Shown here piece by piece: positions 1 to 64,000 of a stretch of DNA of 64,000 nucleotides. The notes beneath the pieces are model-generated. The model saw only the letters and a list, made by a program, of their open reading frames with translations. It made no database searches and had not been told where the DNA came from. This DNA comes from Streptomyces chartreusis NRRL 3882 (GTDB lineage Bacteria > Actinomycetota > Actinomycetes > Streptomycetales > Streptomycetaceae), in the NCBI RefSeq assembly GCF_900236475.1, contig NZ_LT963352.1:4356501-4420500 (forward strand). Direction: 5' to 3'. Position 1 is the first letter of the stretch. Every line of letters begins with the position of its first letter. A program made the position numbers and the translations under genes.

Positions 1-90
1 GACGGCGGCCAGGACGGCCGCCCAGACCAGGGCGACGTACCAACGTCGCCGGAAGGCCAGTCGGCCCACTCGATACAGGAAAGTAGCCAC
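1..90 (-). CDS. MMPL-family transporter, N-terminal fragment
   Basis: The complement reads GTG then a basic stretch (RVGRLAFRRRW) followed by a hydrophobic segment (YVALVWAAVLAAV) that runs off the window. This is the usual opening of actinobacterial MMPL (RND-like) membrane proteins: a short cytoplasmic arginine-rich leader and the first membrane helix. Only 30 codons are present. An in-frame ATG six codons upstream, at 108, is an alternative start; the GTG at 90 has a GGAG about ten bases ahead. Substrate cannot be inferred. It is divergent from the cold-shock gene. Confidence 0.6.
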   Translation of the reverse strand, partial: MATFLYRVGRLAFRRRWYVALVWAAVLAAV

Positions 91-300
91 GGCAGGAGGT
101 CTCCACATCTGGGTGTCGATCGTCTGCCAAGGCTCTCCGCCGGCGGCCCGTCCCGTCGTCGTGCGGCTGCCGACAATCCGGACTACTGAGAACGCAGTAC
201 GAGCGGACCCGCGCTCCACCTGGGGTACGAGATTCCCGGGCCATCCGGCGCGGCCTGTGCTACCGTCGTTGTTGTTGCAGTTTTGGTTCCCAGAGACTTC

Positions 301-338
301 GAGTGCTCTATCGACCTTCGTCGACGAGCACTCTTTTT
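301..338 (+). terminator. Terminator-like hairpin inside the cold-shock gene leader
   Basis: GAGTGCTC (301-308) pairs with GAGCACTC (326-333), with an inner stem TCGAC/GTCGA closing a CTTC loop, followed immediately by TTTTT (334-338). It has the form of a textbook intrinsic terminator but lies about 100 bases upstream of the cold-shock start codon on the same strand. A TACCGT at 261-266 could be the -10 of the leader transcript. It is either an attenuator or the 3' end of a short RNA. Confidence 0.6.
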
Positions 339-439
339 AGTTTCCGAGGATTTTCGGATCTCTCCGAGGGTGATCATTTCAGCGACTCCGAGTCCGTAAA
401 GTGCGGGTCTCGGGTTTGTCCCCCTAAGGGAGATTCAGC

Positions 440-643
440 ATGGCATCTGGCACTGTGAAGTGGTTCAACGCGGAAAAGGGCTTCGGCTTCATCGAGCAGG
501 AGGGCGGCGGTCCCGACGTGTTCGCCCACTACTCGAACATCGCCACCTCCGGCTTCCGCGAGCTTCAGGAAGGCCAGAAGGTTACCTTCGACGTCACGCA
601 GGGCCAGAAGGGCCCGCAGGCCGAGAACATCGTGCCCGCCTGA
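440..643 (+). CDS. Cold-shock protein (CspA family)
   Basis: 67 residues, the standard length of a single cold-shock domain. It shows RNP1 (KGFGFI, about residues 13-18) and RNP2 (VFAHYS, about 27-32) in an OB-fold protein that binds single-stranded RNA or DNA and acts as an RNA chaperone. The start ATG is preceded by AAGGGAGA. The leader is long (at least 130 bases) and structured, which fits post-transcriptional control, as is known for csp genes. A strong terminator follows and a DEAD-box helicase lies downstream on the same strand, a partner with a related RNA-unwinding role in cold adaptation. Confidence 0.95.
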
Positions 644-665
644 CGCTGACGCGTCCGACGTGACC

Positions 666-693
666 GGGGCCCGCACCGTGAGGTGCGGGCCCC
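666..693 (+). terminator. Terminator after the cold-shock gene
   Basis: Perfect 12-bp stem GGGGCCCGCACC / GGTGCGGGCCCC with a GTGA loop, 22 bases after the csp stop, followed by a short T-rich stretch (GTTTTC). It separates the csp transcript from the helicase gene. Confidence 0.85.
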
Positions 694-800
694 AGCCTCG
701 TTTTCATCCCACACCCGGCTCAGTGTTGCGAATCCTGGTGCGGCCCGTCCCGGCCGCCGGGAATTCCCCGATACGTGTGCCGCATCGAGGAAGGATCCCC

Positions 801-2234
801 TTGGATCGCACCGCTCGCAAGAACAACGGCTCGCCCCACTCCCGTAAGGCCGCGGGCCGAGGCGCCTCCGCCCGTACGGCGGGCGCGGGCCGCGGCGGCC
901 CCCGGCGCCGTACCGCGCCCGGCGGGGAGTTCGCGCTGCCGGCCACCCTCACCCCGGCGCTGCCCGCCGTCGAGGACTTCGCCGGACTGGGCCTGCCCGA
1001 GCGGCTGTTGACCGCGCTGCGCGCCGAGGGCGTGACCGTGCCGTTCCCGATCCAGGCGGCGACGCTGCCGAACTCCCTGGCGGGCCGGGACGTGCTGGGC
1101 CGCGGGCGCACGGGGTCGGGCAAGACGCTCGCCTTCGGCCTCGCCGTGCTGGCCCGCATCGACGGGCAACGGGCCGAGCCCCGGCAGCCGGTGGCCCTCG
1201 TCCTCGTCCCCACCAGGGAACTGGCGCAGCAGGTCACCGACGCCCTCACCCCCTACGCCCAGGCGTTGCGCCTGCGGCTCACCACGGTGGTCGGCGGTAT
1301 GTCGATCGGCCGCCAGGCGAGCGCGCTGCGCGGCGGCGCCGAGGTCGTCGTCGCCACCCCCGGCCGGCTCAAGGACCTCATAGACCGCGGCGACTGCCGG
1401 CTGGACCGCGTCACCGTCACGGTCCTGGACGAGGCCGACCAGATGACCGACATGGGCTTCATGCCGCAGGTGACCGCCCTGCTCGACCAGGTGCGCCCCG
1501 GGGGCCAGCGGCTGCTGTTCTCGGCCACGCTGGACCGCAACGTCGACCGTCTGGTCCGCACCTACCTGCACGACCCCGTCGTGCACTCGGTCGACCCGTC
1601 CGCCGGTGCGGTCACCACCATGGAGCACCACCTGCTGCACGTGGAGGACGACGACAAGCACGCCACCACGACGGAGATCGCCGCCCGCGACGGGCGCGTG
1701 ATCATGTTCCTGGACACCAAGCACGCCGCCGACCGGCTGGCCAAGAAGCTGCTGGCCGTGGGGGTGCGCGCCTCGGCCCTGCACGGCGGGAAGTCCCAGT
1801 CCCAGCGCACCCGGACGCTGGCCCGGTTCAAGGACGGCGAGGTCACGGTCCTGGTGGCCACCAACGTCGCCGCCCGCGGCATCCACGTCGACAACCTCGA
1901 CCTCGTCGTCAACGTGGACCCGCCCGCCGACCACAAGGACTATCTGCACCGGGGCGGCCGGACCGCCCGGGCCGGCGAGTCGGGCACCGTCGTCACGCTG
2001 GTCCTGCCCCACCAGCGCCGCGAGACGGCCCGCCTGATGGCCGACGCCGGCATCACCCCGCGCGTCACCCGGGTCCGCTCGGGCGAGGCCGAACTGAGCC
2101 GTATCACCGGCGCCCAGGCGCCCTCGGGCGTGCCCGTGGTCCTCGCCCCGCCGCCCTCCGAGAGCGGCCCCGCGCGCACGGGTTCCGCCCCGCGCACCCG
2201 GCGCGGCAGGCCCTCCCGGGGCCGCCGCCGCTGA
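801..2234 (+). CDS. DEAD-box ATP-dependent RNA helicase
   Basis: 477 residues from a TTG with GGAAGGAT ahead of it; longer upstream reading has no support. The order of helicase motifs is complete: Q motif (FPIQAATLP), Walker A (GRTGSGKT), PTRELA, TPGR, DEAD, SAT, ARGIHV and HRGGRTAR, giving RecA-like domains 1 and 2. A basic N-terminal tail of about 45 residues and a basic C-terminal tail likely add RNA affinity. It unwinds short RNA duplexes using ATP, and its position beside a cold-shock protein suggests a role in RNA remodelling at low temperature. It ends 36 bases from the convergent gene remnant. Confidence 0.93.
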   Translation: MDRTARKNNGSPHSRKAAGRGASARTAGAGRGGPRRRTAPGGEFALPATLTPALPAVEDFAGLGLPERLLTALRAEGVTVPFPIQAATLPNSLAGRDVLGRGRTGSGKTLAFGLAVLARIDGQRAEPRQPVALVLVPTRELAQQVTDALTPYAQALRLRLTTVVGGMSIGRQASALRGGAEVVVATPGRLKDLIDRGDCRLDRVTVTVLDEADQMTDMGFMPQVTALLDQVRPGGQRLLFSATLDRNVDRLVRTYLHDPVVHSVDPSAGAVTTMEHHLLHVEDDDKHATTTEIAARDGRVIMFLDTKHAADRLAKKLLAVGVRASALHGGKSQSQRTRTLARFKDGEVTVLVATNVAARGIHVDNLDLVVNVDPPADHKDYLHRGGRTARAGESGTVVTLVLPHQRRETARLMADAGITPRVTRVRSGEAELSRITGAQAPSGVPVVLAPPPSESGPARTGSAPRTRRGRPSRGRRR

Positions 2235-2270
2235 CCCGCTCCCCGAAGTGGAGGCCGCGCGCGGTCCGCG

Positions 2271-2700
2271 TCACGTGCCGGGCCGCGCCGGAGCCAGCCG
2301 CACCACCGTCCCCTCCCCGTTGGACGACAGGAGCAGGGAGCCGTCCGGTGCGGCGGTGAGACCCGCGAACCGGGGTGCCACGCCGGGGAGGCCGTGCGCG
2401 AAGAGGGCGGGGGCCGGGCGGGCCGCGGCCCCCGGCGGGGTGCCGCCAGGTCTTCGGCCTCGACGCGGGTGCCGCCGGTCGTCAGGGAGACCGACCAGAG
2501 CCGGCGGTGAGCGTTCACGGTGAAGAGTTCGTCGCCGTGCACCGCCACGCCCTGCGGGGCGCCGAGGCCGTCCGCGACCGGTACCAACTCGCCTTCGTCC
2601 ACGGGATGGTCGAGGCCTTCGGCCAGGTGCCGGTGGCGGGGTCGTAGGTCCGGTGGCCGTCCTTCGCGGAGACCGTCACGCGCGCGCTGCGGATGATCGA
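2271..2700 (-). pseudogene. Remnant of an NHL/SMP-30-like beta-propeller gene
   Basis: On the minus strand, protein-like stretches appear in different frames: one frame gives a segment with GLGAPQGVAVHGDELFTV and LWSVSLTTG, typical of beta-propeller blades; another gives FAGLTAAPDGSLLLSSNGEG and then RLAPARPGT with a stop at 2271. No single frame spans them and no start codon with a ribosome site is visible upstream. The pieces read like the C-terminal half of a gluconolactonase/NHL-type repeat protein broken by at least one frameshift. It lies between convergent helicase and the glycosyltransferase. Exact limits are uncertain, and a sequence error is possible. Confidence 0.5.
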
Positions 2701-2742
2701 CGTCGTCGAGCGGCGCTGGCACGACGGGCCTGGGGGCCCGCC

Positions 2743-3879
2743 TCAGCCCACCCCGAGCAGGGACGTCAGGTGCCCGTGGGTCCGGTCCCACCCCCATTCC
2801 CCGCGCACCCAGGCACGGCCCTTGCGGCCCATGTCCCGGGCCGGCTCCGTCTCGTCCAGCAACAGCGTCAGCCGGTCGGCGAGCGCCTCCACGTCACGGC
2901 CGTCGACCACGAAGCCGGTCTCCCCGTCCCGTACGGTGTCCGGCGCGCCGCCCGAGTCGCCGACGACGACCGGCAGTCCGGCCGCGGCCGCCTCCAGGAA
3001 CACGATGCCGAGGCCCTCGACCTCCATGCCCGCCCTGCGAGTCCGGCACGGCATCGCGAACACCTGGGCGGCGGCGTAGAACCCGGGCATCTCCTCGTGC
3101 GGGTGCCCGCCCGCGAAGACCACCGCGCCGGCCGGCCCCCGCTCGGCCGCCAGCCGGCGCAGGGCCCGGGCGTGCGGCCCGTCCCCGACCAGCAGCAGCA
3201 CCGCGTCGGGCACACTACGGCGCACCAGGGGCAACGCTCGTATCAGCGCGTCCTGTCCCTTGCGCGGGACGAGCCGCGCCGCGCACAGCACGACCGGACT
3301 GTCGCCCAGGCCGTACCGCTCCCGCACCCGGGCCGCCGCTGCCGCGGAGCCCCGGAAGACCTCGGCGTCCACGCCGGGCGCCAGCCGCCGCATCCGTGCC
3401 GCCGCCTCCGGTCCGACGGCGGCGGCGATCCGGGCCCGGGTGTACGAGCCGAGGTACGTGACGCTGTCCACCCCGGCGCCGACGCGGCGCAGCAGCGCGC
3501 GGGCACCCGGCGTGCGCGCCCACCACACCTCGTGCCCGTGCGTCGTGGCGACCAGCCGCCGCACCTCCGTACGGCGCCGCAGCTCGCCCGCCATCAGCCC
3601 GAGCGGGGCCGCGGCCCCGAACCAGACGCTGTCGCAGTCGAACCGGCGGGCCAGCTCCACCGCCCGGGCGGTGACCCGCCTGGTCGGCAGCAGCATGTGG
3701 CTGCGGTCCCGCACGACGGGGAACGGCAGCCGGGCGTCGTAGGCCCGGTCGCCCGGCGTGCTGGAGGTGTAGACGGCGACCCGGTCGGGCGGGAAGCGGA
3801 CCGTCATGGCGTGGACGAAGGTCTCGATGCCGCCCTGCCGGGGCGGGAAGTCGTTGGTGACGACGAGCGTGCGCGGCAT
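2743..3879 (-). CDS. GT4 glycosyltransferase, PimB-like mannosyltransferase
   Basis: 378 residues, two Rossmann domains (GT-B fold). The N-terminus has VTNDFPPRQGGIETF, characteristic of phosphatidylinositol mannoside mannosyltransferases such as PimB', with the nucleotide-sugar EX7E motif EGLGIVFLE around residue 290. The likely reaction is transfer of mannose from GDP-mannose to a membrane lipid acceptor at the cytoplasmic face. The start ATG has GGAGG located inside the last codons of the upstream gene, so it is probably co-transcribed with the polytopic glycosyltransferase 6-23 bases upstream. A small GC hairpin (2725-2740) follows the stop. Acceptor specificity is inference. Confidence 0.85.
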   Translation of the reverse strand: MPRTLVVTNDFPPRQGGIETFVHAMTVRFPPDRVAVYTSSTPGDRAYDARLPFPVVRDRSHMLLPTRRVTARAVELARRFDCDSVWFGAAAPLGLMAGELRRRTEVRRLVATTHGHEVWWARTPGARALLRRVGAGVDSVTYLGSYTRARIAAAVGPEAAARMRRLAPGVDAEVFRGSAAAAARVRERYGLGDSPVVLCAARLVPRKGQDALIRALPLVRRSVPDAVLLLVGDGPHARALRRLAAERGPAGAVVFAGGHPHEEMPGFYAAAQVFAMPCRTRRAGMEVEGLGIVFLEAAAAGLPVVVGDSGGAPDTVRDGETGFVVDGRDVEALADRLTLLLDETEPARDMGRKGRAWVRGEWGWDRTHGHLTSLLGVG

Positions 3880-3902
3880 GGTCGGTCAGTCCTCCAGCGG
3901 CT

Positions 3903-5219
3903 TCAGGGTGAGCAGGTGGTTGCGGTGCGCCTCGGTGACCCGGCCCACGGGACGCCACCGGCCGGCCCGAGCCGGAACCAGCCGAGCAGCACCAGCGGGT
4001 AGACGACGTATCCGAAGCGGGTGGCGGGGATCAGGCACATCGCGATCCCGAGGCCCAGCGCGAGCCGGTCGGCGGCGGCGACGGTGGTGCGCGGCGGACG
4101 CGTCACGAGGGACCCGGCCACCGCGACCGCGCTCAGCGCCAGCGCCGCCACGGCGAGGGCGAAGCCCCCCGGCACGTACGTCGCCAGCAGATGCCCGGGC
4201 AGCGGGCTGGTCGCCGGGGATCCGGTGCCTCCCTCGCCGAGCGGGAAGAGCAGCACGTGCTCGGTGAACGCCCGGGGGTCGGCGAGCGCGACCGGCAGCA
4301 CGGCGAGCACGGCGAGGGTGACGGCCGTGACACCGGCCCGCACGGCGGCCCGCCCCCCGGCGGTCACCGCGAGCAGGGCGAGACCGACGGGCAGCAGCGG
4401 CCAGGCCGTCCACTTCAGCGACGCGGCGGCGCCGAGCGCGAGCCCGGCGGCGACCGGGCCGCCGCGGCCGGCGAGGGCGAGCGCGAGACACATCAGGGCG
4501 ATGACCGGCAGATCGACACCGCCGACGGCGAGCGGGAGGGCGACGGCGGGGGTGGCGGCGAGCCGGAGGAGGGGGCGGGCGGTGCGGTGCCGGGACGGCT
4601 GTGCCCCCCTGCCCAGCGCGGCGGCCAGCCCCATGGCCCCGAGTGACACCAGCCCGAACCACAGCCGGGCGTCCGCGAGCGGGACGTCGCCGAGGACGGC
4701 CCGGGGCAGCCCGAAGAGGGCCATGCCGGGCAGGTACGGGTTGTAGTCCCGCAGTCGGGCCGGGTCCGGGACGTACGGTGTGCCGGAGTCCAGCAGCAGC
4801 CCGCCGGACCGCTCGACGACCGTGACCTCCAACTGCCGTGCCCCGTCCGCGACCAGGAACACCAGCGGCACCAGCACGGACCCGACGGCGGCCACCGCCG
4901 CGCTCGCCAGGCCCCAGGGCCGCGCGGAGAGACGGGCGACGAGCGCGCCGAGACCGTAGCCGGCGGTGGCACAGGCGCCCCACACCTGGTGCGGGGCGAT
5001 CGTCGTACGCAGACACAGCAGCAGTGCGAAGACGGCGCAGGCCGCCCAGCACAGGGTCTCCCATCGGCGGCCGGTGCTCCGCCGGGACGGCGGAAGGGAG
5101 ACCGGGACGCGAAAGGGGCCGGGGAGGCCCACCGGCGCGGCGGTACGCACGGCCGCCGCCGAACCACCCGGCACCAGCGAGCCGACCAGCGGCAGCAGCC
5201 CTCGCGAACGCCCCTGCAT
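3903..5219 (-). CDS. Polytopic mannosyltransferase-like membrane protein (GT87 type), 3' end frameshifted
   Basis: About 438 residues from ATG at 5219 (AGGGGGAG six bases ahead). It has roughly ten hydrophobic helices and a periplasmic-side segment with RDYNPYLPGM, as seen in GT-C polyprenyl-phosphate-mannose-dependent transferases of actinobacteria. The given frame ends at 3903 with a low-GC3 tail, but from about 3970 the -1 frame carries a tail with near-total G/C third positions (VTEAHRNHLLTLKP, stop at 3886), so one base is probably missing near 3961-3975 and the true gene ends at 3886, six bases from the next start. It is likely in one operon with the PimB-like gene, suggesting lipid or lipoglycan mannosylation. 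Confidence 0.75.
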   Translation of the reverse strand: MQGRSRGLLPLVGSLVPGGSAAAVRTAAPVGLPGPFRVPVSLPPSRRSTGRRWETLCWAACAVFALLLCLRTTIAPHQVWGACATAGYGLGALVARLSARPWGLASAAVAAVGSVLVPLVFLVADGARQLEVTVVERSGGLLLDSGTPYVPDPARLRDYNPYLPGMALFGLPRAVLGDVPLADARLWFGLVSLGAMGLAAALGRGAQPSRHRTARPLLRLAATPAVALPLAVGGVDLPVIALMCLALALAGRGGPVAAGLALGAAASLKWTAWPLLPVGLALLAVTAGGRAAVRAGVTAVTLAVLAVLPVALADPRAFTEHVLLFPLGEGGTGSPATSPLPGHLLATYVPGGFALAVAALALSAVAVAGSLVTRPPRTTVAAADRLALGLGIAMCLIPATRFGYVVYPLVLLGWFRLGPAGGVPWAGSPRRTATTCSP

Positions 5220-5399
5220 CCCGCTCCCCCTGTCCACCGCCGGCCGGCCTTCCGTCTTTTCCGGCAAGTCTTCGCAAGGGGCGGACGCGAGGCGTCACAC
5301 CGGGCACCGATCCTCGGTGTCAACCCGTGGTACTCGTCCGGCACCCGGATCAACCCGTACGGTGACGCGGGCCGGACACCTCCGGCCGACAATGTGGGC

Positions 5400-6659
5400 A
5401 TGCGTCAGTCGTCCCTGCGCCCCACCGCATGGCCGCGGTCGCCCCGCTACCCGTACGTCAGCGGCGTCCTGCTGGTCCTCCTCGCCGCGGCCGAGGTCCT
5501 GCACTCCCGCATCAGCTCGACGACGGTCCTGGCCACCCTGCCCTTCGTGGTGCTCCCCCTGCTGTGGCGGCGACGTGAACCCCGCATCGGATGCCTGGTG
5601 GTGCCGGCGGCGCTGCTGAACTTCCTCTTCCGCCCGGAGCTGCTGATGACGGTGGCGGTGGCGGGAGTCATGGGCCTCTACACGCTCGCCCGCCACCGGG
5701 TCCTGCACCCCGCACTGCTCAGCGCGGCCGCGATCACCGGCTCGGTGCTGGTCAACCTGGGCCATGTGGCGACGGGCGTGTACGACCTCGGCGGCCGGGC
5801 GCCCGCCGTCGGCGCCGACGGCTCGCTGTCGTACTTCACGGAGTCGTTCGTCCTGGCCGTGGGCGTGGTGGCGACGGTCGGTGTCGCGGACGCCACCCGC
5901 AGCCGGGAGGAGTCCCGGCAGGCGCGCGAGGCGGCCCAGCGGGAACTGATCGCCATGGAGCGCAGGCATGCGGCGGCACAGGAACGAGCTGCCATAGCAC
6001 GGGAGTTGCACGACATCGTGGCGCACTCGGTGTCCGTGATCGCCGTCCAGGCGGAGAGCGCCACGTACACCACACCCGACCTGTCCCCGCCCGCCCGCGA
6101 CGGCTTCCAGCAGATCGCCTCGTCGGCCCGGTCGGCACTGACCGAACTGCGCCGGCTGCTGAGCGTGCTCCGCGCGGACGAGGCCGGAGCCGAGGAGGCG
6201 GCCCCGGTCGTACCGCAACCGACGCTCGACTCCCTGGGGGCGCTGCTGGAAGCCCACCGGTCGGGCGGCGGAGAGGTGATCCTGCACACGGCGGGCACCC
6301 GCCCCGCGGCGCTCCCGCCCTCCCTCGAACTCACGGTCTACCGCATCGTCCAGGAGGCCCTGACCAACGCCCGCCGCCATGCACCGGGCGCCGCGGTCGA
6401 CGTCCGCCTCACCTACGAGGAGGACGAAGTCCGGCTGCGCATCACCGACGACGGCCCCGGCCCAGGGCCCGGTGCGGGACCCCGAGGCCCCCAACACTCC
6501 TCCGGCGGGCACGGGTTGAGCGGAATGCGGGAGCGTGCGAGCCTACTCGGCGGACGTCTGACCTGCGGGGCCGCCGGTCCCGGGGGTGGTTTCCTGATCG
6601 AGGCGGAACTCCCGGTGCGGGCGGTCGCGAAGAGCTTCGCGGAGGGTGTGTACGAGTGA
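5400..6659 (+). CDS. NarL-type sensor histidine kinase
   Basis: 419 residues. The N-terminal 160 residues hold five or so membrane helices, followed by a coiled linker (ESRQAREAAQREL), a HisKA_3 dimerisation domain with RELHDIVAHS (phospho-acceptor His204) and a HATPase domain with ALTNARRHAP and GHGLSGMRERA. It autophosphorylates and passes phosphate to the adjacent regulator; the stop overlaps the regulator start (GTGA). No ribosome site precedes the ATG, so the message may be leaderless or begin at the GTG two codons earlier. Signal unknown. Confidence 0.9.
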   Translation: MRQSSLRPTAWPRSPRYPYVSGVLLVLLAAAEVLHSRISSTTVLATLPFVVLPLLWRRREPRIGCLVVPAALLNFLFRPELLMTVAVAGVMGLYTLARHRVLHPALLSAAAITGSVLVNLGHVATGVYDLGGRAPAVGADGSLSYFTESFVLAVGVVATVGVADATRSREESRQAREAAQRELIAMERRHAAAQERAAIARELHDIVAHSVSVIAVQAESATYTTPDLSPPARDGFQQIASSARSALTELRRLLSVLRADEAGAEEAAPVVPQPTLDSLGALLEAHRSGGGEVILHTAGTRPAALPPSLELTVYRIVQEALTNARRHAPGAAVDVRLTYEEDEVRLRITDDGPGPGPGAGPRGPQHSSGGHGLSGMRERASLLGGRLTCGAAGPGGGFLIEAELPVRAVAKSFAEGVYE

Positions 6660-7333
6660 CGGCGGGGGAACCGATCCGGGCGATCGTGGCCGACGACCAG
6701 GCGGTGGTACGCACGGGGTTCGTGAACCTGCTGTCCACCCAGGACGACATCGACGTCGTGGGCGAGGCGGAGGACGGCGAACAGGCCGTCGCCCTCGCGC
6801 TGGCCCACCGGCCGGACGTGGCGCTGCTGGACATCAGGATGCCCGAGCTTGACGGCATCCAGGCCGCGCGCACGATCCTCCGGGAGACCGACGGTGCCAC
6901 CAAGGCGCTGATGCTCACCACGTTCGACCTCGACCAGTACGTCTTCGACGCGCTGGCGGCCGGGGCCAGCGGCTTCCTCCTGAAGGACGCGACCTTCCCC
7001 GAACTCCTGCACGCGGTACGGGTGGTGGCCGCCGGCGACGCCATGCTGGCCCCCGGCATCACCCGCCGCCTGATCGCCGAGTTCGCCCCCCGCCGCCCCG
7101 TCACGGCCCCCAAGTCCCTCCTCGACCGCCTCACCGCCCGCGAGGTGGAGGTCCTCCTCCTCATCGCCCAGGGCCTCTCCAACAAGGACATCGCCGAACG
7201 CCTGACCATCACCGACCACACGGTCAAGACCCACATCAACCGCCTGTTCACCAAGCTGGACCTCCGCGACCGGGCCCAGGCGGTGATCGTGGCGTACGAG
7301 GCGGGTCTGGTGACGCCGGGGGAGGGCGGCTGA
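6656..7333 (+). CDS. NarL/LuxR-family response regulator
   Basis: 225 residues from GTG overlapping the kinase stop, which implies translational coupling. The receiver domain has acidic pair DD13-14, phospho-acceptor Asp59 (ALLDIRMP) and the Lys of FLLKDA; the C-terminal HTH_LuxR carries LTAREVEVLLLIAQGLSNKDIA and TVKTHINRLFTKL. It is the DNA-binding partner of the upstream kinase. Target genes are not evident; no transporter follows as often happens with such pairs. Confidence 0.93.
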   Translation: MTAGEPIRAIVADDQAVVRTGFVNLLSTQDDIDVVGEAEDGEQAVALALAHRPDVALLDIRMPELDGIQAARTILRETDGATKALMLTTFDLDQYVFDALAAGASGFLLKDATFPELLHAVRVVAAGDAMLAPGITRRLIAEFAPRRPVTAPKSLLDRLTAREVEVLLLIAQGLSNKDIAERLTITDHTVKTHINRLFTKLDLRDRAQAVIVAYEAGLVTPGEGG

Positions 7334-7482
7334 GGTCGCAACGAGGCCGGCCACTCAACGGGCTCGGGGACCGGCACGCCGGGCTGTGGCTGGACGACGC
7401 GGACACGGTCGCCCTGACCGCGAGGGCCGGCCAGTGCCCGATCGTGTTGACCGCCCCCGGCAGGCACTGCTGGAGTCGGCAC

Positions 7483-8223
7483 GTGGACAGCATCCCCGCC
7501 AACCGGCGGCTCTGGAACCAGATCAGCAGCGCCTACCAGCACGAGCACGACCCGCAAATCGGCGCCACACCCCGGCTGTGGGGCATGTACTCCATCCCCG
7601 ACGCGCACCTGCACGCCCTGGGCGACGTCACCGGCAAACGCGTCCTCGAACTCGGCTGCGGCGCCGGCCAGTGGTCAAGGGCGCTCGCCGCCGAGGGCGC
7701 CACCGTGGTCGGACTCGACCTGTCCGAAGCCCAACTCGCCGCGGCGGCCGACGCGATGGGAGCGGCCCGCTACCCGCTGGTGCAAGGCGCCGCCGAACAA
7801 CTCCCCTTCGCCGCCGACAGCTTCGACCTGGTGTTCTGCGACTTCGGTGGGCTCAGCTGGGCGCCCCCGCACCTGGCCGTCCCGCAGGCCGCACGCGTCT
7901 TGACCCGAGGCGGGCGCCTGGTGTTCAACGTCGCCAGCCCATGGTTCGAAGTCTGCTACGACGAAGCCGCCAGCCGCGTGACCACGACGCTGCAGAAGGA
8001 CTACTTCGGGCTGAACAGCATCGCCGAAGACGACGGCGCGACCAGCTATCAGCTCACCTACGGCGACTGGGTCAAGGTCCTGCGCGGCGCGGGTCTCATC
8101 ATCGACGACCTCATCGAGCCGCGGCCCGACCTCGGCACACCCAACGGCTACAACGAAACCGACCCACCGGACTGGGCACACCGCTGGCCGGCGGAACTGC
8201 TCTGGGTGACCCACAAACCGTAG
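7483..8223 (+). CDS. Class I SAM-dependent methyltransferase
   Basis: 246 residues from GTG at 7483, chosen because GGAG lies eight bases ahead and the N-terminus (NRRLWNQISSAYQHEHD) matches the usual opening of this family. Motif I is VLELGCGAGQW, motif II GLDLSEAQL, and the post-I segment has FDLVFCDFGGLSWAPP. The SAM-binding Rossmann fold is clear; the substrate is not. It follows the two-component pair after 150 bases of sequence in which nothing is recognised, so an operon is doubtful. Confidence 0.85.
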   Translation: MDSIPANRRLWNQISSAYQHEHDPQIGATPRLWGMYSIPDAHLHALGDVTGKRVLELGCGAGQWSRALAAEGATVVGLDLSEAQLAAAADAMGAARYPLVQGAAEQLPFAADSFDLVFCDFGGLSWAPPHLAVPQAARVLTRGGRLVFNVASPWFEVCYDEAASRVTTTLQKDYFGLNSIAEDDGATSYQLTYGDWVKVLRGAGLIIDDLIEPRPDLGTPNGYNETDPPDWAHRWPAELLWVTHKP

Positions 8224-8250
8224 GTTCCGCCGCGCCGGGACGGGAGGGAC

Positions 8251-9327
8251 TCATCGGTCTCGCCCCGGCGCCCCCGTGCTCTCCCGCCGCACCAACCGCG
8301 TCGGCACGAGCGTCGTCCCGTGCTCCTCCCCGTCCTGCCGCATCTTGCTCAGGACGCCCTCCACGCACAGCCGCCCCACCTCGGCGAAGTCCTGGTGGAT
8401 GGTCGTCAGGGGCGGGAGGAAGGACGCGGACTCGGGGATGTCGTCGAAGCCGATGACGCTGATGTCGCCGGGGACGCGCAGCCCGCGTTCGTGCAGGGCC
8501 CGGAGCAGGCCCAGGGCCATCTGGTCGTTGGCCGCGAACACCGCCGTGCAGTCCGGCTCGCCGGCCAGCCGGAGCCCGGCCCGGTAGCCGGACTCGGCCG
8601 ACCAGTCGCCCCGGACCAGGGGCGGCGGGACCCGGCCGGCCGCGGTCAGCGTGTCGCGCCAGGCGTTGGCACGGCGCTGGGCGGCGAAGGAGCCCTCCGG
8701 GCCGGCCAGGTGCCACACCGTCTCGTGGCCGAGGTCCAGGAGGTGCCGTACGGCGTCCCGCGCGCCGCCCGCCTGGTCGGTGTCGACCACGGTGTAGCGG
8801 TCGCCCGCGTCCGAGTCGGCCACCACGACCTGCACACCGGGCGGGAGGGAGACCGTCGCCGCGTCCAGCAGGTGGATCTCCATGATGACGATGACGGCGT
8901 CCACTGCGAGCTCGCCCAGGCGGGAGAAGGCGCCGTTCACCTCGTCCTGGGTGGGGACGGCGACGGGCAGCAGCGTGACGGCGTAGCCGTGCTGGGCCGC
9001 GGAGGTGGCGATGGCCTCCAGGGTGCGGATGTTGCCCATCGTGGAGAGGGAGAAGGTGATCACGCCGAGGGTGCGGAACTCGCCGCGCTTGAGGGCCCGC
9101 GCGGCGCTGTTGGGGCGGTAGCCCAGCTCCCGCATCGCGGCCAGGACCTGGCGGCGGGTGTCCTCGGTGACGCCCGGGAAGCCGTTGGAGACGCGGGAGA
9201 CCGTCTGGGAGGAGACACCGGCGAGCTGCGCGACGTCGGCCATGGAGGCGCCCTGGCGCGGACGGGCCGGACGCCTTCTCGTACGGCCCGTGCCCTCGGG
9301 TTCTCTCTCACCGCCCACTGTGCCCAC
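8251..9327 (-). CDS. LacI-family transcriptional repressor
   Basis: About 358 residues if begun at GTG 9327 (GAGGGG five bases ahead); the ATG at 9243 would give 330 residues and starts right at the HTH. The DNA-binding domain shows MADVAQLAGVSSQTVSRVSN and hinge LGYRPNSAARAL; the rest is a periplasmic-binding-protein-like sugar-sensing domain with GFDDIPESA near the end. It is divergent from a secreted GH30 glycanase, and a perfect 16-bp palindrome sits between them, so it most likely represses the glycanase until a sugar derived from the polysaccharide is present. Confidence 0.92.
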   Translation of the reverse strand: MGTVGGEREPEGTGRTRRRPARPRQGASMADVAQLAGVSSQTVSRVSNGFPGVTEDTRRQVLAAMRELGYRPNSAARALKRGEFRTLGVITFSLSTMGNIRTLEAIATSAAQHGYAVTLLPVAVPTQDEVNGAFSRLGELAVDAVIVIMEIHLLDAATVSLPPGVQVVVADSDAGDRYTVVDTDQAGGARDAVRHLLDLGHETVWHLAGPEGSFAAQRRANAWRDTLTAAGRVPPPLVRGDWSAESGYRAGLRLAGEPDCTAVFAANDQMALGLLRALHERGLRVPGDISVIGFDDIPESASFLPPLTTIHQDFAEVGRLCVEGVLSKMRQDGEEHGTTLVPTRLVRRESTGAPGRDR

Positions 9328-9384
9328 CTGCCCCTCGCCCCCCTCGCCGCGCAGGCGGCGCAATTTTCGGTCCGGAACGACTCC

Positions 9385-9413
9385 TTGACCCCTGAGATTC
9401 GGACAGTGTAGAC
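9385..9413 (+). promoter_or_regulatory. Candidate promoter of the GH30 gene
   Basis: TTGACC (9385-9390) and GTAGAC (9408-9413) are separated by 17 bases. The predicted start of transcription lies a few bases before the palindromic operator, so bound repressor would block elongation or open-complex formation. Confidence 0.45.
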
Positions 9414-9426
9414 ATCCCGCCAGTGG

Positions 9427-9442
9427 ATGTTTACGTAAACAT
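9427..9442. promoter_or_regulatory. LacI-type operator
   Basis: ATGTTTACGTAAACAT is a perfect 16-bp palindrome with the central CG expected for LacI-family hinge-helix insertion. It lies between the divergent LacI gene and the GH30 gene and is AT-rich against the local background. Confidence 0.8.
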
Positions 9443-9565
9443 TGCCTAGTCGAAATCGTACGAGAAGGCACCGAACGGCGCTGAACTCGCACCAGTCGCA
9501 CCACGTAGGCCCCGATCTCTGCGTCCGCCGGGACGCGCGGACGCAGAAGAGTTGGAGTACTCGAG

Positions 9566-11617
9566 ATGGCACACCGCACCCGCAAGAGAAGGCTCCTCGG
9601 GGCCATCGGCGTCACCGCCGTGGCGACCGGAACCATCCTGGCCACCACCACCCTGCCCGCCGCGCACGCCGAACCCACCGCGCAGGCGGCCGGCGTCACC
9701 GTCCGCCCCGACCCCTCCTACTCGGGGGAGAAGTTCGAGGGCTGGGGCACGAGCCTGGTGTGGTTCGCCAACGCCACCGGCGACTACCCGCCCGCGATAC
9801 GCGAGAAGCTCTACAAGCTCCTCTTCGGCGACGAGGGCCTCGCCCTGAACATCGCCCGCTACAACATCGGCGGCGGCAACGCCCCGGACGTCAAGGACTA
9901 CCTGCGGGCCGGCGGCGCGGTCGAGGGCTGGTGGAAGGCCCCCGCGGGCACCACCCGCGAGGACGTCGACTGGTGGGACGCGGAGGACCCGGCCGACTGG
10001 AACAGACACGCCGACAAGACGCAGCGCTGGTGGGTCGACCGCATCAAGAAGGACATCACCCACTGGGAGACCTTCAGCAACTCCCCGCCCTGGTTCATGA
10101 CCGAGAGCGGCTACGTCTCCGGGAACTTCGACGCGGGCAAGGACCAGCTGAAGCCGGAGTCCGTGGAGGACTTCGCCAAGTACCTGGTGGGCGCGACCGA
10201 GCGACTGGAGAAGGCGCACGGCATCAAGGTCGACACGCTCGACCCGTTCAACGAGCCGAACACCAACTACTGGGGCACCAAGCTCGGCCCGGACGGCGAG
10301 CCGACCGGCGGTCGCCAGGAGGGCGCCCACATGGGCCCCGAGCTCCAGCAGAAGGTGCTGCGCGCGCTCGCCCCGGTGCTGAAGAAGTCCAAGTCGGACG
10401 CGGAGATATCCGCGATGGACGAGACGAACCCCGGAACGTTCGCCACCAACTGGAACTCCTACCCCCAGGACGTGCGGGACCTGGTGGGGCAGATGAACGT
10501 CCACACCTACGGCACCGGCCAGCGCACCACCGTCCGCGACCTCGCCAAGGCCGCCGACAAGCCGCTGTGGATGAGCGAGGTCGAGGGCGACTGGGGCGAC
10601 GGCCAGAGCTTCACGGACATGCGGCCCGGCCTCGGCCTCGCCCAGCGCATCGTCGACGACCTGCGCGAACTGGAGCCCAAGGCCTGGGTGTTCTGGCAGC
10701 CGGTCGAGGACTACGACAACATGAAGCCGGGCGGGGAGTCCGCGAAGGGCGGCAACTGGGGCGAGATCCAGCTCCCGTTCAGCTGCACCTCCAAGGACAC
10801 CCTCGAAACCTGCCCCGTCCACACCAACACCAAGTTCGACACGGCCCGCAACTTCACGCACTTCATCAAGCCCGGCGACCGGCTGATCAAGACCAACGAC
10901 ACGTCCAGCACCGCGGCGATCTCCCGCAAGGGCGACGCGGCGACCGTCGTCCACGTCAACAGCGCCACCGAGTCCCGCGAGGTCACCCTCGACCTGTCGA
11001 AGTTCGGCCGGGTCTCCTCCCACGCCACCGTCACCCCGGTGGTGACCAGCGCCGACGGCAAGCTGGAGAAGCAGAAGGCGGTCCGGGTCTCCGGCAAGCA
11101 GGCCACGGTCACCGTGCCCGCCCAGTCGGTGACGTCCTTCCTCGTCAAGGGCGTGTCCGGTGTCGCCAAGGACGCGGCCGAGCTGCGGAAGGGCCACACC
11201 TACCGGCTGACCGGCGTCCAGAGCGGCAAGGACCTCACCATCGCCGGCAACGGCACGGGCCTGGTCATCAAGAACGCCGACACCTCCGACCCGAGCGGCC
11301 AGCAGTGGCGGGTGGAGCAGATCCGCGGCACGGACAACCGCAAGCGGTACGTGTTCACCGAGACCGCCACGAACAAGCGCCTGGCCGTCCGCGACGGCGC
11401 CCTGGTCGCCGAGCCGGACGAGGGCCGCCGCGACAAGGCCACCGAGTGGATCATGTCCACGACCGGCGACGGCACCTGGACCCTCGTCAACGCCGCCACC
11501 GGCCAGCTCCCGGACGTCGCGGGCCAGTCCACGAACGACGGCGCCTCGGTCGGCCTCTGGCAGCCCAACTCCGGTTCCAACCAGCGCTGGAAGGTCACGG
11601 ACGTGACGGGCAGCTGA
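9566..11617 (+). CDS. Secreted GH30 glycanase (endo-beta-1,6-galactanase type) with C-terminal lectin-like domain
   Basis: 683 residues. A Sec signal with an RTRKRR start and cleavage after AHA (about residue 35) exports it. The GH30 barrel carries the acid/base Glu230 in DPFNEPN and nucleophile Glu338 in WMSEVEGD; SNSPPWFMTESG is the conserved substrate-loop motif. A beta-sandwich side domain (about 440-530) and a ricin-type trefoil (about 540-683, QQWRV and NQRWKV repeats) follow. The closest known activity for this architecture is hydrolysis of beta-1,6-galactan side chains of arabinogalactan; that specificity is inference. Divergent from and probably controlled by the LacI gene. Confidence 0.88.
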   Translation: MAHRTRKRRLLGAIGVTAVATGTILATTTLPAAHAEPTAQAAGVTVRPDPSYSGEKFEGWGTSLVWFANATGDYPPAIREKLYKLLFGDEGLALNIARYNIGGGNAPDVKDYLRAGGAVEGWWKAPAGTTREDVDWWDAEDPADWNRHADKTQRWWVDRIKKDITHWETFSNSPPWFMTESGYVSGNFDAGKDQLKPESVEDFAKYLVGATERLEKAHGIKVDTLDPFNEPNTNYWGTKLGPDGEPTGGRQEGAHMGPELQQKVLRALAPVLKKSKSDAEISAMDETNPGTFATNWNSYPQDVRDLVGQMNVHTYGTGQRTTVRDLAKAADKPLWMSEVEGDWGDGQSFTDMRPGLGLAQRIVDDLRELEPKAWVFWQPVEDYDNMKPGGESAKGGNWGEIQLPFSCTSKDTLETCPVHTNTKFDTARNFTHFIKPGDRLIKTNDTSSTAAISRKGDAATVVHVNSATESREVTLDLSKFGRVSSHATVTPVVTSADGKLEKQKAVRVSGKQATVTVPAQSVTSFLVKGVSGVAKDAAELRKGHTYRLTGVQSGKDLTIAGNGTGLVIKNADTSDPSGQQWRVEQIRGTDNRKRYVFTETATNKRLAVRDGALVAEPDEGRRDKATEWIMSTTGDGTWTLVNAATGQLPDVAGQSTNDGASVGLWQPNSGSNQRWKVTDVTGS

Positions 11618-11643
11618 CGCTTCGCCCCGCACGCGCCTGCCAC

Positions 11644-11693
11644 GACGCCCCCGGCCTGCCGCACCCCCTGGTGACGGCGGGGCCGGGGGCGTC
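11644..11693 (+). terminator. Terminator after the GH30 gene
   Basis: Perfect 13-bp stem GACGCCCCCGGCC (11644-11656) / GGCCGGGGGCGTC (11681-11693) with a 24-base loop, placed between the GH30 gene and the convergent ComB-like gene; it may serve both strands. Confidence 0.7.
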
Positions 11694-11704
11694 CTGCCGG
11701 GGTG

Positions 11705-12418
11705 TCAGCGGGTACCGGACGGGAGGGCGGGCACCGCGACGGGACGGAGCACCATGAGCGACTCCTCCCGGCGAGCCAGCATCGCGAAGGGGAACCTGTC
11801 GATCTCCAAGCAGAGATCGACATCGTCCGGGTGGTATCCGCTCCGCAGTCCAGCGGCGAGGTCCACCGCGGCACGGGAATTCCTCGCGCGGTGGAGATAC
11901 GGCGCCGCCTCGACATCGTCTCCGGCCATGCACCGACCGATGTACTCGACGCAGGCCAGATCCTCCTCGGCCCGGCCTCCCTCGCCGGTGACGACGAACG
12001 TCACCGGACCGGAATCCGCGGTCCGCAGGAACCGCGCGGTCGGGCCGGCCACCACGAAGCTCGCGCACAGGACCAGCGGCGCGCTCGCGACGGCCAGCGC
12101 ACCCACGGTTCCGGCCGTCGTCTTCTGCACCAGCGTGCGACCGGCGAGATCACGTGACCTGAGCAGGCCGGGTGAGTTCACAGCGTCGAATCCCGCTGCC
12201 GGAGCCCCGTCCTTCAACGCCAGCCACCCCGGGCGGCTCTCCTTCAAGGCGAGTGCCTCGCTCTCCGTCGAGGCCAGGACGATTCTCTCGACACCACGCG
12301 AGAAGGCCCAGGCAGCCACGGTGAAGGCGCGCATGACGTCGATGACGACCGCGACACGGGGGACACCGGTCAACTCCGGGATGCCTATGAAGTGATGGCC
12401 TACGAAGTGATGGTCCAT
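11705..12418 (-). CDS. 2-phosphosulfolactate phosphatase family protein (ComB-like)
   Basis: 237 residues from ATG at 12418 with AGAGGGG ahead. The fold signatures of the ComB family are present: [21 protein letters not shown] near the N-terminus (Mg-binding aspartate region), [25 protein letters not shown] in the middle and [16 protein letters not shown] later. The founding member removes phosphate from 2-phosphosulfolactate in coenzyme M synthesis, but bacterial members outside methanogens usually have unproven substrates, so only the phosphatase family is claimed. Probably downstream member of the amidohydrolase-thioredoxin-like run on the same strand. Confidence 0.8.
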
Positions 12419-12453
12419 CGCGCCCCTCTGCTGTCCGTGGACCACCGAGGAGA

Positions 12454-12891
12454 TCACGCGGAAGAGGAGATCTGCTCGCGTACCCACTCAGGATCGGGGT
12501 TTGTGTGCGGCCGGCCCGCCACGACGACGGTCGGCACGGTCTCGTCGCCGTCGTTGGCCGCCCTCACCGCTGAGGCTCCTTCCGGGTCACGCCAGATGTC
12601 GACCCAGTGCAACCGGCGGGCGCTGCGGCCCAGCCGGATGCGCAGTCGCATGCAGTACGTGCAGCCCGGGCGCCAGAAGACGACCGGCCGGCCGTCGACC
12701 GCGCTGCGGCGCTGTGCCTCCAGCGCACTGATGGATCTCGGGAAGAACAGGGGCGAGTTCACGCCTGCCAGTACCAGGAACACCAGCAGGACCGCTGTGG
12801 CCGCGCCGACGTCCTCCGCGAAGATCAGCCCCGTCGCGACGGCTGAGCCGCAGAGCATCAGCAGCATCGGCAGGATCCAGGCGCGCATCAT
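12454..12891 (-). CDS. Membrane-anchored glutaredoxin/mycoredoxin-like protein
   Basis: 145 residues from ATG 12891 (a longer reading begins at GTG 12939, without a ribosome site). Two hydrophobic helices ([19 protein letters not shown] and [15 protein letters not shown]) precede a glutaredoxin fold with the redox motif CTYC in [14 protein letters not shown] and the cis-Pro loop TVPTVVV. It likely presents a mycothiol- or thiol-linked redox domain at the inner face of the membrane. It sits about 60 bases after the amidohydrolase and 36 bases ahead of the ComB-like gene. Confidence 0.82.
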
Positions 12892-12948
12892 GGTGACGCA
12901 GGCTACCGATGAGTCGGCATGCCCCTCGAACCGGACCACATGACAGGC

Positions 12949-13905
12949 TCAGAGCCCGGAAGGCGCTGACAGCCCGAACAGCCCCGCCGCGTTGTCGTGG
13001 CACACCGCCCGCAGCCAGTCCTCCCCCAGGTCCAGCCGTTCCAGGGCGTGGAGCTGGTCCACGTACGGATAGGGGATGTTGGGGAAGTCGGAGCCGAGCA
13101 GGACCCGGTCGCCGAGTGCGGCCAGCCGGGGCAGCGCCCGACGGGGGAACGGCATGAAGCCCTCGGTGAAGTCGGTGAACGCCATCGTCGTGTCCAGCCG
13201 CACCTCCCCGTACCGCTCGGCCAGGCCGAAGAACTCCTCGTACTCGGGCATCCCCAGGTGCGCGACGACCAGCCGCAGCCGGGGGTGCCGCGCCAGCACC
13301 CGGGCGATCGGCTCGGGGCCGGTGTGCTTGCCGGGCGCGGGCCCGGAGCCGCAGTGGATCACCACGGGGATGCCGGCCTCGGCCAGCAGCCCCCACGCCG
13401 GCTGGAGCAGTTCGTCGGCGGGGTCGTACGCCCCCACCTGCACATGCGCCTTGAAGACCCGCGCACCCGCCTCGACGGCCTCCCGGACGTACGCCTCGAC
13501 GCCCGGCTCGGGGTAGAGGGTCGCGGTGTGCAGACAGTCGGGGGTGCGCCGGGCGAAGTCGACCGCCCAGCCGTTCAGCCAGCGGGCCATGCCCGGCTTG
13601 TGCGGGTACAGCATCGCGGTGAAGGCCCGCACGCCGAACTCCCGCAGGACGCCCGCCCGTTCCGCCTCCGCCTTCCGGTAGGTGATCGGCCACTCCAGCC
13701 CACCGGTCAACGGCCCGAGCGCGTCGAAGTAGCCCCACACCTTGTGCAGCACCCGCTCGGGCATGAAGTGCGTGTGCACGTCGACCAGCCCCGGAAGCCC
13801 GAGCCGCCCCCAGAAGCGGCGGACCTCCGCCGTTTCCGCACCTCCCACGGACACGTGGCCGGGCGAACCGGCAGGGTCGACTGGCGCCACACGGTGATCG
13901 TCCAT
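12949..13905 (-). CDS. Amidohydrolase (amidohydrolase_2 type)
   Basis: 318 residues from ATG 13905. It has the metal-binding pair in DVHTHF (residues about 42-47), a later His in FKAHVQVG, VVIHCGSGP and VVAHLGMPEYEEF, and the terminal Asp in LLGSDFPNIPYPY, the complete set of a TIM-barrel metal-dependent hydrolase or decarboxylase. Members act on cyclic amides, lactones or aromatic acids; the substrate here is unknown. It is divergent from an FAD oxidoreductase across 176 bases, so the two may serve one catabolic route. Confidence 0.85.
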   Translation of the reverse strand: MDDHRVAPVDPAGSPGHVSVGGAETAEVRRFWGRLGLPGLVDVHTHFMPERVLHKVWGYFDALGPLTGGLEWPITYRKAEAERAGVLREFGVRAFTAMLYPHKPGMARWLNGWAVDFARRTPDCLHTATLYPEPGVEAYVREAVEAGARVFKAHVQVGAYDPADELLQPAWGLLAEAGIPVVIHCGSGPAPGKHTGPEPIARVLARHPRLRLVVAHLGMPEYEEFFGLAERYGEVRLDTTMAFTDFTEGFMPFPRRALPRLAALGDRVLLGSDFPNIPYPYVDQLHALERLDLGEDWLRAVCHDNAAGLFGLSAPSGL

Positions 13906-14081
13906 GCAGCCCACGATCGGCCCGGGCGAGGTGGTGGGTCCACTCCCTTGCGCGAGAGTTCGGTGAGGGATCCGTCACCCGGGCGTCCACCGTGTCCGGT
14001 TGATCGTTCGTCGTCCCGTGGCTGAGGATGCCAGGGTCGGGGATGCGCAGACGTGGGGCAGTGAAGTCGGAGGTGGCGTAC

Positions 14082-15317
14082 GTGGGTTCGAGTGCGGGGA
14101 AGCCGGTCGGTGAGGAGATTCTGATCATCGGCGCCGGTGTGGTGGGGGCCTCGGTCGCCTATCACCTCACCCGGCTGGGGCACGACCGCGTGACGGTGCT
14201 CGACGCCCGCGACCGTGCCGTGCTCTCCGGATCGACCGGCCTGGCGCCCGGCTTCGTGGGCCAGCTCAGCGCGACGCCAGAGCTGACGGTGCTGGCCAAG
14301 GACAGCGTCACCGCCTACCGCGCGCTCTCGGACACCGCACCCGCTCCGGTCTTCTGGCAGGTCGGCTGCCTGGAGGTCGCCACCGGCCCGGCCCGCCTGG
14401 AACAGGCGCACCAGGACGTCGAGCTGGGCAGGCAGGCCGGGCTGGAGGCGCGCGTCCTCGATGCCGCCGAGACCGTCGCCCTGGCCCCCGCGCTGGTCGA
14501 CCCCGACCGCGCCCTGGGCGGGGTGTTCCTGCCGTCCGACGGTGCCGCCGACCCCGCCGCCCTCACCCACGTCCTCGTGGAGGCCGCGGAGAAGGGTGGA
14601 GCGCGCTTCCACTTCGGCACGCCGGTACGGGCGCTGGAGACCGAGGCCGGCCGGGTCGTCGGCGTGCGGGCGGGCGAGGACGGCAGGCTGCTGCGGGCCG
14701 ACCGGGTGGTGCTGGCGACCGGGATCTGGGGGCCGGTGCTGGCGGCGGATGCCGGGCTGCGACTGCCCATGGTGGCCGTCCAGCACCCGTACCTGTTCAC
14801 CGAGGAACTGCCCGGCCTCGACGACACTCCCATCGACGCGCCGATCGTCCGCTACCCCGAGCACACCGTCTACACCCGCCGCCACGGCCGCCGTTACGGG
14901 CTGGGCAGCTACGCCCACACGCCCCTGCCGCTGACCCCGTCGGCGGCGCTCACCTCGGCGGAACTCCCCTTTTCGGAGAGCGACTTCGGTGCTGCTCTCG
15001 AAGAGGCCACCAGCCTCGTGCCGGCTTTCCGCACCGCTCCGAGGGGACGCCACCTCAACGGTGTGTTCGCCATGACCCCCGACGAACTCCCGCTGGTCGG
15101 CCCCGCCGCCGGGCTCGCCGGACTGTGGTTCGCCGAGGCGTCCTGGGTCACGCACGCCGGCGGTGTCGGCCGCCAGTTCGCGAACATGCTGCTGGAGACC
15201 GGCGACCTGCTCGTCGACCCCGACCGGCTGGCCCCCGACCGCTTCTCCTCCTGGAGCGACCAGAAGGTCCGCGACACGGCACTGGCCCACTACCAGGGCA
15301 TCTACGACGCGCACTGA
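14082..15317 (+). CDS. FAD-dependent oxidoreductase (DAO/DadA family)
   Basis: 411 residues from GTG 14082, chosen because GGAGG lies eight bases ahead. ILIIGAGVVGASVAYHL is the Rossmann dinucleotide motif; STGLAPGFVGQLS and the C-terminal ASWVTHAGGVGRQFANML are typical of dimethylglycine/sarcosine dehydrogenase-like N-terminal modules. It would oxidise an amino or N-methyl group of a small molecule. It lacks the C-terminal folate-binding domains of full dimethylglycine dehydrogenases. Confidence 0.85.
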   Translation: MGSSAGKPVGEEILIIGAGVVGASVAYHLTRLGHDRVTVLDARDRAVLSGSTGLAPGFVGQLSATPELTVLAKDSVTAYRALSDTAPAPVFWQVGCLEVATGPARLEQAHQDVELGRQAGLEARVLDAAETVALAPALVDPDRALGGVFLPSDGAADPAALTHVLVEAAEKGGARFHFGTPVRALETEAGRVVGVRAGEDGRLLRADRVVLATGIWGPVLAADAGLRLPMVAVQHPYLFTEELPGLDDTPIDAPIVRYPEHTVYTRRHGRRYGLGSYAHTPLPLTPSAALTSAELPFSESDFGAALEEATSLVPAFRTAPRGRHLNGVFAMTPDELPLVGPAAGLAGLWFAEASWVTHAGGVGRQFANMLLETGDLLVDPDRLAPDRFSSWSDQKVRDTALAHYQGIYDAH

Positions 15318-15351
15318 GCCCTGGGCCGGGCCCCGGGAAGGGCAGGCCCGT

Positions 15352-15858
15352 TCAGTCGATGCGGGCACACAGGTCGTCCGTCGTCCCGTGCAGGAGGCGT
15401 ACGGACTTGTATCCGGTCGGGCTGATGTCCAGCGTGTAGACGCCGTCGACGAGGTAGAGGCCGCGGGGCAGACTGCCCTGGTCCTGGCCGACCCCGACGA
15501 GCACCGGCCCGAGCACGGTCCAGAGTTGCGAGCCGTCGGGCCGGTGCTCGACGACGGCCGAGCCGCTCGCGTCGGCGTCGTAGGAGGCGCCGGTCTCGGT
15601 GTTCGTGACACGGACGACCAGATCGCCCCGGTACGCGACCCGCCGCACGGAGCCGTCGGGGTAGGCGCTCAGCACGCGCCGCACCACCTCGTCGACGACC
15701 GGCTGGCCGTGGACGGGGAAGTCGCACCGCACGCCGGCGCCGACGTCCCACGGCGCGGAGGGTGCCGGTTCCCAGCCCTTCGCCGGCTGCGCGGACGCGG
15801 GCTGCGTCCCGACGAGCACCGCGGCAAGGGCCGGCGTGGCGAGAGCTGTTCGGCGCAT
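15352..15858 (-). CDS. Secreted protein of unknown function
   Basis: 168 residues from ATG 15858 with AAGGAGA ahead. A Sec signal (RRTALATPALAAVLVG, cleavage after ASA) leads into a beta-rich domain with two cysteines (one near the mature start, one in DDLCARID). Residues such as YRGDLVVRVTNTETGASYDADASGSAVVEH suggest an Ig- or lipocalin-like sheet. No family was recognised with confidence. It is convergent with the FAD oxidoreductase and divergent from the SARP gene. Confidence 0.78.
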   Translation of the reverse strand: MRRTALATPALAAVLVGTQPASAQPAKGWEPAPSAPWDVGAGVRCDFPVHGQPVVDEVVRRVLSAYPDGSVRRVAYRGDLVVRVTNTETGASYDADASGSAVVEHRPDGSQLWTVLGPVLVGVGQDQGSLPRGLYLVDGVYTLDISPTGYKSVRLLHGTTDDLCARID

Positions 15859-15963
15859 GGTTCTCCTTGGGCACAGACGGGGGGAAGGAGGGGCGTGCGC
15901 CAGTCTCTCCCCGGCCTCTGACCAAAACCTGACCACCGACAGGCCCTAGGCTGCCGGACAGCC

Positions 15964-17307
15964 ATGGAGTTCCAACTGCTCGGCCCGTTCGCCGCCCGCC
16001 ACGAGGGGCGGCAGGTACTGCTGGGCAGCCGCCGCCAGGAGCGGTGCCTGCTGGCGGTCCTGCTGCTGCACGCGGGCCGCGCGGTCACGACGGACCGCCT
16101 CATCGACCTGCTGTGGGACGGCGAGCCGCCCGACGCCGCCCGCGCCACCGTCCACACCTACGTCGGCCGCCTGCGCGCCGCGCTCAGGCCCTACGGCGTC
16201 TCTGTCGAGACCCGGCACGACGGTTACGTCGTGGAGCAGGGCCCGCATGAGATCGACGCGCAGGAGTTCGCCGGGCTGGTGGGGCAGGCGGCCGACTCCG
16301 CCGATCCCGCGGACCGGGTCCGCCTCTACGACCAGGCCCTCGGGCTCTGGCGCGGCCCGCTGCTCGCGGACGTGGCCGTTGAACCGCTGCGCGCCCGCCT
16401 CGGCGGCAGGCTGGGCGAACTGCGCCTGTCCGCCGTGGAGCGACGAGCCGAGACCCAGCTCACCATGGGTCTGCACGACCGTGTCGTGGCGGACCTGACG
16501 CCGCTGCTGGAAGAGCACCCGACCCGTGAACGGCTGGTCGGCGCCCAGATGACCGCCCTGTACCGCGCGGGCCGCCAGGCCGACGCCCTCCGGCTGTATC
16601 GCAGCACGCGTACGACACTGGCGGCCGAACTCGGCATCGAGCCGAACAGCGAGCTCCGCACCCTGCACGAGCGCATGCTGCGCGCCGACCCCCGGCTGGA
16701 CCGGCCCCCCGGGCCCGTCTACGCGGTGCGGGTCGGCGACCAGTGGCTGCCGTGGAGTACGAGCGGACACCCCGCGCTGGAGTTCTGCAACACCTACGCC
16801 GGGTGGGGCGGGGAGCCGCTGCCCGGGTCGGAGTGGCTGCGCGGCTACGCCACGCTCGCCGTGTGGGCCGGTCACCTCGACCTGATCGAGGAACGGCAGG
16901 TGACCGGGCTGCGGGAACAGGCCCTGCGGCAGCCGGCCGAGGCCGCCGCCGTCCTCGACGAGGCCCGGCGGCTCCGTACGGACCTGTACGCCTGCCTGAC
17001 CGATCCGCGGGAGGGCCGGGCGTTCAAGGCGGTGGCCGGTGCGGTGGAGGACGCCGCGCGTCTCTCGGTGTTCACGCGTGGCGACGACGGTCTCGGACGC
17101 TGGCAGCCGTCGCCCGCCGCCGGACTGCGTCTGCCCGTCTGCGCGGTGGCGCGCAGCGCGGGCGAACTGCTCGCCGACACGCGGCGCTTCACCGTCCGCG
17201 GCTGTCCCAGCCGGGACTGCGGCTGGCTGTTCCTCGACGAGAGCGGGCGGCGCCGGTGGTGCAGTCTGGCGACGTGCGGCGCCAAGCGGTCGGCCGGGGG
17301 CCGGTGA
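15964..17307 (+). CDS. SARP (BTAD) regulator fused to an ABATE/CGNR zinc-finger domain
   Basis: 447 residues. The N-terminal OmpR-like winged helix (FQLLGPFAARHEGRQVLLG, DLLWDGEPPDAARATVHTYV) and BTAD helical domain (to about residue 245) are those of Streptomyces antibiotic regulatory proteins. The rest is a stress-type ABATE domain (HPALEFCNTYAGW) ending in a CGNR zinc finger with Cys pairs in GCPSRDCGW and WCSLATCGAKR. Two DNA-binding modules in one chain is unusual. The ATG has no ribosome site and follows a TAGGCT at 15947, so it may be leaderless. No biosynthetic cluster adjoins it, so the target is unknown. Confidence 0.88.
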   Translation: MEFQLLGPFAARHEGRQVLLGSRRQERCLLAVLLLHAGRAVTTDRLIDLLWDGEPPDAARATVHTYVGRLRAALRPYGVSVETRHDGYVVEQGPHEIDAQEFAGLVGQAADSADPADRVRLYDQALGLWRGPLLADVAVEPLRARLGGRLGELRLSAVERRAETQLTMGLHDRVVADLTPLLEEHPTRERLVGAQMTALYRAGRQADALRLYRSTRTTLAAELGIEPNSELRTLHERMLRADPRLDRPPGPVYAVRVGDQWLPWSTSGHPALEFCNTYAGWGGEPLPGSEWLRGYATLAVWAGHLDLIEERQVTGLREQALRQPAEAAAVLDEARRLRTDLYACLTDPREGRAFKAVAGAVEDAARLSVFTRGDDGLGRWQPSPAAGLRLPVCAVARSAGELLADTRRFTVRGCPSRDCGWLFLDESGRRRWCSLATCGAKRSAGGR

Positions 17308-17349
17308 CAGGCCGCTGCCACACCGGCGTCCGCACGGTCGGCAGCCTTC

Positions 17350-18318
17350 CTACGGGACGCGGACGGGCCGGAAACGGTCCGTTGCCGCCAGCACGGCCTC
17401 AGTCGTGGCATCGCCCGACAGCCCGTGCCCCTCCTCGCCGATCAGCACGAGCTCCGCGTCCGGCCACACCTGGGCCAGCCGCCACGCCACGTCCGGAGGT
17501 CCGCTGATGTCCAACCGCCCGTGGACCAGCACGCCGGGGATGCCGGCGAGCTTCCCGGCGTCGCGCAGCAGCGCCCCGTCCTCCAGGAAGCCGGCGTGCC
17601 GCCAGTAGTGCGTGACGAGGCGGGCGAAGCGCAGCCGGAAGTGCGGGTCCTCGTAACGGGGGTCGGGCTGGTGCCCAGGGTGTGTGGACACGTGCACGTC
17701 CTCCCACCGGCACCACTCCCGCGCGGCCCGCTCCCGTACGGCCGGATCGGGGTCCGTGAGCATCCGGGCGTACGCCTCCACCAGACTGCCGTCGCGCTCC
17801 CCCTCCGGGACGGCGTCTCGGAACCGGGCCCACTCCTCGGGGAAGATCCGGCCCATGTCCCGCGTGACCCACTCCACCTCGCGGCGGGTGGTGTTGGTGA
17901 CGCTGAAGAGGACCAGTTCGGATACGCGTCCCGGGTGCTGCTCGGCGTAGGCCAGCGCGAGGGTCACGCCCCAGGAGCCGCCGAGGACGAGCCATTCCGC
18001 GATGCCGAGGTGCTGCCGGAGCAGCTCGATGTCGGCGATCAGGTGCCAGGTGGTGTTGGTGGCGAGCGAGGTCCGCGGATCGGCGGCGTCGGGGGTGCTG
18101 CGCCCGCATCCGCGCTGGTCGAAGAGCACGATGCGGTACGCCGCCGGGTCGAACAGCCGACGCCAGAACGGCCCCGCCCCGGACCCGGGCCCGCCGTGGA
18201 GTACGAGCGCGGGCTTGCCCGCCGGATTCCCGCAACTCTCCCAGTACACGCGGTTGCCGTCGCCGATGTCGAGCATGCCGTGCTCGTACGGCTCGACGAG
18301 GGGGTAGACCTCGGCCAT
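17350..18318 (-). CDS. pip: Proline iminopeptidase
   Basis: 322 residues, the standard length. The alpha/beta hydrolase shows the oxyanion motif HGGPGSG, FDQRGCGRSTP, the nucleophile elbow GGSWGVTLAL, the acid Asp in VHGRLDISGP and catalytic His in GEEGHGLS. VYWESCGNPAGKPAL is diagnostic of the Pip subfamily, which removes N-terminal proline from peptides in the cytoplasm. The start ATG lies 57 bases from the divergent MarR gene, with a palindrome between, so it may be the target of that repressor. Confidence 0.93.
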   Translation of the reverse strand: MAEVYPLVEPYEHGMLDIGDGNRVYWESCGNPAGKPALVLHGGPGSGAGPFWRRLFDPAAYRIVLFDQRGCGRSTPDAADPRTSLATNTTWHLIADIELLRQHLGIAEWLVLGGSWGVTLALAYAEQHPGRVSELVLFSVTNTTRREVEWVTRDMGRIFPEEWARFRDAVPEGERDGSLVEAYARMLTDPDPAVRERAAREWCRWEDVHVSTHPGHQPDPRYEDPHFRLRFARLVTHYWRHAGFLEDGALLRDAGKLAGIPGVLVHGRLDISGPPDVAWRLAQVWPDAELVLIGEEGHGLSGDATTEAVLAATDRFRPVRVP

Positions 18319-18351
18319 GCGCGACGCACTCTCCTCGACCCGCGACGGATA

Positions 18352-18365
18352 TGACAGCGCTGTTA
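18352..18365. promoter_or_regulatory. Candidate MarR operator
   Basis: TGACAGCGCTGTTA is a near-perfect palindrome (ACAGCGCTGT core) that overlaps the -10 region TAGATT (18364-18369) of the MarR gene and lies just upstream of pip. Its size and place suit a MarR-family dimer controlling both directions. Confidence 0.6.
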
Positions 18366-18375
18366 GATTATCAAC

Positions 18376-18867
18376 GTGAACAGCGCGAGGAGTTACCCCG
18401 ATCCGGTCGCAGTGGGCACGCTGCTCCGCCACGTCCTGGAGCTGCTCGACGGCGACGTGGCCAAGGTCTACGAGGAGCAGGGCCTGGCCGAGTACCGGCC
18501 CCGCTTCTCCCCGGCCGTGCGGGCACTCCTGGCCGAAGGACCGCTGTCGGTCCGTGACTTGGCCACGACCGTGGGCGTCACGCACTCTGCCGCGAGCCAG
18601 ACGGCGGCGCAGATGGCCCGGGCGGGCCTGGTCACCCACGCCCCCGACCCACTGGACGCCCGCCGCCGCCTGGTCGACCTCACACCGAAGGCCCGCGCCC
18701 TGCTGCCGCGGATCGAGGCGGAGTGGGAGGCCACGGTGGCGGCGATGGCGGAGCTGGACACGGAGCTCTCGATGCCGCTGGGGGAGCTGCTGAGAGAGGT
18801 GGCGGAGGCGCTGGACCGCCGACCGTTCCGGGAGCGGGTGGCGGCGGCGTATCGGGGGCGGCAGTGA
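18376..18867 (+). CDS. MarR-family transcriptional regulator
   Basis: 163 residues from GTG 18376. The winged helix has LSVRDLATTVGVTHSAASQTAAQM as the recognition unit and the wing DARRRLVDLTPKARALL. The likely TATA-like -10 ends seven bases before the GTG, so the message is probably leaderless. It is divergent from pip. The inducing ligand is unknown. Confidence 0.9.
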   Translation: MNSARSYPDPVAVGTLLRHVLELLDGDVAKVYEEQGLAEYRPRFSPAVRALLAEGPLSVRDLATTVGVTHSAASQTAAQMARAGLVTHAPDPLDARRRLVDLTPKARALLPRIEAEWEATVAAMAELDTELSMPLGELLREVAEALDRRPFRERVAAAYRGRQ

Positions 18868-18891
18868 CTCATGCGAGTGCCGACCGCGATG

Positions 18892-19164
18892 TCACGCCGA
18901 TGCCTCCGCGGGGCGCCGGTGGGCGACGCGAGCCCGAGTCCAAGCCTCCCGGTACGCGTCGTACAGCCGATCGTGCGTCTCGCAGGGGAGGCCGAGGTTC
19001 GCGCCCTCATCGTCCATGACCCGGCAGGTCGGGCACGTCAGGCAGTGGTCCCCCAGACGCACGAATGCGGTCTGCCAGGGCGCCTGGACCACCCCCGCAC
19101 TGACGGTCTCGTAGTGGTCGCACAGGAGGGCGAGCAGGACGCGGGCGAGCCTGCGGGCGTACAT
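18892..19164 (-). CDS. Small cysteine-rich actinobacterial protein of unknown function
   Basis: 90 residues from ATG 19164 (a GTG abuts it at 19167). The N-terminal half is helical (YARRLARVLLALLCDHYETV); the C-terminal half has a tight cysteine cluster, HCLTCPTC, then GLPCETHDRLYDAYREA, suggesting a small metal-binding knuckle. Similar small proteins are common in Streptomyces next to DNA-binding proteins, but no function is known to me. Start uncertain; an upstream TTG at 19242 keeps the frame open. Confidence 0.65.
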   Translation of the reverse strand: MYARRLARVLLALLCDHYETVSAGVVQAPWQTAFVRLGDHCLTCPTCRVMDDEGANLGLPCETHDRLYDAYREAWTRARVAHRRPAEASA

Positions 19165-19268
19165 CACGCTGCCCTTGAGCCAGGCTCGACTCAGCTCGGG
19201 GGCACGAAGCTTGCCGCGTGCGCGCAACCCGGTGGCGCTCAACGTGGAGATCAGGAAGGCTGCCGCCC

Positions 19269-19652
19269 ATGGTCTCAGTGGTGCAGAACGTGGCGATCGA
19301 CTGTGCGGACGCCTACGAGCTCGCTCGGTTCTGGAGCGGTGTGACCGGGCGCCCGCTGCATCCGGAGGACGGACCGGGCGCCCGGGAGACCCAGGTGCCG
19401 CTGGCGGAGGGCCCGGTGCTGTACTTCAACCAGGTGCCCGAGGCCAAGACGGTCAAGAACCGGATCCATCTGTGTCTGCGCCCCGAGACCTCGCGCGATC
19501 AGGAGGTGGACCGGCTGCTGGGGCTCGGTGCCACCTTTGTCGCGGATCACCGCAATGCCGATGGTTCCGGCTGGGTGATCCTCGCCGATCCCGAAGGCAA
19601 CGAGTTCTGCGTTCTGCGCAGTGAGTCCGACCGAGCCGCCATGAATTCCTGA
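19269..19652 (+). CDS. VOC-superfamily (glyoxalase-like) protein
   Basis: 127 residues from ATG 19269 with GGAAGG ahead. It begins with VQNVAIDCADAYELARFWSGVTG and ends with WVILADPEGNEFCVL, the paired beta-alpha-beta-beta-beta motifs of the vicinal-oxygen-chelate fold; RIHLCLRP is the central strand. Single-domain proteins of this type dimerise and bind small molecules or a metal, some giving drug resistance by sequestration. No metal ligand set could be assigned firmly. Confidence 0.85.
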   Translation: MVSVVQNVAIDCADAYELARFWSGVTGRPLHPEDGPGARETQVPLAEGPVLYFNQVPEAKTVKNRIHLCLRPETSRDQEVDRLLGLGATFVADHRNADGSGWVILADPEGNEFCVLRSESDRAAMNS

Positions 19653-19655
19653 CGC

Positions 19656-20168
19656 TCACGCGCCGTACAAGGCCACCCTCGGCTCCACCGTCCCCACGGC
19701 CTGCGGATTCAGGACGGTCACCCGGTACCGCTCCTTCAGCGTCTCCCCCGCCCCCAACGTCCGCCGCGCCCCCACGAGGTCCGTGAACAGCGTCCCGGTC
19801 TGGCTGCCCAGCCGCACGGCCGCCCAGCAGCCGTGCCCCGTGCGCCGCTCCACCTTGACGTCCGACGGCGTCAGGAACGGCGCGGCATCCGGGGACGTCA
19901 CGAGGAGTTGCGGTGCGACGGTCGTGGTCGTCGACGTGCTGTTGCGGTAGGTGACCGTGACCTCCTGGGGGTCGCCGGCCCGGAGGGGGCTCGCGGGCAG
20001 GGAAACGAAGTCGGTGGGTGTGGCGGGCTCCTGCGCCCGGGGAGCCGTCACGGTCACGGCCGCGGTGACCGCCGGCGTGGCCGCGAGGGCGGGGCCCGCC
20101 GTGGCCAGGCCGGTGACGGCGACCAGGGCGGCGAGGAGCGTGACTCCGGCACGACTGTTCTTCGACAC
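19656..20168 (-). CDS. Secreted DUF11/CARDB-like protein of unknown function
   Basis: 170 residues from GTG 20168 with GAAGGACC ahead. A Sec signal (NSRAGVTLLAALVAVTGLATAGPALA) leads to an Ig-like domain: ASPLRAGDPQEVTVTYRN, later LGAGETLKERYRVTVLNP. A single cysteine (HGCWAAVRL) is present. It reads like a short extracellular beta-sandwich with no anchor. It is convergent with the VOC gene, with only three bases between the stops. Function unknown. Confidence 0.75.
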   Translation of the reverse strand: MSKNSRAGVTLLAALVAVTGLATAGPALAATPAVTAAVTVTAPRAQEPATPTDFVSLPASPLRAGDPQEVTVTYRNSTSTTTTVAPQLLVTSPDAAPFLTPSDVKVERRTGHGCWAAVRLGSQTGTLFTDLVGARRTLGAGETLKERYRVTVLNPQAVGTVEPRVALYGA

Positions 20169-20518
20169 GTTGGATGGTCCTTCTGGTGGGGGAGGAATTC
20201 GCTGGGGTGAAGTGGTCGGCTGACACCGGCACTTGACCAGAGTGAGCCTCAGACTACGCAGCGGAGCCCAGCAGCCGCCCGCGCCCCGCGGATCAGCCGG
20301 ACGGCCGGGGCGCCCGGCGTCACGGCCGCGTACCCTCCAGCGTTCCGTAAGTGAACGGCACCGCAACTACCGCCGGGTACCGGGCAGATGACGTGGAAGG
20401 AGATCCACAGGTCCGATCCCCATTCCCTTCCCCCTCCGGGTGAGCTAGAACCTTCAAGACCCAGCCGTACCACTGGGTGCTCCACGGCACATGCGCCGCC
20501 CGAGGGGGAATCACTGCA
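20169..20518. other. Intergenic region, no gene seen
   Basis: 350 bases between divergent secreted-protein genes. No frame with Streptomyces codon bias is present. It should hold both promoters. An imperfect ACCCAG/CTGGGT hairpin lies near 20459-20478 in the leader of the peptidase gene; nothing else stands out. Confidence 0.5.
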
Positions 20519-22177
20519 GTGACCAAGCAAGCTCATGGACCGAGTCGGTCCGGCACCCGCGCGCACAGACGCCTCCCGCGTCTGAGGATCGCCATCGCCG
20601 CCGCCGTCACCTTCGCCGTCGCCGGAACCGCCGCCCCGGCGATGGCCGCCCAGCCCGAGGGGGGCGACGGGCAGCCGCCCGTGCCGTCCCTGTCGTGGTC
20701 CGACTGCCAGGGCGGCTTCGAGTGCGCGAACGCCGACGTGCCACTGGACTACCGCGACCCGCAGGGCAGGACCATCACCCTGGCGGTCATCCGCAAGAAG
20801 GCCCCGGACCAGGCCAGGAAGAAGGGCACGCTCTTCCTCCAGCCCGGCGGGCCCGGCAACTCCGGCGTGGACTTCGTGCGCGGCAACTACGCCGACCTGC
20901 CCGCCGCCCTGCGCGACTCCTTCGACGTCTTCGGATACGACGTACGCGGCGTCGGGCGCAGTTCACCGGTCACGTGCTGGGACGACCCGACGTACACGCG
21001 GGCCATCACCGCCGCCAAGGGCGCCCCCGGCCCGGACGCCTACGGGACCGCCGTGCGCCAGGGCGCCGCGTTCGACCAGGCCTGCCGGGACAACGCGGGC
21101 GAGTTGGCGCCGTACGTGGGCACCGGATACGTCGCCCGTGACATAGATCTGCTGCGTCAGGCCTTGGGGGAGGACCGACTGACGTACTACGGGCGGTCGT
21201 TCGGGAGCTACATCGGGACGGTCTACGCCGCGATGTTCCCCGAGCGGGTGCGCGCGCTCGTCCTCGACGGCGCGTACGACCCGGAGCACTACGCGAACCG
21301 GCCCTATGCCTACGACCGGCCCCAGTACCTGGCCCTGGACGGCGCGATGAGCCGCTTCCTCGACTGGTGCGAGGCGAACCAGGACACGTGCGGGTTCGGG
21401 GACGGCGACCCCCGGGGCGCGTTCGAGAAGCTCAAGGCCGACCTCGACGCCAACCCCGTACCGACCGCGAACGGCGGCCAGGCGAACGGCTACACCGTCG
21501 TCTACCGCCTCATGTTCAACATCAACGAGGGCAAGGTCATCTGGCCCTCCCTCGGCGAGGCCCTGCGCAAGGCCCAGCAGCGCGACACCACCTCGTTCCT
21601 GCTCCGGCCGCCGTCCCCGGCCAGCTTCGACTTCCTCAACCCGAACATCGTGGTGGAGTGCGTCGACAAGGACTACCCGCGCAGCCCGGCCCTGCTGAAG
21701 CGGCAGGTCACCACCAACGCCAGGCTGGCGCCGCTGCTCGGCCCGGCCATGGCGTACGGCCCGCCGCTCTACGACCACCAGCACGCCACCACGTGCGCCC
21801 AGTGGACCGGCGAGAAGCCCAGCCGCTACGCCGGTTCCTTCCGGGCCAAGGGCTCCGCGCCGATCCTGGTGCTCGGCACGACCGGTGACCCGGACACCCC
21901 GTACCAGGACGCGGTGGCCCTGTCCCGCAAGCTCGACAACGGCCGGCTGCTCACCTTCCAGGCCGAGGGCCACACCGCCTTCGGGCGCAGCGCCTGCGCC
22001 ACGGACGCCGTCACCGGTTACCTGGTGGACCTGAAGGTCCCGGCGCGTGGCACGACCTGCGCGGACGAGACCCAGCCGCCGTCCGCCACACCGAAGGTGG
22101 CCCCGCCGGGCACGACCCTCGGCGAGCTCCGCAACGGTGTGAGCGACCGCCTGGACCGCCTCGGCTCCCTGCACTGA
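20519..22177 (+). CDS. Secreted tripeptidyl-aminopeptidase-type alpha/beta hydrolase
   Basis: 552 residues from GTG 20519, with GAGGGGGAA upstream. A basic Sec signal (HRRLPRLRIAIAAAVTFAVAG, cleavage near AMA) exports it. GTLFLQPGGPGNSGVDF is the oxyanion region, YYGRSFGSYIGTVYA holds the nucleophile serine, TTGDPDTPY the acid and AEGHTAFGRS the catalytic histidine. The C-terminal TAP-like domain is typical of Streptomyces S33 mycelial tripeptidyl aminopeptidases that trim peptides from protein digestion. A strong terminator follows. Confidence 0.92.
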   Translation: MTKQAHGPSRSGTRAHRRLPRLRIAIAAAVTFAVAGTAAPAMAAQPEGGDGQPPVPSLSWSDCQGGFECANADVPLDYRDPQGRTITLAVIRKKAPDQARKKGTLFLQPGGPGNSGVDFVRGNYADLPAALRDSFDVFGYDVRGVGRSSPVTCWDDPTYTRAITAAKGAPGPDAYGTAVRQGAAFDQACRDNAGELAPYVGTGYVARDIDLLRQALGEDRLTYYGRSFGSYIGTVYAAMFPERVRALVLDGAYDPEHYANRPYAYDRPQYLALDGAMSRFLDWCEANQDTCGFGDGDPRGAFEKLKADLDANPVPTANGGQANGYTVVYRLMFNINEGKVIWPSLGEALRKAQQRDTTSFLLRPPSPASFDFLNPNIVVECVDKDYPRSPALLKRQVTTNARLAPLLGPAMAYGPPLYDHQHATTCAQWTGEKPSRYAGSFRAKGSAPILVLGTTGDPDTPYQDAVALSRKLDNGRLLTFQAEGHTAFGRSACATDAVTGYLVDLKVPARGTTCADETQPPSATPKVAPPGTTLGELRNGVSDRLDRLGSLH

Positions 22178-22205
22178 CCGAGCACTGACCGACCGCACCA
22201 CGGCA

Positions 22206-22240
22206 CCCCGGGTGCGGGCCTCACGGGCCCGCACCCGGGG
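22206..22240 (+). terminator. Terminator after the peptidase gene
   Basis: Perfect 15-bp GC stem CCCCGGGTGCGGGCC / GGCCCGCACCCGGGG with a TCACG loop, 29 bases after the stop. No long T-run follows, as is common in this genus. Confidence 0.85.
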
Positions 22241-22350
22241 TGTGCGCGTTTCCGGTGGTTCCCGCCTCTTGACCCCCTCTCGCGCGGGCACGTAGAACTG
22301 CACTCGCAGAAACCGGTTACTACCACTTACCGCAAGGGAAGGTCCCCTCG

Positions 22351-24333
22351 ATGAGAGCCTCTGGAGACCGGGAAGAGCCCACCGCGGACAGAACGGCCGG
22401 CCACCTCGCGCCCGCGTCCCGCCGGGTCGTGCTCAAGGGCGCGGCCGTCACAGCCGGGCTGGCCGCGACCGGGACCGCCACGACCCGGCCCGCCTACGCC
22501 GGGGACGACCGGCCGGGCCGCCACGAGAGCGTCACCGCCCGCATGGGCGGCACCTCCGTCACCCTGTCCCTGGCGGACGGCGCCCTGCGCTGGTCCGCCC
22601 GCCGCAACGGCCGGACGGTGATCGACACCTCGGCCCTGGGCCTCAGACTCGGCGACGGCACCGTCCTCGGCGCCGACGTCAGGGTGATCGGGGAGCGGTA
22701 CGGCACCCACCGCACCACCTGGACGCCGGTCTACGGCCGCAATGCGACCGTCACCGACCACTACCAGGAACAGCGCTGGGACCTGGTGGACCGGGCCTCG
22801 GGCATCCGCTTCGGCGTCCAGGCCCGCGCCTACAAGACCGGCGTCGCCCTGCGCTACCTCCTCCTCGACGAGGGCACCGCCACCGTCGCCGACGAGCTGA
22901 CGACGTTCGTCTTCCCCGACGGCACCACCGTCTACAGCGCCCGCGACGAGAACGCCTACGAGCCGGTCGCGCCCGGTTCCGTACCGGTCACCGGCACGGC
23001 CGGCACGGACAACGGCCCGCTCACCGACCTTCCGCTGACCGCCACCCTCACCGGCGGGCTCATCGCCTGCGTCTGCGAGTCCGCACGCGTCGACTACCCC
23101 CGGCTGATGCTCGGTTCGGTCGCCGGTGAGCCGAACACCCTCGCCGCGTTCCTGATGGAGCACACCGCCCGAGGCACCGGCCCCGTGGAGACGACCTCGA
23201 CCGTCACCACGCCGTTCGCCACACCGTGGCGCGCTGTGGTGATGGGGGCCGGCCACGCCGAACTCGTCGACAACGCCGAGCTGGTGCTCAACCTCGCACC
23301 GCCGAACGCCCTCCCCGACCCCTCCTGGATCAAGCCGGGCAAGGTCTTCCGCTGCGACCTCAGCACCGCCGCGGGCCTTCAGGGCGTCGACTTCGCCGTG
23401 GCCCGGGGCCTGCAGTACATCGAGTACGACGCCGGCTGGTACGGCCCGGAGTTCACCACCCCGGACGCGACCAGGCCGATCGCCGCGATCGACCTGCCGT
23501 CGGTCATCTCGTACGCCACGAGCAAGGGCATCGGCGTCTTCCTCTACGTCAACCGGCTCGCGCTGACCGACGCGGACTTCCTCTTCGGCCTCTACAAGAG
23601 CTGGGGCGTGCGGGGCATCAAGCTCGGCTTCATCAACGACGGCACCCAGACGATGACCAACCAGATCACCGACTGGGCGAGGACGGCCGCCAAGTACCGG
23701 CTGCTGATCGACATGCACGACGACGTCCGGCCGTTCGGCTACGAGCGGACCTACCCCAACTGGATCAGCCTGGAGGGCGTGCGCGGCAACGAGCAGTTCC
23801 CGACCGCCACCCACAACGTGACCCTGCCGTTCGCGCGCAACATCGGCGGCCCGATGGACTACACGATCTGCTACGGCCAGTCCCGCGACAAGACGACCAA
23901 CGCCCACCAGATGGCGATGGCGGTGGTGTACTACCAGCCCCTCAACTTCCTCTTCTGGTACGACAAGCCGTCCAAGTACGGCAACCCGGCGAGCTGGCCC
24001 GGCCTGCCGTGGTTCAACGCCGTGCCGGTGACCTGGGACGAGAGCCGCACCCTGGCCGGCGCGATCGGCGAGTACATCGCGGTCGCCCGCCGGGGCGGCT
24101 CCACCTGGTACCTGGGCGCGATGACCAACGAGTCGTCCAGGACGCTGTCCCTGCCCCTGTCCTTCCTCGGCAGCGGCACCTACACGGCTACGGTCTACGC
24201 CGACGGCACCCCGGGTTCCAGCCCGTTCAGGACCCCGGTGGTGGTCGGCACCCGGACCGTCACCGCCGCCGACACCCTCGACGCGGCCATGGCCCCGGCG
24301 GGCGGCCAGGCGGTCGTCCTGACCCCGAGCTGA
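22351..24333 (+). CDS. Secreted GH97 glycoside hydrolase
   Basis: 660 residues. A twin-arginine signal (SRRVVLKGAAVTAG, cleavage near AYA) suggests export in folded form. The N-terminal beta-supersandwich (SVTLSLADGALRWSARRNGR) is followed by the barrel (IEYDAGWYGPE, GIGVFLYVN, LLIDMHDDVRPFGYERTYPN, SLEGVRGNEQ) and a C-terminal beta-sandwich, as in GH97 alpha-glucosidases and alpha-galactosidases. At the place where retaining members carry an Asp nucleophile the sequence reads KLGF, with Gly, as in inverting members. It lies downstream of the peptidase but has its own leader; a palindromic AACCGGTT lies near 22311. Confidence 0.88.
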   Translation: MRASGDREEPTADRTAGHLAPASRRVVLKGAAVTAGLAATGTATTRPAYAGDDRPGRHESVTARMGGTSVTLSLADGALRWSARRNGRTVIDTSALGLRLGDGTVLGADVRVIGERYGTHRTTWTPVYGRNATVTDHYQEQRWDLVDRASGIRFGVQARAYKTGVALRYLLLDEGTATVADELTTFVFPDGTTVYSARDENAYEPVAPGSVPVTGTAGTDNGPLTDLPLTATLTGGLIACVCESARVDYPRLMLGSVAGEPNTLAAFLMEHTARGTGPVETTSTVTTPFATPWRAVVMGAGHAELVDNAELVLNLAPPNALPDPSWIKPGKVFRCDLSTAAGLQGVDFAVARGLQYIEYDAGWYGPEFTTPDATRPIAAIDLPSVISYATSKGIGVFLYVNRLALTDADFLFGLYKSWGVRGIKLGFINDGTQTMTNQITDWARTAAKYRLLIDMHDDVRPFGYERTYPNWISLEGVRGNEQFPTATHNVTLPFARNIGGPMDYTICYGQSRDKTTNAHQMAMAVVYYQPLNFLFWYDKPSKYGNPASWPGLPWFNAVPVTWDESRTLAGAIGEYIAVARRGGSTWYLGAMTNESSRTLSLPLSFLGSGTYTATVYADGTPGSSPFRTPVVVGTRTVTAADTLDAAMAPAGGQAVVLTPS

Positions 24334-24347
24334 CCCCCCAAGGGGGG
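24334..24347 (+). terminator. Weak hairpin after the GH97 gene
   Basis: CCCCCC-AA-GGGGGG directly after the stop, then GGGG-TTTT-CCCC. The loop of the first stem is only two bases, so the actual fold is probably a larger combination of the two; terminator function is likely but not certain. Confidence 0.4.
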
Positions 24348-24446
24348 TGGGGTTTTCCCCAGGGACCGAGTCCACCGGCCGGTTGACGACAGGTTCAACC
24401 GAGTGCCTCTGTCCGGCAACTGCCCAGCTCAGCCAGGCTTTTGGGC

Positions 24447-26651
24447 ATGAACTCATTATCTGTGCGGGTGGCGCGCTGGAGTGCGCGGCACCCCTGGCGG
24501 GCGATCGTCGGCTGGCTGGTGTTCGTGGCGCTGTGCCTGGGGGTGGGCAGTGCCGCCGGCACGAACAGTGCGAAGACGGCCGACTACCGGGTCGGCGAGG
24601 CCGGCCGCGCCGAGGCCCTGGCGGCCGAGGCGCATCTGGAGCGCAGGGCCGCCGAGCAGGTGCTGATCTCCTCCCGTTCGGGCGGTGCTCTCGACGAGGG
24701 CGCCGCCGTGGACGCCGCGGACGACCTGACCGACCGGATGCGGCGGCTGCCCGACGTGGCGTCCGTGGCCGACCCGTCGCTGTCGGAGGATCGCCGGATC
24801 CTCATGGTCGAGGTGGCGCTGAAGGGCGAGGAACGGGACGCGAAGGACAAGGTCGACGCGCTCGTGGCGCAGACCGCGGCGGTGCAGAAGAGCCACCCCG
24901 GGCTGCTGCTGGAGGAGACCGGGAGTCCCTCCGTCAGCAAGGGCGTCGACCAGCAGCGCAGCGACGACCTGGCCCTGTCCGAGGCGATCACCCTGCCGGT
25001 CACCCTGCTCACGCTGCTGGTGGTGTTCGGGTCGGTGACGATGGCCGGGGTGCCGTTGCTGCTGGCGCTGTCGTCGATCGCGGCGGCGGTCGGGCTCTCC
25101 ATGGTCGTCTCGCACGTGTCGCCCGACGCCGGGGTCGGCACGAACGTCATCCTGATGATCGGCCTCGCGGTCGGCGTCGACTACACGCTCTTCTACCTCA
25201 AGCGCGAGCGGGAGGAACGGGCCCGCTCCGGCGGGCGGCTCTCCTCCGAGGCGCTGGTGGAACTGGCCGCGGCGACGTCGGGCCGGGCGGTCGTGGTCTC
25301 CGGGCTCGCGGTGGTCGCCTCCACGGCGACGCTGTACCTGGCCTCCGACGTGATCTTCTCCTCCCTCGCGACCGGCACCATCGTGGTCGTCCTGGTCTCG
25401 GTGGCCAGTTCGCTGACGGCCCTGCCCGCGCTGCTCGTCAAGCTGGGGCGGCGGGCGGAACGCCGGGAACGGCGACGGGCCGAGCGCGGAAAGCCCGTAC
25501 GCCGGGTTCGGGGCGGGGCGGGCGACGGCCGGGTGTGGAGTGCTCTGCTGCGGCCCGCCGCCCGGCACCCCCTCGCGACCCTGTGCGTATCGGTCGTCGC
25601 GCTCCTCGCCCTCGTCGTCCCGCTGGCCGGACTGAAGATCACCGAGATGAGCCGGGACACACACTCCCGTGACATCCCCGCGATGCAGGTCTACGACCGG
25701 CTCAACGAGGCGTTCCCGGAGCGGCGGGTGACCCACCAGGTCGTCGTGCGCGCCGATGCCTCCCGGTCGGCAGAGGTGGCAGCCGCCCTGGGCGAGGTGG
25801 CCCGGCGTGCCGGCGCCGACCCGCTGTTCACCGAGGGCTCGCGGACACGGTCGTCCGCCGACGACCGCACCCACACCCTCGAACTGAAGGTGCCGTACCT
25901 CGGCAACTCCGACCAGGCGTACGACTCCCTGGACCGGCTCCGGGACGACTTCCTGCCCGCGACCGTCGGCCGGATCGCCGGCGCCGAGTACGGCGTGTCC
26001 GGGGACGTCGCCCGCTACGCCGACTATCCCGCCCACCAGAACGGCAAACTGCCCCTGGTGCTGGGCGCGTTGCTGCTGGTGACGTTCGCGATGACCGTGT
26101 ACGCCTTCCGTTCGGTGGTGCTCGGGCTGCTCGGCGTCGCCCTGAACCTGCTGTCCGCCGCGGCGGCGCTCGGGCTGCTCGTGCTGGTCTTCCAGGGGAC
26201 CTGGGCCGAAGGCCTGCTGGACTTCCGGTCCACGGGGTCGATCGGGTCGCGCGTGCCGCTGTTCCTCTTCGTCATCCTCTTCGGGCTGTCGATGGACTAC
26301 CAGGTGTTCGTGGTGAGCCGCATCAGGGAGGCGGCGCTCGCGGGCGTGCCCACGCGGCAGGCCGTGCTGGACGGGATCCGCTCCTCGGCGAGCGTGGTGA
26401 CCAGCGCGGCGGTGGTGATGACGACCGTGTTCGCCAGCTTCGTCTTCCTGCACATCATCGAGATGAAGCAGATCGGCTTCGTCCTGGCGGCGGCCGTGCT
26501 GATCGACGCGTTCGTGGTCCGGGTCATGGTGCTGCCGGCGGCGATGCTGCTGCTGGGCGAGGCGAGCTGGTGGCCCTCGCGCCCGGGGCGCCGGGCGACG
26601 GCCGCCCCGGAGAAAGGGTCGCCCTCCCGCCCCGCGGTCGACGTACGTTGA
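24447..26651 (+). CDS. MMPL-family (RND-type) membrane transporter
   Basis: 734 residues from ATG 24447. Twelve membrane helices in two repeats: helix 1 (HPWRAIVGWLVFVALCL), an external domain to about 175, helices 2-6 including GLAVGVDYTLFYLKREREE, then the second half with helix 7 (HPLATLCVSVVALLALVVPL), a second external domain and helices 8-12 with FGLSMDYQVFVVSRIRE. The GxxxDY pairs are the proton-relay signature of MMPL lipid or drug exporters. It is followed six bases later by a two-component pair, which probably controls or is controlled with it. Confidence 0.93.
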   Translation: MNSLSVRVARWSARHPWRAIVGWLVFVALCLGVGSAAGTNSAKTADYRVGEAGRAEALAAEAHLERRAAEQVLISSRSGGALDEGAAVDAADDLTDRMRRLPDVASVADPSLSEDRRILMVEVALKGEERDAKDKVDALVAQTAAVQKSHPGLLLEETGSPSVSKGVDQQRSDDLALSEAITLPVTLLTLLVVFGSVTMAGVPLLLALSSIAAAVGLSMVVSHVSPDAGVGTNVILMIGLAVGVDYTLFYLKREREERARSGGRLSSEALVELAAATSGRAVVVSGLAVVASTATLYLASDVIFSSLATGTIVVVLVSVASSLTALPALLVKLGRRAERRERRRAERGKPVRRVRGGAGDGRVWSALLRPAARHPLATLCVSVVALLALVVPLAGLKITEMSRDTHSRDIPAMQVYDRLNEAFPERRVTHQVVVRADASRSAEVAAALGEVARRAGADPLFTEGSRTRSSADDRTHTLELKVPYLGNSDQAYDSLDRLRDDFLPATVGRIAGAEYGVSGDVARYADYPAHQNGKLPLVLGALLLVTFAMTVYAFRSVVLGLLGVALNLLSAAAALGLLVLVFQGTWAEGLLDFRSTGSIGSRVPLFLFVILFGLSMDYQVFVVSRIREAALAGVPTRQAVLDGIRSSASVVTSAAVVMTTVFASFVFLHIIEMKQIGFVLAAAVLIDAFVVRVMVLPAAMLLLGEASWWPSRPGRRATAAPEKGSPSRPAVDVR

Positions 26652-26656
26652 ACGGC

Positions 26657-27859
26657 ATGACCGCTCTCGCCGGGTCCACCCCCGACGCCTTCTGGGCCAC
26701 GTCGCTGCGCCGTTGGAACACGGTGTGCTGGCTGCTGTTCGCCGTGATGGCCGTCGGGCTGGTCGCCATGGACCGGCCCGGCCAGAGCAAGTACGCGGCG
26801 CTGGCGCTGCTGGGCGGGGTCGTGCTGTCGTACGCGGTCCTGGACCGCTTCCCGGCCAATCCCGTCGTACGGCCGCACGGCTATCTGTCGGTGCTGGTGG
26901 TCGCGTTGGGCGGGCTGGCGTACCTGCGGGGCAACTACGCGGCGCTGTTCATGGTGACGCTGCCGCACTACTGGCTGTTCGGGCGGACGCCGAGGGCCTC
27001 GATGGCGTTCCTGGGGCTCGCCGCGGCCGCCACCGCGGCCGCGAGCGTGCTGCGGCAGGGCTGGTCGGTGGAGTTCTTCACCGAGACGCTCGTGTCCACG
27101 GTGCTCGTCGTCGCCGTGGGGGCGCTGATCGGGCTGTGGGCCCATTCGGTGGTCGGGCAGAGCGCCGAGCGGGCTCGGCTGATCACCGAACTGGAGCAGA
27201 CCCAGGCCGAGTTGTCCGAGGCACACCAGCGGCAGGGCGCGGCGGACGAGCGGGAGCGGATGGCCCGGGAGATCCACGACACCCTCGCGCAGGGCTTCGC
27301 CTCGATCATCGTGCTGGCCGAGGCGGCCCGGGCGGGGCTCGACCGCGAACCGGCGCGCAGTGCCCAGCAGTTGCGGTCGATCGAGTCGACGGCCCGGGAG
27401 AACCTCGCCGAGGCCCGGGAACTGGTCGGCTCGCCCCGGCGACCCGGCCAGACGGCCGCCGGTTCGGTGGCGCAGACCCTGCGCCGGACCCTGGACCGTT
27501 TCGCGGAGGACACCGGCCTCACCGTCGAGGCCGACCTGGCGGACCTGGAGTGCGACCAGCAGACCCGGATCGCGCTGCTGCGCTGCACCCAGGAGTCCCT
27601 GGCCAACGTGCGCAAGCACGCCCGCGCCTCCACGGTGGGCGTGGTCCTGGCCTCGCAGCCGTACGGGGTGGAGCTCGAAATCACCGACGACGGGACCGGG
27701 TTCGTGGTGGAGTCGTCGTCGGGCTTCGGCCTGGACGGCATGCGCAAACGGCTGGCGGAGCTGGGCGGGAGGCTGACGGTGACGAGTTCGGTGGGCGACG
27801 GGACGCGGGTGCTGGCGCTGATACCGCTGACCGCCTCGGAGAGCGGGGCGACGGCATGA
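26657..27859 (+). CDS. NarL-type sensor histidine kinase
   Basis: 400 residues from ATG 26657, six bases after the transporter stop, so translation may be coupled. Five to six helices in the first 165 residues form the sensor; a coiled segment (LITELEQTQAELSEAHQRQ) leads to the HisKA_3 domain with AREIHDTLAQGF (His207) and the HATPase domain with SLANVRKHARA and GFGLDGMRKRL. Its stop overlaps the regulator start. Confidence 0.92.
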   Translation: MTALAGSTPDAFWATSLRRWNTVCWLLFAVMAVGLVAMDRPGQSKYAALALLGGVVLSYAVLDRFPANPVVRPHGYLSVLVVALGGLAYLRGNYAALFMVTLPHYWLFGRTPRASMAFLGLAAAATAAASVLRQGWSVEFFTETLVSTVLVVAVGALIGLWAHSVVGQSAERARLITELEQTQAELSEAHQRQGAADERERMAREIHDTLAQGFASIIVLAEAARAGLDREPARSAQQLRSIESTARENLAEARELVGSPRRPGQTAAGSVAQTLRRTLDRFAEDTGLTVEADLADLECDQQTRIALLRCTQESLANVRKHARASTVGVVLASQPYGVELEITDDGTGFVVESSSGFGLDGMRKRLAELGGRLTVTSSVGDGTRVLALIPLTASESGATA

Positions 27860-28494
27860 CCGGCGGCCCCCTGCGCATCATCGTCGTGGACGACCACACC
27901 GTCATGCGGGCCGGAGTGGTGGCCCTCCTCGCCTCCGAGGCCGGCATCGAGATCGTCGGCGAGGCGGGCGACGGCCGCGCGGCCCTCGGCCTCGTCGAAC
28001 GCCACGAGCCCGATGTCGCCCTGGTCGACCTGCGGATGCCGGTGCTGGACGGAGTGGCGACCACGACCGAGATCGTGACGCGCTTCCCCCGCACCCGGGT
28101 CCTGATCCTGACGACGTACGACACGGACGCCGAGATCGAGCGCGCGGTGGAGGCCGGGGCGATCGGCTACCTCCTCAAGGACACCACCCGTGAGCAACTG
28201 GCCGACGCGATCCACGCGGCGGCGCGCGGGGAGACGGTGCTCGCGCCCCGGGTCGCCGAGCGGCTGGTCGCCCGCATGCGCCAGCCCGCCCAGATCCCGC
28301 TCACCGCCCGGGAGGCGGATGTCCTGAACGCGGTCGCGGACGGCCTCACCAACGCCGAGATCGGCCGCCGTCTCGTCATCGCCGAGGCCACGGTGAAGAC
28401 GCACCTGCTCCGCCTGTTCGCCAAGCTCGACGTCAACGACCGCACCAGGGCGGTGGTGGTGGCGATGGAACGGGGGCTGTTGCGGAGGCCTTGA
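27856..28494 (+). CDS. NarL/LuxR-family response regulator
   Basis: 212 residues, ATGA overlap with the kinase. Receiver Asp58 in ALVDLRMP, DD12-13 and YLLKDT are in place; the HTH_LuxR domain has LTAREADVLNAVADGLTNAEIG and TVKTHLLRLFAKL. It completes a transporter-kinase-regulator unit, an arrangement in which the regulator usually induces the transporter in response to membrane stress or a compound. Confidence 0.94.
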   Translation: MTGGPLRIIVVDDHTVMRAGVVALLASEAGIEIVGEAGDGRAALGLVERHEPDVALVDLRMPVLDGVATTTEIVTRFPRTRVLILTTYDTDAEIERAVEAGAIGYLLKDTTREQLADAIHAAARGETVLAPRVAERLVARMRQPAQIPLTAREADVLNAVADGLTNAEIGRRLVIAEATVKTHLLRLFAKLDVNDRTRAVVVAMERGLLRRP

Positions 28495-28514
28495 GCCGTT
28501 CAGCCGTTCAGCCG

Positions 28515-28990
28515 TCATGTTCCGATGTCCACCCACACGTGCCCAGGCCGGGGGTGAGTCCGGGACGTACTCGGGGTTGTTCTCGTCGTAGGCGTAACCG
28601 TGGGAGCGGCGTGGGAACAGGCCGATCACCGTGCGGCACGGGGGGACGGAACCGCCGGCTGGGCCGGGGATGCGGGTGGCGGCGGTCGGCGTCCTCCGCG
28701 TGGGACGCGTACCACAGGGCGAGGCCGATCCGCTGACCGGCGTCCGCCCAGGCCGGCGGCGTCCGCACCACGAGGTGCAGCGGGCTCACGCCGTCCCGCC
28801 CGGCCGCGTCGTACCGGGCCAGGGTGACGGTCAGCCCGGGCCGCAGCAGCCCGTCGGGCGCGATCCTCGGCATGTGCCAGCGCAGCAGATCGGGTGCCAG
28901 GTCACGGAGGTCGGCGCGGAGCCGGGCGGCGGGTTCCCGGCCGTGGGCCCGGGCCACGGCACGCGGCTGGAGGTCGACGTCGACGGGACC
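28515..28990 (-). pseudogene. Degraded gene of unknown function
   Basis: Protein-like segments on the minus strand lie in three frames: a central stretch with LLRWHMPRIAPDGLLRPGLTVT and LHLVVRTPPAWADAG in one frame, then GLFPRRSHGYAYDENNPEYVP in a second, and GHVWVDIGT with a stop at 28515 in a third. Each has strong Streptomyces codon bias only over its own part. This is best read as one gene of about 150 codons broken by two frameshifts, or as errors in the sequence. It is convergent with the two-component operon. No family recognised. Confidence 0.5.
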
Positions 28991-29073
28991 CGCAATCTGT
29001 CAACAGAGTGAGTCGTCATCGCGACGGATGCCAGCGGCCCGCACTCCCTGGCGCAGCCGATTGGCGCCGGGGC

Positions 29074-30249
29074 TCAGACGACATGCGACTCCGGCCGCAT
29101 CCGTGCCCCACCCCGGAAGCGGTCCGCGGCGAGCGGGCCGACGTCGACGCAGGGCGTGCGCTCCAGGTACAGGTCGCGGACGATCTCCCCCACCGCCGGG
29201 GCCTGGAGGAAGCCGTGACCGGAGAACCCGGTAGCGTAGAGGAAGTTCACGACCTCTCCGGACCGGCCGATGAGCGCGTTGTGGTCGGGGGTGACCTCGT
29301 AGAGCCCGGCCCAGCCGCCCGCCGTCCCCAGGTCGGCGAGGGCGGGTGCGCGACGGCGTACGACCTCGCGGAACAGCTCCAGCCACTCCGGGGTCCAGGT
29401 GGTGTCGAAGCCGTCCGGCTGGGCGGGGTCGGCCAGGCCGAACAGGAGGCCGTCGTCGCTGTTGTGGAAGTAGGCCGAGGACGTGAAGTCGATGGTGAAG
29501 GGGATGCGCGGGGCGGGGGGCGTGAGCGGGACGGTGAAGGCCAGTTGGCGCCGCACCGGCCGCACGGGCAGCGGGACGCCGGCCATCTCGCCGATCCGCG
29601 CCGACCAGGCGCCGGCGGCGCAGATCACCGTGGCGCAGTCGATCCGCCCGCGGTCGGTGTGGACGGCCGTGATCCGGTCGCCGGCGGTGTCGAGGCCGGT
29701 GACGGTGGTGTGCGTCGCGAGGACGGTTCCGGCCCGGGCCGCCGCCCGCGCGTAGCCCTGCACGACCAGTCCGGGCCGGGCGTGGCCGTCGGTGGGCGAG
29801 TGGGCGGCGGCCACCAGTCCGTCGGTGCTGACGTAGGGACACAGGCCGCGGGCCTCCTCGGGGGTGATCATGCGGCTGGGCACGCCGAGGGAGTTCTGTA
29901 TCCGCACACCGGCCTCGAACTCCGTGGCCTGCCGCTCCGTGTCGAGCAGGAAGAGATAGCCGACGGTGTCGAGCCGGATGTCGGCACCGGGCCGGTCCGG
30001 GAAGTCGCGGAAGGCGCGCAGACTCCGGCTGCCCAGTTCGATGTTGAGCGGGTCGGCGAAGTGCGCCCGTACGCCGCCGATCGGTTTGCCCGAGCTGCCG
30101 CAGCCCAGGTCACCGCGTTCCACGACGACGATGTTCCGCACCCCGGCCTCGGCCAGGTGGAAGGCGATGCCGGTGCCCATCACACCACCGCCGATGATCA
30201 CGACGTCGGCGGTCGCGGGAACGGTGGGGAAGACGGGTGAGGAGGTCAA
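29074..30249 (-). CDS. FAD-dependent oxidoreductase (sarcosine oxidase beta-like)
   Basis: 391 residues from TTG 30249 with AAGGGAC ahead. ADVVIIGGGVMGTGIAFHLAEAG is the FAD-binding motif; GCGSSGKPIGGVRAHF and the C-terminal GLYEVTPDHNALIGRSG and ATGFSGHGFLQAPAVGE match heterotetrameric sarcosine oxidase beta subunits and related proline/glycine dehydrogenases. It would oxidise a secondary amine. No alpha, gamma or delta subunit is nearby, so it probably works as a single-subunit enzyme. Divergent from the surface-protein operon. Confidence 0.86.
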   Translation of the reverse strand: MTSSPVFPTVPATADVVIIGGGVMGTGIAFHLAEAGVRNIVVVERGDLGCGSSGKPIGGVRAHFADPLNIELGSRSLRAFRDFPDRPGADIRLDTVGYLFLLDTERQATEFEAGVRIQNSLGVPSRMITPEEARGLCPYVSTDGLVAAAHSPTDGHARPGLVVQGYARAAARAGTVLATHTTVTGLDTAGDRITAVHTDRGRIDCATVICAAGAWSARIGEMAGVPLPVRPVRRQLAFTVPLTPPAPRIPFTIDFTSSAYFHNSDDGLLFGLADPAQPDGFDTTWTPEWLELFREVVRRRAPALADLGTAGGWAGLYEVTPDHNALIGRSGEVVNFLYATGFSGHGFLQAPAVGEIVRDLYLERTPCVDVGPLAADRFRGGARMRPESHVV

Positions 30250-30340
30250 CGGGCCGTCCCTTCACGGGTTCCGTGGGTGTGCCTGCATCCACAGCACGAG
30301 ATGCCGGGCGGTGACCCACCGGACTTTGCCATCTCTTTAC

Positions 30341-30365
30341 AACCCGCCCCTTTGCCGCCTCGTCT
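30341..30365 (+). promoter_or_regulatory. Candidate ECF-sigma promoter of the sortase operon
   Basis: AACCC (30341-30345) and CGTCT (30361-30365) separated by 15 bases resemble the AAC / CGTC pattern of ECF sigma factor promoters. It lies 65 bases before the first gene of an operon that itself encodes an ECF sigma factor, so autoregulation is possible. Short motifs like this occur by chance. Confidence 0.35.
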
Positions 30366-30429
30366 CTCCGCTCGACCCGTCACGCACCCCGCCGTTCACC
30401 GGGCGGGACCGACGAAGGAGAGCGTTCCC

Positions 30430-30837
30430 ATGCGCCGAACCGTCCTCACCGCCCTCGCCCTCGCGGGCACCGCCGTGCTCCTGGGCACCGGGCCCGCGTT
30501 CGCGGTCGGGGTGACGACCCCGAGCCCGGTCCCGACGGCCGCCGCGCCCACCCCCCGGCCGGCGGAGAGCGCCGAACCGACGGCCGCCCCTGCCGAACCG
30601 ACCCGCGCCCCGGCCACCACCCGACCGGCCCCGAGCGCCGAACCGACCCGGGCACCGGCCGGCGACCAGGTCTCCGTCGTACCGAGCGGCGCACCCGACA
30701 CCGGCGTCACGGAGGCGTCCTCGGCCTCCGACTCCGGCGTCGGCGGTACGGCGGTCGGCGCGGGGGCCGCCGCGGTGCTCACCGTGGGCGGCGGGACGCT
30801 CCTCGTCGTACGGCGTCGCCGGGCGACCCGGGCATGA
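30430..30837 (+). CDS. Small secreted Pro/Thr/Ala-rich surface protein with sorting-type tail
   Basis: 135 residues from ATG 30430 with GAAGGAG ahead. A Sec signal (RRTVLTALALAGTAVLLGTG, cleavage after AFA) is followed by a low-complexity stretch of TRAPA / AEPT repeats, then GAPDTG, a hydrophobic segment (VGAGAAAVLTVGGGTLLVV) and RRRRATRA. The tail has the layout of a sortase signal, with APDTG in place of LPXTG or LAXTG. The next gene, overlapping by four bases, is a sortase, so this is probably its dedicated substrate. Confidence 0.8.
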   Translation: MRRTVLTALALAGTAVLLGTGPAFAVGVTTPSPVPTAAAPTPRPAESAEPTAAPAEPTRAPATTRPAPSAEPTRAPAGDQVSVVPSGAPDTGVTEASSASDSGVGGTAVGAGAAAVLTVGGGTLLVVRRRRATRA

Positions 30838-31475
30838 CCACGTTCTCCAGGCGCGCGTTCACCACGGCGGCGCTGGCGTCCCTGCTCACCGCCTGCGGTG
30901 GCCACGGGGCGAAGCGGACGACGCCGGACCCCGGGGCCACCGCGCCACGGCCGCGGCCTCCGTCCCGGACGGTCCCGGCCGAGGCGTCGCGCCCCCTGGC
31001 CCGTTCGGTCCCGGTCCGGCTGCTGGTCCCGGCCATCGGTGTCGACACCCCGGTGATCGGGCTCGGCCTGGCCCCGGACGGCACGGTGCGGGTGCCGCCG
31101 GTGACCGCCGACGACCGGGCGGGCTGGTACCGGCACTCGCCGACACCGGGCCGGACCGGCCCATCGGTGATCCTCGGGCATGTCACGGTCGGCAGGTACG
31201 GCGACGGCGTCTTCCGTCACCTCGCCGAGTTGCACCGCGGCGACCGGATCGTGGCGCGCCTGGAGAACGGCACCGCGGCGGAGTTCGCCGTCACGGCCGT
31301 ACGGACCGTCCCCAGAACCCGCTTCCCGGTGAAGGACGTCTACGGGAACGTGGACCGCCCGGAGCTGCGGCTGATCACGTGCGGCGGGGCGCGTACCGGC
31401 GACGGATACGCGGACATCGTGATCGTGTTCGCCGCGCTGAGCGGCGCCGAGTCCCCCACCCCTGGAGAGCGTTGA
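30834..31475 (+). CDS. Class E/F sortase with lipoprotein-type signal
   Basis: 213 residues, ATGA overlap with the surface-protein gene. The N-terminus SRRAFTTAALASLLTACGG combines a twin-arginine motif with a lipobox (LTAC), predicting a lipid-anchored enzyme rather than the usual membrane helix. The sortase fold shows the catalytic His in ILGHVT, Cys in LRLITCGG and an Arg near GARTGDGY. It would link cleaved substrates to peptidoglycan at the outer membrane face. It overlaps the sigma factor gene downstream, making a tight operon. Confidence 0.87.
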   Translation: MTTFSRRAFTTAALASLLTACGGHGAKRTTPDPGATAPRPRPPSRTVPAEASRPLARSVPVRLLVPAIGVDTPVIGLGLAPDGTVRVPPVTADDRAGWYRHSPTPGRTGPSVILGHVTVGRYGDGVFRHLAELHRGDRIVARLENGTAAEFAVTAVRTVPRTRFPVKDVYGNVDRPELRLITCGGARTGDGYADIVIVFAALSGAESPTPGER

Positions 31476-31963
31476 AACGGTCCCGCGAGAAGGCCGCGTC
31501 CGAGCTGTTCGCCGCCCTCTACCCGCGCCTGGCCGGCTGGTGCCGCCGGCTCGTCGACGACGACGAGACGGCGCACGAGATCGCCTCGGAGGCGTTCACC
31601 CGGCTCTGGGCCCGCTGGACGTCCGTGGCGGAACCCCGCGGTTTCCTCTACGTCACCGCGGCCAACCTCGTCCGGGACCACTGGCGCAAACTGGAGCGCG
31701 AGCGCCGGGCCATGCACCGCGTCACCTCGGAAGCCGCCGTACGGGCCCACCCCGAGCAGGCCGATCCGTCGGTGCGCCTGCTCGTGCAGTCGCTCCCGGA
31801 ACGACTCCGCGTCCCGATCCTCCTCCACTACTACGCTGACATGCCGATCCGGGAGGTGTCCGTGCTGACCGGGCGCAAGGAAGGAACCGTCAAGGCCGAC
31901 CTGCACGCGGCCCGGGAACTGCTCCGCGTCCACCTGAGGAGAAGCCTTGACCACACGCCTTGA
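31472..31963 (+). CDS. ECF-family RNA polymerase sigma factor
   Basis: 163 residues from TTG 31472 (GGAGAG ahead; TTGA overlap with the sortase). Region 2 is LFAALYPRLAGWCRRLVDDD to DHWRKLERERR; region 4 is SLPERLRVPILLHYYADMPIREV with the helix-turn-helix GRKEGTVKADLHAARELL. It redirects RNA polymerase to a small regulon. Its place inside an operon with a sortase suggests control of cell-surface assembly. The following membrane protein may be its antagonist. Confidence 0.9.
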   Translation: MKRSREKAASELFAALYPRLAGWCRRLVDDDETAHEIASEAFTRLWARWTSVAEPRGFLYVTAANLVRDHWRKLERERRAMHRVTSEAAVRAHPEQADPSVRLLVQSLPERLRVPILLHYYADMPIREVSVLTGRKEGTVKADLHAARELLRVHLRRSLDHTP

Positions 31964-32465
31964 CGACGATCCGGACGACCGGGAGTCCGGCCCCGACGAC
32001 CCGCTCACCGTGATCCTGCGGCCCTCCTCCCCCGACTACCTGGGCGCGCCCCCCGGCCAGTACGAGGCGATCCGCCGCAAGGCGACCCGCCGGCGCGTGC
32101 TGCGCGCCGCGGCCGGGGCCGGCCTGTGCTGCGCGGCGGCGGCCCTCATCGCCCTCCCCCTGCGCTCCACGGCCCCGGAGCCCTCCCGCCCCCCGACGGT
32201 CCCGATGGCCCCGCCCCCCGCGAGCACGGCACCGGCTCCCTCACCCCCGGCGCCTTCGTCGACGCCTTCGCCCTCGCCTTCATCGGCCTCTCCGTCCGAG
32301 GTCCCGGCCCCGGCCACGACCCGCCCCGGCACGGACACCCCGGGCGACGCCGCCCGCCCGACGACCGCGCCCCGCACCCCGTCGGCGGCTCCGACCCCGG
32401 CCCGGCCGGTCCCGTCGGCCACCCGCCCGGACACGGATCAGCGGTCGGCCACCGGAAGCCGGTAG
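31947..32465 (+). CDS. Single-pass membrane protein with Pro/Ser/Thr-rich exterior, possible anti-sigma factor
   Basis: 172 residues from TTG 31947 with AGGAGAAG ahead, overlapping the sigma gene by 17 bases. About 50 cytoplasmic residues (PDDRESGPDDPLTVILRP, then a basic KATRRRVLR) precede one helix (AAAGAGLCCAAAALIALPL); the remaining 100 residues are almost entirely Pro, Ser, Thr and Ala, as in a wall-spanning stalk. Position argues for an anti-sigma role, but the zinc-binding HxxxCxxC motif of ZAS anti-sigma factors is absent, so this is inference. Confidence 0.75.
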   Translation: MTTRLDDDPDDRESGPDDPLTVILRPSSPDYLGAPPGQYEAIRRKATRRRVLRAAAGAGLCCAAAALIALPLRSTAPEPSRPPTVPMAPPPASTAPAPSPPAPSSTPSPSPSSASPSEVPAPATTRPGTDTPGDAARPTTAPRTPSAAPTPARPVPSATRPDTDQRSATGSR

Positions 32466-32526
32466 CCCTCGTCGAGGGCGTCGAGCACGAGCAGCCCGGC
32501 GGGCCGGGTGTGCCGACGGCCGCTGG

Positions 32527-33588
32527 TCAGGTCGTCTCAGGCTGCCCGGCGTCGGGCCCCTGCCGTCGCACCCGCGCCGCCACCTCGCTCTGCTCGGTCT
32601 CCCACCAGGGCCGCACCAGTTCGGGAGCCGGACCGCCCTCGGACGCCGGGGCAGCCGGGGCGAGTTCGACGTCCAGGCGGCGATCCAGCGCCGCCGACTG
32701 GGCGCGCTCCGCGCGGGCCCACTGGGCGAGGACGGCCAGCAGGAAGGGCAGGGCGGTCAGTTCGGCGATGCCGAGCATGGCGCCGCCGCCGATCTGCTGG
32801 TCGTGGTGGACGTCGGGCGACCAGGGCGGCGCGTGGTGCAGGTACCAGGCGCCCGCGATCAGGGTGCCGTGCGTCATGACGACCAGCCCGGGGACGGCGT
32901 CGACGATGCCGTCCAGGAAGACCAGGGCCGCTCGGACGGGGTGGGTGCACCAGGCGGGCAGGGTCTGTTCGCGGGTGAGCACCGGCAGTACGAACAGGCA
33001 GCCGGCCGCCAGCAGGTGCAAGTACATCAGCTCGTGCAGCCAGCCGACGCGCAGCGCGGTGGCGAAGTACGGGGTGAAGTAGACGGTCAGTTCCGTGGCC
33101 AGCACCAGGACCGTGCTAGCGAGGGGGAACGTCAGCGTCCTGACCAGCCGGCCGGTCATGACCCGCCGTACCCGGCCCGCACCGCCCTCCGGCAGCGCCT
33201 CGACCGCGAGCCGCAGCGGGTCGCCGAGGGCGAGACCCAGCGGCGCGAGCAGATCGAGGGCGACGTTCTGCACGGCGGCGGGCCAGAACAGTTCATGGTC
33301 GTAGACGGCCAGCCCGGACATCGTGGCCACGACGATCGCGCCCAGCCCCAGCACGACGAACGCGGCGAGGCGCGCGAGCGGCCAGCAGCCGCCCCCGCCG
33401 CGGACGCGCGCGACACCCCAGCCGTAGAGCCCGCCCAGGACGACGACGAGCAGCAGCGCGGGGACGTCCAGCCGCCAGGAGCCCAGCAGCCGCCCGGCGG
33501 TCAGCTCCGGCAGGTACACAGCCGACAGTTCGTTCACCGGGCGCACGGTAGCCGTCGAAGTTAAGGAGACGGGCAACTGATCGTTCAC
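32527..33588 (-). CDS. CtaG-like (Caa3-type) cytochrome c oxidase assembly membrane protein
   Basis: Up to 353 residues from GTG 33588; a GTG at 33540 or 33546 is a plausible later start. About eight helices with conserved His-containing motifs: YDHELFWPAAVQNVALDL, LHELMYLHLLAAGCLF and THGTLIAGAWYLHH, plus VHHDQQIGGGAMLG, the typical signature of Caa3_CtaG proteins involved in copper delivery to or assembly of cytochrome oxidase. A candidate metal-responsive operator lies at its 5' end. It is divergent from a secreted polysaccharide lyase, with no functional link visible. Confidence 0.85.
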   Translation of the reverse strand: MNDQLPVSLTSTATVRPVNELSAVYLPELTAGRLLGSWRLDVPALLLVVVLGGLYGWGVARVRGGGGCWPLARLAAFVVLGLGAIVVATMSGLAVYDHELFWPAAVQNVALDLLAPLGLALGDPLRLAVEALPEGGAGRVRRVMTGRLVRTLTFPLASTVLVLATELTVYFTPYFATALRVGWLHELMYLHLLAAGCLFVLPVLTREQTLPAWCTHPVRAALVFLDGIVDAVPGLVVMTHGTLIAGAWYLHHAPPWSPDVHHDQQIGGGAMLGIAELTALPFLLAVLAQWARAERAQSAALDRRLDVELAPAAPASEGGPAPELVRPWWETEQSEVAARVRRQGPDAGQPETT

Positions 33589-33591
33589 GAG

Positions 33592-33608
33592 TATGAATGA
33601 GAATCATG
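33592..33608. promoter_or_regulatory. Candidate Fur/Zur-like metal-responsive site
   Basis: The stretch ATGAATGAGAATCATGC on + gives ATGATTCTCAT on the complement, a close match to one half of the Zur consensus (ATGATTTTCA) with a weaker second half. It is AT-rich against a 70 percent GC background and lies at the 5' end of the CtaG-like gene. The match is partial, so a distinct regulator is possible. Confidence 0.4.
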
Positions 33609-33618
33609 CACTCGTCTA

Positions 33619-33648
33619 TTGACGCGTCCACAGCAACGCTCCTACGTT
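33619..33648 (+). promoter_or_regulatory. Candidate promoter of the pectate-lyase-like gene
   Basis: TTGACG (33619-33624), 18 bases, then TACGTT (33643-33648), a good vegetative promoter for this genus. A palindromic element follows at 33653. Confidence 0.55.
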
Positions 33649-33652
33649 CCCA

Positions 33653-33664
33653 GAAAGCGCTTGC
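33653..33664. promoter_or_regulatory. Candidate LacI-type operator
   Basis: GAAAGCGCTTGC contains the perfect 8-bp palindrome AAGCGCTT with the central CG favoured by LacI regulators. It lies a few bases after the promoter and 45 bases before the start codon of a secreted polysaccharide-degrading enzyme, a typical repressor position. No LacI gene adjoins it. Confidence 0.45.
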
Positions 33665-33708
33665 TCCAGCCAGTCCCATGCGTCCGATCCAACGTCTGGA
33701 GACGAACG

Positions 33709-35271
33709 ATGCACCTGAGACCAGTGATCGCGTCCGTCGGCCTCCTGGCCGGCAGCCTCGTCGCGCTGTCCGGGAACACGGCACAGGCGGCGACCACCCG
33801 CTACGAGGCCGAGACCTCGCCGGCGGTCTGCGCCGGCACCATCGACTCGAACTGGGCCGGATACTCCGGCAGCGGGTTCTGCAACGGCGACAACGGCACC
33901 GGCGGCTACGCCCAGTTCACCGTGACCGCGTCCGCCGCCGGGACGGCGACCCTGAAGGTCCGCTTCGCCAACGGCACGACCTCCGCACGCGCCGCGAACA
34001 TCGTGGTCAACGGCACGACGGCCACCACGGCGTCCTTCGAGGGCACCGGCGCCTGGAACACCTGGGCGACCAAGACGCTCACCGTGCCGCTGCGGTCGGG
34101 CAGCAACACCGTCCGGCTCACCCCGACCACCTCCGCCGGGCTGCCCAACATCGACTACGTCGACGCCGAGACGGGCGGCGGCGAACCGCAGCCCACGGGC
34201 CCGGTCCTGTACGTGTCGCCCAGCGGCACGGACAGCGCGACCGGTACGGAGTCGAACCCGACGACCCTCACCTCGGCGATCAGCCGCATCTCCGCCGGCG
34301 GCACGATCTACCTGCGCGGCGGGACGTACCGCTACTCCCAGACCGTCACCATCCCGGCGGGCCGGAACGGCACGTCCGGCGACCGCACGGAACTGTTCGC
34401 CTACCCGGGCGAGACCCCCGTGCTGAACTTCTCCGCCCAGAGCGAGGACCCTGCCAACCGCGGCCTCGCCGTCAACGCCTCGTACTGGCACGTCAAGGGC
34501 ATCGTCGTCGAACGGGCCGGTGACAACGGCATCTTCCTCAGCGGCAGCAACAACGTCATCGAGCGCACGGTGACCCGCTTCAACCGCGACTCGGGGCTCC
34601 AGCTCTCGCGGGCGCTCTCCAGCACACCCAAGGACCAGTGGCCGTCCGACAACCTGATCCTGAGCGCGGAATCGCACGACAACGTCGACTCCGACGGCGA
34701 GGACGCCGACGGCTTCGCCCCGAAGCTCACCGTCGGGCCCGGCAACGTCTTCCGCTACACCGTGGCCCACAACAACATCGACGACGGCTACGACCTCTAC
34801 ACCAAGACGGACACCGGCCCCATCGGCGCGGTGACCATCGAGGACTCCCTCGCCTACGACAACGGCACCCTCAGCGACGGCTCCCAGGCCGGCAACGGCG
34901 ACCGCAACGGCTACAAGCTCGGCGGCGACGACATCGGCGTCAACCACGTCGTCCGGCGCAGCATCGCCTACCAGAACGGCAAACACGGCTTCACCTACAA
35001 CAGCAACACCGGCGCGATGCAGATCTCGGACAACCTGAGCATCGGCAACGAGCAGCGCAACTTCAACTTCGACTCGGGCAGCAGGTCGGTGTTCCGGAAC
35101 AACACCTCGTGCGACAGCGGGTCGAACGACCGGATCATCGGCGACTCCGACAGCTCGAACCAGTTCTGGTCCGGCTCGAACGGCTCCCGCTGCTCCTCCT
35201 ACACCGGTGCCCTGCGCTGGTCCTTCGCCTCGGACGGGCGGCTCGTCGTGACGTTCGGCGGCAGTCGGTAG
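33709..35271 (+). CDS. Secreted pectate lyase-like protein (PL9 type) with N-terminal CBM35
   Basis: 520 residues from ATG 33709 with GGAGA ahead. Sec signal (PVIASVGLLAGSLVALSG, cleavage after AQA); then a CBM35-like domain (RYEAETSPAVCAGT to PNIDYVDAET, about 30-155) and a right-handed beta-helix (about 165-500) with DGEDADGFAPKLTVG, where Asp residues are the PL9 calcium site, and DNGTLSDGSQ, NGYKLGGDD. PL9 enzymes cleave polygalacturonate or rhamnogalacturonan by beta-elimination using a Lys base. Substrate choice is inference. A 16-bp terminator follows. Confidence 0.85.
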   Translation: MHLRPVIASVGLLAGSLVALSGNTAQAATTRYEAETSPAVCAGTIDSNWAGYSGSGFCNGDNGTGGYAQFTVTASAAGTATLKVRFANGTTSARAANIVVNGTTATTASFEGTGAWNTWATKTLTVPLRSGSNTVRLTPTTSAGLPNIDYVDAETGGGEPQPTGPVLYVSPSGTDSATGTESNPTTLTSAISRISAGGTIYLRGGTYRYSQTVTIPAGRNGTSGDRTELFAYPGETPVLNFSAQSEDPANRGLAVNASYWHVKGIVVERAGDNGIFLSGSNNVIERTVTRFNRDSGLQLSRALSSTPKDQWPSDNLILSAESHDNVDSDGEDADGFAPKLTVGPGNVFRYTVAHNNIDDGYDLYTKTDTGPIGAVTIEDSLAYDNGTLSDGSQAGNGDRNGYKLGGDDIGVNHVVRRSIAYQNGKHGFTYNSNTGAMQISDNLSIGNEQRNFNFDSGSRSVFRNNTSCDSGSNDRIIGDSDSSNQFWSGSNGSRCSSYTGALRWSFASDGRLVVTFGGSR

Positions 35272-35325
35272 CCTGGCCGTATGGCATGCACCGGCATTCC
35301 GCACTGCTTCCTCTGACACCGCGGT

Positions 35326-35362
35326 GAGGACGGCGACGTGACGCGATCACGTCGCCGTCCTC
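35326..35362 (+). terminator. Terminator after the pectate-lyase-like gene
   Basis: Perfect 16-bp stem GAGGACGGCGACGTGA / TCACGTCGCCGTCCTC with a CGCGA loop. Confidence 0.85.
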
Positions 35363-35460
35363 GGCGTGCCCGCCGTCCGCGGGCGCCGACGACTCGCCGT
35401 TCACCGCCTGCATCCGGCTCAGCGCCGCGCTCCGTCCCGCTGAGCCGTCGAGGAGCATTC

Positions 35461-36350
35461 ATGCCGACCACTCATCCGGGACCCGGCCGACGCCGCCCGT
35501 CCGACCGCCTGCTGACCGTCCTGACCTGCCCCCTGTGCCCGTCGGGCCTGGAGCGTGCCGACGGTGCGCTGCGGTGCGCGGGCCGGCACACCTTCGACAT
35601 CGCCCGCCACGGCTACGTCAGTCTGCTGACCGGCCACCGGCGGGCCGCGAGCGCCGACTCCGCCGCCATGGTCAGGTGCCGCGCCTCGTTCCTCCGGGCC
35701 GGGCACTACGACCCGCTCGCCCGTGCCCTCGCGAGGCTCGCCACCGAACTCGCCCCGCCCGACGCCGTCGTACTGGACGCCGGGGCGGGCACCGGTCACT
35801 ACCTCGCGTCGGTCCTGGACGCGCTGCCCGGGGCCATGGGGCTCGGGCTGGACAGCTCCGCGCACGCCCTGCGCGCCGCGGCCCGGGCCCACGCCCGGGG
35901 TGAGGCCGCCGGCTGGGACGTCTGGCAGCCGTGGCCCGTCCGGTCCGGCTCCGCGCACCTCGTGCTCAACGTCTTCGCGCGCCCCGCAACGGGCCGGAGT
36001 TCCACCGCGTCCTGCGGCCCGACGGCGCCCTGCTCGTCGTCACGCCCAGCGGCCGGCATCTGCACGAACTGCGCGGCTCCGTGGGGCTGCTGGCGGTCGA
36101 CCCCAGGAAGGAGGAGCGCCTGCGCCGGACGTTGGCGGACCGCTTTAGGCACGAGCGGGCCGAGTCGCTGGACTACACCATGAGCCTCGCCGCCGAGGAC
36201 GTCGCCGGACTGGTGGCCATGAGCCCGGCCGCGCATCACGTCGATGACGCGGAACTGCGCCGCAGGGTGGCGGACTTGGCGGCGCCGGCGCGGGTGACCG
36301 CCTCGTTCGTGGCCTCGGTGTACCGTCCTCGGGGGCGTCAGGGGGCGTAG
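35461..36350 (+). pseudogene. RlmA/TlrB-type 23S rRNA (guanine-N1) methyltransferase, frameshifted
   Basis: From ATG 35461 (GAGGAG ahead) the frame gives a zinc-binding N-terminus (CPLCPSGLERADGALRC...H, FDIARHGYVSLLTG) and SAM motif I (VVLDAGAGTGHYLASVL). Near 35977-35981 (GCGCG) two extra bases shift the frame: before it reads LVLNVFA, and the continuation PRNGPEFHRVLRPDGALLVVTP to the stop at 36350 lies in another frame. The 890-base span is 2 mod 3, as expected for a dinucleotide insertion. Intact relatives methylate G745 or G748 of 23S rRNA and TlrB gives macrolide resistance. As written, the protein would be truncated and inactive. Confidence 0.8.
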
Positions 36351-36380
36351 GGGGGCGTTGGGGGGCAGCCGAGCGCAGGG

Positions 36381-37064
36381 TCAGGCGCCGGGACGGGCCA
36401 CCTCGTCCATGCGCTGCTGCTGTGCCGTGGTGAGCGTGCGGATCATGAGGGCGGCGGTCCCGGCCGCCGCCACGATCACCGCGTCGGCGGCGAGCAGGGG
36501 CAGGGCGTCGGTGTAGGCGCGGGCGATGACCTCGTCCGTGGAGTCGGCGTAGACGAGGCCCACCCCGCCGACCAGACCGGCCAGCCACAGTCCCCACCAC
36601 CAGTTCACGACGGCCGGCAGCCGCCGGTCGGGGAAGACGGACCGGTGGGCGTCCGCGATGATGCCCCGGGGTATCCACAGGTTCACGACGGGGACGATCC
36701 AGCCCAGGAAGAGCCAGAGATCCGTGTACCGCGGTTCCGCGCCCGAGAGGGCACGGGCGTTGTCGCGGACGCGGTCCAGCCAGGACAGGAACACGAGCGC
36801 GCCGACCACCGTCACGGCGCCGCCCACGGAGCTGACCAGGTGGTACGAGTCCTCCAGGGCGGTCAGCGGGCGGTGCACGCCGCCACCCTGGTCCGGCGGG
36901 CCGGAGGCCGGCTGCCCGGTCATGGCGAGCCGGACGTGCCAGACCGCCCGGACCGCCCAGGCCAGCGCCGCGAGGCCGAGCGCGGCGACGGCCCAGTGGG
37001 CCGCGCCGCGGACCGGGCGCAGGGCGGGGGCCCTGCCGGTTGCGGGGTTTTCCTGTTCGCTCAC
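36381..37064 (-). CDS. DUF4328 membrane protein
   Basis: 227 residues from GTG 37064. Five hydrophobic helices with the DUF4328 signature: FLSWLDRVRDNARALSG followed by FLGWIVPVVNLWIPRGIIADAHRSV and VVNWWWGLWLAG. The Pro-rich first 20 residues are cytoplasmic. Function of the family is unknown; it is widespread in Streptomyces. It runs in the same direction as the DUF952 gene 21 bases upstream, so they may be co-transcribed. Confidence 0.82.
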   Translation of the reverse strand: MSEQENPATGRAPALRPVRGAAHWAVAALGLAALAWAVRAVWHVRLAMTGQPASGPPDQGGGVHRPLTALEDSYHLVSSVGGAVTVVGALVFLSWLDRVRDNARALSGAEPRYTDLWLFLGWIVPVVNLWIPRGIIADAHRSVFPDRRLPAVVNWWWGLWLAGLVGGVGLVYADSTDEVIARAYTDALPLLAADAVIVAAAGTAALMIRTLTTAQQQRMDEVARPGA

Positions 37065-37085
37065 CGGGTCATCCTGCCGTACCGC

Positions 37086-37451
37086 TCACCCGTTCGTGTT
37101 CCCGAGTCCCACGGCCCGGCCCCGCTCGTCCCACCGCACCTGGAGGACGTGGTCGACGGCGTCCCGGTCGAGGGGGCCGTACACGTGCGGGAACAGGGTG
37201 CCCTCGCCGACCCCGGGCGGCGGGGCGGGGGCCGCCGCCTCCCACTCCACCCGCGCGGTGAGGCGGGTCTCGTCGAGGGCGAGCACCAGCAGGGGCCGGG
37301 GCACGTCCCGGTAGAAGGCGTTGACGACGGCGAGCGTGGTCGGCTCGTCCGGTGAGCAGTGCACGAAGCCCTCCTCGGCGAGGGAGGCGGGTGCGTACGG
37401 CCCGTCGGGAGCGGCCTGCCAGTCGGTGAGCGGTACGGAGTGGTAGATCAT
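37086..37451 (-). CDS. DUF952 family protein
   Basis: 121 residues from ATG 37451. IYHSVPLTDWQAAP, EEGFVHCSPDEP and PHVYGPLDRDAVDHVL are the conserved blocks of DUF952, a small fold related to ADP-ribosyltransferases with a His-Ser core but unproven activity. It overlaps the end of the beta-lactamase gene by four bases (ATGA) and therefore is probably translated with it. Confidence 0.85.
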   Translation of the reverse strand: MIYHSVPLTDWQAAPDGPYAPASLAEEGFVHCSPDEPTTLAVVNAFYRDVPRPLLVLALDETRLTARVEWEAAAPAPPPGVGEGTLFPHVYGPLDRDAVDHVLQVRWDERGRAVGLGNTNG

Positions 37452-38452
37452 GGCCCCGTTATAGGCCACCGGGGGCCCGGGGGCGCCAGGGCCCTCCAGA
37501 GTCCCAGGGCGGTGACGGTCCGTGCGGTGGCTTCGGCGATCAGGGCGTCCGAGGGCTCGGCGTCGTAGCCGGGCCGGTCGGTCATGACGGCCAGGACGAG
37601 CGGTGCGGTGCGGGGCGGACGGACGATCGCGATGTCGTTGGCCCTGCCGTAGTTGCCCGTGCCCGTCTTGTCGGCCACCCGCCAGCCCTTGGGGAGCCCG
37701 GCCCGGACGCGCCGGGCGCCGACCGCCGTGGCGTTGTGCGAGAGCCAGTCCGTCAGCAGGCCGCGTTCACCGGCGGGCAGGGCCGTGCCCAGGAGCAGCT
37801 TTCGGAAGTCGGTGGCGACGGCGCGGGGTGTGGTGGTGTCGCTGGGGTCCTTGGGCCGTACGTCGTGCAGTTCGGGTTCGTAGTGGTCCATGCGGCTGAC
37901 GGTGTCGCCCAGTCCGCGCAGATAGGCGGTGAGCTTCGCCGGGCCGCCGAGGTCGCGCATGAGCAGGTTGCCGGCCGTGCCGTCGCTGTAGCGGACGGCG
38001 GCGTCGCAGAGTTGGCGCAGCGTCATGCCGGTCGCGACGTGCTGGGCGGTGATCGGCGTGGTGGACCTGAGGTCGGCCCGCGTGTAGGTGACGCGCCGGT
38101 CCAGGCCGGCGAGGGAGCGGTGGTGCAGGACCGCCGCCGCGGCCAGGGCCTTGAAGACCGAGCAGAACGCGAAGCGCTCGTCGGCGCGGTGGACCGCCGT
38201 GGCGCCGGTGCCGGTCGCGAGGGCGTAGACGCCGACGCGGGCGCCGTACTCGCGCTCCAGGTCCGCCAGGCGCGGGCGGTGGACGGGTGGGGCGGGGGTG
38301 CGGCGGCTCTGGTCCGGGGTGGGCCGGGTGGTCGTGGCGGCCCGGTCCGCGCGGTCGGTGTCCCGGCCGGCCGTGCCGCAGCCGGCCAGGGGAACCGACG
38401 CCGCGGCGGCCAGGAAGGCGCGGCGGGATGAGGCGGGCCCGTCGACGGGCAT
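37448..38452 (-). CDS. Class A beta-lactamase, lipoprotein with twin-arginine signal
   Basis: 334 residues from ATG 38452 with AAAGGAG ahead. SSRRAFLAAAASVPLAGC predicts Tat export and lipid attachment at Cys25. Catalytic motifs: S98-V-F-K101 (SxxK), YSDG in place of SDN, EPELHD for the omega loop with the general-base Glu but His where class A enzymes usually have Asn170, and DKTGTGNYG. It hydrolyses beta-lactams by an acyl-enzyme. It is followed by DUF952 and preceded, 70 bases upstream on the same strand, by a penicillin-binding protein. Confidence 0.9.
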   Translation of the reverse strand: MPVDGPASSRRAFLAAAASVPLAGCGTAGRDTDRADRAATTTRPTPDQSRRTPAPPVHRPRLADLEREYGARVGVYALATGTGATAVHRADERFAFCSVFKALAAAAVLHHRSLAGLDRRVTYTRADLRSTTPITAQHVATGMTLRQLCDAAVRYSDGTAGNLLMRDLGGPAKLTAYLRGLGDTVSRMDHYEPELHDVRPKDPSDTTTPRAVATDFRKLLLGTALPAGERGLLTDWLSHNATAVGARRVRAGLPKGWRVADKTGTGNYGRANDIAIVRPPRTAPLVLAVMTDRPGYDAEPSDALIAEATARTVTALGLWRALAPPGPRWPITGP

Positions 38453-38522
38453 GCGTGGTGCTCCTTTCACTCGATCACCGGGATCACTGGGAGGCTCCCT
38501 GCACCGACCTGGGATTTCCCGC

Positions 38523-40157
38523 TCACTCGGATGCGGCGGGGGCGGCGGCCAGCAGTGCGCGGACGACCGGCCCGGCGGAGCCGCCGCCGGTGACCCCCTC
38601 CTCGACGACGCAGGCGACGGCGACGTCGCCGCGGTGCGCGACGAGCCAGCCGTTGTTGTCCTGGTCGTCGGAGACCTCGGCCGTGCCGGTCTTGGCGCCG
38701 ATCTCACCGGGCAGGTCGGACAGGACGCGCGCGGTGCCGTCGGTGACGGTGGCGCGCAGCATCTCGCGCAGCTGGGCGACGACGCCCCGCGGCAGCGGGG
38801 TCGTGCTGGTCGTGTCCTCGTTCCCCGCGGTGAGCGAGGGCTGGTGGAAGGTGCCGGAGACGGCCGTCGCGGTGACGGACGCCATGATCAGCGGGTTGGC
38901 CTGTACCCGGCCCTGCCCGATCATCGAGGCGGCCTTCTCCGTCTCGTCCTTCGGCACCGGCACCGCCCCGTCGTACGAGGGCGCCCCGACGTGCCATTCC
39001 TGGCCCACCCCGAAGTACGTACGGGCCACCTCGCCCAGCTCCCCGTCGTCGAGGCGGTCGCGCAGGCTGATGAACGCGGTGTTGCACGACTCGGTGAAGT
39101 CCTTGCGGAAGGTGGCGCCCGGGTGCTCGGACAGCTCCACGTTCTGGAACCGCTTCCCCACCGTGAGGTACTTGGGGCAGTCCACCACGTCGTCCGGCGC
39201 GACGGCGTCCTTGAGCAGCAGGGCGCTGCTGGTGACGATCTTCCAGGTGGAGCCGGGCGCGTAGGTGCCGGACAGCGCGCGGTTGAAGCCGGAGGACGGG
39301 GAGTTGGCCACGGCCAGGATCTCGCCGTCGTCGATGCGCAGGGCGACGAGCGCGGCGTTCTTGCCGTCGGCGTGGGCGGCCAGGGCCTTCTCGGCGGCGG
39401 CCTGCCAGCCGGCGTCGAGGGTCGTGCGGACCGGGCCGTCGTCCCGGACCGTCCGTGCGCCGAACCTGGCCTCCGTGCGCTCGATCGTCCCGGTGGTCCG
39501 GTCGACGAGGTGGATCGCGCCGCGCGGGCCGGTGCCCTCGCCGCCCCCGCCGAGCTGGGCCATGACCGGCCCCAGGGAGGGGAACTCCGCACCCGTCAGG
39601 GCCGTGCCCTCCCGGTCGGTGACCTCGGGGGGTTCGGTCTCCTCGCGTTCGAGGCGGAACTTCTCGGTGTCGCTCAGGCGCGGGTGGACGACGGACAGCG
39701 TCCAGTCCACCTTCCAGCTGCCGTCGCTCTGCTCGCGCAGCGGCAGCTTCGACTCGTAGGTCCAGGTGCCCAGGCCCTCGACGGGCATCCGGGCGGTGAA
39801 CGGGACGGTGACCGTGCCGTCCTCGGCCTCGGCCGCCGCCTTGGCCGTGAGCTTCGGTCCACTGATGTCGAGGCCGGCGGTGAAGCTGTCCAGCACCCGC
39901 TGTGCCGTGCCGGGACTGGTCGTACGGCCGGCCGCGCTCGGCAGCCGGCCGGCGGCCCAGTCGGCGAGGAAGGCGCGGGCCTGTCGCGCGGCCGCGGGAT
40001 CGGGCCCGGTGTCCCGCTCGAACGGGCCGAGACCGGCCGCGTACGCCCCGCCGGCGGCGACGGCCAGCACCACCGCACCCGCGGCGACGGCCCGCACGGC
40101 CGTCCGGCGCGGTCTGCGGCCCCCGGTGATGACGCTGGAGTGGTCGTAGTGATCCAT
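38523..40157 (-). CDS. Penicillin-binding protein (transpeptidase) with MecA_N-like domain
   Basis: 544 residues from ATG 40157. One N-terminal membrane helix (AVRAVAAGAVVLAVAAGGAYAA), an NTF2/MecA_N-like domain (about 55-175, ARAFLADWAAGRL), a short pedestal, then the transpeptidase with S303-T-W-K306, SCN and AKTGTAE. It cross-links peptidoglycan and is the usual target class for beta-lactams; MecA_N-type PBPs can be low-affinity. Its location between a beta-lactamase and a divergent LysR gene suggests a beta-lactam response island. Confidence 0.92.
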   Translation of the reverse strand: MDHYDHSSVITGGRRPRRTAVRAVAAGAVVLAVAAGGAYAAGLGPFERDTGPDPAAARQARAFLADWAAGRLPSAAGRTTSPGTAQRVLDSFTAGLDISGPKLTAKAAAEAEDGTVTVPFTARMPVEGLGTWTYESKLPLREQSDGSWKVDWTLSVVHPRLSDTEKFRLEREETEPPEVTDREGTALTGAEFPSLGPVMAQLGGGGEGTGPRGAIHLVDRTTGTIERTEARFGARTVRDDGPVRTTLDAGWQAAAEKALAAHADGKNAALVALRIDDGEILAVANSPSSGFNRALSGTYAPGSTWKIVTSSALLLKDAVAPDDVVDCPKYLTVGKRFQNVELSEHPGATFRKDFTESCNTAFISLRDRLDDGELGEVARTYFGVGQEWHVGAPSYDGAVPVPKDETEKAASMIGQGRVQANPLIMASVTATAVSGTFHQPSLTAGNEDTTSTTPLPRGVVAQLREMLRATVTDGTARVLSDLPGEIGAKTGTAEVSDDQDNNGWLVAHRGDVAVACVVEEGVTGGGSAGPVVRALLAAAPAASE

Positions 40158-40204
40158 GCGCCGAGAACAGCAGCGGACCGGGCACCTTGTCCAAGACCTG
40201 TATC

Positions 40205-40215
40205 GATCTCAGATC
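40205..40215. promoter_or_regulatory. Inverted repeat between the PBP and LysR genes
   Basis: GATCT-C-AGATC is a perfect 5-bp inverted repeat in the 85-base divergent intergenic region, where a LysR protein would bind to control itself and the opposite gene. A second short palindrome CTTG-TC-CAAG lies nearby. Confidence 0.45.
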
Positions 40216-40242
40216 AAGACCAAACGAATATGCTTCCTGCTC

Positions 40243-41220
40243 GTGGACCTGGTGCGGCACTTGGAGTGCTTCGTGGCTGTTGCAGAAGAGTCACACTTCG
40301 GCCGTGCCGCGGCTCGTCTCGGCATGGCCCAGCCGCCGCTCTCGCAGCGCATCCAGCGCCTGGAGCGGCACCTGGGCGTCCGGCTCTTCGAACGCACCAG
40401 TCGGCAGGTGGCCCTCACCGAGCCCGGGGCGCTGCTGCTGGCGGAGGCCCGGGAGGTGCTCGCCCGCTCCGAGGCGTTCATGGCCACCGCGCGCCGCATC
40501 CGGGACGGCGAGACCGGCCTGCTGCGTGCCGCGCTGCCGCCGGACCTCTCCGGGGAGACCGTCGCCGCTCTGCTGGCGGGCTTCACCGGCGCGGGCACGA
40601 GCGGCCTGGAGCTGGAGCTGCACGAGCTGTCCACCGCCCAGCAACTGGAGCGGTTCGCCGCGCACGAACTGGACGTCGGGCTCATCCACCACCCCTGCGA
40701 CGTCTCCGGGCTGGAGCTGGGCCCGGTGCTGCGGCGCGAGCTGGGCGTGCTGCTGCCCCACGGCGCGGCGGCGGCCCGGCTCGACGAGGTACCGCTCGCC
40801 TCCCTCACCGGCCACGACCTGATCCTCTTCCCCCGCGCGGGCGCCCCCGCCGTCTACGACGACCTCCTGACCACCTGCGCCCGCAACGGCTACACCCCGC
40901 CCGCCGTACGCCACGCCCAGGGCACCAGCTTCGTCCGCGGACTGGTGCTGTCGACGGAGGCGGTGGCGTTCAGCCCGCGGGACACGCACGGGCACGCGAA
41001 AGAGAACGCGGACCCGGAAGGGAGCGTCGTATGGCGGCCCCTCACCGGCACACCGCTGGCCCTGCGGCACTCCGTGGCCTGGCCCGCGGGGCGCGGGGAC
41101 GCCGCCGTGTCCGCCTTCGCCGGGGCCGCCACGCAGGCGCTGCGCAGCACCGCCGGTGCGACCCCCGACCTGCCTTCCCGACCGCTGCACCTGCGCCCGG
41201 CATCGGAGTACTGGCTGTGA
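40243..41220 (+). CDS. LysR-family transcriptional regulator
   Basis: 325 residues from GTG 40243. The winged HTH is LVRHLECFVAVAEESHFGRAAARLGMAQPPLSQRIQRLE, followed by the linker helix and a periplasmic-binding-protein-like effector domain. Its GTGA overlap with the class A-like enzyme downstream and its divergence from the PBP recall the blaA/blaB-type regulators of Streptomyces beta-lactamases. Effector unknown. Confidence 0.92.
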   Translation: MDLVRHLECFVAVAEESHFGRAAARLGMAQPPLSQRIQRLERHLGVRLFERTSRQVALTEPGALLLAEAREVLARSEAFMATARRIRDGETGLLRAALPPDLSGETVAALLAGFTGAGTSGLELELHELSTAQQLERFAAHELDVGLIHHPCDVSGLELGPVLRRELGVLLPHGAAAARLDEVPLASLTGHDLILFPRAGAPAVYDDLLTTCARNGYTPPAVRHAQGTSFVRGLVLSTEAVAFSPRDTHGHAKENADPEGSVVWRPLTGTPLALRHSVAWPAGRGDAAVSAFAGAATQALRSTAGATPDLPSRPLHLRPASEYWL

Positions 41221-42122
41221 CCGACGCCCTCGCCCGCATCCACGCGGCCTTCGCCGACGCCGGGGTCACCGGCCGGCTGCACGCCGTCGACATCGACAGC
41301 GGCGCGCAGCTCGACGCCGGGGCGGACCAGCCCGTCTGCACCGCCAGCGTCCACAAGCTCTGTCTGCTCGTCACGCTCCACGAGCAGGCCGCGGCGGGGC
41401 TCCTGGACCTCACCGAGCAGGTCGAGTGCCCGCCGGACGGCCGCACCGCCGGGCCGACGGGGATCGCCGCCATGCTCGACGGCGCCCGTCTGTCGCTGCG
41501 CGACCTCGCCTACCTGATGATGTCGGTCAGCGACAACGCCGCCGCCGACCTGCTGCTGGCCCGCGTCGGTCTCGACGCCGTCAACCGCACCACGGCCCGC
41601 CTCGGCCTCACCCGCACGTACGCCGTCCACACCTTCGGCGAACTCCTCGCCACCATCAAGGAGGACGCCGGCCCCGGCGGCGCGCGGTCGCTGGCCGATC
41701 CGCACGTCGTCGCCCGGCTGCGGGCGCTCGACCCGGCCCGCACCAACCACAGCACCCCGCGCGACATGACGCGTCTGCTCGCCGCCGTCTGGCGCGACGA
41801 GGCGTGCACGCCCGAGCACGGCGCGGCCATCCGCCGGATCCTCGGGCTCCAGGTGTGGCCGCACCGGCTGGCGTCCGGCTTCCCCTTCGACGACGTCCAT
41901 GTGGCGGGCAAGACGGGCAGCCTGCCGACCGTGCGCAACGAGGTCGGAGTCGTCGAGTACCCCGACGGGGGCCGCTACGCCGTCGCCGTCTTCACGCGCA
42001 CGGCCCGCACCTCCGCCCTCCAGCCCGCCGCCGACGCGGTCATCGGCACGGCGGCGCGCCTGGCCGTGGACGCGCTGCGCGCTCCCCAGGCCGGTCCGAG
42101 GGGGACCACGCCGGGACACTGA
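41217..42122 (+). CDS. Class A beta-lactamase-related serine hydrolase (cytoplasmic)
   Basis: 301 residues from GTG 41217, overlapping the LysR stop. Motifs: S44-V-H-K47 (SxxK), SVSDNAAADLL (SDN) and AGKTGSLPTVRNEVGVV (KTG). There is no signal peptide, unlike true beta-lactamases, and the omega-loop Glu of EPELN type is not obvious. It may therefore be a cytoplasmic esterase, amidase or beta-lactam-binding protein rather than a resistance enzyme. Co-transcription with the LysR gene is likely. Confidence 0.86.
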   Translation: MTDALARIHAAFADAGVTGRLHAVDIDSGAQLDAGADQPVCTASVHKLCLLVTLHEQAAAGLLDLTEQVECPPDGRTAGPTGIAAMLDGARLSLRDLAYLMMSVSDNAAADLLLARVGLDAVNRTTARLGLTRTYAVHTFGELLATIKEDAGPGGARSLADPHVVARLRALDPARTNHSTPRDMTRLLAAVWRDEACTPEHGAAIRRILGLQVWPHRLASGFPFDDVHVAGKTGSLPTVRNEVGVVEYPDGGRYAVAVFTRTARTSALQPAADAVIGTAARLAVDALRAPQAGPRGTTPGH

Positions 42123-42161
42123 GCACGGCCGGGACCCGGGGCCGGGCCTCCAAGCCGGAGC

Positions 42162-42710
42162 TCAGAGCTGGAACTCGGCCGGAGACAGCCCCAGCGCCGC
42201 GCAGGCCTCGCGCAGGACCGACGCCTCGGCCTGGGAGAAGTGGCCGTCGGCACCGGCGATGACCATGCCGGTCTGGATCACGGCCCTGGCCTCGGTGGGC
42301 TTCTTGGCGGCCTTGGCGATCTCCTGCATGGCCTCGGCCTTGCCGTGCTGGAAGTTCATCGTCAGCTGGTCGACATGCTTGTTGAAACGCTGGCGCAGCT
42401 GCTCCGGCGGGAAGTTCTGCAGCACGTCGTTGCTGAGGATCATCGACTCGACCTGCTGCCGCTCAGCCGGGTCCACCTGCCCGTCGGCCGCCGCGACCAG
42501 CGCGCACACCGCCATGCTCGCGTCCCGGTACGCACCGCTCTTCAGCTCGGTCTTCAGCGAGCCGAGCTGCGTCTTCAGCACGCCGATCAACTGGGCCTTG
42601 CTGCCGCCGCCGGACCGCGTCCCCCCGCTGTGCCCAGCCGTGGCGCCACGCCCGCCCTGGTTCTGCTGGAGAGCCTTGGCCTGGTCCTTGAGCCGGTCCC
42701 AGACTGCCAT
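42162..42710 (-). CDS. TerB-family tellurite-resistance-like protein
   Basis: 182 residues from ATG 42710 with GAGGTGA ahead. After a variable Gly/Ser-rich region (about 20-45) comes the all-helical TerB domain with MAVCALVAAADGQVDPAERQ and VIAGADGHFSQAEASVL, the paired acidic metal-binding helices. TerB proteins bind divalent cations and join TerC/TerD stress complexes. No other ter gene is in the window. Confidence 0.9.
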   Translation of the reverse strand: MAVWDRLKDQAKALQQNQGGRGATAGHSGGTRSGGGSKAQLIGVLKTQLGSLKTELKSGAYRDASMAVCALVAAADGQVDPAERQQVESMILSNDVLQNFPPEQLRQRFNKHVDQLTMNFQHGKAEAMQEIAKAAKKPTEARAVIQTGMVIAGADGHFSQAEASVLREACAALGLSPAEFQL

Positions 42711-42849
42711 GGAGTCACCTCGGTAATCGTCGGAAGTCATCTCGCGAACCCGCTGCCGCGCGCTCACTGGACCAACGCCCGGCCCCCGGGCAAAGGTTCC
42801 GCAAAGCGGCCCCTCTCTCACCACCTGTTTCTCTCGCCGCCGAAACGAC

Positions 42850-42884
42850 GACTGCCCGCACCCGGTGACCGGGTACGGGCAGTC
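42850..42884 (-). terminator. Terminator of the LASTG surface-protein gene
   Basis: GACTGCCCG / CGGGCAGTC enclosing ACCCGG / CCGGGT with a TGA loop; nearly continuous 15-bp stem, about 70 bases after the stop on the minus strand. Confidence 0.7.
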
Positions 42885-42955
42885 GCGGTGACGTGATGTC
42901 AGGCGCTGGGACTCTGTCGGGCGCCGTGACCGGTGTCAGGCGCTGCGCCGCCGCG

Positions 42956-44854
42956 TCACGCGTTGTCGCGCGAGCGGAGCTTCAGGCGCGGGCCGAGGCG
43001 GAACGCCACGAAGCCCGCCGTGGCCAGGGCCGCGGCTGCCGCGAGAAGGATTCCGATGCCGCCGGCACCGGTCGAGGCGAGGCTGCCGCTGTCGAGGTTC
43101 GTCGACGTGCCGCCCGTGGTCGAGGACCCGGTGCCGCCGGTCGTGCCGGCCGTGCCGGACGGGCTCGCGCTGGGCGACGGGCTCGGGTCGGCCGAGGGAC
43201 TCGGGTCGGTCGTGGGGCTCGGCGACGGCGAACCGGCCCCGTCACCCTCGACGACCTCGACCGCGAACTGGGTCATGGCGTCGCCGACCGACGCGGCGAC
43301 CGTGTACGTGCCCGTGCCCTCACCGGCGGTCAGGGTCGGGGCCGTGGCCTTGCCCGAGTCGTCGGTCCTGACGCGGACGACCTGCTTGCCGTCCTCGAAG
43401 CGGGGGGCGTCGTCGCTGTCGTCCTCGACCCGGAACTCGACCTCCGTGCCGGCCGGTGCCGTGGCGCCCGACTTGACCACGTGGGCCCGGAGGGCCTCCT
43501 CGAAGGCCTCGCCCTGTTCGGCGCGCTGGTCGTCACCGCCCGCGACGCTCACGGTGTAGGCCGACTCCTTCACCTTCACGGTGAAGACCGTCGAGACGCC
43601 GCCGGCCTCGGCGCGGATCGTGAACTCACCCTCTTTGCTGCCCGTCTCGAGCGGCGCGGACTGGGCGCGGCCCCGCGCGTCGGTCGGCACGGCCAGCTTG
43701 GTGGTGTCGGGGCCGTCCTTGATGAAGAAGAAGGCGCCGAGCTTGTCCGGGTCCTCGACCGTGAAGGTGACGGAGGCGTTCTCGACCGGGTTGCCGGCCT
43801 TGTCGCGGACCACTACGGCCACCGGGTCCACGCCGCCGCCCGGCTGGGTGGTCTGTCCGGTTCCGGAGACCTGGGTCAGCTCCGCGATCGCGGGGGTCTT
43901 CCACTGGAACACGATGCGCCCGTGGCCGGAGCGGTCGGTGTTGACGCCGCCCTCGGCGATGCCGCCGCGCACCGGCTCGTCGGAGGCCTGCCAGAAGGGG
44001 TCGGTCTTGGCCGGGGCCTGGATGCGGCTGCCGCTGAGCAGCCGCGCGCCGGTCACCCGGTCCGCGTCGACGTAGCTGCTGCCGCCCGCGCCGCTGCCGA
44101 CCGCGCCCCGGTCCTCGTCCGTGCCGCCGCCACCGCCGCCGCCCGCGTAGCCGGCGCCGCCGCCTCCGCCCGCGCCGTCCGAACCGGAGCCGCCCGCACC
44201 GCCCTTGCCGCCCCCGGACGCGTCGGCGCCGGAGGAGCCGTTGCCGCCGCCCGCACCGCCGGTTTCACCGACCGCGCCCTTGCCGCCGCGCTCGGACTCG
44301 GTGTCGTCCTGACCGCGCTCGCCGCCACCGGGGCCGCCATGCCCGGCATCGACGCTGCCGTAGCCACCGCCGCCGCCACCGGCGGCGATGAGGAGCGGCT
44401 TGCCGTCGTCGGTGCGGACGCCGCTGCTGTTGCCGCCGACCGCGCCGTACTTGTCGCCGCCCGCGCCGCCGAGCGCGTCACCGAAGCCCTGGACGCCGAC
44501 CGCGAGCGAGAGCCGCTCCCCGGGGGTGACGCTGAGCGTGCCCGCGGTGTAGCCGCCCGCGCCGCCGTTGGCGAAGGGTGTGCCCTCGCCGCCCTGGCCC
44601 CAGGCCCGCACGTCCAGCGCCGTGACGCCGACCGGGACCTTGAACTCCTCGCGGGCGCCCGTCGGATCGAACAGCCGGCAGCCGGAGAACCCCTCGGTCG
44701 GCGTGCAGGTCTTCCCGGCGAGGACCGCGCTGCCGGCGGCCGTGGCGGCCGATGCGCCCGTCAGGGCGGTGCCGGCGGTCAACGCGACGAACGTCAGGGC
44801 CGCCGCGCCGCGCCGGAATCTGGCGCGGCGCAGCACGGCGGAATCGTGATGCAT
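42956..44854 (-). CDS. Large cell-wall-anchored protein with Gly-rich domain, Ig-like repeats and LASTG sorting signal
   Basis: 632 residues from ATG 44854 with GGGAG ahead. A Sec signal (RFRRGAAALTFVALTAGTALTG, cleavage near ATA) leads to a glycine-rich domain (about 60-280) with GGGGGGYGSVDAG-type runs, then two or three Ig-like repeats (about 310-555: DPVAVVVRDKAGNPVENASVTFTV; TYTVAASVGDAMTQFAVEVV), a Ser/Pro stalk, LASTG, a hydrophobic helix and RLGPRLKLRSRDNA. LAXTG is the motif of class E sortases. It probably forms an adhesive or structural wall protein. Confidence 0.87.
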   Translation of the reverse strand: MHHDSAVLRRARFRRGAAALTFVALTAGTALTGASAATAAGSAVLAGKTCTPTEGFSGCRLFDPTGAREEFKVPVGVTALDVRAWGQGGEGTPFANGGAGGYTAGTLSVTPGERLSLAVGVQGFGDALGGAGGDKYGAVGGNSSGVRTDDGKPLLIAAGGGGGGYGSVDAGHGGPGGGERGQDDTESERGGKGAVGETGGAGGGNGSSGADASGGGKGGAGGSGSDGAGGGGGAGYAGGGGGGGTDEDRGAVGSGAGGSSYVDADRVTGARLLSGSRIQAPAKTDPFWQASDEPVRGGIAEGGVNTDRSGHGRIVFQWKTPAIAELTQVSGTGQTTQPGGGVDPVAVVVRDKAGNPVENASVTFTVEDPDKLGAFFFIKDGPDTTKLAVPTDARGRAQSAPLETGSKEGEFTIRAEAGGVSTVFTVKVKESAYTVSVAGGDDQRAEQGEAFEEALRAHVVKSGATAPAGTEVEFRVEDDSDDAPRFEDGKQVVRVRTDDSGKATAPTLTAGEGTGTYTVAASVGDAMTQFAVEVVEGDGAGSPSPSPTTDPSPSADPSPSPSASPSGTAGTTGGTGSSTTGGTSTNLDSGSLASTGAGGIGILLAAAAALATAGFVAFRLGPRLKLRSRDNA

Positions 44855-44927
44855 CAAGGAAACTCCCCAACTTGTCACAAGCTCCCCCCCAGGGAGCCAT
44901 GAAACGCTCGATCAAAATCGAACACGA

Positions 44928-46268
44928 CTAGTGGGACAGCTGATCAAACTTGAGGCCCCCGGTCAACTGAGAATGGTCGATTCCGGGCAACCGCTTGCTG
45001 AGCCCGTCACGGGCGTCCGGGCTCGCGACACCCGCCCCGGGAGCGGACCCGGCAGCGGCCCCGGAGTCGGCCGGGCAGAGGGCGCGGACGACGTACGTGT
45101 AGAGGGCTTCGTCGATCGCGTGCGGTTGCGGGCGGCCGTTCCCGTCGAGGCTCTGGTACTTCATCAGGTTCTGCGCGAGAGCCACCTGGCGCTTGCCGTC
45201 CCGGCTGGACAGCGCGGTCATGCCGGCGCCGAACACCGCGCCGTCGTGGCCCCAGAAGCGCCCGCAGCCGGGGAGTTCCAGCGTGTAGATGCCGAGGCCG
45301 TAGTCGAGGCCGCTCACCGGAACCGTGCGCGTCATCTCGTCCAGGGAGGCCTTGCCGATCAGCTTTCCGCCGAGCAGGGCGCGGTAGAAGCGGTTCAGGT
45401 CGTCGGTGGTGGAGACGACCGCACCCGCCGTGTACGCCCAGGACATGTCGTAGACGCTGTAGTCGCGCGGCGGGTCGATCAGGCCGTAGAACGACTCGTA
45501 CATCCGCGGGTGCGGGCCCTTGATGTACGGGGTGCGCGGGAAGGACGTGTGGCGCAGCCCGGCCCGGTCGACGACGTTGCGGGTGATGTACTTCTCGGCG
45601 TCCTGGCCGGTGACCTTCTCCAGGAGCAGCCCGGCGATGACGTAGTTGGTGTTGGAGTACGAACCGGGCAGCTCGCCCGGCCGTCCGGTGGCGGGGGCCG
45701 CGAGACCCAGCCGGACCAGTTCCCCGGGTCGGATCGAGCGGAAGCGCTCCTCGTCGAGGCTGGCGGTCGAGCCCTCGGCGAGGGAGGGGAAGGCGCCCAC
45801 GACGTAGTCGCCGATATGGCTGGTGTGGTTCAGGAGCATACGGACGGTGATCTGCCGGCCGCGCTCCCCGGGTATGAGGTCGGGCAGGTAGTCGCCGACG
45901 GGCGCGTCGAGCCGGACCCGGCCGCGCTCCACCTGCTGGAGCAGGGCGACGGAGGTGAAGGTCTTGCTGATGCTGCCCACGCGGTGCCGCATGCCCGGGG
46001 TGACCGGGCGCCCGGTCTCCACGTCGGCGACCCCGGAGGCTCCGGCCCACCGCTCGCCGCCGTCCCTGACGGACGAGAAGACGCCGTACATACCCGCCTC
46101 GTGGATGGCGTCCAGCGAGTCGCGCAGGGCGCCTCTGTCGAGCGACGTGCGGTCCGCGGGCCCGGCGGGTGGCGCGGCCGGGCCGGCGTGGGCGGGTGCG
46201 GTCAGTACGGCGGTGGTCGTCAGCACCGTGGTGCCCAGGACGGTTCCGAGAAGCCGGGCGATACGCAA
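44928..46268 (-). CDS. Secreted serine-type D-Ala-D-Ala carboxypeptidase / class C-like hydrolase
   Basis: 446 residues from TTG 46268 with GGGGAAGG ahead. Sec signal (LGTVLGTTVLTTTAVLTAPAHA). Catalytic motifs S99-I-S-K102, YSNTN and HDGA match the Streptomyces R61 DD-peptidase group, which trims peptidoglycan stem peptides and binds penicillin. A C-terminal 60-residue low-complexity tail follows the catalytic domain. Alternatively an esterase of the same fold. A good promoter (46331-46359, minus) drives it. Confidence 0.9.
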   Translation of the reverse strand: MRIARLLGTVLGTTVLTTTAVLTAPAHAGPAAPPAGPADRTSLDRGALRDSLDAIHEAGMYGVFSSVRDGGERWAGASGVADVETGRPVTPGMRHRVGSISKTFTSVALLQQVERGRVRLDAPVGDYLPDLIPGERGRQITVRMLLNHTSHIGDYVVGAFPSLAEGSTASLDEERFRSIRPGELVRLGLAAPATGRPGELPGSYSNTNYVIAGLLLEKVTGQDAEKYITRNVVDRAGLRHTSFPRTPYIKGPHPRMYESFYGLIDPPRDYSVYDMSWAYTAGAVVSTTDDLNRFYRALLGGKLIGKASLDEMTRTVPVSGLDYGLGIYTLELPGCGRFWGHDGAVFGAGMTALSSRDGKRQVALAQNLMKYQSLDGNGRPQPHAIDEALYTYVVRALCPADSGAAAGSAPGAGVASPDARDGLSKRLPGIDHSQLTGGLKFDQLSH

Positions 46269-46330
46269 CGGCCTTCCCCTTCCTCGGTGTTCGACAAGGT
46301 CGGGGTCATCGTCACGGGAAGCGGATGCGC

Positions 46331-46359
46331 CTTACATCCACCCACGGGATGATCGTCAA
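46331..46359 (-). promoter_or_regulatory. Candidate promoter of the DD-peptidase gene
   Basis: Read on the minus strand: TTGACG (46359-46354), 17 bases, TGTAAG (46336-46331), placed 63 bases before the TTG start. Confidence 0.5.
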
Positions 46360-46502
46360 TCGGCCGGTCGAGGGCAGAAATGACCACAACCACCCTTGAT
46401 TTCAACGGACTTCACGTGCCGCCCGGCAGAGGCCGGCCCGCCGACGGAGCGCGCGCGGGCCAGGCGCCCCCTCTCACGTAGTTCTTCGTCGCGTCCGACG
46501 CA

Positions 46503-46532
46503 TTGACGCCACGCGTCCGCCACCCCTACGGT
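46503..46532 (+). promoter_or_regulatory. Candidate promoter of the GH43 gene
   Basis: TTGACG (46503-46508), 18 bases, TACGGT (46527-46532). The hexamers and spacing are almost the same as those ahead of the pectate-lyase-like gene. Confidence 0.55.
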
Positions 46533-46553
46533 CTGGCCGAATTGCCGAACTGC

Positions 46554-46569
46554 GTTCGCAATATCGAAC
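46554..46569. promoter_or_regulatory. Inverted repeat in the GH43 leader
   Basis: GTTCG-CAATAT-CGAAC, a perfect 5-bp inverted repeat around an AT-rich centre, 22 bases after the promoter and 41 before the start codon. It is well placed for a repressor sensing a plant-wall sugar. Confidence 0.45.
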
Positions 46570-46609
46570 ACACTGCGCTCCGTAGCCCCCGACGGAAGGC
46601 CGAGCCGCC

Positions 46610-48016
46610 ATGCCCACCCCCCGCAGAACCCCTCGCAGACCCTCCCGCCGTCAAGTCCTCGGCATGGCCGCCACCGTGCCGCTCGCCCTGACCGCCGATC
46701 TGGCCCTGGGCGCCGCTCCGGCCGGAGCGGCGACGGGCCCGGCGTTCGTGATGGCCTACTTCACCGAGTCCCCGAACGGCCTCGGCACCGACTACGGCCT
46801 GCACCTGGCCGTCAGCCTCGACGGCCTGGAGTGGACGCCGCTCAACCAGAACAAGCCGGTCGCCACCCCCACCCAGGGCGCCGGCGGCCTGCGCGATCCC
46901 TTCATCCTGCGCAAGCAGGACGGCACGTTCGCCGTACTGGCCACCGACCTGAAGGGCACGGACTGGAGCTACAACAGCCAGTACATCCACGTCTGGGACT
47001 CCGCCGACCTGCGCTCCCTCACCGGCTACCGCCGGCTCAAGCTGCACGACATGACCACCCACAGCTGGGCCCCGGAGGCCTTCTGGGACGCCTCACGCGG
47101 CCAGTACGGGATCGTCTACTCGTCGGTGAACACGAGCGGCCACAACGTGCTGATGGTCAACTACACGACCGACTTCCGCACGGTGTCCGCGCCGCAGGTC
47201 TTCTTCGACCCGGGCTACGACGTGATCGACGGCAGCCTCGCCCTCGGCGTCGGCGGCACGAACTACATGTACTTCAAGGACAGCTCGAAGCAGGCCCTGG
47301 TCGGCGCCCGGTCCGCCACCCTCGCCCCGGGCAGCTGGCAGGTCTTCAGCACGCCGGTGGCCCACGGCGGCACCGAGGCACCGATCCTGGTCAAGTCCCT
47401 GTCGTCCAGCACCTGGTACCTCTGGGGCGACACCTACACGCCCAACGGCGTCTTCTACGCCTGGCAGACCTCCGACCTGGCCTCCGGCACCTGGACGCCG
47501 GTCGACCAGCGCCGTTACACCCAGCCGGTGAACTCCAAGCACGGCAGCATCGCACCGCTCACGGGCACCCAGTACGACAATCTCCTCGCGCACTGGGGAG
47601 CCCCGGCCTGGAACCGGCTCAAGTCGTACAACCACCCGGACCGCTACGTCCGCCACGCCGGTTTCGCTGGCCGGATCGACCCCTACCCCTTCGACCCGTA
47701 CACCGACGCCCAGTGGAAGCTCGTCCCGGGCCTCGCCGACGCGTCCGGGGTGTCCTTCCAGTCGGTCAACTACCCGGACCGGTACCTGCGGCACTACAGC
47801 TACGAGCTGCGGCTGGACGTCAACGACGGCACGTCGGCGTTCGCCCAGGACGCCACCTTCCACAAGGTCGCCGGGCTCGCGGACTCCGCCTGGACGTCGT
47901 TCCGCTCGCACAACTACCCGACGCGCTACCTCCGCCACTCCGACTACGCCCTGCGCATCGACCCCGTCTCCACGGCCACGGACCGGGCGGACGCCACGTT
48001 CCGGATCGGGTACTGA
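46610..48016 (+). CDS. Secreted GH43 arabinofuranosidase-like enzyme with AbfB (CBM42) domain
   Basis: 468 residues. A twin-arginine signal (PSRRQVLGMAATVPLALTA) exports it. The five-bladed GH43 propeller has AGGLRDPFIL (catalytic base region), SWAPEAFWD and GTEAPILVKS (acid region). From about residue 330 come three trefoil repeats of the arabinose-binding AbfB type: YNHPDRYVRHAGFAGRID, NYPDRYLRHYSYELRLD, NYPTRYLRHSDYALRID. The likely substrate is arabinose-decorated xylan or arabinan, which would fit the GH30 and pectate-lyase genes elsewhere in the window. Confidence 0.88.
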   Translation: MPTPRRTPRRPSRRQVLGMAATVPLALTADLALGAAPAGAATGPAFVMAYFTESPNGLGTDYGLHLAVSLDGLEWTPLNQNKPVATPTQGAGGLRDPFILRKQDGTFAVLATDLKGTDWSYNSQYIHVWDSADLRSLTGYRRLKLHDMTTHSWAPEAFWDASRGQYGIVYSSVNTSGHNVLMVNYTTDFRTVSAPQVFFDPGYDVIDGSLALGVGGTNYMYFKDSSKQALVGARSATLAPGSWQVFSTPVAHGGTEAPILVKSLSSSTWYLWGDTYTPNGVFYAWQTSDLASGTWTPVDQRRYTQPVNSKHGSIAPLTGTQYDNLLAHWGAPAWNRLKSYNHPDRYVRHAGFAGRIDPYPFDPYTDAQWKLVPGLADASGVSFQSVNYPDRYLRHYSYELRLDVNDGTSAFAQDATFHKVAGLADSAWTSFRSHNYPTRYLRHSDYALRIDPVSTATDRADATFRIGY

Positions 48017-48185
48017 CCGCGGCGACCGACGGCACCGGCGGGCGGGAAGGCCGGGCCGGGCTCCCGAGCGGCACACGCGGGGACGCGACGGCCCGGACCG
48101 GCCTTCCACTGCCCGCAATCTGCCACCCGGCGCCCCGCTCCGCCTCCCGGGCGGGCCCGAACGGGGACGGCGGAGCGAGCCTGCG

Positions 48186-48560
48186 ATGATGCGGCGCATG
48201 TCGATCCTCGCCACCCTCGCGGTACTGGCTCTCGCCGCCCTCCACGCCTACATCCTGGTGCTGGAGATGTTCCTGTGGACCACGCCGCGGGCCCGCGCCG
48301 CCTTCGGCACCAGCGCCGAGTCCGCGGAGGCGACGAAGGCCCTGGCCGCCAACCAGGGCCTCTACAACGGCTTCCTCGCCGCCGGACTGCTCTGGGGCGC
48401 GGTGGCGTCCGACCCGGTGGGCATCCAGGTCTCGGTGTTCTTCCTGGCGTGCGTGGCGATCGCGGGGGTGTACGGCGCGGCCACCGCCAGCCGGAAGATC
48501 CTCTTCGTGCAGACCGTACCGGCGCTGATCGCCCTGGTGCTGGTGCTGCTCGCGCACTAG
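48186..48560 (+). CDS. DUF1304 membrane protein
   Basis: 124 residues from ATG 48186 (GGAGCGAG ahead; internal ATGs at 48189 and 48198 are alternatives). Four helices with the DUF1304 signature: LHAYILVLEMFLWTTPRARAAFG, then NQGLYNGFLAAGLLWG and GIYGAATASRKILFVQ-like text (GVYGAATASRKILFVQ here). The family is of unknown function and common in bacteria. Confidence 0.88.
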   Translation: MMRRMSILATLAVLALAALHAYILVLEMFLWTTPRARAAFGTSAESAEATKALAANQGLYNGFLAAGLLWGAVASDPVGIQVSVFFLACVAIAGVYGAATASRKILFVQTVPALIALVLVLLAH

Positions 48561-48579
48561 GAGGACACCCCCCAGGGTC

Positions 48580-48993
48580 TCAGGCGTCCTGAGAGACGGC
48601 CTGTTCCATGAGCCGGACCGCCTCCGCCTCCGTCGTCGCGGGCGGCACCACCAGCAGGTCCCAGCGGCCCCGGCCGGGCGTGAGCAGGCAGACCGTGTCC
48701 GGAGTGGTCGGCGCGTCCCTGCGGCCCACGTGGACCTCCCGGCCGGCGACGTCCAGCCGGTCGGGGCAGGCCAGCCAGGTGTCCCCGTGGACCAGCACGC
48801 TGCTGACCCGGCCCCAGGCGCGCGGCAGCACGGCCAGCAGCCCGGGCAGCTCCGCGGCGAGGTCGTACGACCGGGGCCACCACGCCCCGTCGATACGGCG
48901 GGCCGTGCGGCCGAGGCGCGGCTGGACCGCGAGCCTCAGCCGGACCTCGGAGGGTGCCGGGAGGGGCGGTGGGGGCGAGGAGGCGGACGTCAT
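48580..48993 (-). CDS. DUF5994 family protein
   Basis: 137 residues from ATG 48993. RIDGAWWPRSYDLAAELPGLLAVL and RVSSVLVHGDTW are the conserved blocks of this actinobacterial family; PDTVCLLTPGRGRWDLLVVPPATTEAEA follows. No catalytic residues are evident. Small cytoplasmic protein, convergent with the DUF1304 gene. Confidence 0.8.
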   Translation of the reverse strand: MTSASSPPPPLPAPSEVRLRLAVQPRLGRTARRIDGAWWPRSYDLAAELPGLLAVLPRAWGRVSSVLVHGDTWLACPDRLDVAGREVHVGRRDAPTTPDTVCLLTPGRGRWDLLVVPPATTEAEAVRLMEQAVSQDA

Positions 48994-49123
48994 CAGGGCT
49001 CCTGCTGCGACGGGGGCGTGGCCAGCGGACCGTCGGCCACCGGGTGCGGCATACCCCCGGTCCTTCCACCGTACCCGCAGGGCGGCACGGGAGCCGGGGC
49101 CCGCCCGCACCGCCCGGGAGCGG

Positions 49124-49263
49124 TCAGAGGCCGTAGCGGCCCTTCGGATGACGCCAGAAGTCGCGCAGCATCCGCGTGGCGCTGCCCGCCTGCCCCAGTG
49201 ACCGCCCGCGCCCCCGCCGAAGCCCTTGGTCAGCCACAGCGACTGGTCGCGGTGTCTGCGCAT
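49124..49263 (-). pseudogene. Small basic protein gene with a one-base frame break
   Basis: From ATG 49263 the frame reads RRHRDQSLWLTKGFGGG, and the tail GRSLGQAGSATRMLRDFWRHP with stop at 49124 lies in another frame; the switch falls in a G/C run near 49203-49217. The 140-base span equals 46 codons plus two bases, so one base seems to be missing. If restored, the product would be a basic 46-residue protein. It could be a true lesion or a sequence error. Confidence 0.45.
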
Positions 49264-49390
49264 GGTTTCTCCCTCGTATGCGGGGACGGGGTATCACCGT
49301 CAGGTCGTCGCAGGCCTCGCGGAAGTTGTTGCCCTCGTGCGTGTGGACATTGCGGGCGCTTTATCGCATTTCGTCAGCGATAATCGGAGC

Positions 49391-49765
49391 ATGACTACGG
49401 CAACGTACGAAGCGCTGGCGGCGTCGTCAGATCACGCGGTCGCCGTGACCCTCGCCTTCATCGGCGGGGCCGTCATCGCCCTCGCGCTGATCTGGGCGGT
49501 GCGGGTCGGGATGCGGGTCATGGACACGGACACGCACCACCCCGGCCCCGAGGAGCAGCCGCACCTCCCGGACGGCGGGCCGGTCCGTGAGATGCGGGAG
49601 ATGCGGGAGCCCGACGAGATGCCGGTCGTGACGCGCGACGGCAAGCGGCTCCTGCCCCATGAGCTGCACCACGCGAGCACCAGGACGGGCAAGGACCAAA
49701 AGCCCCGCCGCTGGCTGCCCGGATCCAGCGGCTCCTTCGGCGGCGGCGGCCTCGGCCACACGTGA
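49391..49765 (+). CDS. DUF6479-like single-pass membrane protein
   Basis: 124 residues from ATG 49391 (CGGAGC ahead). A membrane helix (VAVTLAFIGGAVIALALIWAVRVGM, about 17-41) is followed by an acidic then basic cytoplasmic tail (EMREMREPDEMPVV; RDGKRLLPHEL; a Gly-rich end). This layout is that of the Streptomyces DUF6479 group; function unknown. Confidence 0.75.
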   Translation: MTTATYEALAASSDHAVAVTLAFIGGAVIALALIWAVRVGMRVMDTDTHHPGPEEQPHLPDGGPVREMREMREPDEMPVVTRDGKRLLPHELHHASTRTGKDQKPRRWLPGSSGSFGGGGLGHT

Positions 49766-49769
49766 GGCC

Positions 49770-50246
49770 ATGAGACGCGGACGCTGGGCGACGGGCGGGG
49801 CGGCGGTGCCGCTCGCCCTGTCCGCCGTGCTCACCGGCTGTGGCGGCGACAGCCCGGGGGACGCCGCCCGCGAGGCGGAGTCGGCGGTCGGGTCGTTCGC
49901 CTCGCAGGCCTCCGAGGCGGTGGAGTCGGCCACGGCGGAGGCCGGACGCCGCCTCGACGACATCCGGGGCGGAATCGACGTCAAGGACGATGTGAAGGCC
50001 GGACGGCCCACCGTCGGCTCCGACGGCCGGGCCCGGGCCGAGGTCACCGTCACCAACACCGACGACTCGGAACGCTCCTTCGCCGTCCAGGTCGATTTCA
50101 CCGACGCCGGGGGCCGGCTGACCGACACGGTCATCGTCACGGTCGACCACGTGCAGGCGGGCCACTCCGCCACGGCCACCGCCCGCAGCACCCACGATCT
50201 GTCCGGCGAGGTCCGGGCCGAGGTGGCCCGGGCCGTGCGCTACTGA
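49770..50246 (+). CDS. Small lipoprotein of unknown function
   Basis: 158 residues from ATG 49770, four bases after the previous stop, so likely co-transcribed. The lipobox is LTGC (signal VPLALSAVLTGC). An Ala/Glu-rich helical stretch (AREAESAVGSFASQASEAVESATAEAG) leads to a beta-sandwich resembling FxLYD or transglutaminase-inhibitor-type domains (RARAEVTVTNTDDSERSFAVQVDF). It probably sits on the outer membrane face. Confidence 0.8.
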   Translation: MRRGRWATGGAAVPLALSAVLTGCGGDSPGDAAREAESAVGSFASQASEAVESATAEAGRRLDDIRGGIDVKDDVKAGRPTVGSDGRARAEVTVTNTDDSERSFAVQVDFTDAGGRLTDTVIVTVDHVQAGHSATATARSTHDLSGEVRAEVARAVRY

Positions 50247-50974
50247 CGGGCGCCGGTGTCCGCCACCGAGATGTCGATCTGCTCGCTCACGGCGCTCACC
50301 CCGTTCAGGGTGGCGACCGCCTGGAGCCGGTTGGCGCCCGCCGGCAGCGCCGGACGCGGGGTGCAGGTCCAGGTGCCGTCGGCGGCGGCGGTGGTCGCGC
50401 AGGCCTCGCGGTCGTCCTTGTCGCGGACAGTGACCCGGGCGCCCGGGTGGGCCGTGCCCGCGATCTGCGGCCGGACGTCCAGCGGCACGCCGGACAGCGG
50501 GCGGGTCAGCGTCGGCCCGGCCAGGCCCACGGTCACGGCACACCGGCCGGCCGCCTGCCGCACGCCGTCCGCGTCGGTGATCCGCAGGACGCAGTCGCGC
50601 AGCCGCGTGCCGGGCACGGCGTCCGCGGGGACCGCGAGCACGAAGGGGAACGTACGTCCCTGCCATGACTGCGCGGCCGCGCCCGTGACGGTGTACGTCC
50701 CGCTGCGGCCGTCGGCGGCGACCCGGCCGAGATAGCCGGGCGCGTCGAGGGGCGTGGCCGTCACGCGGGTGCCCCGGGGCGCCGTCAGCGTCACCGTGGC
50801 GCCCGGCGCCGCTGCCGCGGAGCCGGCGATGTCGAGGATGCCCTCCCGGCCGGGTGCGATGGTCGCGGTGCCCCACAGCTCACCGCCCAGGGCCGCCGCA
50901 GGCGGGCCGGGGAACGCGAGCACTCCGGCGACCACGGTCCCCGCCACGGCTGCTGTCTTGCTGGACCTGTTCAT
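50240..50974 (-). CDS. Secreted Ig-like protein of unknown function
   Basis: 244 residues from ATG 50974. A Sec signal (TAAVAGTVVAGVLAFPGPPAAA) precedes two Ig-like sheets; the second has GVPLDVRPQIAGTAHPGARVTVRD and CATTAAADGTWTCTPRPALPAG, the pattern of bacterial Ig-like carboxypeptidase-regulatory repeats. Two disulfides are possible. Convergent with and overlapping the lipoprotein gene by seven bases. Function unknown. Confidence 0.78.
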   Translation of the reverse strand: MNRSSKTAAVAGTVVAGVLAFPGPPAAALGGELWGTATIAPGREGILDIAGSAAAAPGATVTLTAPRGTRVTATPLDAPGYLGRVAADGRSGTYTVTGAAAQSWQGRTFPFVLAVPADAVPGTRLRDCVLRITDADGVRQAAGRCAVTVGLAGPTLTRPLSGVPLDVRPQIAGTAHPGARVTVRDKDDREACATTAAADGTWTCTPRPALPAGANRLQAVATLNGVSAVSEQIDISVADTGARQ

Positions 50975-51099
50975 GGCGGGCGGGGCTCCCTGTGCGGACG
51001 TCGACGGCACTCTGCCGGACTCTGGCAGCGATTCTCGCGGGGCGCTCCGCAGGCGGCGCGTGCTGCTGGGCCGTGCGGGTGGCGGAGGCTCCCCAAAGG

Positions 51100-51126
51100 C
51101 CCCGCCCAGCGGTCGCCGGGCGGGGC
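51100..51126 (-). terminator. Terminator of the GH13 gene
   Basis: GCCCCGCCC / GGGCGGGGC, 9-bp stem with a nine-base loop, 16 bases beyond the stop on the minus strand. Confidence 0.6.
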
Positions 51127-51141
51127 GGGTCAGGGCCGGGG

Positions 51142-52803
51142 CTAACGCCCGAGCCACACCGTCGTGTCCGGCCCGAGCCGGCCGTCCTCCAGGGGGGCGC
51201 TGCTCAGCAGCACCTCACCGGCCGGCAGCGGGACCGCCGCGTGGGACAGGTTCGTCACGCACCGCCAGCCCTCGCAGCGGTCGAACCGGATGACACCGTC
51301 CGGGGTGTCCTCCGCCCAGGTCAGCTCCTCGCCGTCGAGCAGTTTGCGGCGCAGCCTGAGGGCCGTCCGGTACAGCTCCAGGGTCGAGCCCTCGACGCCG
51401 TCCTGCGCCTCGACGGCGTAGGCGGCGAAGCCGGGCGGCTGCGGCAGCCAGGCGCCGCCCGGCCCGAAGCCGTACGACGGTCCGGTCGTCGTCCACGGCA
51501 GCGGCACCCGGCAGCCGTCGCGGCCCTTGCGGACGTGTCCCGTCTGCTCCCAGATCGGGTCCTGGAGCACCTCGGTGGGCAGGTCGGCGACCTCGGGCAG
51601 GCCGAGTTCCTCGCCCTGGTAGACGTACGCCGAACCAGGCAGCGCCAGCATCAGCAGGGTGGCCGCCCGGGCCCGGCGCAGCCCGGCCGCCTCGTCGACG
51701 GCCGGGGCGTGGCCGCCGGAGAGCAGCCAGGCGTTCTCGTCGGTGCCCGGCGGGAGCATCAGGCGCGAGGCGTGGCGGACGACGTCGTGGTTGGACAGCA
51801 CCCAGGTGGCCGAGGCGCCGGCCGCCCGGGCGTTGGCGAGCGAGTCGGTGATGACGTGGCGCAGCTCGTCCGCGTCCCAGCCGGCCTCCAGGTACTCGAA
51901 GTTGAAGGCCTGACCGAGCTCGTCCGGGCGGGCGTACAACGCGCGCCGGGCGCCCGGCACCCACGCCTCGGCGACGGCCATGCGGGGCGGGCGGTAGGCG
52001 TCCAGGATCTTGCGCCAGTCGCGGTAGATCTCGTGCACCTCGTCGCGGTCGTAGAACGGGTGCGTGCCGGGCGGCATCGTGCTGAGGGCGTCCTCGCGGC
52101 TCAGCTCGGGCGCGCCGAGGTCGCGCAGCGGTTCGCTCAGGTCCTTGACGAGGGCGTGGGCCACGTCGACCCGGAAGCCGTCGACCCCGCGGTCGGACCA
52201 GAAGCGCAGGGTGGTGCGGTAGTCGGCGCGGACCTCCTGGTTCTCCCAGTTGAGGTCGGGCTGCTCGGGGGCGAACAGGTGCAGGTACCACTGGCCGTCG
52301 GGCACGCGTTTCCAGGCGCTGCCGCCGAAGACGGACTGCCAGTCGGTGGGCGGGAGTTCGCCGTGCTCGCCGCGTCCGTCGCGGAAGACGTACCGGTCGC
52401 GGGCCGCCGAGCCGGGCCCGCAGCGCAGGGCCTCCTGGAACCAGGCGTGCTGGTGCGAGGAGTGGTTGGGCACGATGTCGACGATGACCTTCAGACCGAG
52501 CCGGTGGGCCTCGGCGACCAGGGCGTCGAAGTCGTCGAGGGTGCCCAGGCGCGGGTCGACGTCCCTGGGGTCGGCGACGTCGTAGCCGCCGTCGGCCAGT
52601 TCGGACGGGTAGAACGGGCTCAGCCACAGGGCGTCCACGCCCAGGGCGGCGAGGTGGGTGAGGCGGCGGGTGATGCCGCGCAGGTCGCCGAGGCCGTCGC
52701 CGTCGGCGTCGGCGAAGCTGCGGGGATAGACCTGGTAGACGACGGCCTGGCGCCACCAGTCGGGGTCACGGGACGACAGGTCGAGGGTGGAGCGATCGGT
52801 CAC
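51142..52803 (-). CDS. GH13 alpha-glucosidase (oligo-1,6- or maltase type)
   Basis: 553 residues from GTG 52803 with AAGGAGA ahead. WWRQAVVYQVYPRSFADADGDG is the family opening; conserved regions are DIVPNHSS, DGFRVDVAHAL (nucleophile Asp), MAVAEAWV (acid/base Glu) and LSNHDV. The length and lack of a signal peptide point to a cytoplasmic enzyme that splits short alpha-glucosides after uptake. Transport genes that usually accompany it are absent from the window. Confidence 0.92.
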   Translation of the reverse strand: MTDRSTLDLSSRDPDWWRQAVVYQVYPRSFADADGDGLGDLRGITRRLTHLAALGVDALWLSPFYPSELADGGYDVADPRDVDPRLGTLDDFDALVAEAHRLGLKVIVDIVPNHSSHQHAWFQEALRCGPGSAARDRYVFRDGRGEHGELPPTDWQSVFGGSAWKRVPDGQWYLHLFAPEQPDLNWENQEVRADYRTTLRFWSDRGVDGFRVDVAHALVKDLSEPLRDLGAPELSREDALSTMPPGTHPFYDRDEVHEIYRDWRKILDAYRPPRMAVAEAWVPGARRALYARPDELGQAFNFEYLEAGWDADELRHVITDSLANARAAGASATWVLSNHDVVRHASRLMLPPGTDENAWLLSGGHAPAVDEAAGLRRARAATLLMLALPGSAYVYQGEELGLPEVADLPTEVLQDPIWEQTGHVRKGRDGCRVPLPWTTTGPSYGFGPGGAWLPQPPGFAAYAVEAQDGVEGSTLELYRTALRLRRKLLDGEELTWAEDTPDGVIRFDRCEGWRCVTNLSHAAVPLPAGEVLLSSAPLEDGRLGPDTTVWLGR

Positions 52804-53119
52804 GCGGTCTCCTTCGCAGGGCATACGGGCGACAGCATTGAATCTGTCCAGAATGCCGGAAAAAGGAACCATCGCGGCGATCGGAGTGATCCATTCCTGC
52901 TGTGATGGAAGTGTGATGGTGGAGTAACTTCCTTTACATACCCGCAGGTTGACAGCCTGCTGCGGCCCGGCCACGATGGGGGCGCACTGAGGCGCATGTG
53001 ACCAATGAGCCCAGTGTTTCTTCGACCACTCACCCCGGTGCGGCCCCGGCAGCCGCGCGCCGCGCGCTGCCCGCCTGCCGTCACCCGGGTTCCGGTTCAC
53101 GCCAAGAAATGGGATCCGC
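52804..53119. other. Divergent intergenic region
   Basis: 316 bases between the GH13 gene and the LAETG protein gene. It holds a candidate + strand promoter (52949-52977), an AT-richer stretch near 52846-52945 and an imperfect inverted repeat GGAAGT ... ACTTCC (52916-52932). No gene is seen. Confidence 0.5.
52949..52977 (+). promoter_or_regulatory. Candidate promoter of the LAETG surface-protein gene
   Basis: TTGACA (52949-52954), 17 bases, CACGAT (52972-52977); consensus -35 with a fair -10, leaving a leader of about 135 bases. Confidence 0.5.
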
Positions 53120-54052
53120 ATGTCCATAGCGAGACGTGTCACCGCGCGACGCCTGCTGGGGACGGGCGCCGCGGCCCTCGCCCTCTGCGCCGCCTCCGCC
53201 ACCACCGCGTTCGCCACCGGTACGCCCGGTGGTGACGGCTGGTCGTCCGGCGGCACCTACAAGCCCGGGACCGGCGCGGGCACGGAGACCGGGACCGACC
53301 GCTGCCAGTTCTCGCTCGACGGCTCCAACTTCTTCGACTCGGTGAAGGTCGACGACCAGAACCTGAAGCCGACCGAGGACGGCAAGGTCCACATCAAGGT
53401 CCGCACGGCCGGTGACGCCGCCACGTGCACGGCCTCCCTCGCCTCCTACCTCGCGCACGGCGCGACCTTCGCGACCTCCGGTGAGCAGGTGTTCGTCGAC
53501 TTCGACACGGTGACGGTCAAGCCGGGCGCCACCGACTCGCTCGACATCGCCATCCCCGACAAGGGCTGCTTCGGTCAGATCGACCTCTACCGGGGCGCGA
53601 CGAAGTTCGACGGCGAGCTGGACGCGAAGGACGGCTTCGAGCACGGCGAGCTGCCCAAGGGTCCCGACCGCCCGGTCATCAAGGACAAGTTGATCGCGGC
53701 CTGGAACGGCGGCACGAAGGAGTGCGAGCTCACGCCTCCGCCGGCGGAGTCGCAGCCCCCGTCCACCCCGCCCGCGAGCCCCTCGGAACCCGCCGAGGAG
53801 ACGACGCCCCCGGCACCGTCGGAGCCCGCCGAGCCCTCGTCGCCCCCGGCCACGGACACCGACACCCCCACCCCGTCCGCCTCCGAGTCGACGACGCCCC
53901 CGGCCCCCAAGCCGAACGGCGGCGGCGGTGACCTCGCGGAGACCGGCGCCAACAGCAGCACGGGCCCGATCGCCATGGGCGCGGCGGCGCTCCTGGCGGG
54001 CGGCGCGGTCATGGTGGTCGTGACCCGCAGGAAGCGCGCGACGCGTTCCTGA
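53120..54052 (+). CDS. Cell-wall-anchored surface protein with LAETG sorting signal
   Basis: 310 residues from ATG 53120. Sec signal (ARRLLGTGAAALALCAASATTAFA), a folded domain of about 190 residues with three cysteines (DRCQFSLDGSNFFDSVKV, AATCTASL, KGCFGQIDLYRG), a 60-residue Pro/Ser/Thr/Glu stalk, then LAETG, a hydrophobic helix and RRKRATRS. This is a canonical class E sortase substrate; similar proteins in Streptomyces are tied to aerial growth, but a specific role here is inference. Terminator follows. Confidence 0.9.
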   Translation: MSIARRVTARRLLGTGAAALALCAASATTAFATGTPGGDGWSSGGTYKPGTGAGTETGTDRCQFSLDGSNFFDSVKVDDQNLKPTEDGKVHIKVRTAGDAATCTASLASYLAHGATFATSGEQVFVDFDTVTVKPGATDSLDIAIPDKGCFGQIDLYRGATKFDGELDAKDGFEHGELPKGPDRPVIKDKLIAAWNGGTKECELTPPPAESQPPSTPPASPSEPAEETTPPAPSEPAEPSSPPATDTDTPTPSASESTTPPAPKPNGGGGDLAETGANSSTGPIAMGAAALLAGGAVMVVVTRRKRATRS

Positions 54053-54061
54053 CGCCTCGAC

Positions 54062-54089
54062 GGGCCCGGGATCCACCGGTCCCGGGCCC
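54062..54089 (+). terminator. Terminator after the LAETG gene
   Basis: Perfect 10-bp stem GGGCCCGGGA / TCCCGGGCCC with an eight-base loop, ten bases after the stop. Confidence 0.75.
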
Positions 54090-54147
54090 TCTGTCGGACA
54101 GGAGCCCTGGAAACTCGGACAGGCCCTGGAAACTCGGGCCCCGGAAA

Positions 54148-55113
54148 CTAGGCCCCTTCCACCGCCGTCAGCCACAGCTTCACGTACCGCTCCACGTCGA
54201 CGTCCAGCGCCACGTCCACCAGGGGCTGGGCGCGGGTTCCCTCGTGGATCTCGGACTCGCCGGGGAGCGGGCGGCGGTCGACGATGGTCTGGCCGCGGCC
54301 GGGCCCGGGGGCCAGGGCGACCTCGACCGGCAGCCGCTCGGTGGTCAGGCCGCCCGGGTCGACCACCGCGCACACCGCGCCCGCGTCGCCGAGACCACCC
54401 GTCGGGGTGGGGTCCCCCGAGGTGGCCGGGTCGCGGTGGGCGAGGAGTTCACCGGCCAGGCGGAGGCTGGGGTCCGTGCCGGCGCGCAGGCGTTGGACAT
54501 CGGCCGCCGGCACCAGGACCTTCTTGAACACGTCCAGCCCGTACATCGTGATCGGCACCCCGGCCGTGAGCAGCACCGCCGCCGCCTCCGGGTCGTGCCA
54601 CACGTTGAACTCCGCGACCGGCGTGGCGTTCCCCGTCGCCACCGCGCCGCCCATGAACACGATCCGCTCGATGTTGCCGGTCACCTCGGGGTGGGTCCGC
54701 AGCAGCAGCGCGATGTTCGTCAGGGGCGCCATGGGAATCAGCGTGACCGGCCTCGGCGAGGCGAGGATCTCGCGCCTCAGCAGCGTCACCGCGTCCACGT
54801 CCACCGGCACCCGGGTCGGCGCGGGCAGCCCCAGGTCCCCCATCCCGTCCTGCCCGTGCACGTGCCGCGCCGTCCGCACGGGTTCGATCAACGGACGCTC
54901 GGCGCCCCGGGCGACGGGAATGTCACCGGCCCCGGCCACCTCCAGCACGGTCAGGGTGTTGCGGACCACGCCGTCCACGTCCGTGTTGCCGGCCACACAG
55001 GTGATCGCCCGCACGTCGAGCGCCGGGTGCCGTACGGCGAACAGCAGGGCGAGGGCGTCGTCGACGCCGGTGTCGCAGTCGATGATCACCGGAATGGGCT
55101 GACCGTCCGTCAC
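54148..55113 (-). CDS. Nucleoside hydrolase (inosine-uridine type)
   Basis: 321 residues from GTG 55113 with GGAAGGAG ahead. The N-terminal metal site IIDCDTGVDDA is diagnostic; VAGNTDVDGVVRNTL, LIPMAPLTNIALLL and EFNVWHDPEAAAVLL complete the calcium and ribose-binding set. It cleaves the N-glycosidic bond of ribonucleosides for purine or pyrimidine salvage in the cytoplasm. Base preference cannot be read from the sequence. Confidence 0.93.
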   Translation of the reverse strand: MTDGQPIPVIIDCDTGVDDALALLFAVRHPALDVRAITCVAGNTDVDGVVRNTLTVLEVAGAGDIPVARGAERPLIEPVRTARHVHGQDGMGDLGLPAPTRVPVDVDAVTLLRREILASPRPVTLIPMAPLTNIALLLRTHPEVTGNIERIVFMGGAVATGNATPVAEFNVWHDPEAAAVLLTAGVPITMYGLDVFKKVLVPAADVQRLRAGTDPSLRLAGELLAHRDPATSGDPTPTGGLGDAGAVCAVVDPGGLTTERLPVEVALAPGPGRGQTIVDRRPLPGESEIHEGTRAQPLVDVALDVDVERYVKLWLTAVEGA

Positions 55114-55197
55114 GGTGGCTCCTTCCACTGTTCCCGTGGGGGCTTCGGCACGAGCGAGCCTACGGCCTGCGGCAACTCCGCACAGGGGGACCCGTTC

Positions 55198-56418
55198 CTA
55201 CGCCGCCTCCCACAACTCGGTGCCGCGAGCCGCCACCCGGTCCGCGACACTCCGCAGGAACGCGGCGGCAGGCAGGCCCCCCAGCCGCCGCCCGTCCCGC
55301 AGGCGCGGTGCCACCTGGTCCGCTTCGGCCTCCCGGCCACCGATCACCGCCTGGTACGGGACCAGTCGAGCCGCGCGGATGCGAGCGGCGAGGGTGCCCT
55401 GCTCGGGGCCGGAGACCTCGGCGCGCAGGCCGAGTTCACGGGCGCGGCCCACGAGTTCGTGGGCATGGCCCGCCTGTTCGTCCCCGACCGGGAGCACCAC
55501 CAGCTGCACCGGGGCCAGCCAGGGCGGGAAGGCCCCGCCGTGGGCCTCGACGAGGTGGGCGACCGCGCGCTCCACACTGCCGATGATGCTGCGGTGCACC
55601 ATGACCGGGCGGTGCTTCGCCCCGTCGGCGCCGATGTAGTGCAGGTCGAAGCGTTCGGGCTGGTGGAAGTCGATCTGGACGGTGGAGAGGGTGGCCTCCC
55701 GCCCGGCCGGGTCGGCGATCTGCACGTCGATCTTCGGGCCGTAGAAGGCCGCCTCGCCCTCGGCGGCCTCGTAGGGGATGCCGGAGCCGTCCAGGACGTC
55801 GCGCAGCAGGGCGGTGGCCCGCCGCCACAGGTCCGGGTCCGCCACGTACTTGCCGCCCTCGCCGGGCAGTGAGAGGCGGTGGCGGACCGCCCGGATGCCC
55901 AGGTCCGCGTAGGCCCGGCCGATCAACTCCAGCGCGGCACGCGCCTCCTCGACGGCCTGCTCCAGGGTGCAGAAGATGTGCGCGTCGTTGAGGGTGATGG
56001 CCCTCACCCGGGTCAGGCCGCCGAGGACGCCGGACAGCTCCGAGCGGTACATGCCGCCCAACTCCGCCATCCGGAGGGGAAGTTCGCGGTAGCTGTGGGA
56101 GCGGGAGCGGAAGATCAGGGCGTGGTGCGGGCACAGGCTCGGGCGCAGCAGGACCTGTTCCGAACCGAGGTCCATCGGCGGGAACATGTCCTCGCTGTAG
56201 TGGTCCCAGTGCCCGGAGATCTCGTACAGCTCGCGTTTGCCGAGGACGGGCGAGTACACGTGCCGGTAGCCGGCCCGCTGTTCCGCCTCGCGGATGTACT
56301 CCTCCAGGGTGTGCCGCACGATCGCGCCGTCGGGCAGCCAGTACGGCAGCCCCGCGCCCATCAGCGGGTCGGTGTCGAAGAGGTTCAGTTCACGGCCGAG
56401 CCGTCGGTGGTCGTGCAT
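55198..56418 (-). CDS. thrS: Short threonyl-tRNA synthetase paralogue (no TGS or editing domain)
   Basis: 406 residues from ATG 56418, against about 650 for a full bacterial ThrRS. The class II catalytic core is present: motif 2 region (YRSELSGVLGGLTRVRAITLNDAHIFC) and motif 3 (HRPVMVHRSIIGSVER), with the zinc ligands Cys in RPSLCPHH and His residues, then the anticodon-binding domain. The N-terminal TGS and editing domains are missing. Such paralogues exist beside a full-length enzyme in Streptomyces and could be a backup or an inhibitor-tolerant form. A Thr-codon leader peptide and hairpin upstream suggest attenuation by charged tRNA-Thr. Confidence 0.9.
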   Translation of the reverse strand: MHDHRRLGRELNLFDTDPLMGAGLPYWLPDGAIVRHTLEEYIREAEQRAGYRHVYSPVLGKRELYEISGHWDHYSEDMFPPMDLGSEQVLLRPSLCPHHALIFRSRSHSYRELPLRMAELGGMYRSELSGVLGGLTRVRAITLNDAHIFCTLEQAVEEARAALELIGRAYADLGIRAVRHRLSLPGEGGKYVADPDLWRRATALLRDVLDGSGIPYEAAEGEAAFYGPKIDVQIADPAGREATLSTVQIDFHQPERFDLHYIGADGAKHRPVMVHRSIIGSVERAVAHLVEAHGGAFPPWLAPVQLVVLPVGDEQAGHAHELVGRARELGLRAEVSGPEQGTLAARIRAARLVPYQAVIGGREAEADQVAPRLRDGRRLGGLPAAAFLRSVADRVAARGTELWEAA

Positions 56419-56456
56419 GGTGGGCTCCTCGGGTCGGAGGCGAGCACCACGCGACG

Positions 56457-56482
56457 AAGCCCGGGGCACTCGCCCCGGGCTT
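56457..56482 (-). terminator. Leader hairpin (attenuator) upstream of thrS
   Basis: AAGCCCGGGGC / GCCCCGGGCTT, a perfect 11-bp stem with a four-base loop, on the minus strand 39 bases before the thrS start and 20 bases after the stop of the Thr-rich leader frame. No T-run follows, but terminators of this genus often lack one. Confidence 0.6.
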
Positions 56483-56502
56483 GAAGACGTCTACGTCAGC
56501 TG

Positions 56503-56565
56503 TCAGCGCGCCGGGACACTCTCCGGCGTCGTCGTGAGAGACGGGAACGGCTGGGCGCGCTTCAT
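56503..56565 (-). CDS. Predicted Thr-rich attenuation leader peptide of thrS
   Basis: A 20-codon frame (ATG 56565 to TGA 56503) encodes a peptide with LTTTPES in its middle: three consecutive ACG threonine codons directly upstream of a threonyl-tRNA synthetase gene. A second hairpin (CGCCGG / CCGGCG) covers the codons after the Thr run, and the strong hairpin 56457-56482 follows. The ATG lies seven bases after a TACGGT, so the message may be leaderless. Ribosome stalling at low Thr-tRNA would be expected to alter hairpin choice. Too short for codon statistics; support is positional. Confidence 0.6.
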   Translation of the reverse strand: MKRAQPFPSLTTTPESVPAR

Positions 56566-56572
56566 GGGCGTG

Positions 56573-56578
56573 ACCGTA
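56573..56578 (-). promoter_or_regulatory. Candidate -10 element of the thrS leader transcript
   Basis: TACGGT on the minus strand, seven bases from the leader ATG. No good -35 was found at the usual distance. Confidence 0.35.
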
Positions 56579-56803
56579 GCAGGGGCGTGGCGCGCGGGGC
56601 CACGGCTTTTCCGGCGGCGCGCGCACCGCGGGCGCGTCCGTGCACCACGGGCGTGTCCCCGCACCCGGCCGCCTCCCTCACCCGAACAGCCCGTCGCACT
56701 GGTGTGCCGCCCGTCGCGGTGGTGCCGTAAGAGCACGTACCCGATCTTGGAGAGCCCGCCCCGTCGGGAGCACCTCCATGAACTCCCCGCAGGAGGCCCT
56801 CCG

Positions 56804-57607
56804 ATGCCCCACCCTCCGGCCGGCCGACGTGGCCCAGGTGCCCGCGCCCTCCTCGCCTCCGCGCTGTCCGTGACCGCCCTGCTGGCCACGGCCGCCTGTT
56901 CCGTCCAGGGCGAGCCGCGGCCGCGGTGGTTCTCCGCCTCCCCGACCGTCACCGGCGCGTCACCGGTCGGCGAGCGGCCCGCGAGCTCCGGGGCCGGCCT
57001 CACCGAAGCCCAGGCCCAGGCAGCACTGATCACCGACGCCGATCTGGGGGAGCCGTGGGGGCCGACGCGGGGTGCCAGGACCTGGCGGGACGGGCTGCTG
57101 AAGGCGACCACGAAGGACCGTGACTGCCAGCGGCTGCTCGACGCCCTCTACACGGAGGAACTCTTCGGCACCCCGGCCGGTCCGCGGGCGACGGCCGCGT
57201 TCGACGACGCCGACACCTCCGCCCAGTTGCGCTACCAGGTCACCGCCCATCCGCCGGCGGACGTCGACCGCACCCTGGCCTGGCTGAAGTCGCTGCCGGG
57301 GAAGTGCGGCGAGTTCACGGCCGCGACCACGCGCGGCCGCGTCCAGACCGTCCAGGTCAGCGGCATGCCGCTGCCTCGGGTGGGAGACGCCCGGCAGGCC
57401 CTGCGGGTCACCCTGACCGGGGAGACGGAGAAGGGGGAGCTGACGTACCTCACGATGGACCTCGCGGCCGTGCGGGTCGGGGAGGAGGCGATCACGCTCA
57501 CCCACGCGGGCCTGGACGAGGTGCACGAGGAGGTCACGCAGCAGACCGCGCAACTCGGGGCACAGCGCCTGACCGAGATCACGAAGCAGGGGCGAGCCCG
57601 GATCTGA
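56804..57607 (+). CDS. Lipoprotein of unknown function
   Basis: 267 residues from ATG 56804 with AGGAGG ahead. The signal LLASALSVTALLATAAC ends in a lipobox-like TAAC. The mature part begins with a Ser/Pro-rich spacer and then ALITDADLGEPWGPTRGARTWRDGLLKATTKD, a fold seen in mycobacterial and Streptomyces LpqN/sensor-type lipoproteins, with two cysteines (DCQRLL, KCGEF). It is divergent from the thrS leader by 238 bases. Function unknown. Confidence 0.82.
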   Translation: MPHPPAGRRGPGARALLASALSVTALLATAACSVQGEPRPRWFSASPTVTGASPVGERPASSGAGLTEAQAQAALITDADLGEPWGPTRGARTWRDGLLKATTKDRDCQRLLDALYTEELFGTPAGPRATAAFDDADTSAQLRYQVTAHPPADVDRTLAWLKSLPGKCGEFTAATTRGRVQTVQVSGMPLPRVGDARQALRVTLTGETEKGELTYLTMDLAAVRVGEEAITLTHAGLDEVHEEVTQQTAQLGAQRLTEITKQGRARI

Positions 57608-57639
57608 CGGATGCCGGCCGGTTCTCGGCACGTGGTCTC

Positions 57640-57713
57640 AGTACCGGATTCTCAGGACCCGGTACCCCGGTACCGGGTCGGTACCGGATCTCAGGACCCG
57701 GTACCGGGTTTCA
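57640..57713. repeat. Tandem KpnI-like repeats with a long hairpin
   Basis: Two near-identical units of about 26 bases, GTACCGGAT(T)CTCAGGACC..., start at 57641 and 57681 (period 40), and the motif GGTACC recurs five times. GACCCGGTACC / GGTACCGGGTC (57656-57679) forms a perfect 11-bp stem with a CC loop, between convergent genes, so a bidirectional terminator is likely; the repeats reach the last codons of the ANTAR gene. Confidence 0.7.
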
Positions 57714-58496
57714 GTACCGCTCGAAACGCCTGCGGTGGGCGATCACGTCGCGGGCCACGTCGCGGGCCGTGCAGCCACGCGCGAAGGCGTCCGCCCGCAG
57801 CCGCGCGAGCGCGTCGTCGGCGCCGACGCCGAGCTGCGCCATGATCATGCCGACGGCCTGGTAGACCTCGTCGTGGTCCGCGGCCAGTCCGCTGAGCCAG
57901 GGCTCCTGGTCCCGCGGTTCCGCCTCGGTCTCGCGGGGCAGTGCCATCAGGGCCACCGTCATGACTCCGGCCACCAGCCGGGCCACGTGCAGCTGGCGGT
58001 CGGTGAGCCCGCCGGGGCTGTCGCGGTACAGGTCGAGGGTGCCCACGCACACCGCGTCGCTGCCCAGCGGCACCGCGTACACCGCCCGTACCCCGGCCTC
58101 CGTCGCCTGCTGGGCGAAGACCGGCCAGCGGCCCGCGTCCCGGCCGGTCGTCAGATCGCAGGCCAGCACGGGCGCCCCGTCCTCCAGCGCGCTCTGGCAG
58201 GGGCCGTCGCCCAGCGTCGCCTGGATCTGCGCCAGGTGCGCGGCGTGCGCGCTGCTGGCGCTCAGCTGGACGGGCATGCCCTCGCTGCGCAGCGACACGC
58301 TCGCGCCGATCACCGGCAGCAGCTCGACCGCCACCTCGCACAGCCGGCCCGGGACCTCCCCGGGCTTGGCGCCGCGCACGCCCCTGGCGATCACATCGGC
58401 GGCCCGGATCCCGTCCAGGTCCAGGTCACCGCCCCCGGTGCGGCGCGGACCGGGATCGCCACCGGGGGCTCCTCGGGGATCGTCCCTGGGCCGCAC
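57711..58496 (-). CDS. GAF-ANTAR RNA-binding antiterminator-type regulator
   Basis: 261 residues from GTG 58496, eight bases after GGAGG. A GAF domain (about 25-175, VIGASVSLRSEGMPVQLSASS, GDGPCQSALEDGAPVLACDL) is followed by a C-terminal ANTAR domain with HDEVYQAVGMIMAQLGVGADDALARLRADAFA. ANTAR proteins bind two-hexaloop RNA hairpins to stop termination; GAF-ANTAR proteins are common in actinobacteria and their targets mostly unknown. The GAF part likely binds a small ligand or redox cue. Confidence 0.92.
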   Translation of the reverse strand: MRPRDDPRGAPGGDPGPRRTGGGDLDLDGIRAADVIARGVRGAKPGEVPGRLCEVAVELLPVIGASVSLRSEGMPVQLSASSAHAAHLAQIQATLGDGPCQSALEDGAPVLACDLTTGRDAGRWPVFAQQATEAGVRAVYAVPLGSDAVCVGTLDLYRDSPGGLTDRQLHVARLVAGVMTVALMALPRETEAEPRDQEPWLSGLAADHDEVYQAVGMIMAQLGVGADDALARLRADAFARGCTARDVARDVIAHRRRFERY

Positions 58497-58817
58497 CGCC
58501 ACCGCCTCCTTCGATCACCGACCTCCGCCATCGACGTTCTGCCGGAACGCCCTGCCGCGAACGCGAGGTGGGCCGGCGCACACCACCCGCCCGGGACGAC
58601 CCGCTGCACGACGGCCGAGCGGCCGGCCGCCGTACGGCGACCGCCCGGTCAGCCGACGGACAGCGGCCGGCCCGGCGCCGTTCCCGGTGCCTCCCGGGAC
58701 GGACCCGAGCCCGGCTCCCGCCCGGATCATGCACCGAGCCTCCCGGAATCGTCGCCCGACTACCCGTCGCAGGTGGGGCGAAACCCGCGCGACCGGCCCT
58801 CACCCCCGGCGTGGCCC
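58497..58817. other. Intergenic region, no gene seen
   Basis: 321 bases between the ANTAR gene and the end of the TIGR03943 gene, which point the same way, so promoters of the ANTAR gene should lie here. No frame shows the codon bias of a gene. Confidence 0.45.
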
Positions 58818-59579
58818 TCAGCGCTTCTCGTACGGGTTGTCCGGCTGCGGTACCCGGCGTACGGAGGTGGCGTCGAGGACCGGCGGCCAGGCGGCGGCCG
58901 AGCCCAGCCCGCCCTCCGGGTGCCAAGTGCCGGTGACCGTGATCCAGGTGTCGACGGGCGGGGCGGCGGCCCCGCGCACCTCGGCCTTGGCGGTGCCGGC
59001 GTCGGCGGCGCAGCAGGAGACGAGGAGGCGGGTGACGTACCAGGTGCCGTCGGCGTCGCGGGTGACGAAGCCGGTGAGCCGGACCGTGCGTCCCGTCAGG
59101 GAACGGCCGCTGTCGTAGACCGCGCGGGAGCCGAACTCCCCGAGGGTGAGGTCGAGGGGGCTCCCGGCGGGCAGGGCCGGGAAGGTGCCGACGCCCCGGG
59201 CCGCACGCTGGGCGGCCTCGCGCTCGGCGCTGTAGGAGCCGAGGGCGGGCGGCGGGAACAGCAGCAGGGCCACGGCGGGCAGGGTGAGGAACCAGGCGAC
59301 GCGGGGACCGGCGGGGCCGTGCGGATGCCCGCCGAGGTCCTCCCCTGGATGCCCGTCATCCCCGTGATCCCCCTGCTCCCCATGCACCTCCTGGTCCCCA
59401 CCGGTCCGAACCAGCACCGCCACCCCCACCCCGAGCAGCACCAGCACCACCCCGGACACCAGCAGGTACGGCCGCAACCCGGCCTGCACATACCGCAGGT
59501 ACAGGTCGCTGAAGAGCGACACCCGCAGGACCGCCGCGCCGACGAGCGCGAGCAGTACGGCCGGTCCGTAGCGCCTCAC
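58818..59579 (-). CDS. TIGR03943 family membrane protein with His-rich loop
   Basis: 253 residues from GTG 59579, overlapping the permease stop by four bases. Two or three N-terminal helices, a cytoplasmic loop rich in His and acidic residues (GDHGDDGHPGEDLGGHPHGP), another helix, and an external domain with the conserved VTRLLVSCCAADAG and WITVTGTWHPEGG. In other bacteria this protein and the adjacent permease (YcgQ/YcgR type) are tied to metal, often zinc, homeostasis. The His-rich loop supports metal handling. Confidence 0.87.
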   Translation of the reverse strand: MRRYGPAVLLALVGAAVLRVSLFSDLYLRYVQAGLRPYLLVSGVVLVLLGVGVAVLVRTGGDQEVHGEQGDHGDDGHPGEDLGGHPHGPAGPRVAWFLTLPAVALLLFPPPALGSYSAEREAAQRAARGVGTFPALPAGSPLDLTLGEFGSRAVYDSGRSLTGRTVRLTGFVTRDADGTWYVTRLLVSCCAADAGTAKAEVRGAAAPPVDTWITVTGTWHPEGGLGSAAAWPPVLDATSVRRVPQPDNPYEKR

Positions 59580-60589
59580 AGCAGCCACCACCCCGCCAGG
59601 ACGCTGCTCGCGACGGCCACCAGCCAGGTCGCGGAGGAGAACCGCAGCGCGAAGGACCTGCCGAACGTGCCCGTCTGGAGCGCGATCAGCTTCAGGTCGA
59701 CCATCGGCCCGACCACCATGAACGCCAGCCGCGCGGTGGGCGAGAAGCCGCTCAGTGAGGCCGCCACGAACGCGTCGGCCTCACTGCACACGCACAGCAC
59801 GACCGCCAGGACGGCGAGGAGCAGCACCGACAGCCAGGCCGACCCGGTGAACACCTCCAGCAGCGACCTCGGTACGACGATGTCGAAGGTCGCCGCGGCC
59901 GCCGCGCCGACCACGAGGAAACCGCCCGCGTGCAGGAAGTCGTGCTGGAGGCCGGAGACGAAGGCACGCGGCCCGGCGCCCGGCCCGTGCGCGGTGTCCC
60001 GCCGCGGCAGCCGCAGCCACTCCTCCCGCCCGAACCGCGCCCACAGCCACCCCATCACCACGGCCGTGGCGAGCGAGGCGACCAGCCGGCCGAGGACCAT
60101 CTCCGGCTGCCCCGGGAAGGCGATGGAGGTCGCCACCAGGACGACGGGGTTGATCGCGGGCGCGGACAGCAGGAAGGCGAGGGCGGCGGCCGGGGCGACA
60201 CCCCGCCGCATCAGGCTCCCCGCCACCGGCACGGACGCGCACTCGCAGCCGGGCAGGACGACCCCCGCCGCCCCCGCGACCGGCACGGCGAGCGCCGTAC
60301 GGCGGGGCAACAACCGCTGGAACACCCGCTGGGGCACGAACGCGCCGATCGCCGCCGACACGACCGTGCCCAGCAGCAGGAAGGGCACGCCCTGGACGGT
60401 GATCGCGGTGAACACGGTCCACCAGGCCGCGACCGGCGGGGTGTACAGATCGATCGCCAGCATCGGCCCGAGCACCGACGCCACCGTCACGATGGCGATC
60501 AGCGCGGCGCCGCCGAGGACGGTGTGCACGAGGATGCGCAGCACCGTCCGCAACCCGTCGGCCACCGTCACTGCCCGTTGGTTCTCCAC
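59576..60589 (-). CDS. DUF318/ArsP-type permease
   Basis: 337 residues from GTG 60589. About eight helices with the family motifs GVPFLLLGTVVSAAIGAFVP, VLPGCECASVPVAGSLMRRG and CVCSEADAFVAASL, whose cysteine pairs could bind a metal or metalloid. YcgR-like partners of TIGR03943 proteins share this form. Translationally coupled with it by a GTGA overlap. Substrate unproven; zinc or an organoarsenical are the known options for relatives. Confidence 0.88.
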   Translation of the reverse strand: MENQRAVTVADGLRTVLRILVHTVLGGAALIAIVTVASVLGPMLAIDLYTPPVAAWWTVFTAITVQGVPFLLLGTVVSAAIGAFVPQRVFQRLLPRRTALAVPVAGAAGVVLPGCECASVPVAGSLMRRGVAPAAALAFLLSAPAINPVVLVATSIAFPGQPEMVLGRLVASLATAVVMGWLWARFGREEWLRLPRRDTAHGPGAGPRAFVSGLQHDFLHAGGFLVVGAAAAATFDIVVPRSLLEVFTGSAWLSVLLLAVLAVVLCVCSEADAFVAASLSGFSPTARLAFMVVGPMVDLKLIALQTGTFGRSFALRFSSATWLVAVASSVLAGWWLL

Positions 60590-60660
60590 GCGCCCCGCCC
60601 CGGTCGTTCACATCCCGCCGAGGAGGCTAACCCGCACCGCTGTGCGAAGCCCCTGTTTCC

Positions 60661-62004
60661 TCACAGAGGGGGCTGTGCGGGCGCGGGCCCGAGGGTGGTG
60701 GTGCCGGGGGCCGTACGGTGTCCGAGGCCCGTCCGGTAGGCGTCCAGCGCGGCCTCCACCCGCCCGGTGCGGCGCAGCAGGTCGCCCAGCAGCCGGCACA
60801 GGTCGGCCAGGTCACCCGCGGCGCCGGCCCGCTCCAGCAGGCTCAGGGCACGGACGTAGTGCTCCTCGGCGTCCTCGGTGCGGCGGGCGTCCTCGGCGAT
60901 GATGCCGAGGAGGCGGTGCGCGGCGGCGGAGTGGACGGCGCCGCGCTCGGAGGACAGGTCGTCGAGGACGCCGTGCAGCAGGGCCGCCGCCTCGTCGGAC
61001 CTGCCGCGCCGGTGCAGCACGTCGGCCAGCTCGACGGCGACCTGGCTGCTGTAGAGGGCGGCGCGCTTGGCCGACAGCATGCCGAGGGCCTCCCGCAACT
61101 CGCCCTCGGCACGTTCCAGTTGGCCGTCCTGGGCGTAGACGTAGCCGCGCATCCAGTGGCAGTTGGCGAGTTCGGTGCGGATCTGCAGGCCCCGGTACAG
61201 CTCGGCCGCCTTGGCCAGCGAGGCGTCGGCCTCGGCTAGGCGGCCCTCGGCGACCAGGGTGCGGGCGACCGACCGGTGCATGCGCGCGACCAGGGCGGGG
61301 TCGCCGGACTGCGGGGCGAGCGCCAGGGCGAACTCGGCCGCCTGGGCGGCGCGGGCGTGCGCGCCCATGTCCATGTACGGCCCGATGGCACTGGCGTAGA
61401 GCAGCAGGAGGGCGTCCGGATCGTGCAGGCCGCCCCGATTCAGCTCGTCGAGCGTGCTCTCCAGCAGGTAGACGGCGTACCGGAGTTCCCCGGCGAGATA
61501 GTGCGCGACGGCCCGGCCACGCAGCGCCGGGACCCTGGCGGGCAAGGGCGCGTCGGCGAGACGGGCCTCGGCCCGCTCGAAGTACTGCCGGCCCGCCACC
61601 AGCTCGCCCGTCTCCAGGGCGCACTCGCCGAGCCCGAGCAGCGCGGCGGCCTGTTCCCCGGCCAGGCCCTGCGTCTCGGCCTCGACGAGCAGCTCGGCGT
61701 ACTGCTCCGCCGCCGCCTCGGCCTCACCGACGGCGAAGGTGCGCTGCGCCTCGGTCAGCCGCAGCCGCAGCTCGGTCACGAGCCGCGCGGAACGCCCCGT
61801 GGCGAGTTCGTCGAAGGCGACGCCGAGCCGCCCGGCGAGATGCCGCAGGGCGTCGTCGGAGGGCCGCACCCGTCCCGACTCCAGGGTGGACACATAGGCG
61901 GGGGTGTACACAGGTTCCGCCAACTGGCGCTGTGTCATCCCCTGTTCGACACGCAATCGCTGCACCCGGCGCCCGATGGTCCCCGGATCGTCACGCTCCC
62001 CCAC
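60661..62004 (-). CDS. XRE-family regulator with TPR repeats (RRNPP-like architecture)
   Basis: 447 residues from GTG 62004 with AGGGGGAG ahead. The N-terminal HTH_3 (GRRVQRLRVEQGMTQRQLAEPVYTPAYVSTLESG) is followed by about nine TPR units over residues 85-430 (AALLGLGECALETGELVAGRQYFERA and similar). This HTH plus TPR layout is that of peptide-sensing regulators (PlcR, NprR, Rgg). A divergent gene for a 50-residue exported peptide begins 116 bases away, with a palindrome between. In Streptomyces the ligands of such proteins are generally unknown. Confidence 0.88.
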   Translation of the reverse strand: MGERDDPGTIGRRVQRLRVEQGMTQRQLAEPVYTPAYVSTLESGRVRPSDDALRHLAGRLGVAFDELATGRSARLVTELRLRLTEAQRTFAVGEAEAAAEQYAELLVEAETQGLAGEQAAALLGLGECALETGELVAGRQYFERAEARLADAPLPARVPALRGRAVAHYLAGELRYAVYLLESTLDELNRGGLHDPDALLLLYASAIGPYMDMGAHARAAQAAEFALALAPQSGDPALVARMHRSVARTLVAEGRLAEADASLAKAAELYRGLQIRTELANCHWMRGYVYAQDGQLERAEGELREALGMLSAKRAALYSSQVAVELADVLHRRGRSDEAAALLHGVLDDLSSERGAVHSAAAHRLLGIIAEDARRTEDAEEHYVRALSLLERAGAAGDLADLCRLLGDLLRRTGRVEAALDAYRTGLGHRTAPGTTTLGPAPAQPPL

Positions 62005-62052
62005 GCCAACTCCCCCTGTCCCTCTTGCCGTTAGGCTCGGACAGCCCCTAGG

Positions 62053-62081
62053 TTAAACCGAGAGTTAAGCGTGCTTAATAC
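62053..62081. promoter_or_regulatory. AT-rich promoter/operator between the XRE-TPR and peptide genes
   Basis: TTAAAC (62053-62058), 17 bases, TAATAC (62076-62081) forms a promoter toward the peptide gene; inside it lies the perfect palindrome TTAAGC-GT-GCTTAA (62065-62078). The motif GTTAA(A/G)C occurs twice in tandem. Such AT richness is rare in this window, which supports a protein-binding site for the XRE regulator. Confidence 0.6.
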
Positions 62082-62119
62082 GCTGCTGTCGTAGTCGCCG
62101 CCCCTGTTGCGAGGTCGCC

Positions 62120-62272
62120 GTGCTCGAACGCACACGCACCGCCGAGCGGTACGCCAGAGGCTTCGCCGCCGCCGTCGTCGCCGTGGCGACCCTCCTGCTG
62201 GCGGCGAACGCGGGGCCGGCGAGAGCCGCGCATCCCCATGAGGGCCCGCGGACGGTCGCGGAGACCCGCTGA
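62120..62272 (+). CDS. Short exported peptide precursor (50 residues)
   Basis: GTG 62120 with GAGG five bases ahead; 50 residues. A basic start (ERTRTAERYARG) is followed by a hydrophobic core (FAAAVVAVATLLLAANAG) and an AxA-type cleavage site after PARA, leaving a mature peptide of about 14 residues (AHPHEGPRTVAETR). No other domain exists. It is divergent from an XRE-TPR regulator, suggesting a pro-peptide signal, though a small membrane-modulating protein is equally possible. Confidence 0.6.
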   Translation: MLERTRTAERYARGFAAAVVAVATLLLAANAGPARAAHPHEGPRTVAETR

Positions 62273-62424
62273 CGCGGCGGTCCCACGGCGTCCCCCCCTG
62301 CCGCGTTCACACCAGCGTCTTACTCCCCGGTTCACCTGACTGTCAGTGGGGTGCTCTAACCTGCGCAGGCTGATCACTTCTTCCTGCTGATCATTCTTTT
62401 CGTTCCGGGGGGTTCGAAAAAACC

Positions 62425-64000
62425 GTGCACAGACGCACTCTCTCGACCGCGACGGCGCTCGCGGTCCTCTTCGGCTCGCTCACGCTCGTCGCGGCCGGTG
62501 CCGGGTCGGCGGCGGCCGACTCCAGCGCGCTCCTGCCCGTGAAGTCGACCGGCGACATCGTCGTCGACGGGCTCCACCAGCGCGTCTTCATCAGCGATCC
62601 GACGGCCGGTCAGGTCGTCGTCACCGACTACGCGGGCAAGGTCGTCGGCACCGTCGGCTCGCTGCCCGGCGTCCACGGCCTGGAGCTGTCGCCCGACTCG
62701 GGCACGCTGTACGCCGCCGTGCACGACGCGGACGCGATCGTCGCGATCGACACGGCGACGGCGACCGAGGCCCGCCGCTGGTCCACGGGCCAGGGCGGCG
62801 GACCGGCGTACGTGGCCCTGGCGGGCGGCAAACTGTGGTTCAGCTACGGCGCATCCGGCAACGGCAACATCGGCTCGCTCGACCCGGGCGCCGCCGACCC
62901 GGGCGTCACCCTGGGCCAGGACACCGGCCGCACCTTCTACGACGCCCCGATCCTGGACGCCTCCGCGGGCGCCCCGGGCACGCTCGTCGCGGGCGCGCCG
63001 GGCCAGAGCCCGGTCGAACTCGCCGTGTACGACGTCTCCTCCGGGACGGCGTCCCGCACGGCGTACGCCTTCGACCCGGGCAGCACGGGCGGCGGCAACC
63101 TCCAGGACCTCGCGGTCACGCCGGACGGCAAGGACGTCGTCACGGCCAGCGGCGCCCCGTACTACCAGGCGGTCTACAAGCTCACGGACCTGTCGGCGGA
63201 CGGCAAGTACGTCACCAACACCTACCCGAACGCGGTGGACATCGCCCCGAACGGCGACGTCGCGGCGGGCACGTTCTCCTGGTACGACCCGGACGTACAC
63301 GTCTTCAAGCCGGGCACCTCGACGCCGCTCAGGCAGTACGACTTCCCCAACACGGGCACCAGCAGCGGCGCCGACACCCTGGCCCCGGCGGGCCTGGCCT
63401 GGGCACCGGACGAGAGCAAGCTGTTCGCGATCTCGGAGAACGACAGCAACGTCTACTCGCTGCGCGTCCTCGACGCCCCGACCAAGACGTCCACCACCCT
63501 CACGGCAAGCGCCCCGGCCACGGCCACCCGCGCCAAGTCCCTCACCCTCACCGGCACGCTGTCCTCGTCGGCGGCGTTTCCTGCGGGCACGACGGTCTCC
63601 GTCACCCGCACCGACGACGAGTCCCCGTCCGGCAAGCCGCTCGGCACGGCGCCGGTCGCCGCCGACGGCACGTACTCCTTCACGGACACGCCGCCGGCCG
63701 GTGGCAAGGTGACCTACACGGTCACGTACGCGGGCGACGCGGACCACGCGGGCGCCACGGCCTCGGCGTCGACGACCGTCGCGAAGACGGCGACCACGCT
63801 GACGCTGACCAACAACGGCAAGGTCTACGACTACGGCCGTGACGTCACCTTCACCGCGCACCTCGGCACTACGTACAAGAACCGCACGGTCGAGATCTGG
63901 GCCGACCCGTACGGCTCCGACAAGCCGAGCACGCTGGTGAAGAAGGGCACGGTCGACTCGGCCGGCGACCTGTCGGCGACGGTCCACCTGACCCGTGACA
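62425..64000 (+). CDS. Secreted beta-propeller / Ig-like repeat protein, N-terminal part
   Basis: At least 525 residues from GTG 62425, open to the end of the window. Sec signal (RRTLSTATALAVLFGSLTLVAAG, cleavage near AAA). Residues about 35-350 give YVTN-type propeller blades (KSTGDIVVDGLHQRVFISDPTAG, LPGVHGLELSPDSGTLYAAVHDAD, NLQDLAVTPDGKDVV). From about 355 come Ig-like repeats (TLTASAPATATRAKSLTLTGTLSS; TTLTLTNNGKVYDYGRDVTFTAHL), as in actinobacterial Ig-like repeat domain proteins. Extracellular binding role is likely; the anchor is beyond the window. Confidence 0.85.
   Translation, partial: MHRRTLSTATALAVLFGSLTLVAAGAGSAAADSSALLPVKSTGDIVVDGLHQRVFISDPTAGQVVVTDYAGKVVGTVGSLPGVHGLELSPDSGTLYAAVHDADAIVAIDTATATEARRWSTGQGGGPAYVALAGGKLWFSYGASGNGNIGSLDPGAADPGVTLGQDTGRTFYDAPILDASAGAPGTLVAGAPGQSPVELAVYDVSSGTASRTAYAFDPGSTGGGNLQDLAVTPDGKDVVTASGAPYYQAVYKLTDLSADGKYVTNTYPNAVDIAPNGDVAAGTFSWYDPDVHVFKPGTSTPLRQYDFPNTGTSSGADTLAPAGLAWAPDESKLFAISENDSNVYSLRVLDAPTKTSTTLTASAPATATRAKSLTLTGTLSSSAAFPAGTTVSVTRTDDESPSGKPLGTAPVAADGTYSFTDTPPAGGKVTYTVTYAGDADHAGATASASTTVAKTATTLTLTNNGKVYDYGRDVTFTAHLGTTYKNRTVEIWADPYGSDKPSTLVKKGTVDSAGDLSATVHLTRD

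Follow-up and report, generated by a model that had tools for sequence, protein, structure and literature searches.

A short threonyl-tRNA synthetase gene (thrS) of Streptomyces chartreusis NRRL 3882 most probably (we put the odds at about 80%) stands behind a leader-peptide, that is, ribosome-mediated, attenuator that senses the charging of tRNA-Thr(CGU) and controls an auxiliary ThrRS without the N-terminal editing part. We analyzed the locus in its window, a 64,000-nt stretch of the chromosome, and by comparison with relatives. Leader-peptide control as such is well supported by these sequence comparisons, from which we infer that the ribosome stalls, which isoacceptor is sensed, and that termination or initiation is controlled. 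In the proposed mechanism (segments R0 to R6, Table 1), a WblC/WhiB7-type promoter would give a leaderless transcript starting at the ATG of the leader gene, thrL. With tRNA-Thr(CGU) charged, the ribosome would pass ACG-ACG-ACG to the stop codon and cover R2, R3:R4 would fold, and thrS would be off. With that tRNA uncharged, the ribosome would halt on the ACG run, covering R1; R2 could then pair with R3 during transcript elongation, R3:R4 would be delayed, and thrS would be made. Because the gene hardly uses ACG, loss of the charged ACG tRNA would leave it readable by other isoacceptors.

Table 1. Features of the thrL-thrS locus (positions in the window, forward-strand numbering).
Feature	Positions	Strand	Remarks
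WblC/WhiB7-like motif GAAAAG	56606..56611	-	3 nt upstream of -35; last base deviates from GAAAWY
-35 TGGCCC	56597..56602	-	18 bp from -10; consensus TKGMNN
-10 TACGGT	56573..56578	-	7 nt ahead of leader ATG
Leader ORF (thrL)	56503..56565	-	ATG at 56565, stop ends 56503; 20 codons; MKRAQPFPSLTTTPESVPAR, then stop
R0, AGCGCGCC, ORF start	56554..56561	-	complementary to 56512-56505 (GGCGCGCT)
Control codons ACG ACG ACG	56527..56535	-	checked against sequence
R1, CGCCGG	56523..56528	-	overlaps last Thr codon; pairs with R2
R2, GUCCCGGCG	56509..56517	-	partner is R1 or, via GUCCCGG, R3
CGCCGG/CCGGCG hairpin covering leader 3' end	56528-56509	-	
Perfect 11-bp hairpin AAGCCCGGGGC-GAGT-GCCCCGGGCTT	56482-56457	-	between leader and thrS
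R3	56472..56482	-	5' arm of terminator-like hairpin
Loop GAGT of terminator-like hairpin	56468..56471	-	core of R3b (56475-56467)
R4	56457..56467	-	3' arm of terminator-like hairpin
R5, TGCTCGCCT	56438..56446	-	complementary to R3b and Shine-Dalgarno region
Shine-Dalgarno GAGGAG	56425..56430	-	inside R6
Short thrS	55198..56418	-	ATG 56418; 406 aa / 406 codons

The elements named in the original prediction (a 20-codon frame with three ACG codons, a hairpin at its 3' end, an 11-bp hairpin and thrS) are all present on the minus strand at coordinates that we checked. The 168-nt stretch 56413-56580 folds at -82.4 kcal/mol (z -4.06), beating 200 of 200 dinucleotide shuffles. The window sequence alone would nevertheless prove no element, because Thr-Thr-Thr also occurs in 3 of 206 other small ORFs, the leader frame sits within a 202-aa open frame, and the window holds five perfect hairpins of at least 11 bp (0 or 1 per shuffle in five shuffles). 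Conservation across genomes decides. The interval first proposed for the element, 56418-56578, has the thrS start at one end and the -10 box at the other. Elsewhere in the genome, no second copy of the element was found at E≤1. An Rfam search of the window returned no family at gathering score; near the leader, the only hits were two sRNA families attributable to chance (E 2.1 and 3.7). A T-box was rejected, the Rfam T-box models giving no match; like the leader, T-box riboswitches sense tRNA charging before synthetase genes, but here the ribosome would read the signal.

The alignment proposed as a check was run across Streptomyces, and the Thr run, its frame and both hairpins are conserved. 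A leader ORF occurs in 177 of 181 upstream regions, drawn from 80 named loci (the best 80 of 381 relatives) and from 101 places in 199 genomes of the genus, the latter being the matches listed down to the last short-type one with full-length thrS (about 45% identical) omitted. Some regions are shared by both sets, leaving 172 distinct leader regions. The four regions without the ORF are L073, with a deletion within the Thr run; L140, which has kept the hairpin and lost the leader; L185, a partial second copy; and L186, which is 57% identical and belongs to a longer frame. When the start was placed just after the TAnnnT box instead of being taken from the ORF, the Thr run was in frame with no in-frame stop in all 213 cases, which covered 12 spacings (224 distinct regions entered; eight had no core string and three no such start). 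We take this conservation to indicate that the leader is translated, and it supports the original view of a translated Thr leader with competing hairpins before a short thrS paralogue, a full-length thrS being present in the same genome.

Short-type thrS matches, two of them fragments, occur in at least 99 of the 199 genomes of the genus, and carriers beyond Streptomyces among the matches listed are Streptacidiphilus, Embleya, Microbispora, Streptosporangium, Microtetraspora and Sphaerisporangium. With a covariance model of the element, 84 of the 394 class genomes searched gave a hit at E≤0.01, 58 of them at 2.7e-11 or better. Flanking DNA was examined downstream of 46 of these 58, with a short thrS in 45 and none within the available sequence at L193. 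Four of the 26 genomes with a best E of 5.5e-6 to 0.01 were looked at downstream. The short thrS of L235 is divergent and its leader a variant; in L237 the thrS is 57% identical and the core has diverged; L236 lacks the leader, and its 45% identical thrS is by eye part of a longer ThrS; L238 has no thrS.

Conservation of the leader extends to synonymous sites. Down to their wobble positions, ACGACGACGCCGGA, the CCCGG core and TGA are fixed across 163 distinct blocks of 33 nt; the codons in the middle vary. The three ACG codons, both CCG codons and TGA are frozen in 163 of 163, GCG in 162, CGC in 161 and GTC in 160, with the loop codons variable; nine more distinct sequences, with other block lengths, lie outside this table. 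Departures are rare: L149, L150 and L092 have two adjacent Thr codons only, the first Thr codon is ACC in L230 and L235, and the frame shifts after the Thr run in L122 (counted above as having the ORF) and L199. A structured RNA binding a protein or a tRNA, with the reading frame incidental, would account for a leader 3' part invariant as nucleotides and for the RNA being kept in L122 and L199 despite their frame shifts. We consider this explanation very improbable, given that every promoter-anchored case is in frame over all 12 spacings, that the middle of the peptide varies in both sequence and length, and that Rfam gave no match.

The frozen 3' half of the leader fits mutually exclusive helices 1:2, 2:3 and 3:4. 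Among 121 sequences thinned from the 172, paired cells amounted to 98.4% for R0 with the ORF end, 100% for 1:2, 99.4% for 2:3 and 97.9% for 3:4. Helix 1:2 (near-invariant) and helix 2:3 show too little variation for a covariation test, and what supports them is the lack of change at synonymous sites. Helix 3:4 covaries: in an alignment of 83 sequences (85 were picked for low redundancy and short distance, and two of these were dropped), 97.6% of its cells were paired, with 10 double-change cells against 1.0 in shuffles. RNAalifold on alignment A2 recovered 3:4 alone. Folds of the nascent window sequence, computed for that sequence only and with assumed sizes for the ribosome footprint, placed 2:3 in the minimum free energy (MFE) structure at lengths 98-104 and 3:4 from 107 when the ribosome was held on Thr1; with the ribosome at the leader stop codon, 3:4 was present already at 104. 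Against the model, the full-length MFE contained 3:4 in all five ribosome states tried. A short ORF with a run of cognate codons lies upstream of the gene, and pair counts and window folds put mutually exclusive helices where a stalled ribosome would switch between them.

We also considered a classical transcription attenuator ending in an intrinsic terminator. The GC-rich hairpin is there, but a U-run is absent from nearly all loci: among 172 hairpins, the 8 nt that follow contain seven T in one (L166), four in 11, and zero to three in the rest, and on that account we did not assign the element to this class. The leader and hairpins of the original prediction stand; its word "classical" is not supported, because the U-run is missing and because a further, covarying helix reaches toward the Shine-Dalgarno.

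This helix pairs R3b, 9 nt comprising the 3:4 loop and its flanks, with R5, which lies between the hairpin and the Shine-Dalgarno. Eight or nine of the nine pairs can form in 178 of 191 sequences with a 4-nt loop, compared with 25.5% in shuffles. In the 83-sequence alignment, 95.6% of R3b:R5 cells were paired (43.6-59.5% in slid versions). Double-change cells numbered 16, compared with 4.8 for shuffles, and 0 of 500 shuffles reached that number; shuffle and slide controls alike leave the relatedness of the sequences in. Loop AAGT occurs with CACTTGC (eight loci, one of them with CGCTTGC) and GGGT with CACCCGC (3/3), and there are single cases of GAAC with GTTCGCC (L233) and GCAC with GTGCGTC (L232). 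The 13 of 191 sequences with seven or fewer of nine pairs include loops GACC, some GCAC and one GAAC, with seven pairs at three GACC loci, six at the GAAC locus L155, and seven or eight at the other GCAC loci. R5 also pairs with R6, which R3b resembles: 80.5% of R5:R6 cells were paired in the 83 sequences, above all shuffles and slid versions, and the 29 double-change cells (16.9 in shuffles) were reached by 0 of 500. The version slid by one column exceeded this count with 31, and 82 of 500 shuffles had at least as many pairs changed on both sides.

These pairings suggest that the choice of hairpin may also, or instead, set access to the thrS start through the R3b:R5 helix beside the Shine-Dalgarno. 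Taken to its limit, this gives a purely translational attenuation in which the hairpins set Shine-Dalgarno access only (R5:R3b on, R5:R6 off) and nothing is terminated. The lack of a U-run behind nearly all hairpins speaks for it, as do the R3b:R5 covariation beyond 500 shuffles and the slid versions, the extent of R5:R6 pairing with the likeness of R3b to R6, and actinobacterial ileS T-boxes, which are predicted to act on initiation in the part of the source available (PMC1262725). We nonetheless hold it to be somewhat doubtful. R3b:R5 requires that R4 be held off, R5 being transcribed after R4, and the energy model gives almost no R3b:R5 unless R2 and R4 are both blocked (mean 0.30). The R5:R6 double-change cells do not exceed those of one slid version, and L166, with its seven T in 8 nt, and L230, with five consecutive T behind the hairpin, look like intrinsic terminators. 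Nor is any excess closure predicted: the Shine-Dalgarno was unpaired at 0.36, compared with 0.29 with shuffled upstreams (118 sequences; Wilcoxon p 8e-5). In an equilibrium model of 106 sequences, no opening of the Shine-Dalgarno by stalling was seen, and holding R4 open changed its predicted access little. Sequestration of the Shine-Dalgarno is not supported as an energetic effect, access being slightly higher than in shuffles, and is retained on pair counts alone. The leader-peptide attenuator preferred here gains from the comparison a concrete fold model and a possible second output at the Shine-Dalgarno.

Codon usage sets the leader apart from the gene it precedes. At all three Thr positions of the leader, ACG was found in 163 of 163 blocks; in the short thrS, ACG accounts for 0 of 786 Thr codons in 75 genes (0 of 10 in the window). 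These genes come from the best 80 of 381 named loci, nine of the 80 being other genera and five being left out of the count as the gene starts elsewhere in the locus. Relative to flanking genes, ACG is the most depleted codon of the short thrS: at the 34.1% seen in 271 script-predicted flanking genes, 267.6 would be expected. This control is too generous, and full-length thrS is the fairer yardstick, with ACG at 53 of 356 (14.9%). Exceptions are few. Another 22 short thrS genes outside the named loci (L088-L117) have one ACG in 196 Thr codons, in L099; 47 loci from the class search have three in 369, one each in L208, L215 and L225 (other genera); and L306 has one among its eight.

The depletion of ACG could also reflect the usual codon bias of expressed genes and have nothing to do with the leader, and full-length thrS is itself low relative to its 34.1% neighbors, with no ACG in 6 of 20 genes. 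L140, a relative that has lost the leader, still has 0 ACG among 8 Thr codons. We judge this explanation quite unlikely, since 0 of 786 compares with about 117 expected at 14.9% (the genes are related and not independent trials) and since the same genes use CTC, GCG, CCG and TCG for 35, 34, 55 and 19% of their codon families. A further point against it is that leuS gives the mirror image: in 26 Streptomyces leuS genes (26 of 30 loci), CTC makes up 55 of 1964 Leu codons and ACG 384 of 1429 Thr codons, CTC being absent in 13 genes and reaching at most 10 per gene. In the window genome, leuS has 0 CTC among 73 Leu codons with ACG in use, and both codons are used in thrS1 and alaS. The leuS leader MRAVRLLL has CTT or CTC, then CTG, then CTT in 26 of 26; leuS shows a looser version of the thrS codon partition. 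No second, leader-controlled alaS was found in the window genome.

A scan of 30 of 68 tRNA loci found one tRNA-Thr gene with anticodon CGU, one with UGU and two with GGU. ACG would on this reading be the codon sensitive to charging; tRNA-Thr(UGU) might also read it. Selective charging has been used to explain the choice of control codons in attenuators, the E. coli thr leader having eight ACC codons (PMC1183508, in the portion available); Thr codons stand in both leaders, but ACC there and ACG here. The codon partition offers a natural test of that theory: exchanging ACG for ACC in the leader and exchanging ACC for ACG in the gene would be expected to upset control differently, each in a predictable manner. 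More broadly, leaders of actinobacterial leader-controlled synthetases may each sense mainly one isoacceptor whose codons the gene avoids (thrS2 with ACG in its leader and hardly any in the gene; leuS with CTT or CTC at two of its three leader Leu codons and a gene that uses CTG almost exclusively), and the thrS2 hub R3, choosing among R2, R4 and R5, could couple read-through to Shine-Dalgarno access. We place this broader reading a little short of even odds, in view of L099, L306 and the slid R5:R6 control.

The promoter may add a second input. Among 169 distinct leaders with 75 nt of upstream sequence, 164 carry TAnnnT at -13 or -12 relative to their start. GAAA occurs in 124 of the 169 upstreams and GAAAWY in 76, against shuffle means of 6.1 and 0.8, and the distance from motif to -10 (pattern [GA]AAAWY, spacings 20-36 searched) is 25-28 in 90 of the 91 upstreams with both. 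WblC promoters consist of GAAAWY, 3 nt, the -35, 16-19 bp and TANNNT (PMC7157823, as far as its accessible text goes), and the observed spacing matches this architecture as 3 + 6 + 16 to 19. The window promoter has GAAAAG, one base off GAAAWY, at the WblC-type spacing. Its -10 lies 7 nt ahead of the leader ATG, which predicts a leaderless transcript in the window strain. Table 1 of the same source, seen in part, lists thrS2 among the WblC-activated genes of S. coelicolor (PMC7157823), where thrS2 (SCO3778) is presumably the orthologue of the short thrS of the window. For cells under ethanol stress, a sigma-E binding site has been described at the threonyl-tRNA synthetase gene SCO3778 (PMC10771440, consulted in part). 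Besides the scarcity of Thr-tRNA, which the original prediction put forward as the sole condition for making the enzyme, translation stress is suggested by the promoter spacing as an input to thrS, and a charging sensor would sit on a gene listed in the WblC translation-stress regulon. Antibiotic or translation stress acting via WblC could even be the main signal, the leader answering drug-stalled ribosomes instead of Thr-tRNA charging. The thrS2 listing and the conserved spacing favor this; it is unlikely in our view, as the leader carries a run of cognate codons, nearly all one codon, for which a general stall sensor would have no use.

The leader itself is no new find, as it is already in print for S. 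lividans TK24, where a peptide, a leaderless start and one hairpin were reported for thrL upstream of thrS (SLIV_19412/SLIV_19410; PMC8079986, available in part), and as L150 encodes a peptide identical to the published one (MKRVRPFLETTPGFVPAR). L150 precedes a 78% identical short thrS (L307, the same place). The published thrL resembles the window leader in its orthologous position, peptide family, leaderless start and hairpin without U-run, and its mechanism was left undecided for want of a U-run (PMC8079986, same portion). A transcription start downstream of the frame, which would have spoken against the original prediction, is answered for S. lividans by that leaderless thrL. The novelty suggested in the original prediction is not supported, given thrL and the attenuators predicted for Streptomyces trpS and leuS (PMC1262725, in the part available). 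In that part, the terminators of the trp operon and of leuS have poly-U tracts, thrS is mentioned 0 times, and T-boxes are described at ileS only and threonine operons without conserved structure. Also reported were trpL2, leuL2 and alaL, trpL2 lacking a U-rich stretch like thrL (PMC8079986, in part). Like the locus studied here, these trpS, leuS and alaL systems place a leader with cognate codons and hairpins before a synthetase gene. The S. lividans account, in the text available, is without species comparison, competing helices, loop/Shine-Dalgarno pairing, the WblC promoter or the codon partition (PMC8079986). Anabaena duplicated its ThrRS, the second copy being stress-induced, editing-impaired and triggered by low zinc (PMC4787780, in part); the stress-induced, editing-impaired second enzyme is a likeness and low zinc a difference. 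Our literature search, mostly without full texts, did not find the helices and codon partition of the thrS leader described, nor the loop/R5 covariation and the WblC spacing of the thrL promoter. It is the codon partition and the loop/Shine-Dalgarno covariation that merit follow-up.

The auxiliary, indolmycin-resistant TrpRS of S. coelicolor is reportedly under ribosome-mediated attenuation (Vecchione and Sello). It is likewise an auxiliary synthetase under leader-peptide control, but Trp has one codon and so offers no choice of isoacceptor. The short ThrS spans positions 165-562 of the 565-position ThrS model, with the class II core and anticodon-binding domain present and the N-terminal domains absent; by sequence, the solved structure that it matches best is 1nyq (threonyl-tRNA synthetase 1). 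At the residue aligned by eye to E. coli Leu489, which we take to be a borrelidin contact, Gln is found in 119 of 121 distinct motif-bearing sequences and Leu in the full-length ThrS of the host, only a lead toward an inhibitor-resistant auxiliary ThrRS.

Among the product of the short thrS and its relatives, 121 sequences were compared at the residue that aligns with Leu489 of E. coli ThrRS, and 119 of them carry Gln there. The full-length ThrRS encoded in the S. chartreusis NRRL 3882 genome has Leu at the same aligned position.

Codon choice in a leucine leader was assessed at leuS loci (L240/L241 and L274-L302). CTG is almost the sole Leu codon in these leuS genes, with CTC accounting for 55 of 1964 Leu codons counted over 26 genes, whereas two of the three Leu codons in the leuS leader MRAVRLLL are CTT or CTC.

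Upstream of the short thrS, the leader is gone and the hairpin retained in one case (L140 / L303), where none of the eight Thr codons in the gene is ACG (0/8). At two other loci (L122 and L199), the leader is frame-shifted downstream of its Thr run and the RNA is retained, so the end of the leader peptide seems, judging from these sequences, dispensable there. T-rich tails follow the thrS-leader hairpin at L166 (T in 7 of the next 8 nt) and at L230 (five consecutive T). The ORF ends of L166 also show one compensatory change, G-C to A-U, adjoining a mismatch.

One study lists thrS2, alaS2 and trpS as three synthetase genes activated by WblC, a regulator of translation-stress genes (PMC7157823), and another includes thrL, alaL and trpL2 among S. 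lividans leader peptides (PMC8079986). By our own matching of genes between these studies, the three WblC-activated genes seem to be among those with leader peptides.

Two other perfect hairpins lie in the window.

Positions of the short thrS and of other perfect hairpins in the window
Feature	Stem	Position	Strand
Short thrS		55198-56418	minus
Perfect hairpin	16 bp	22204-22242	
Perfect hairpin	15 bp	35326-35362
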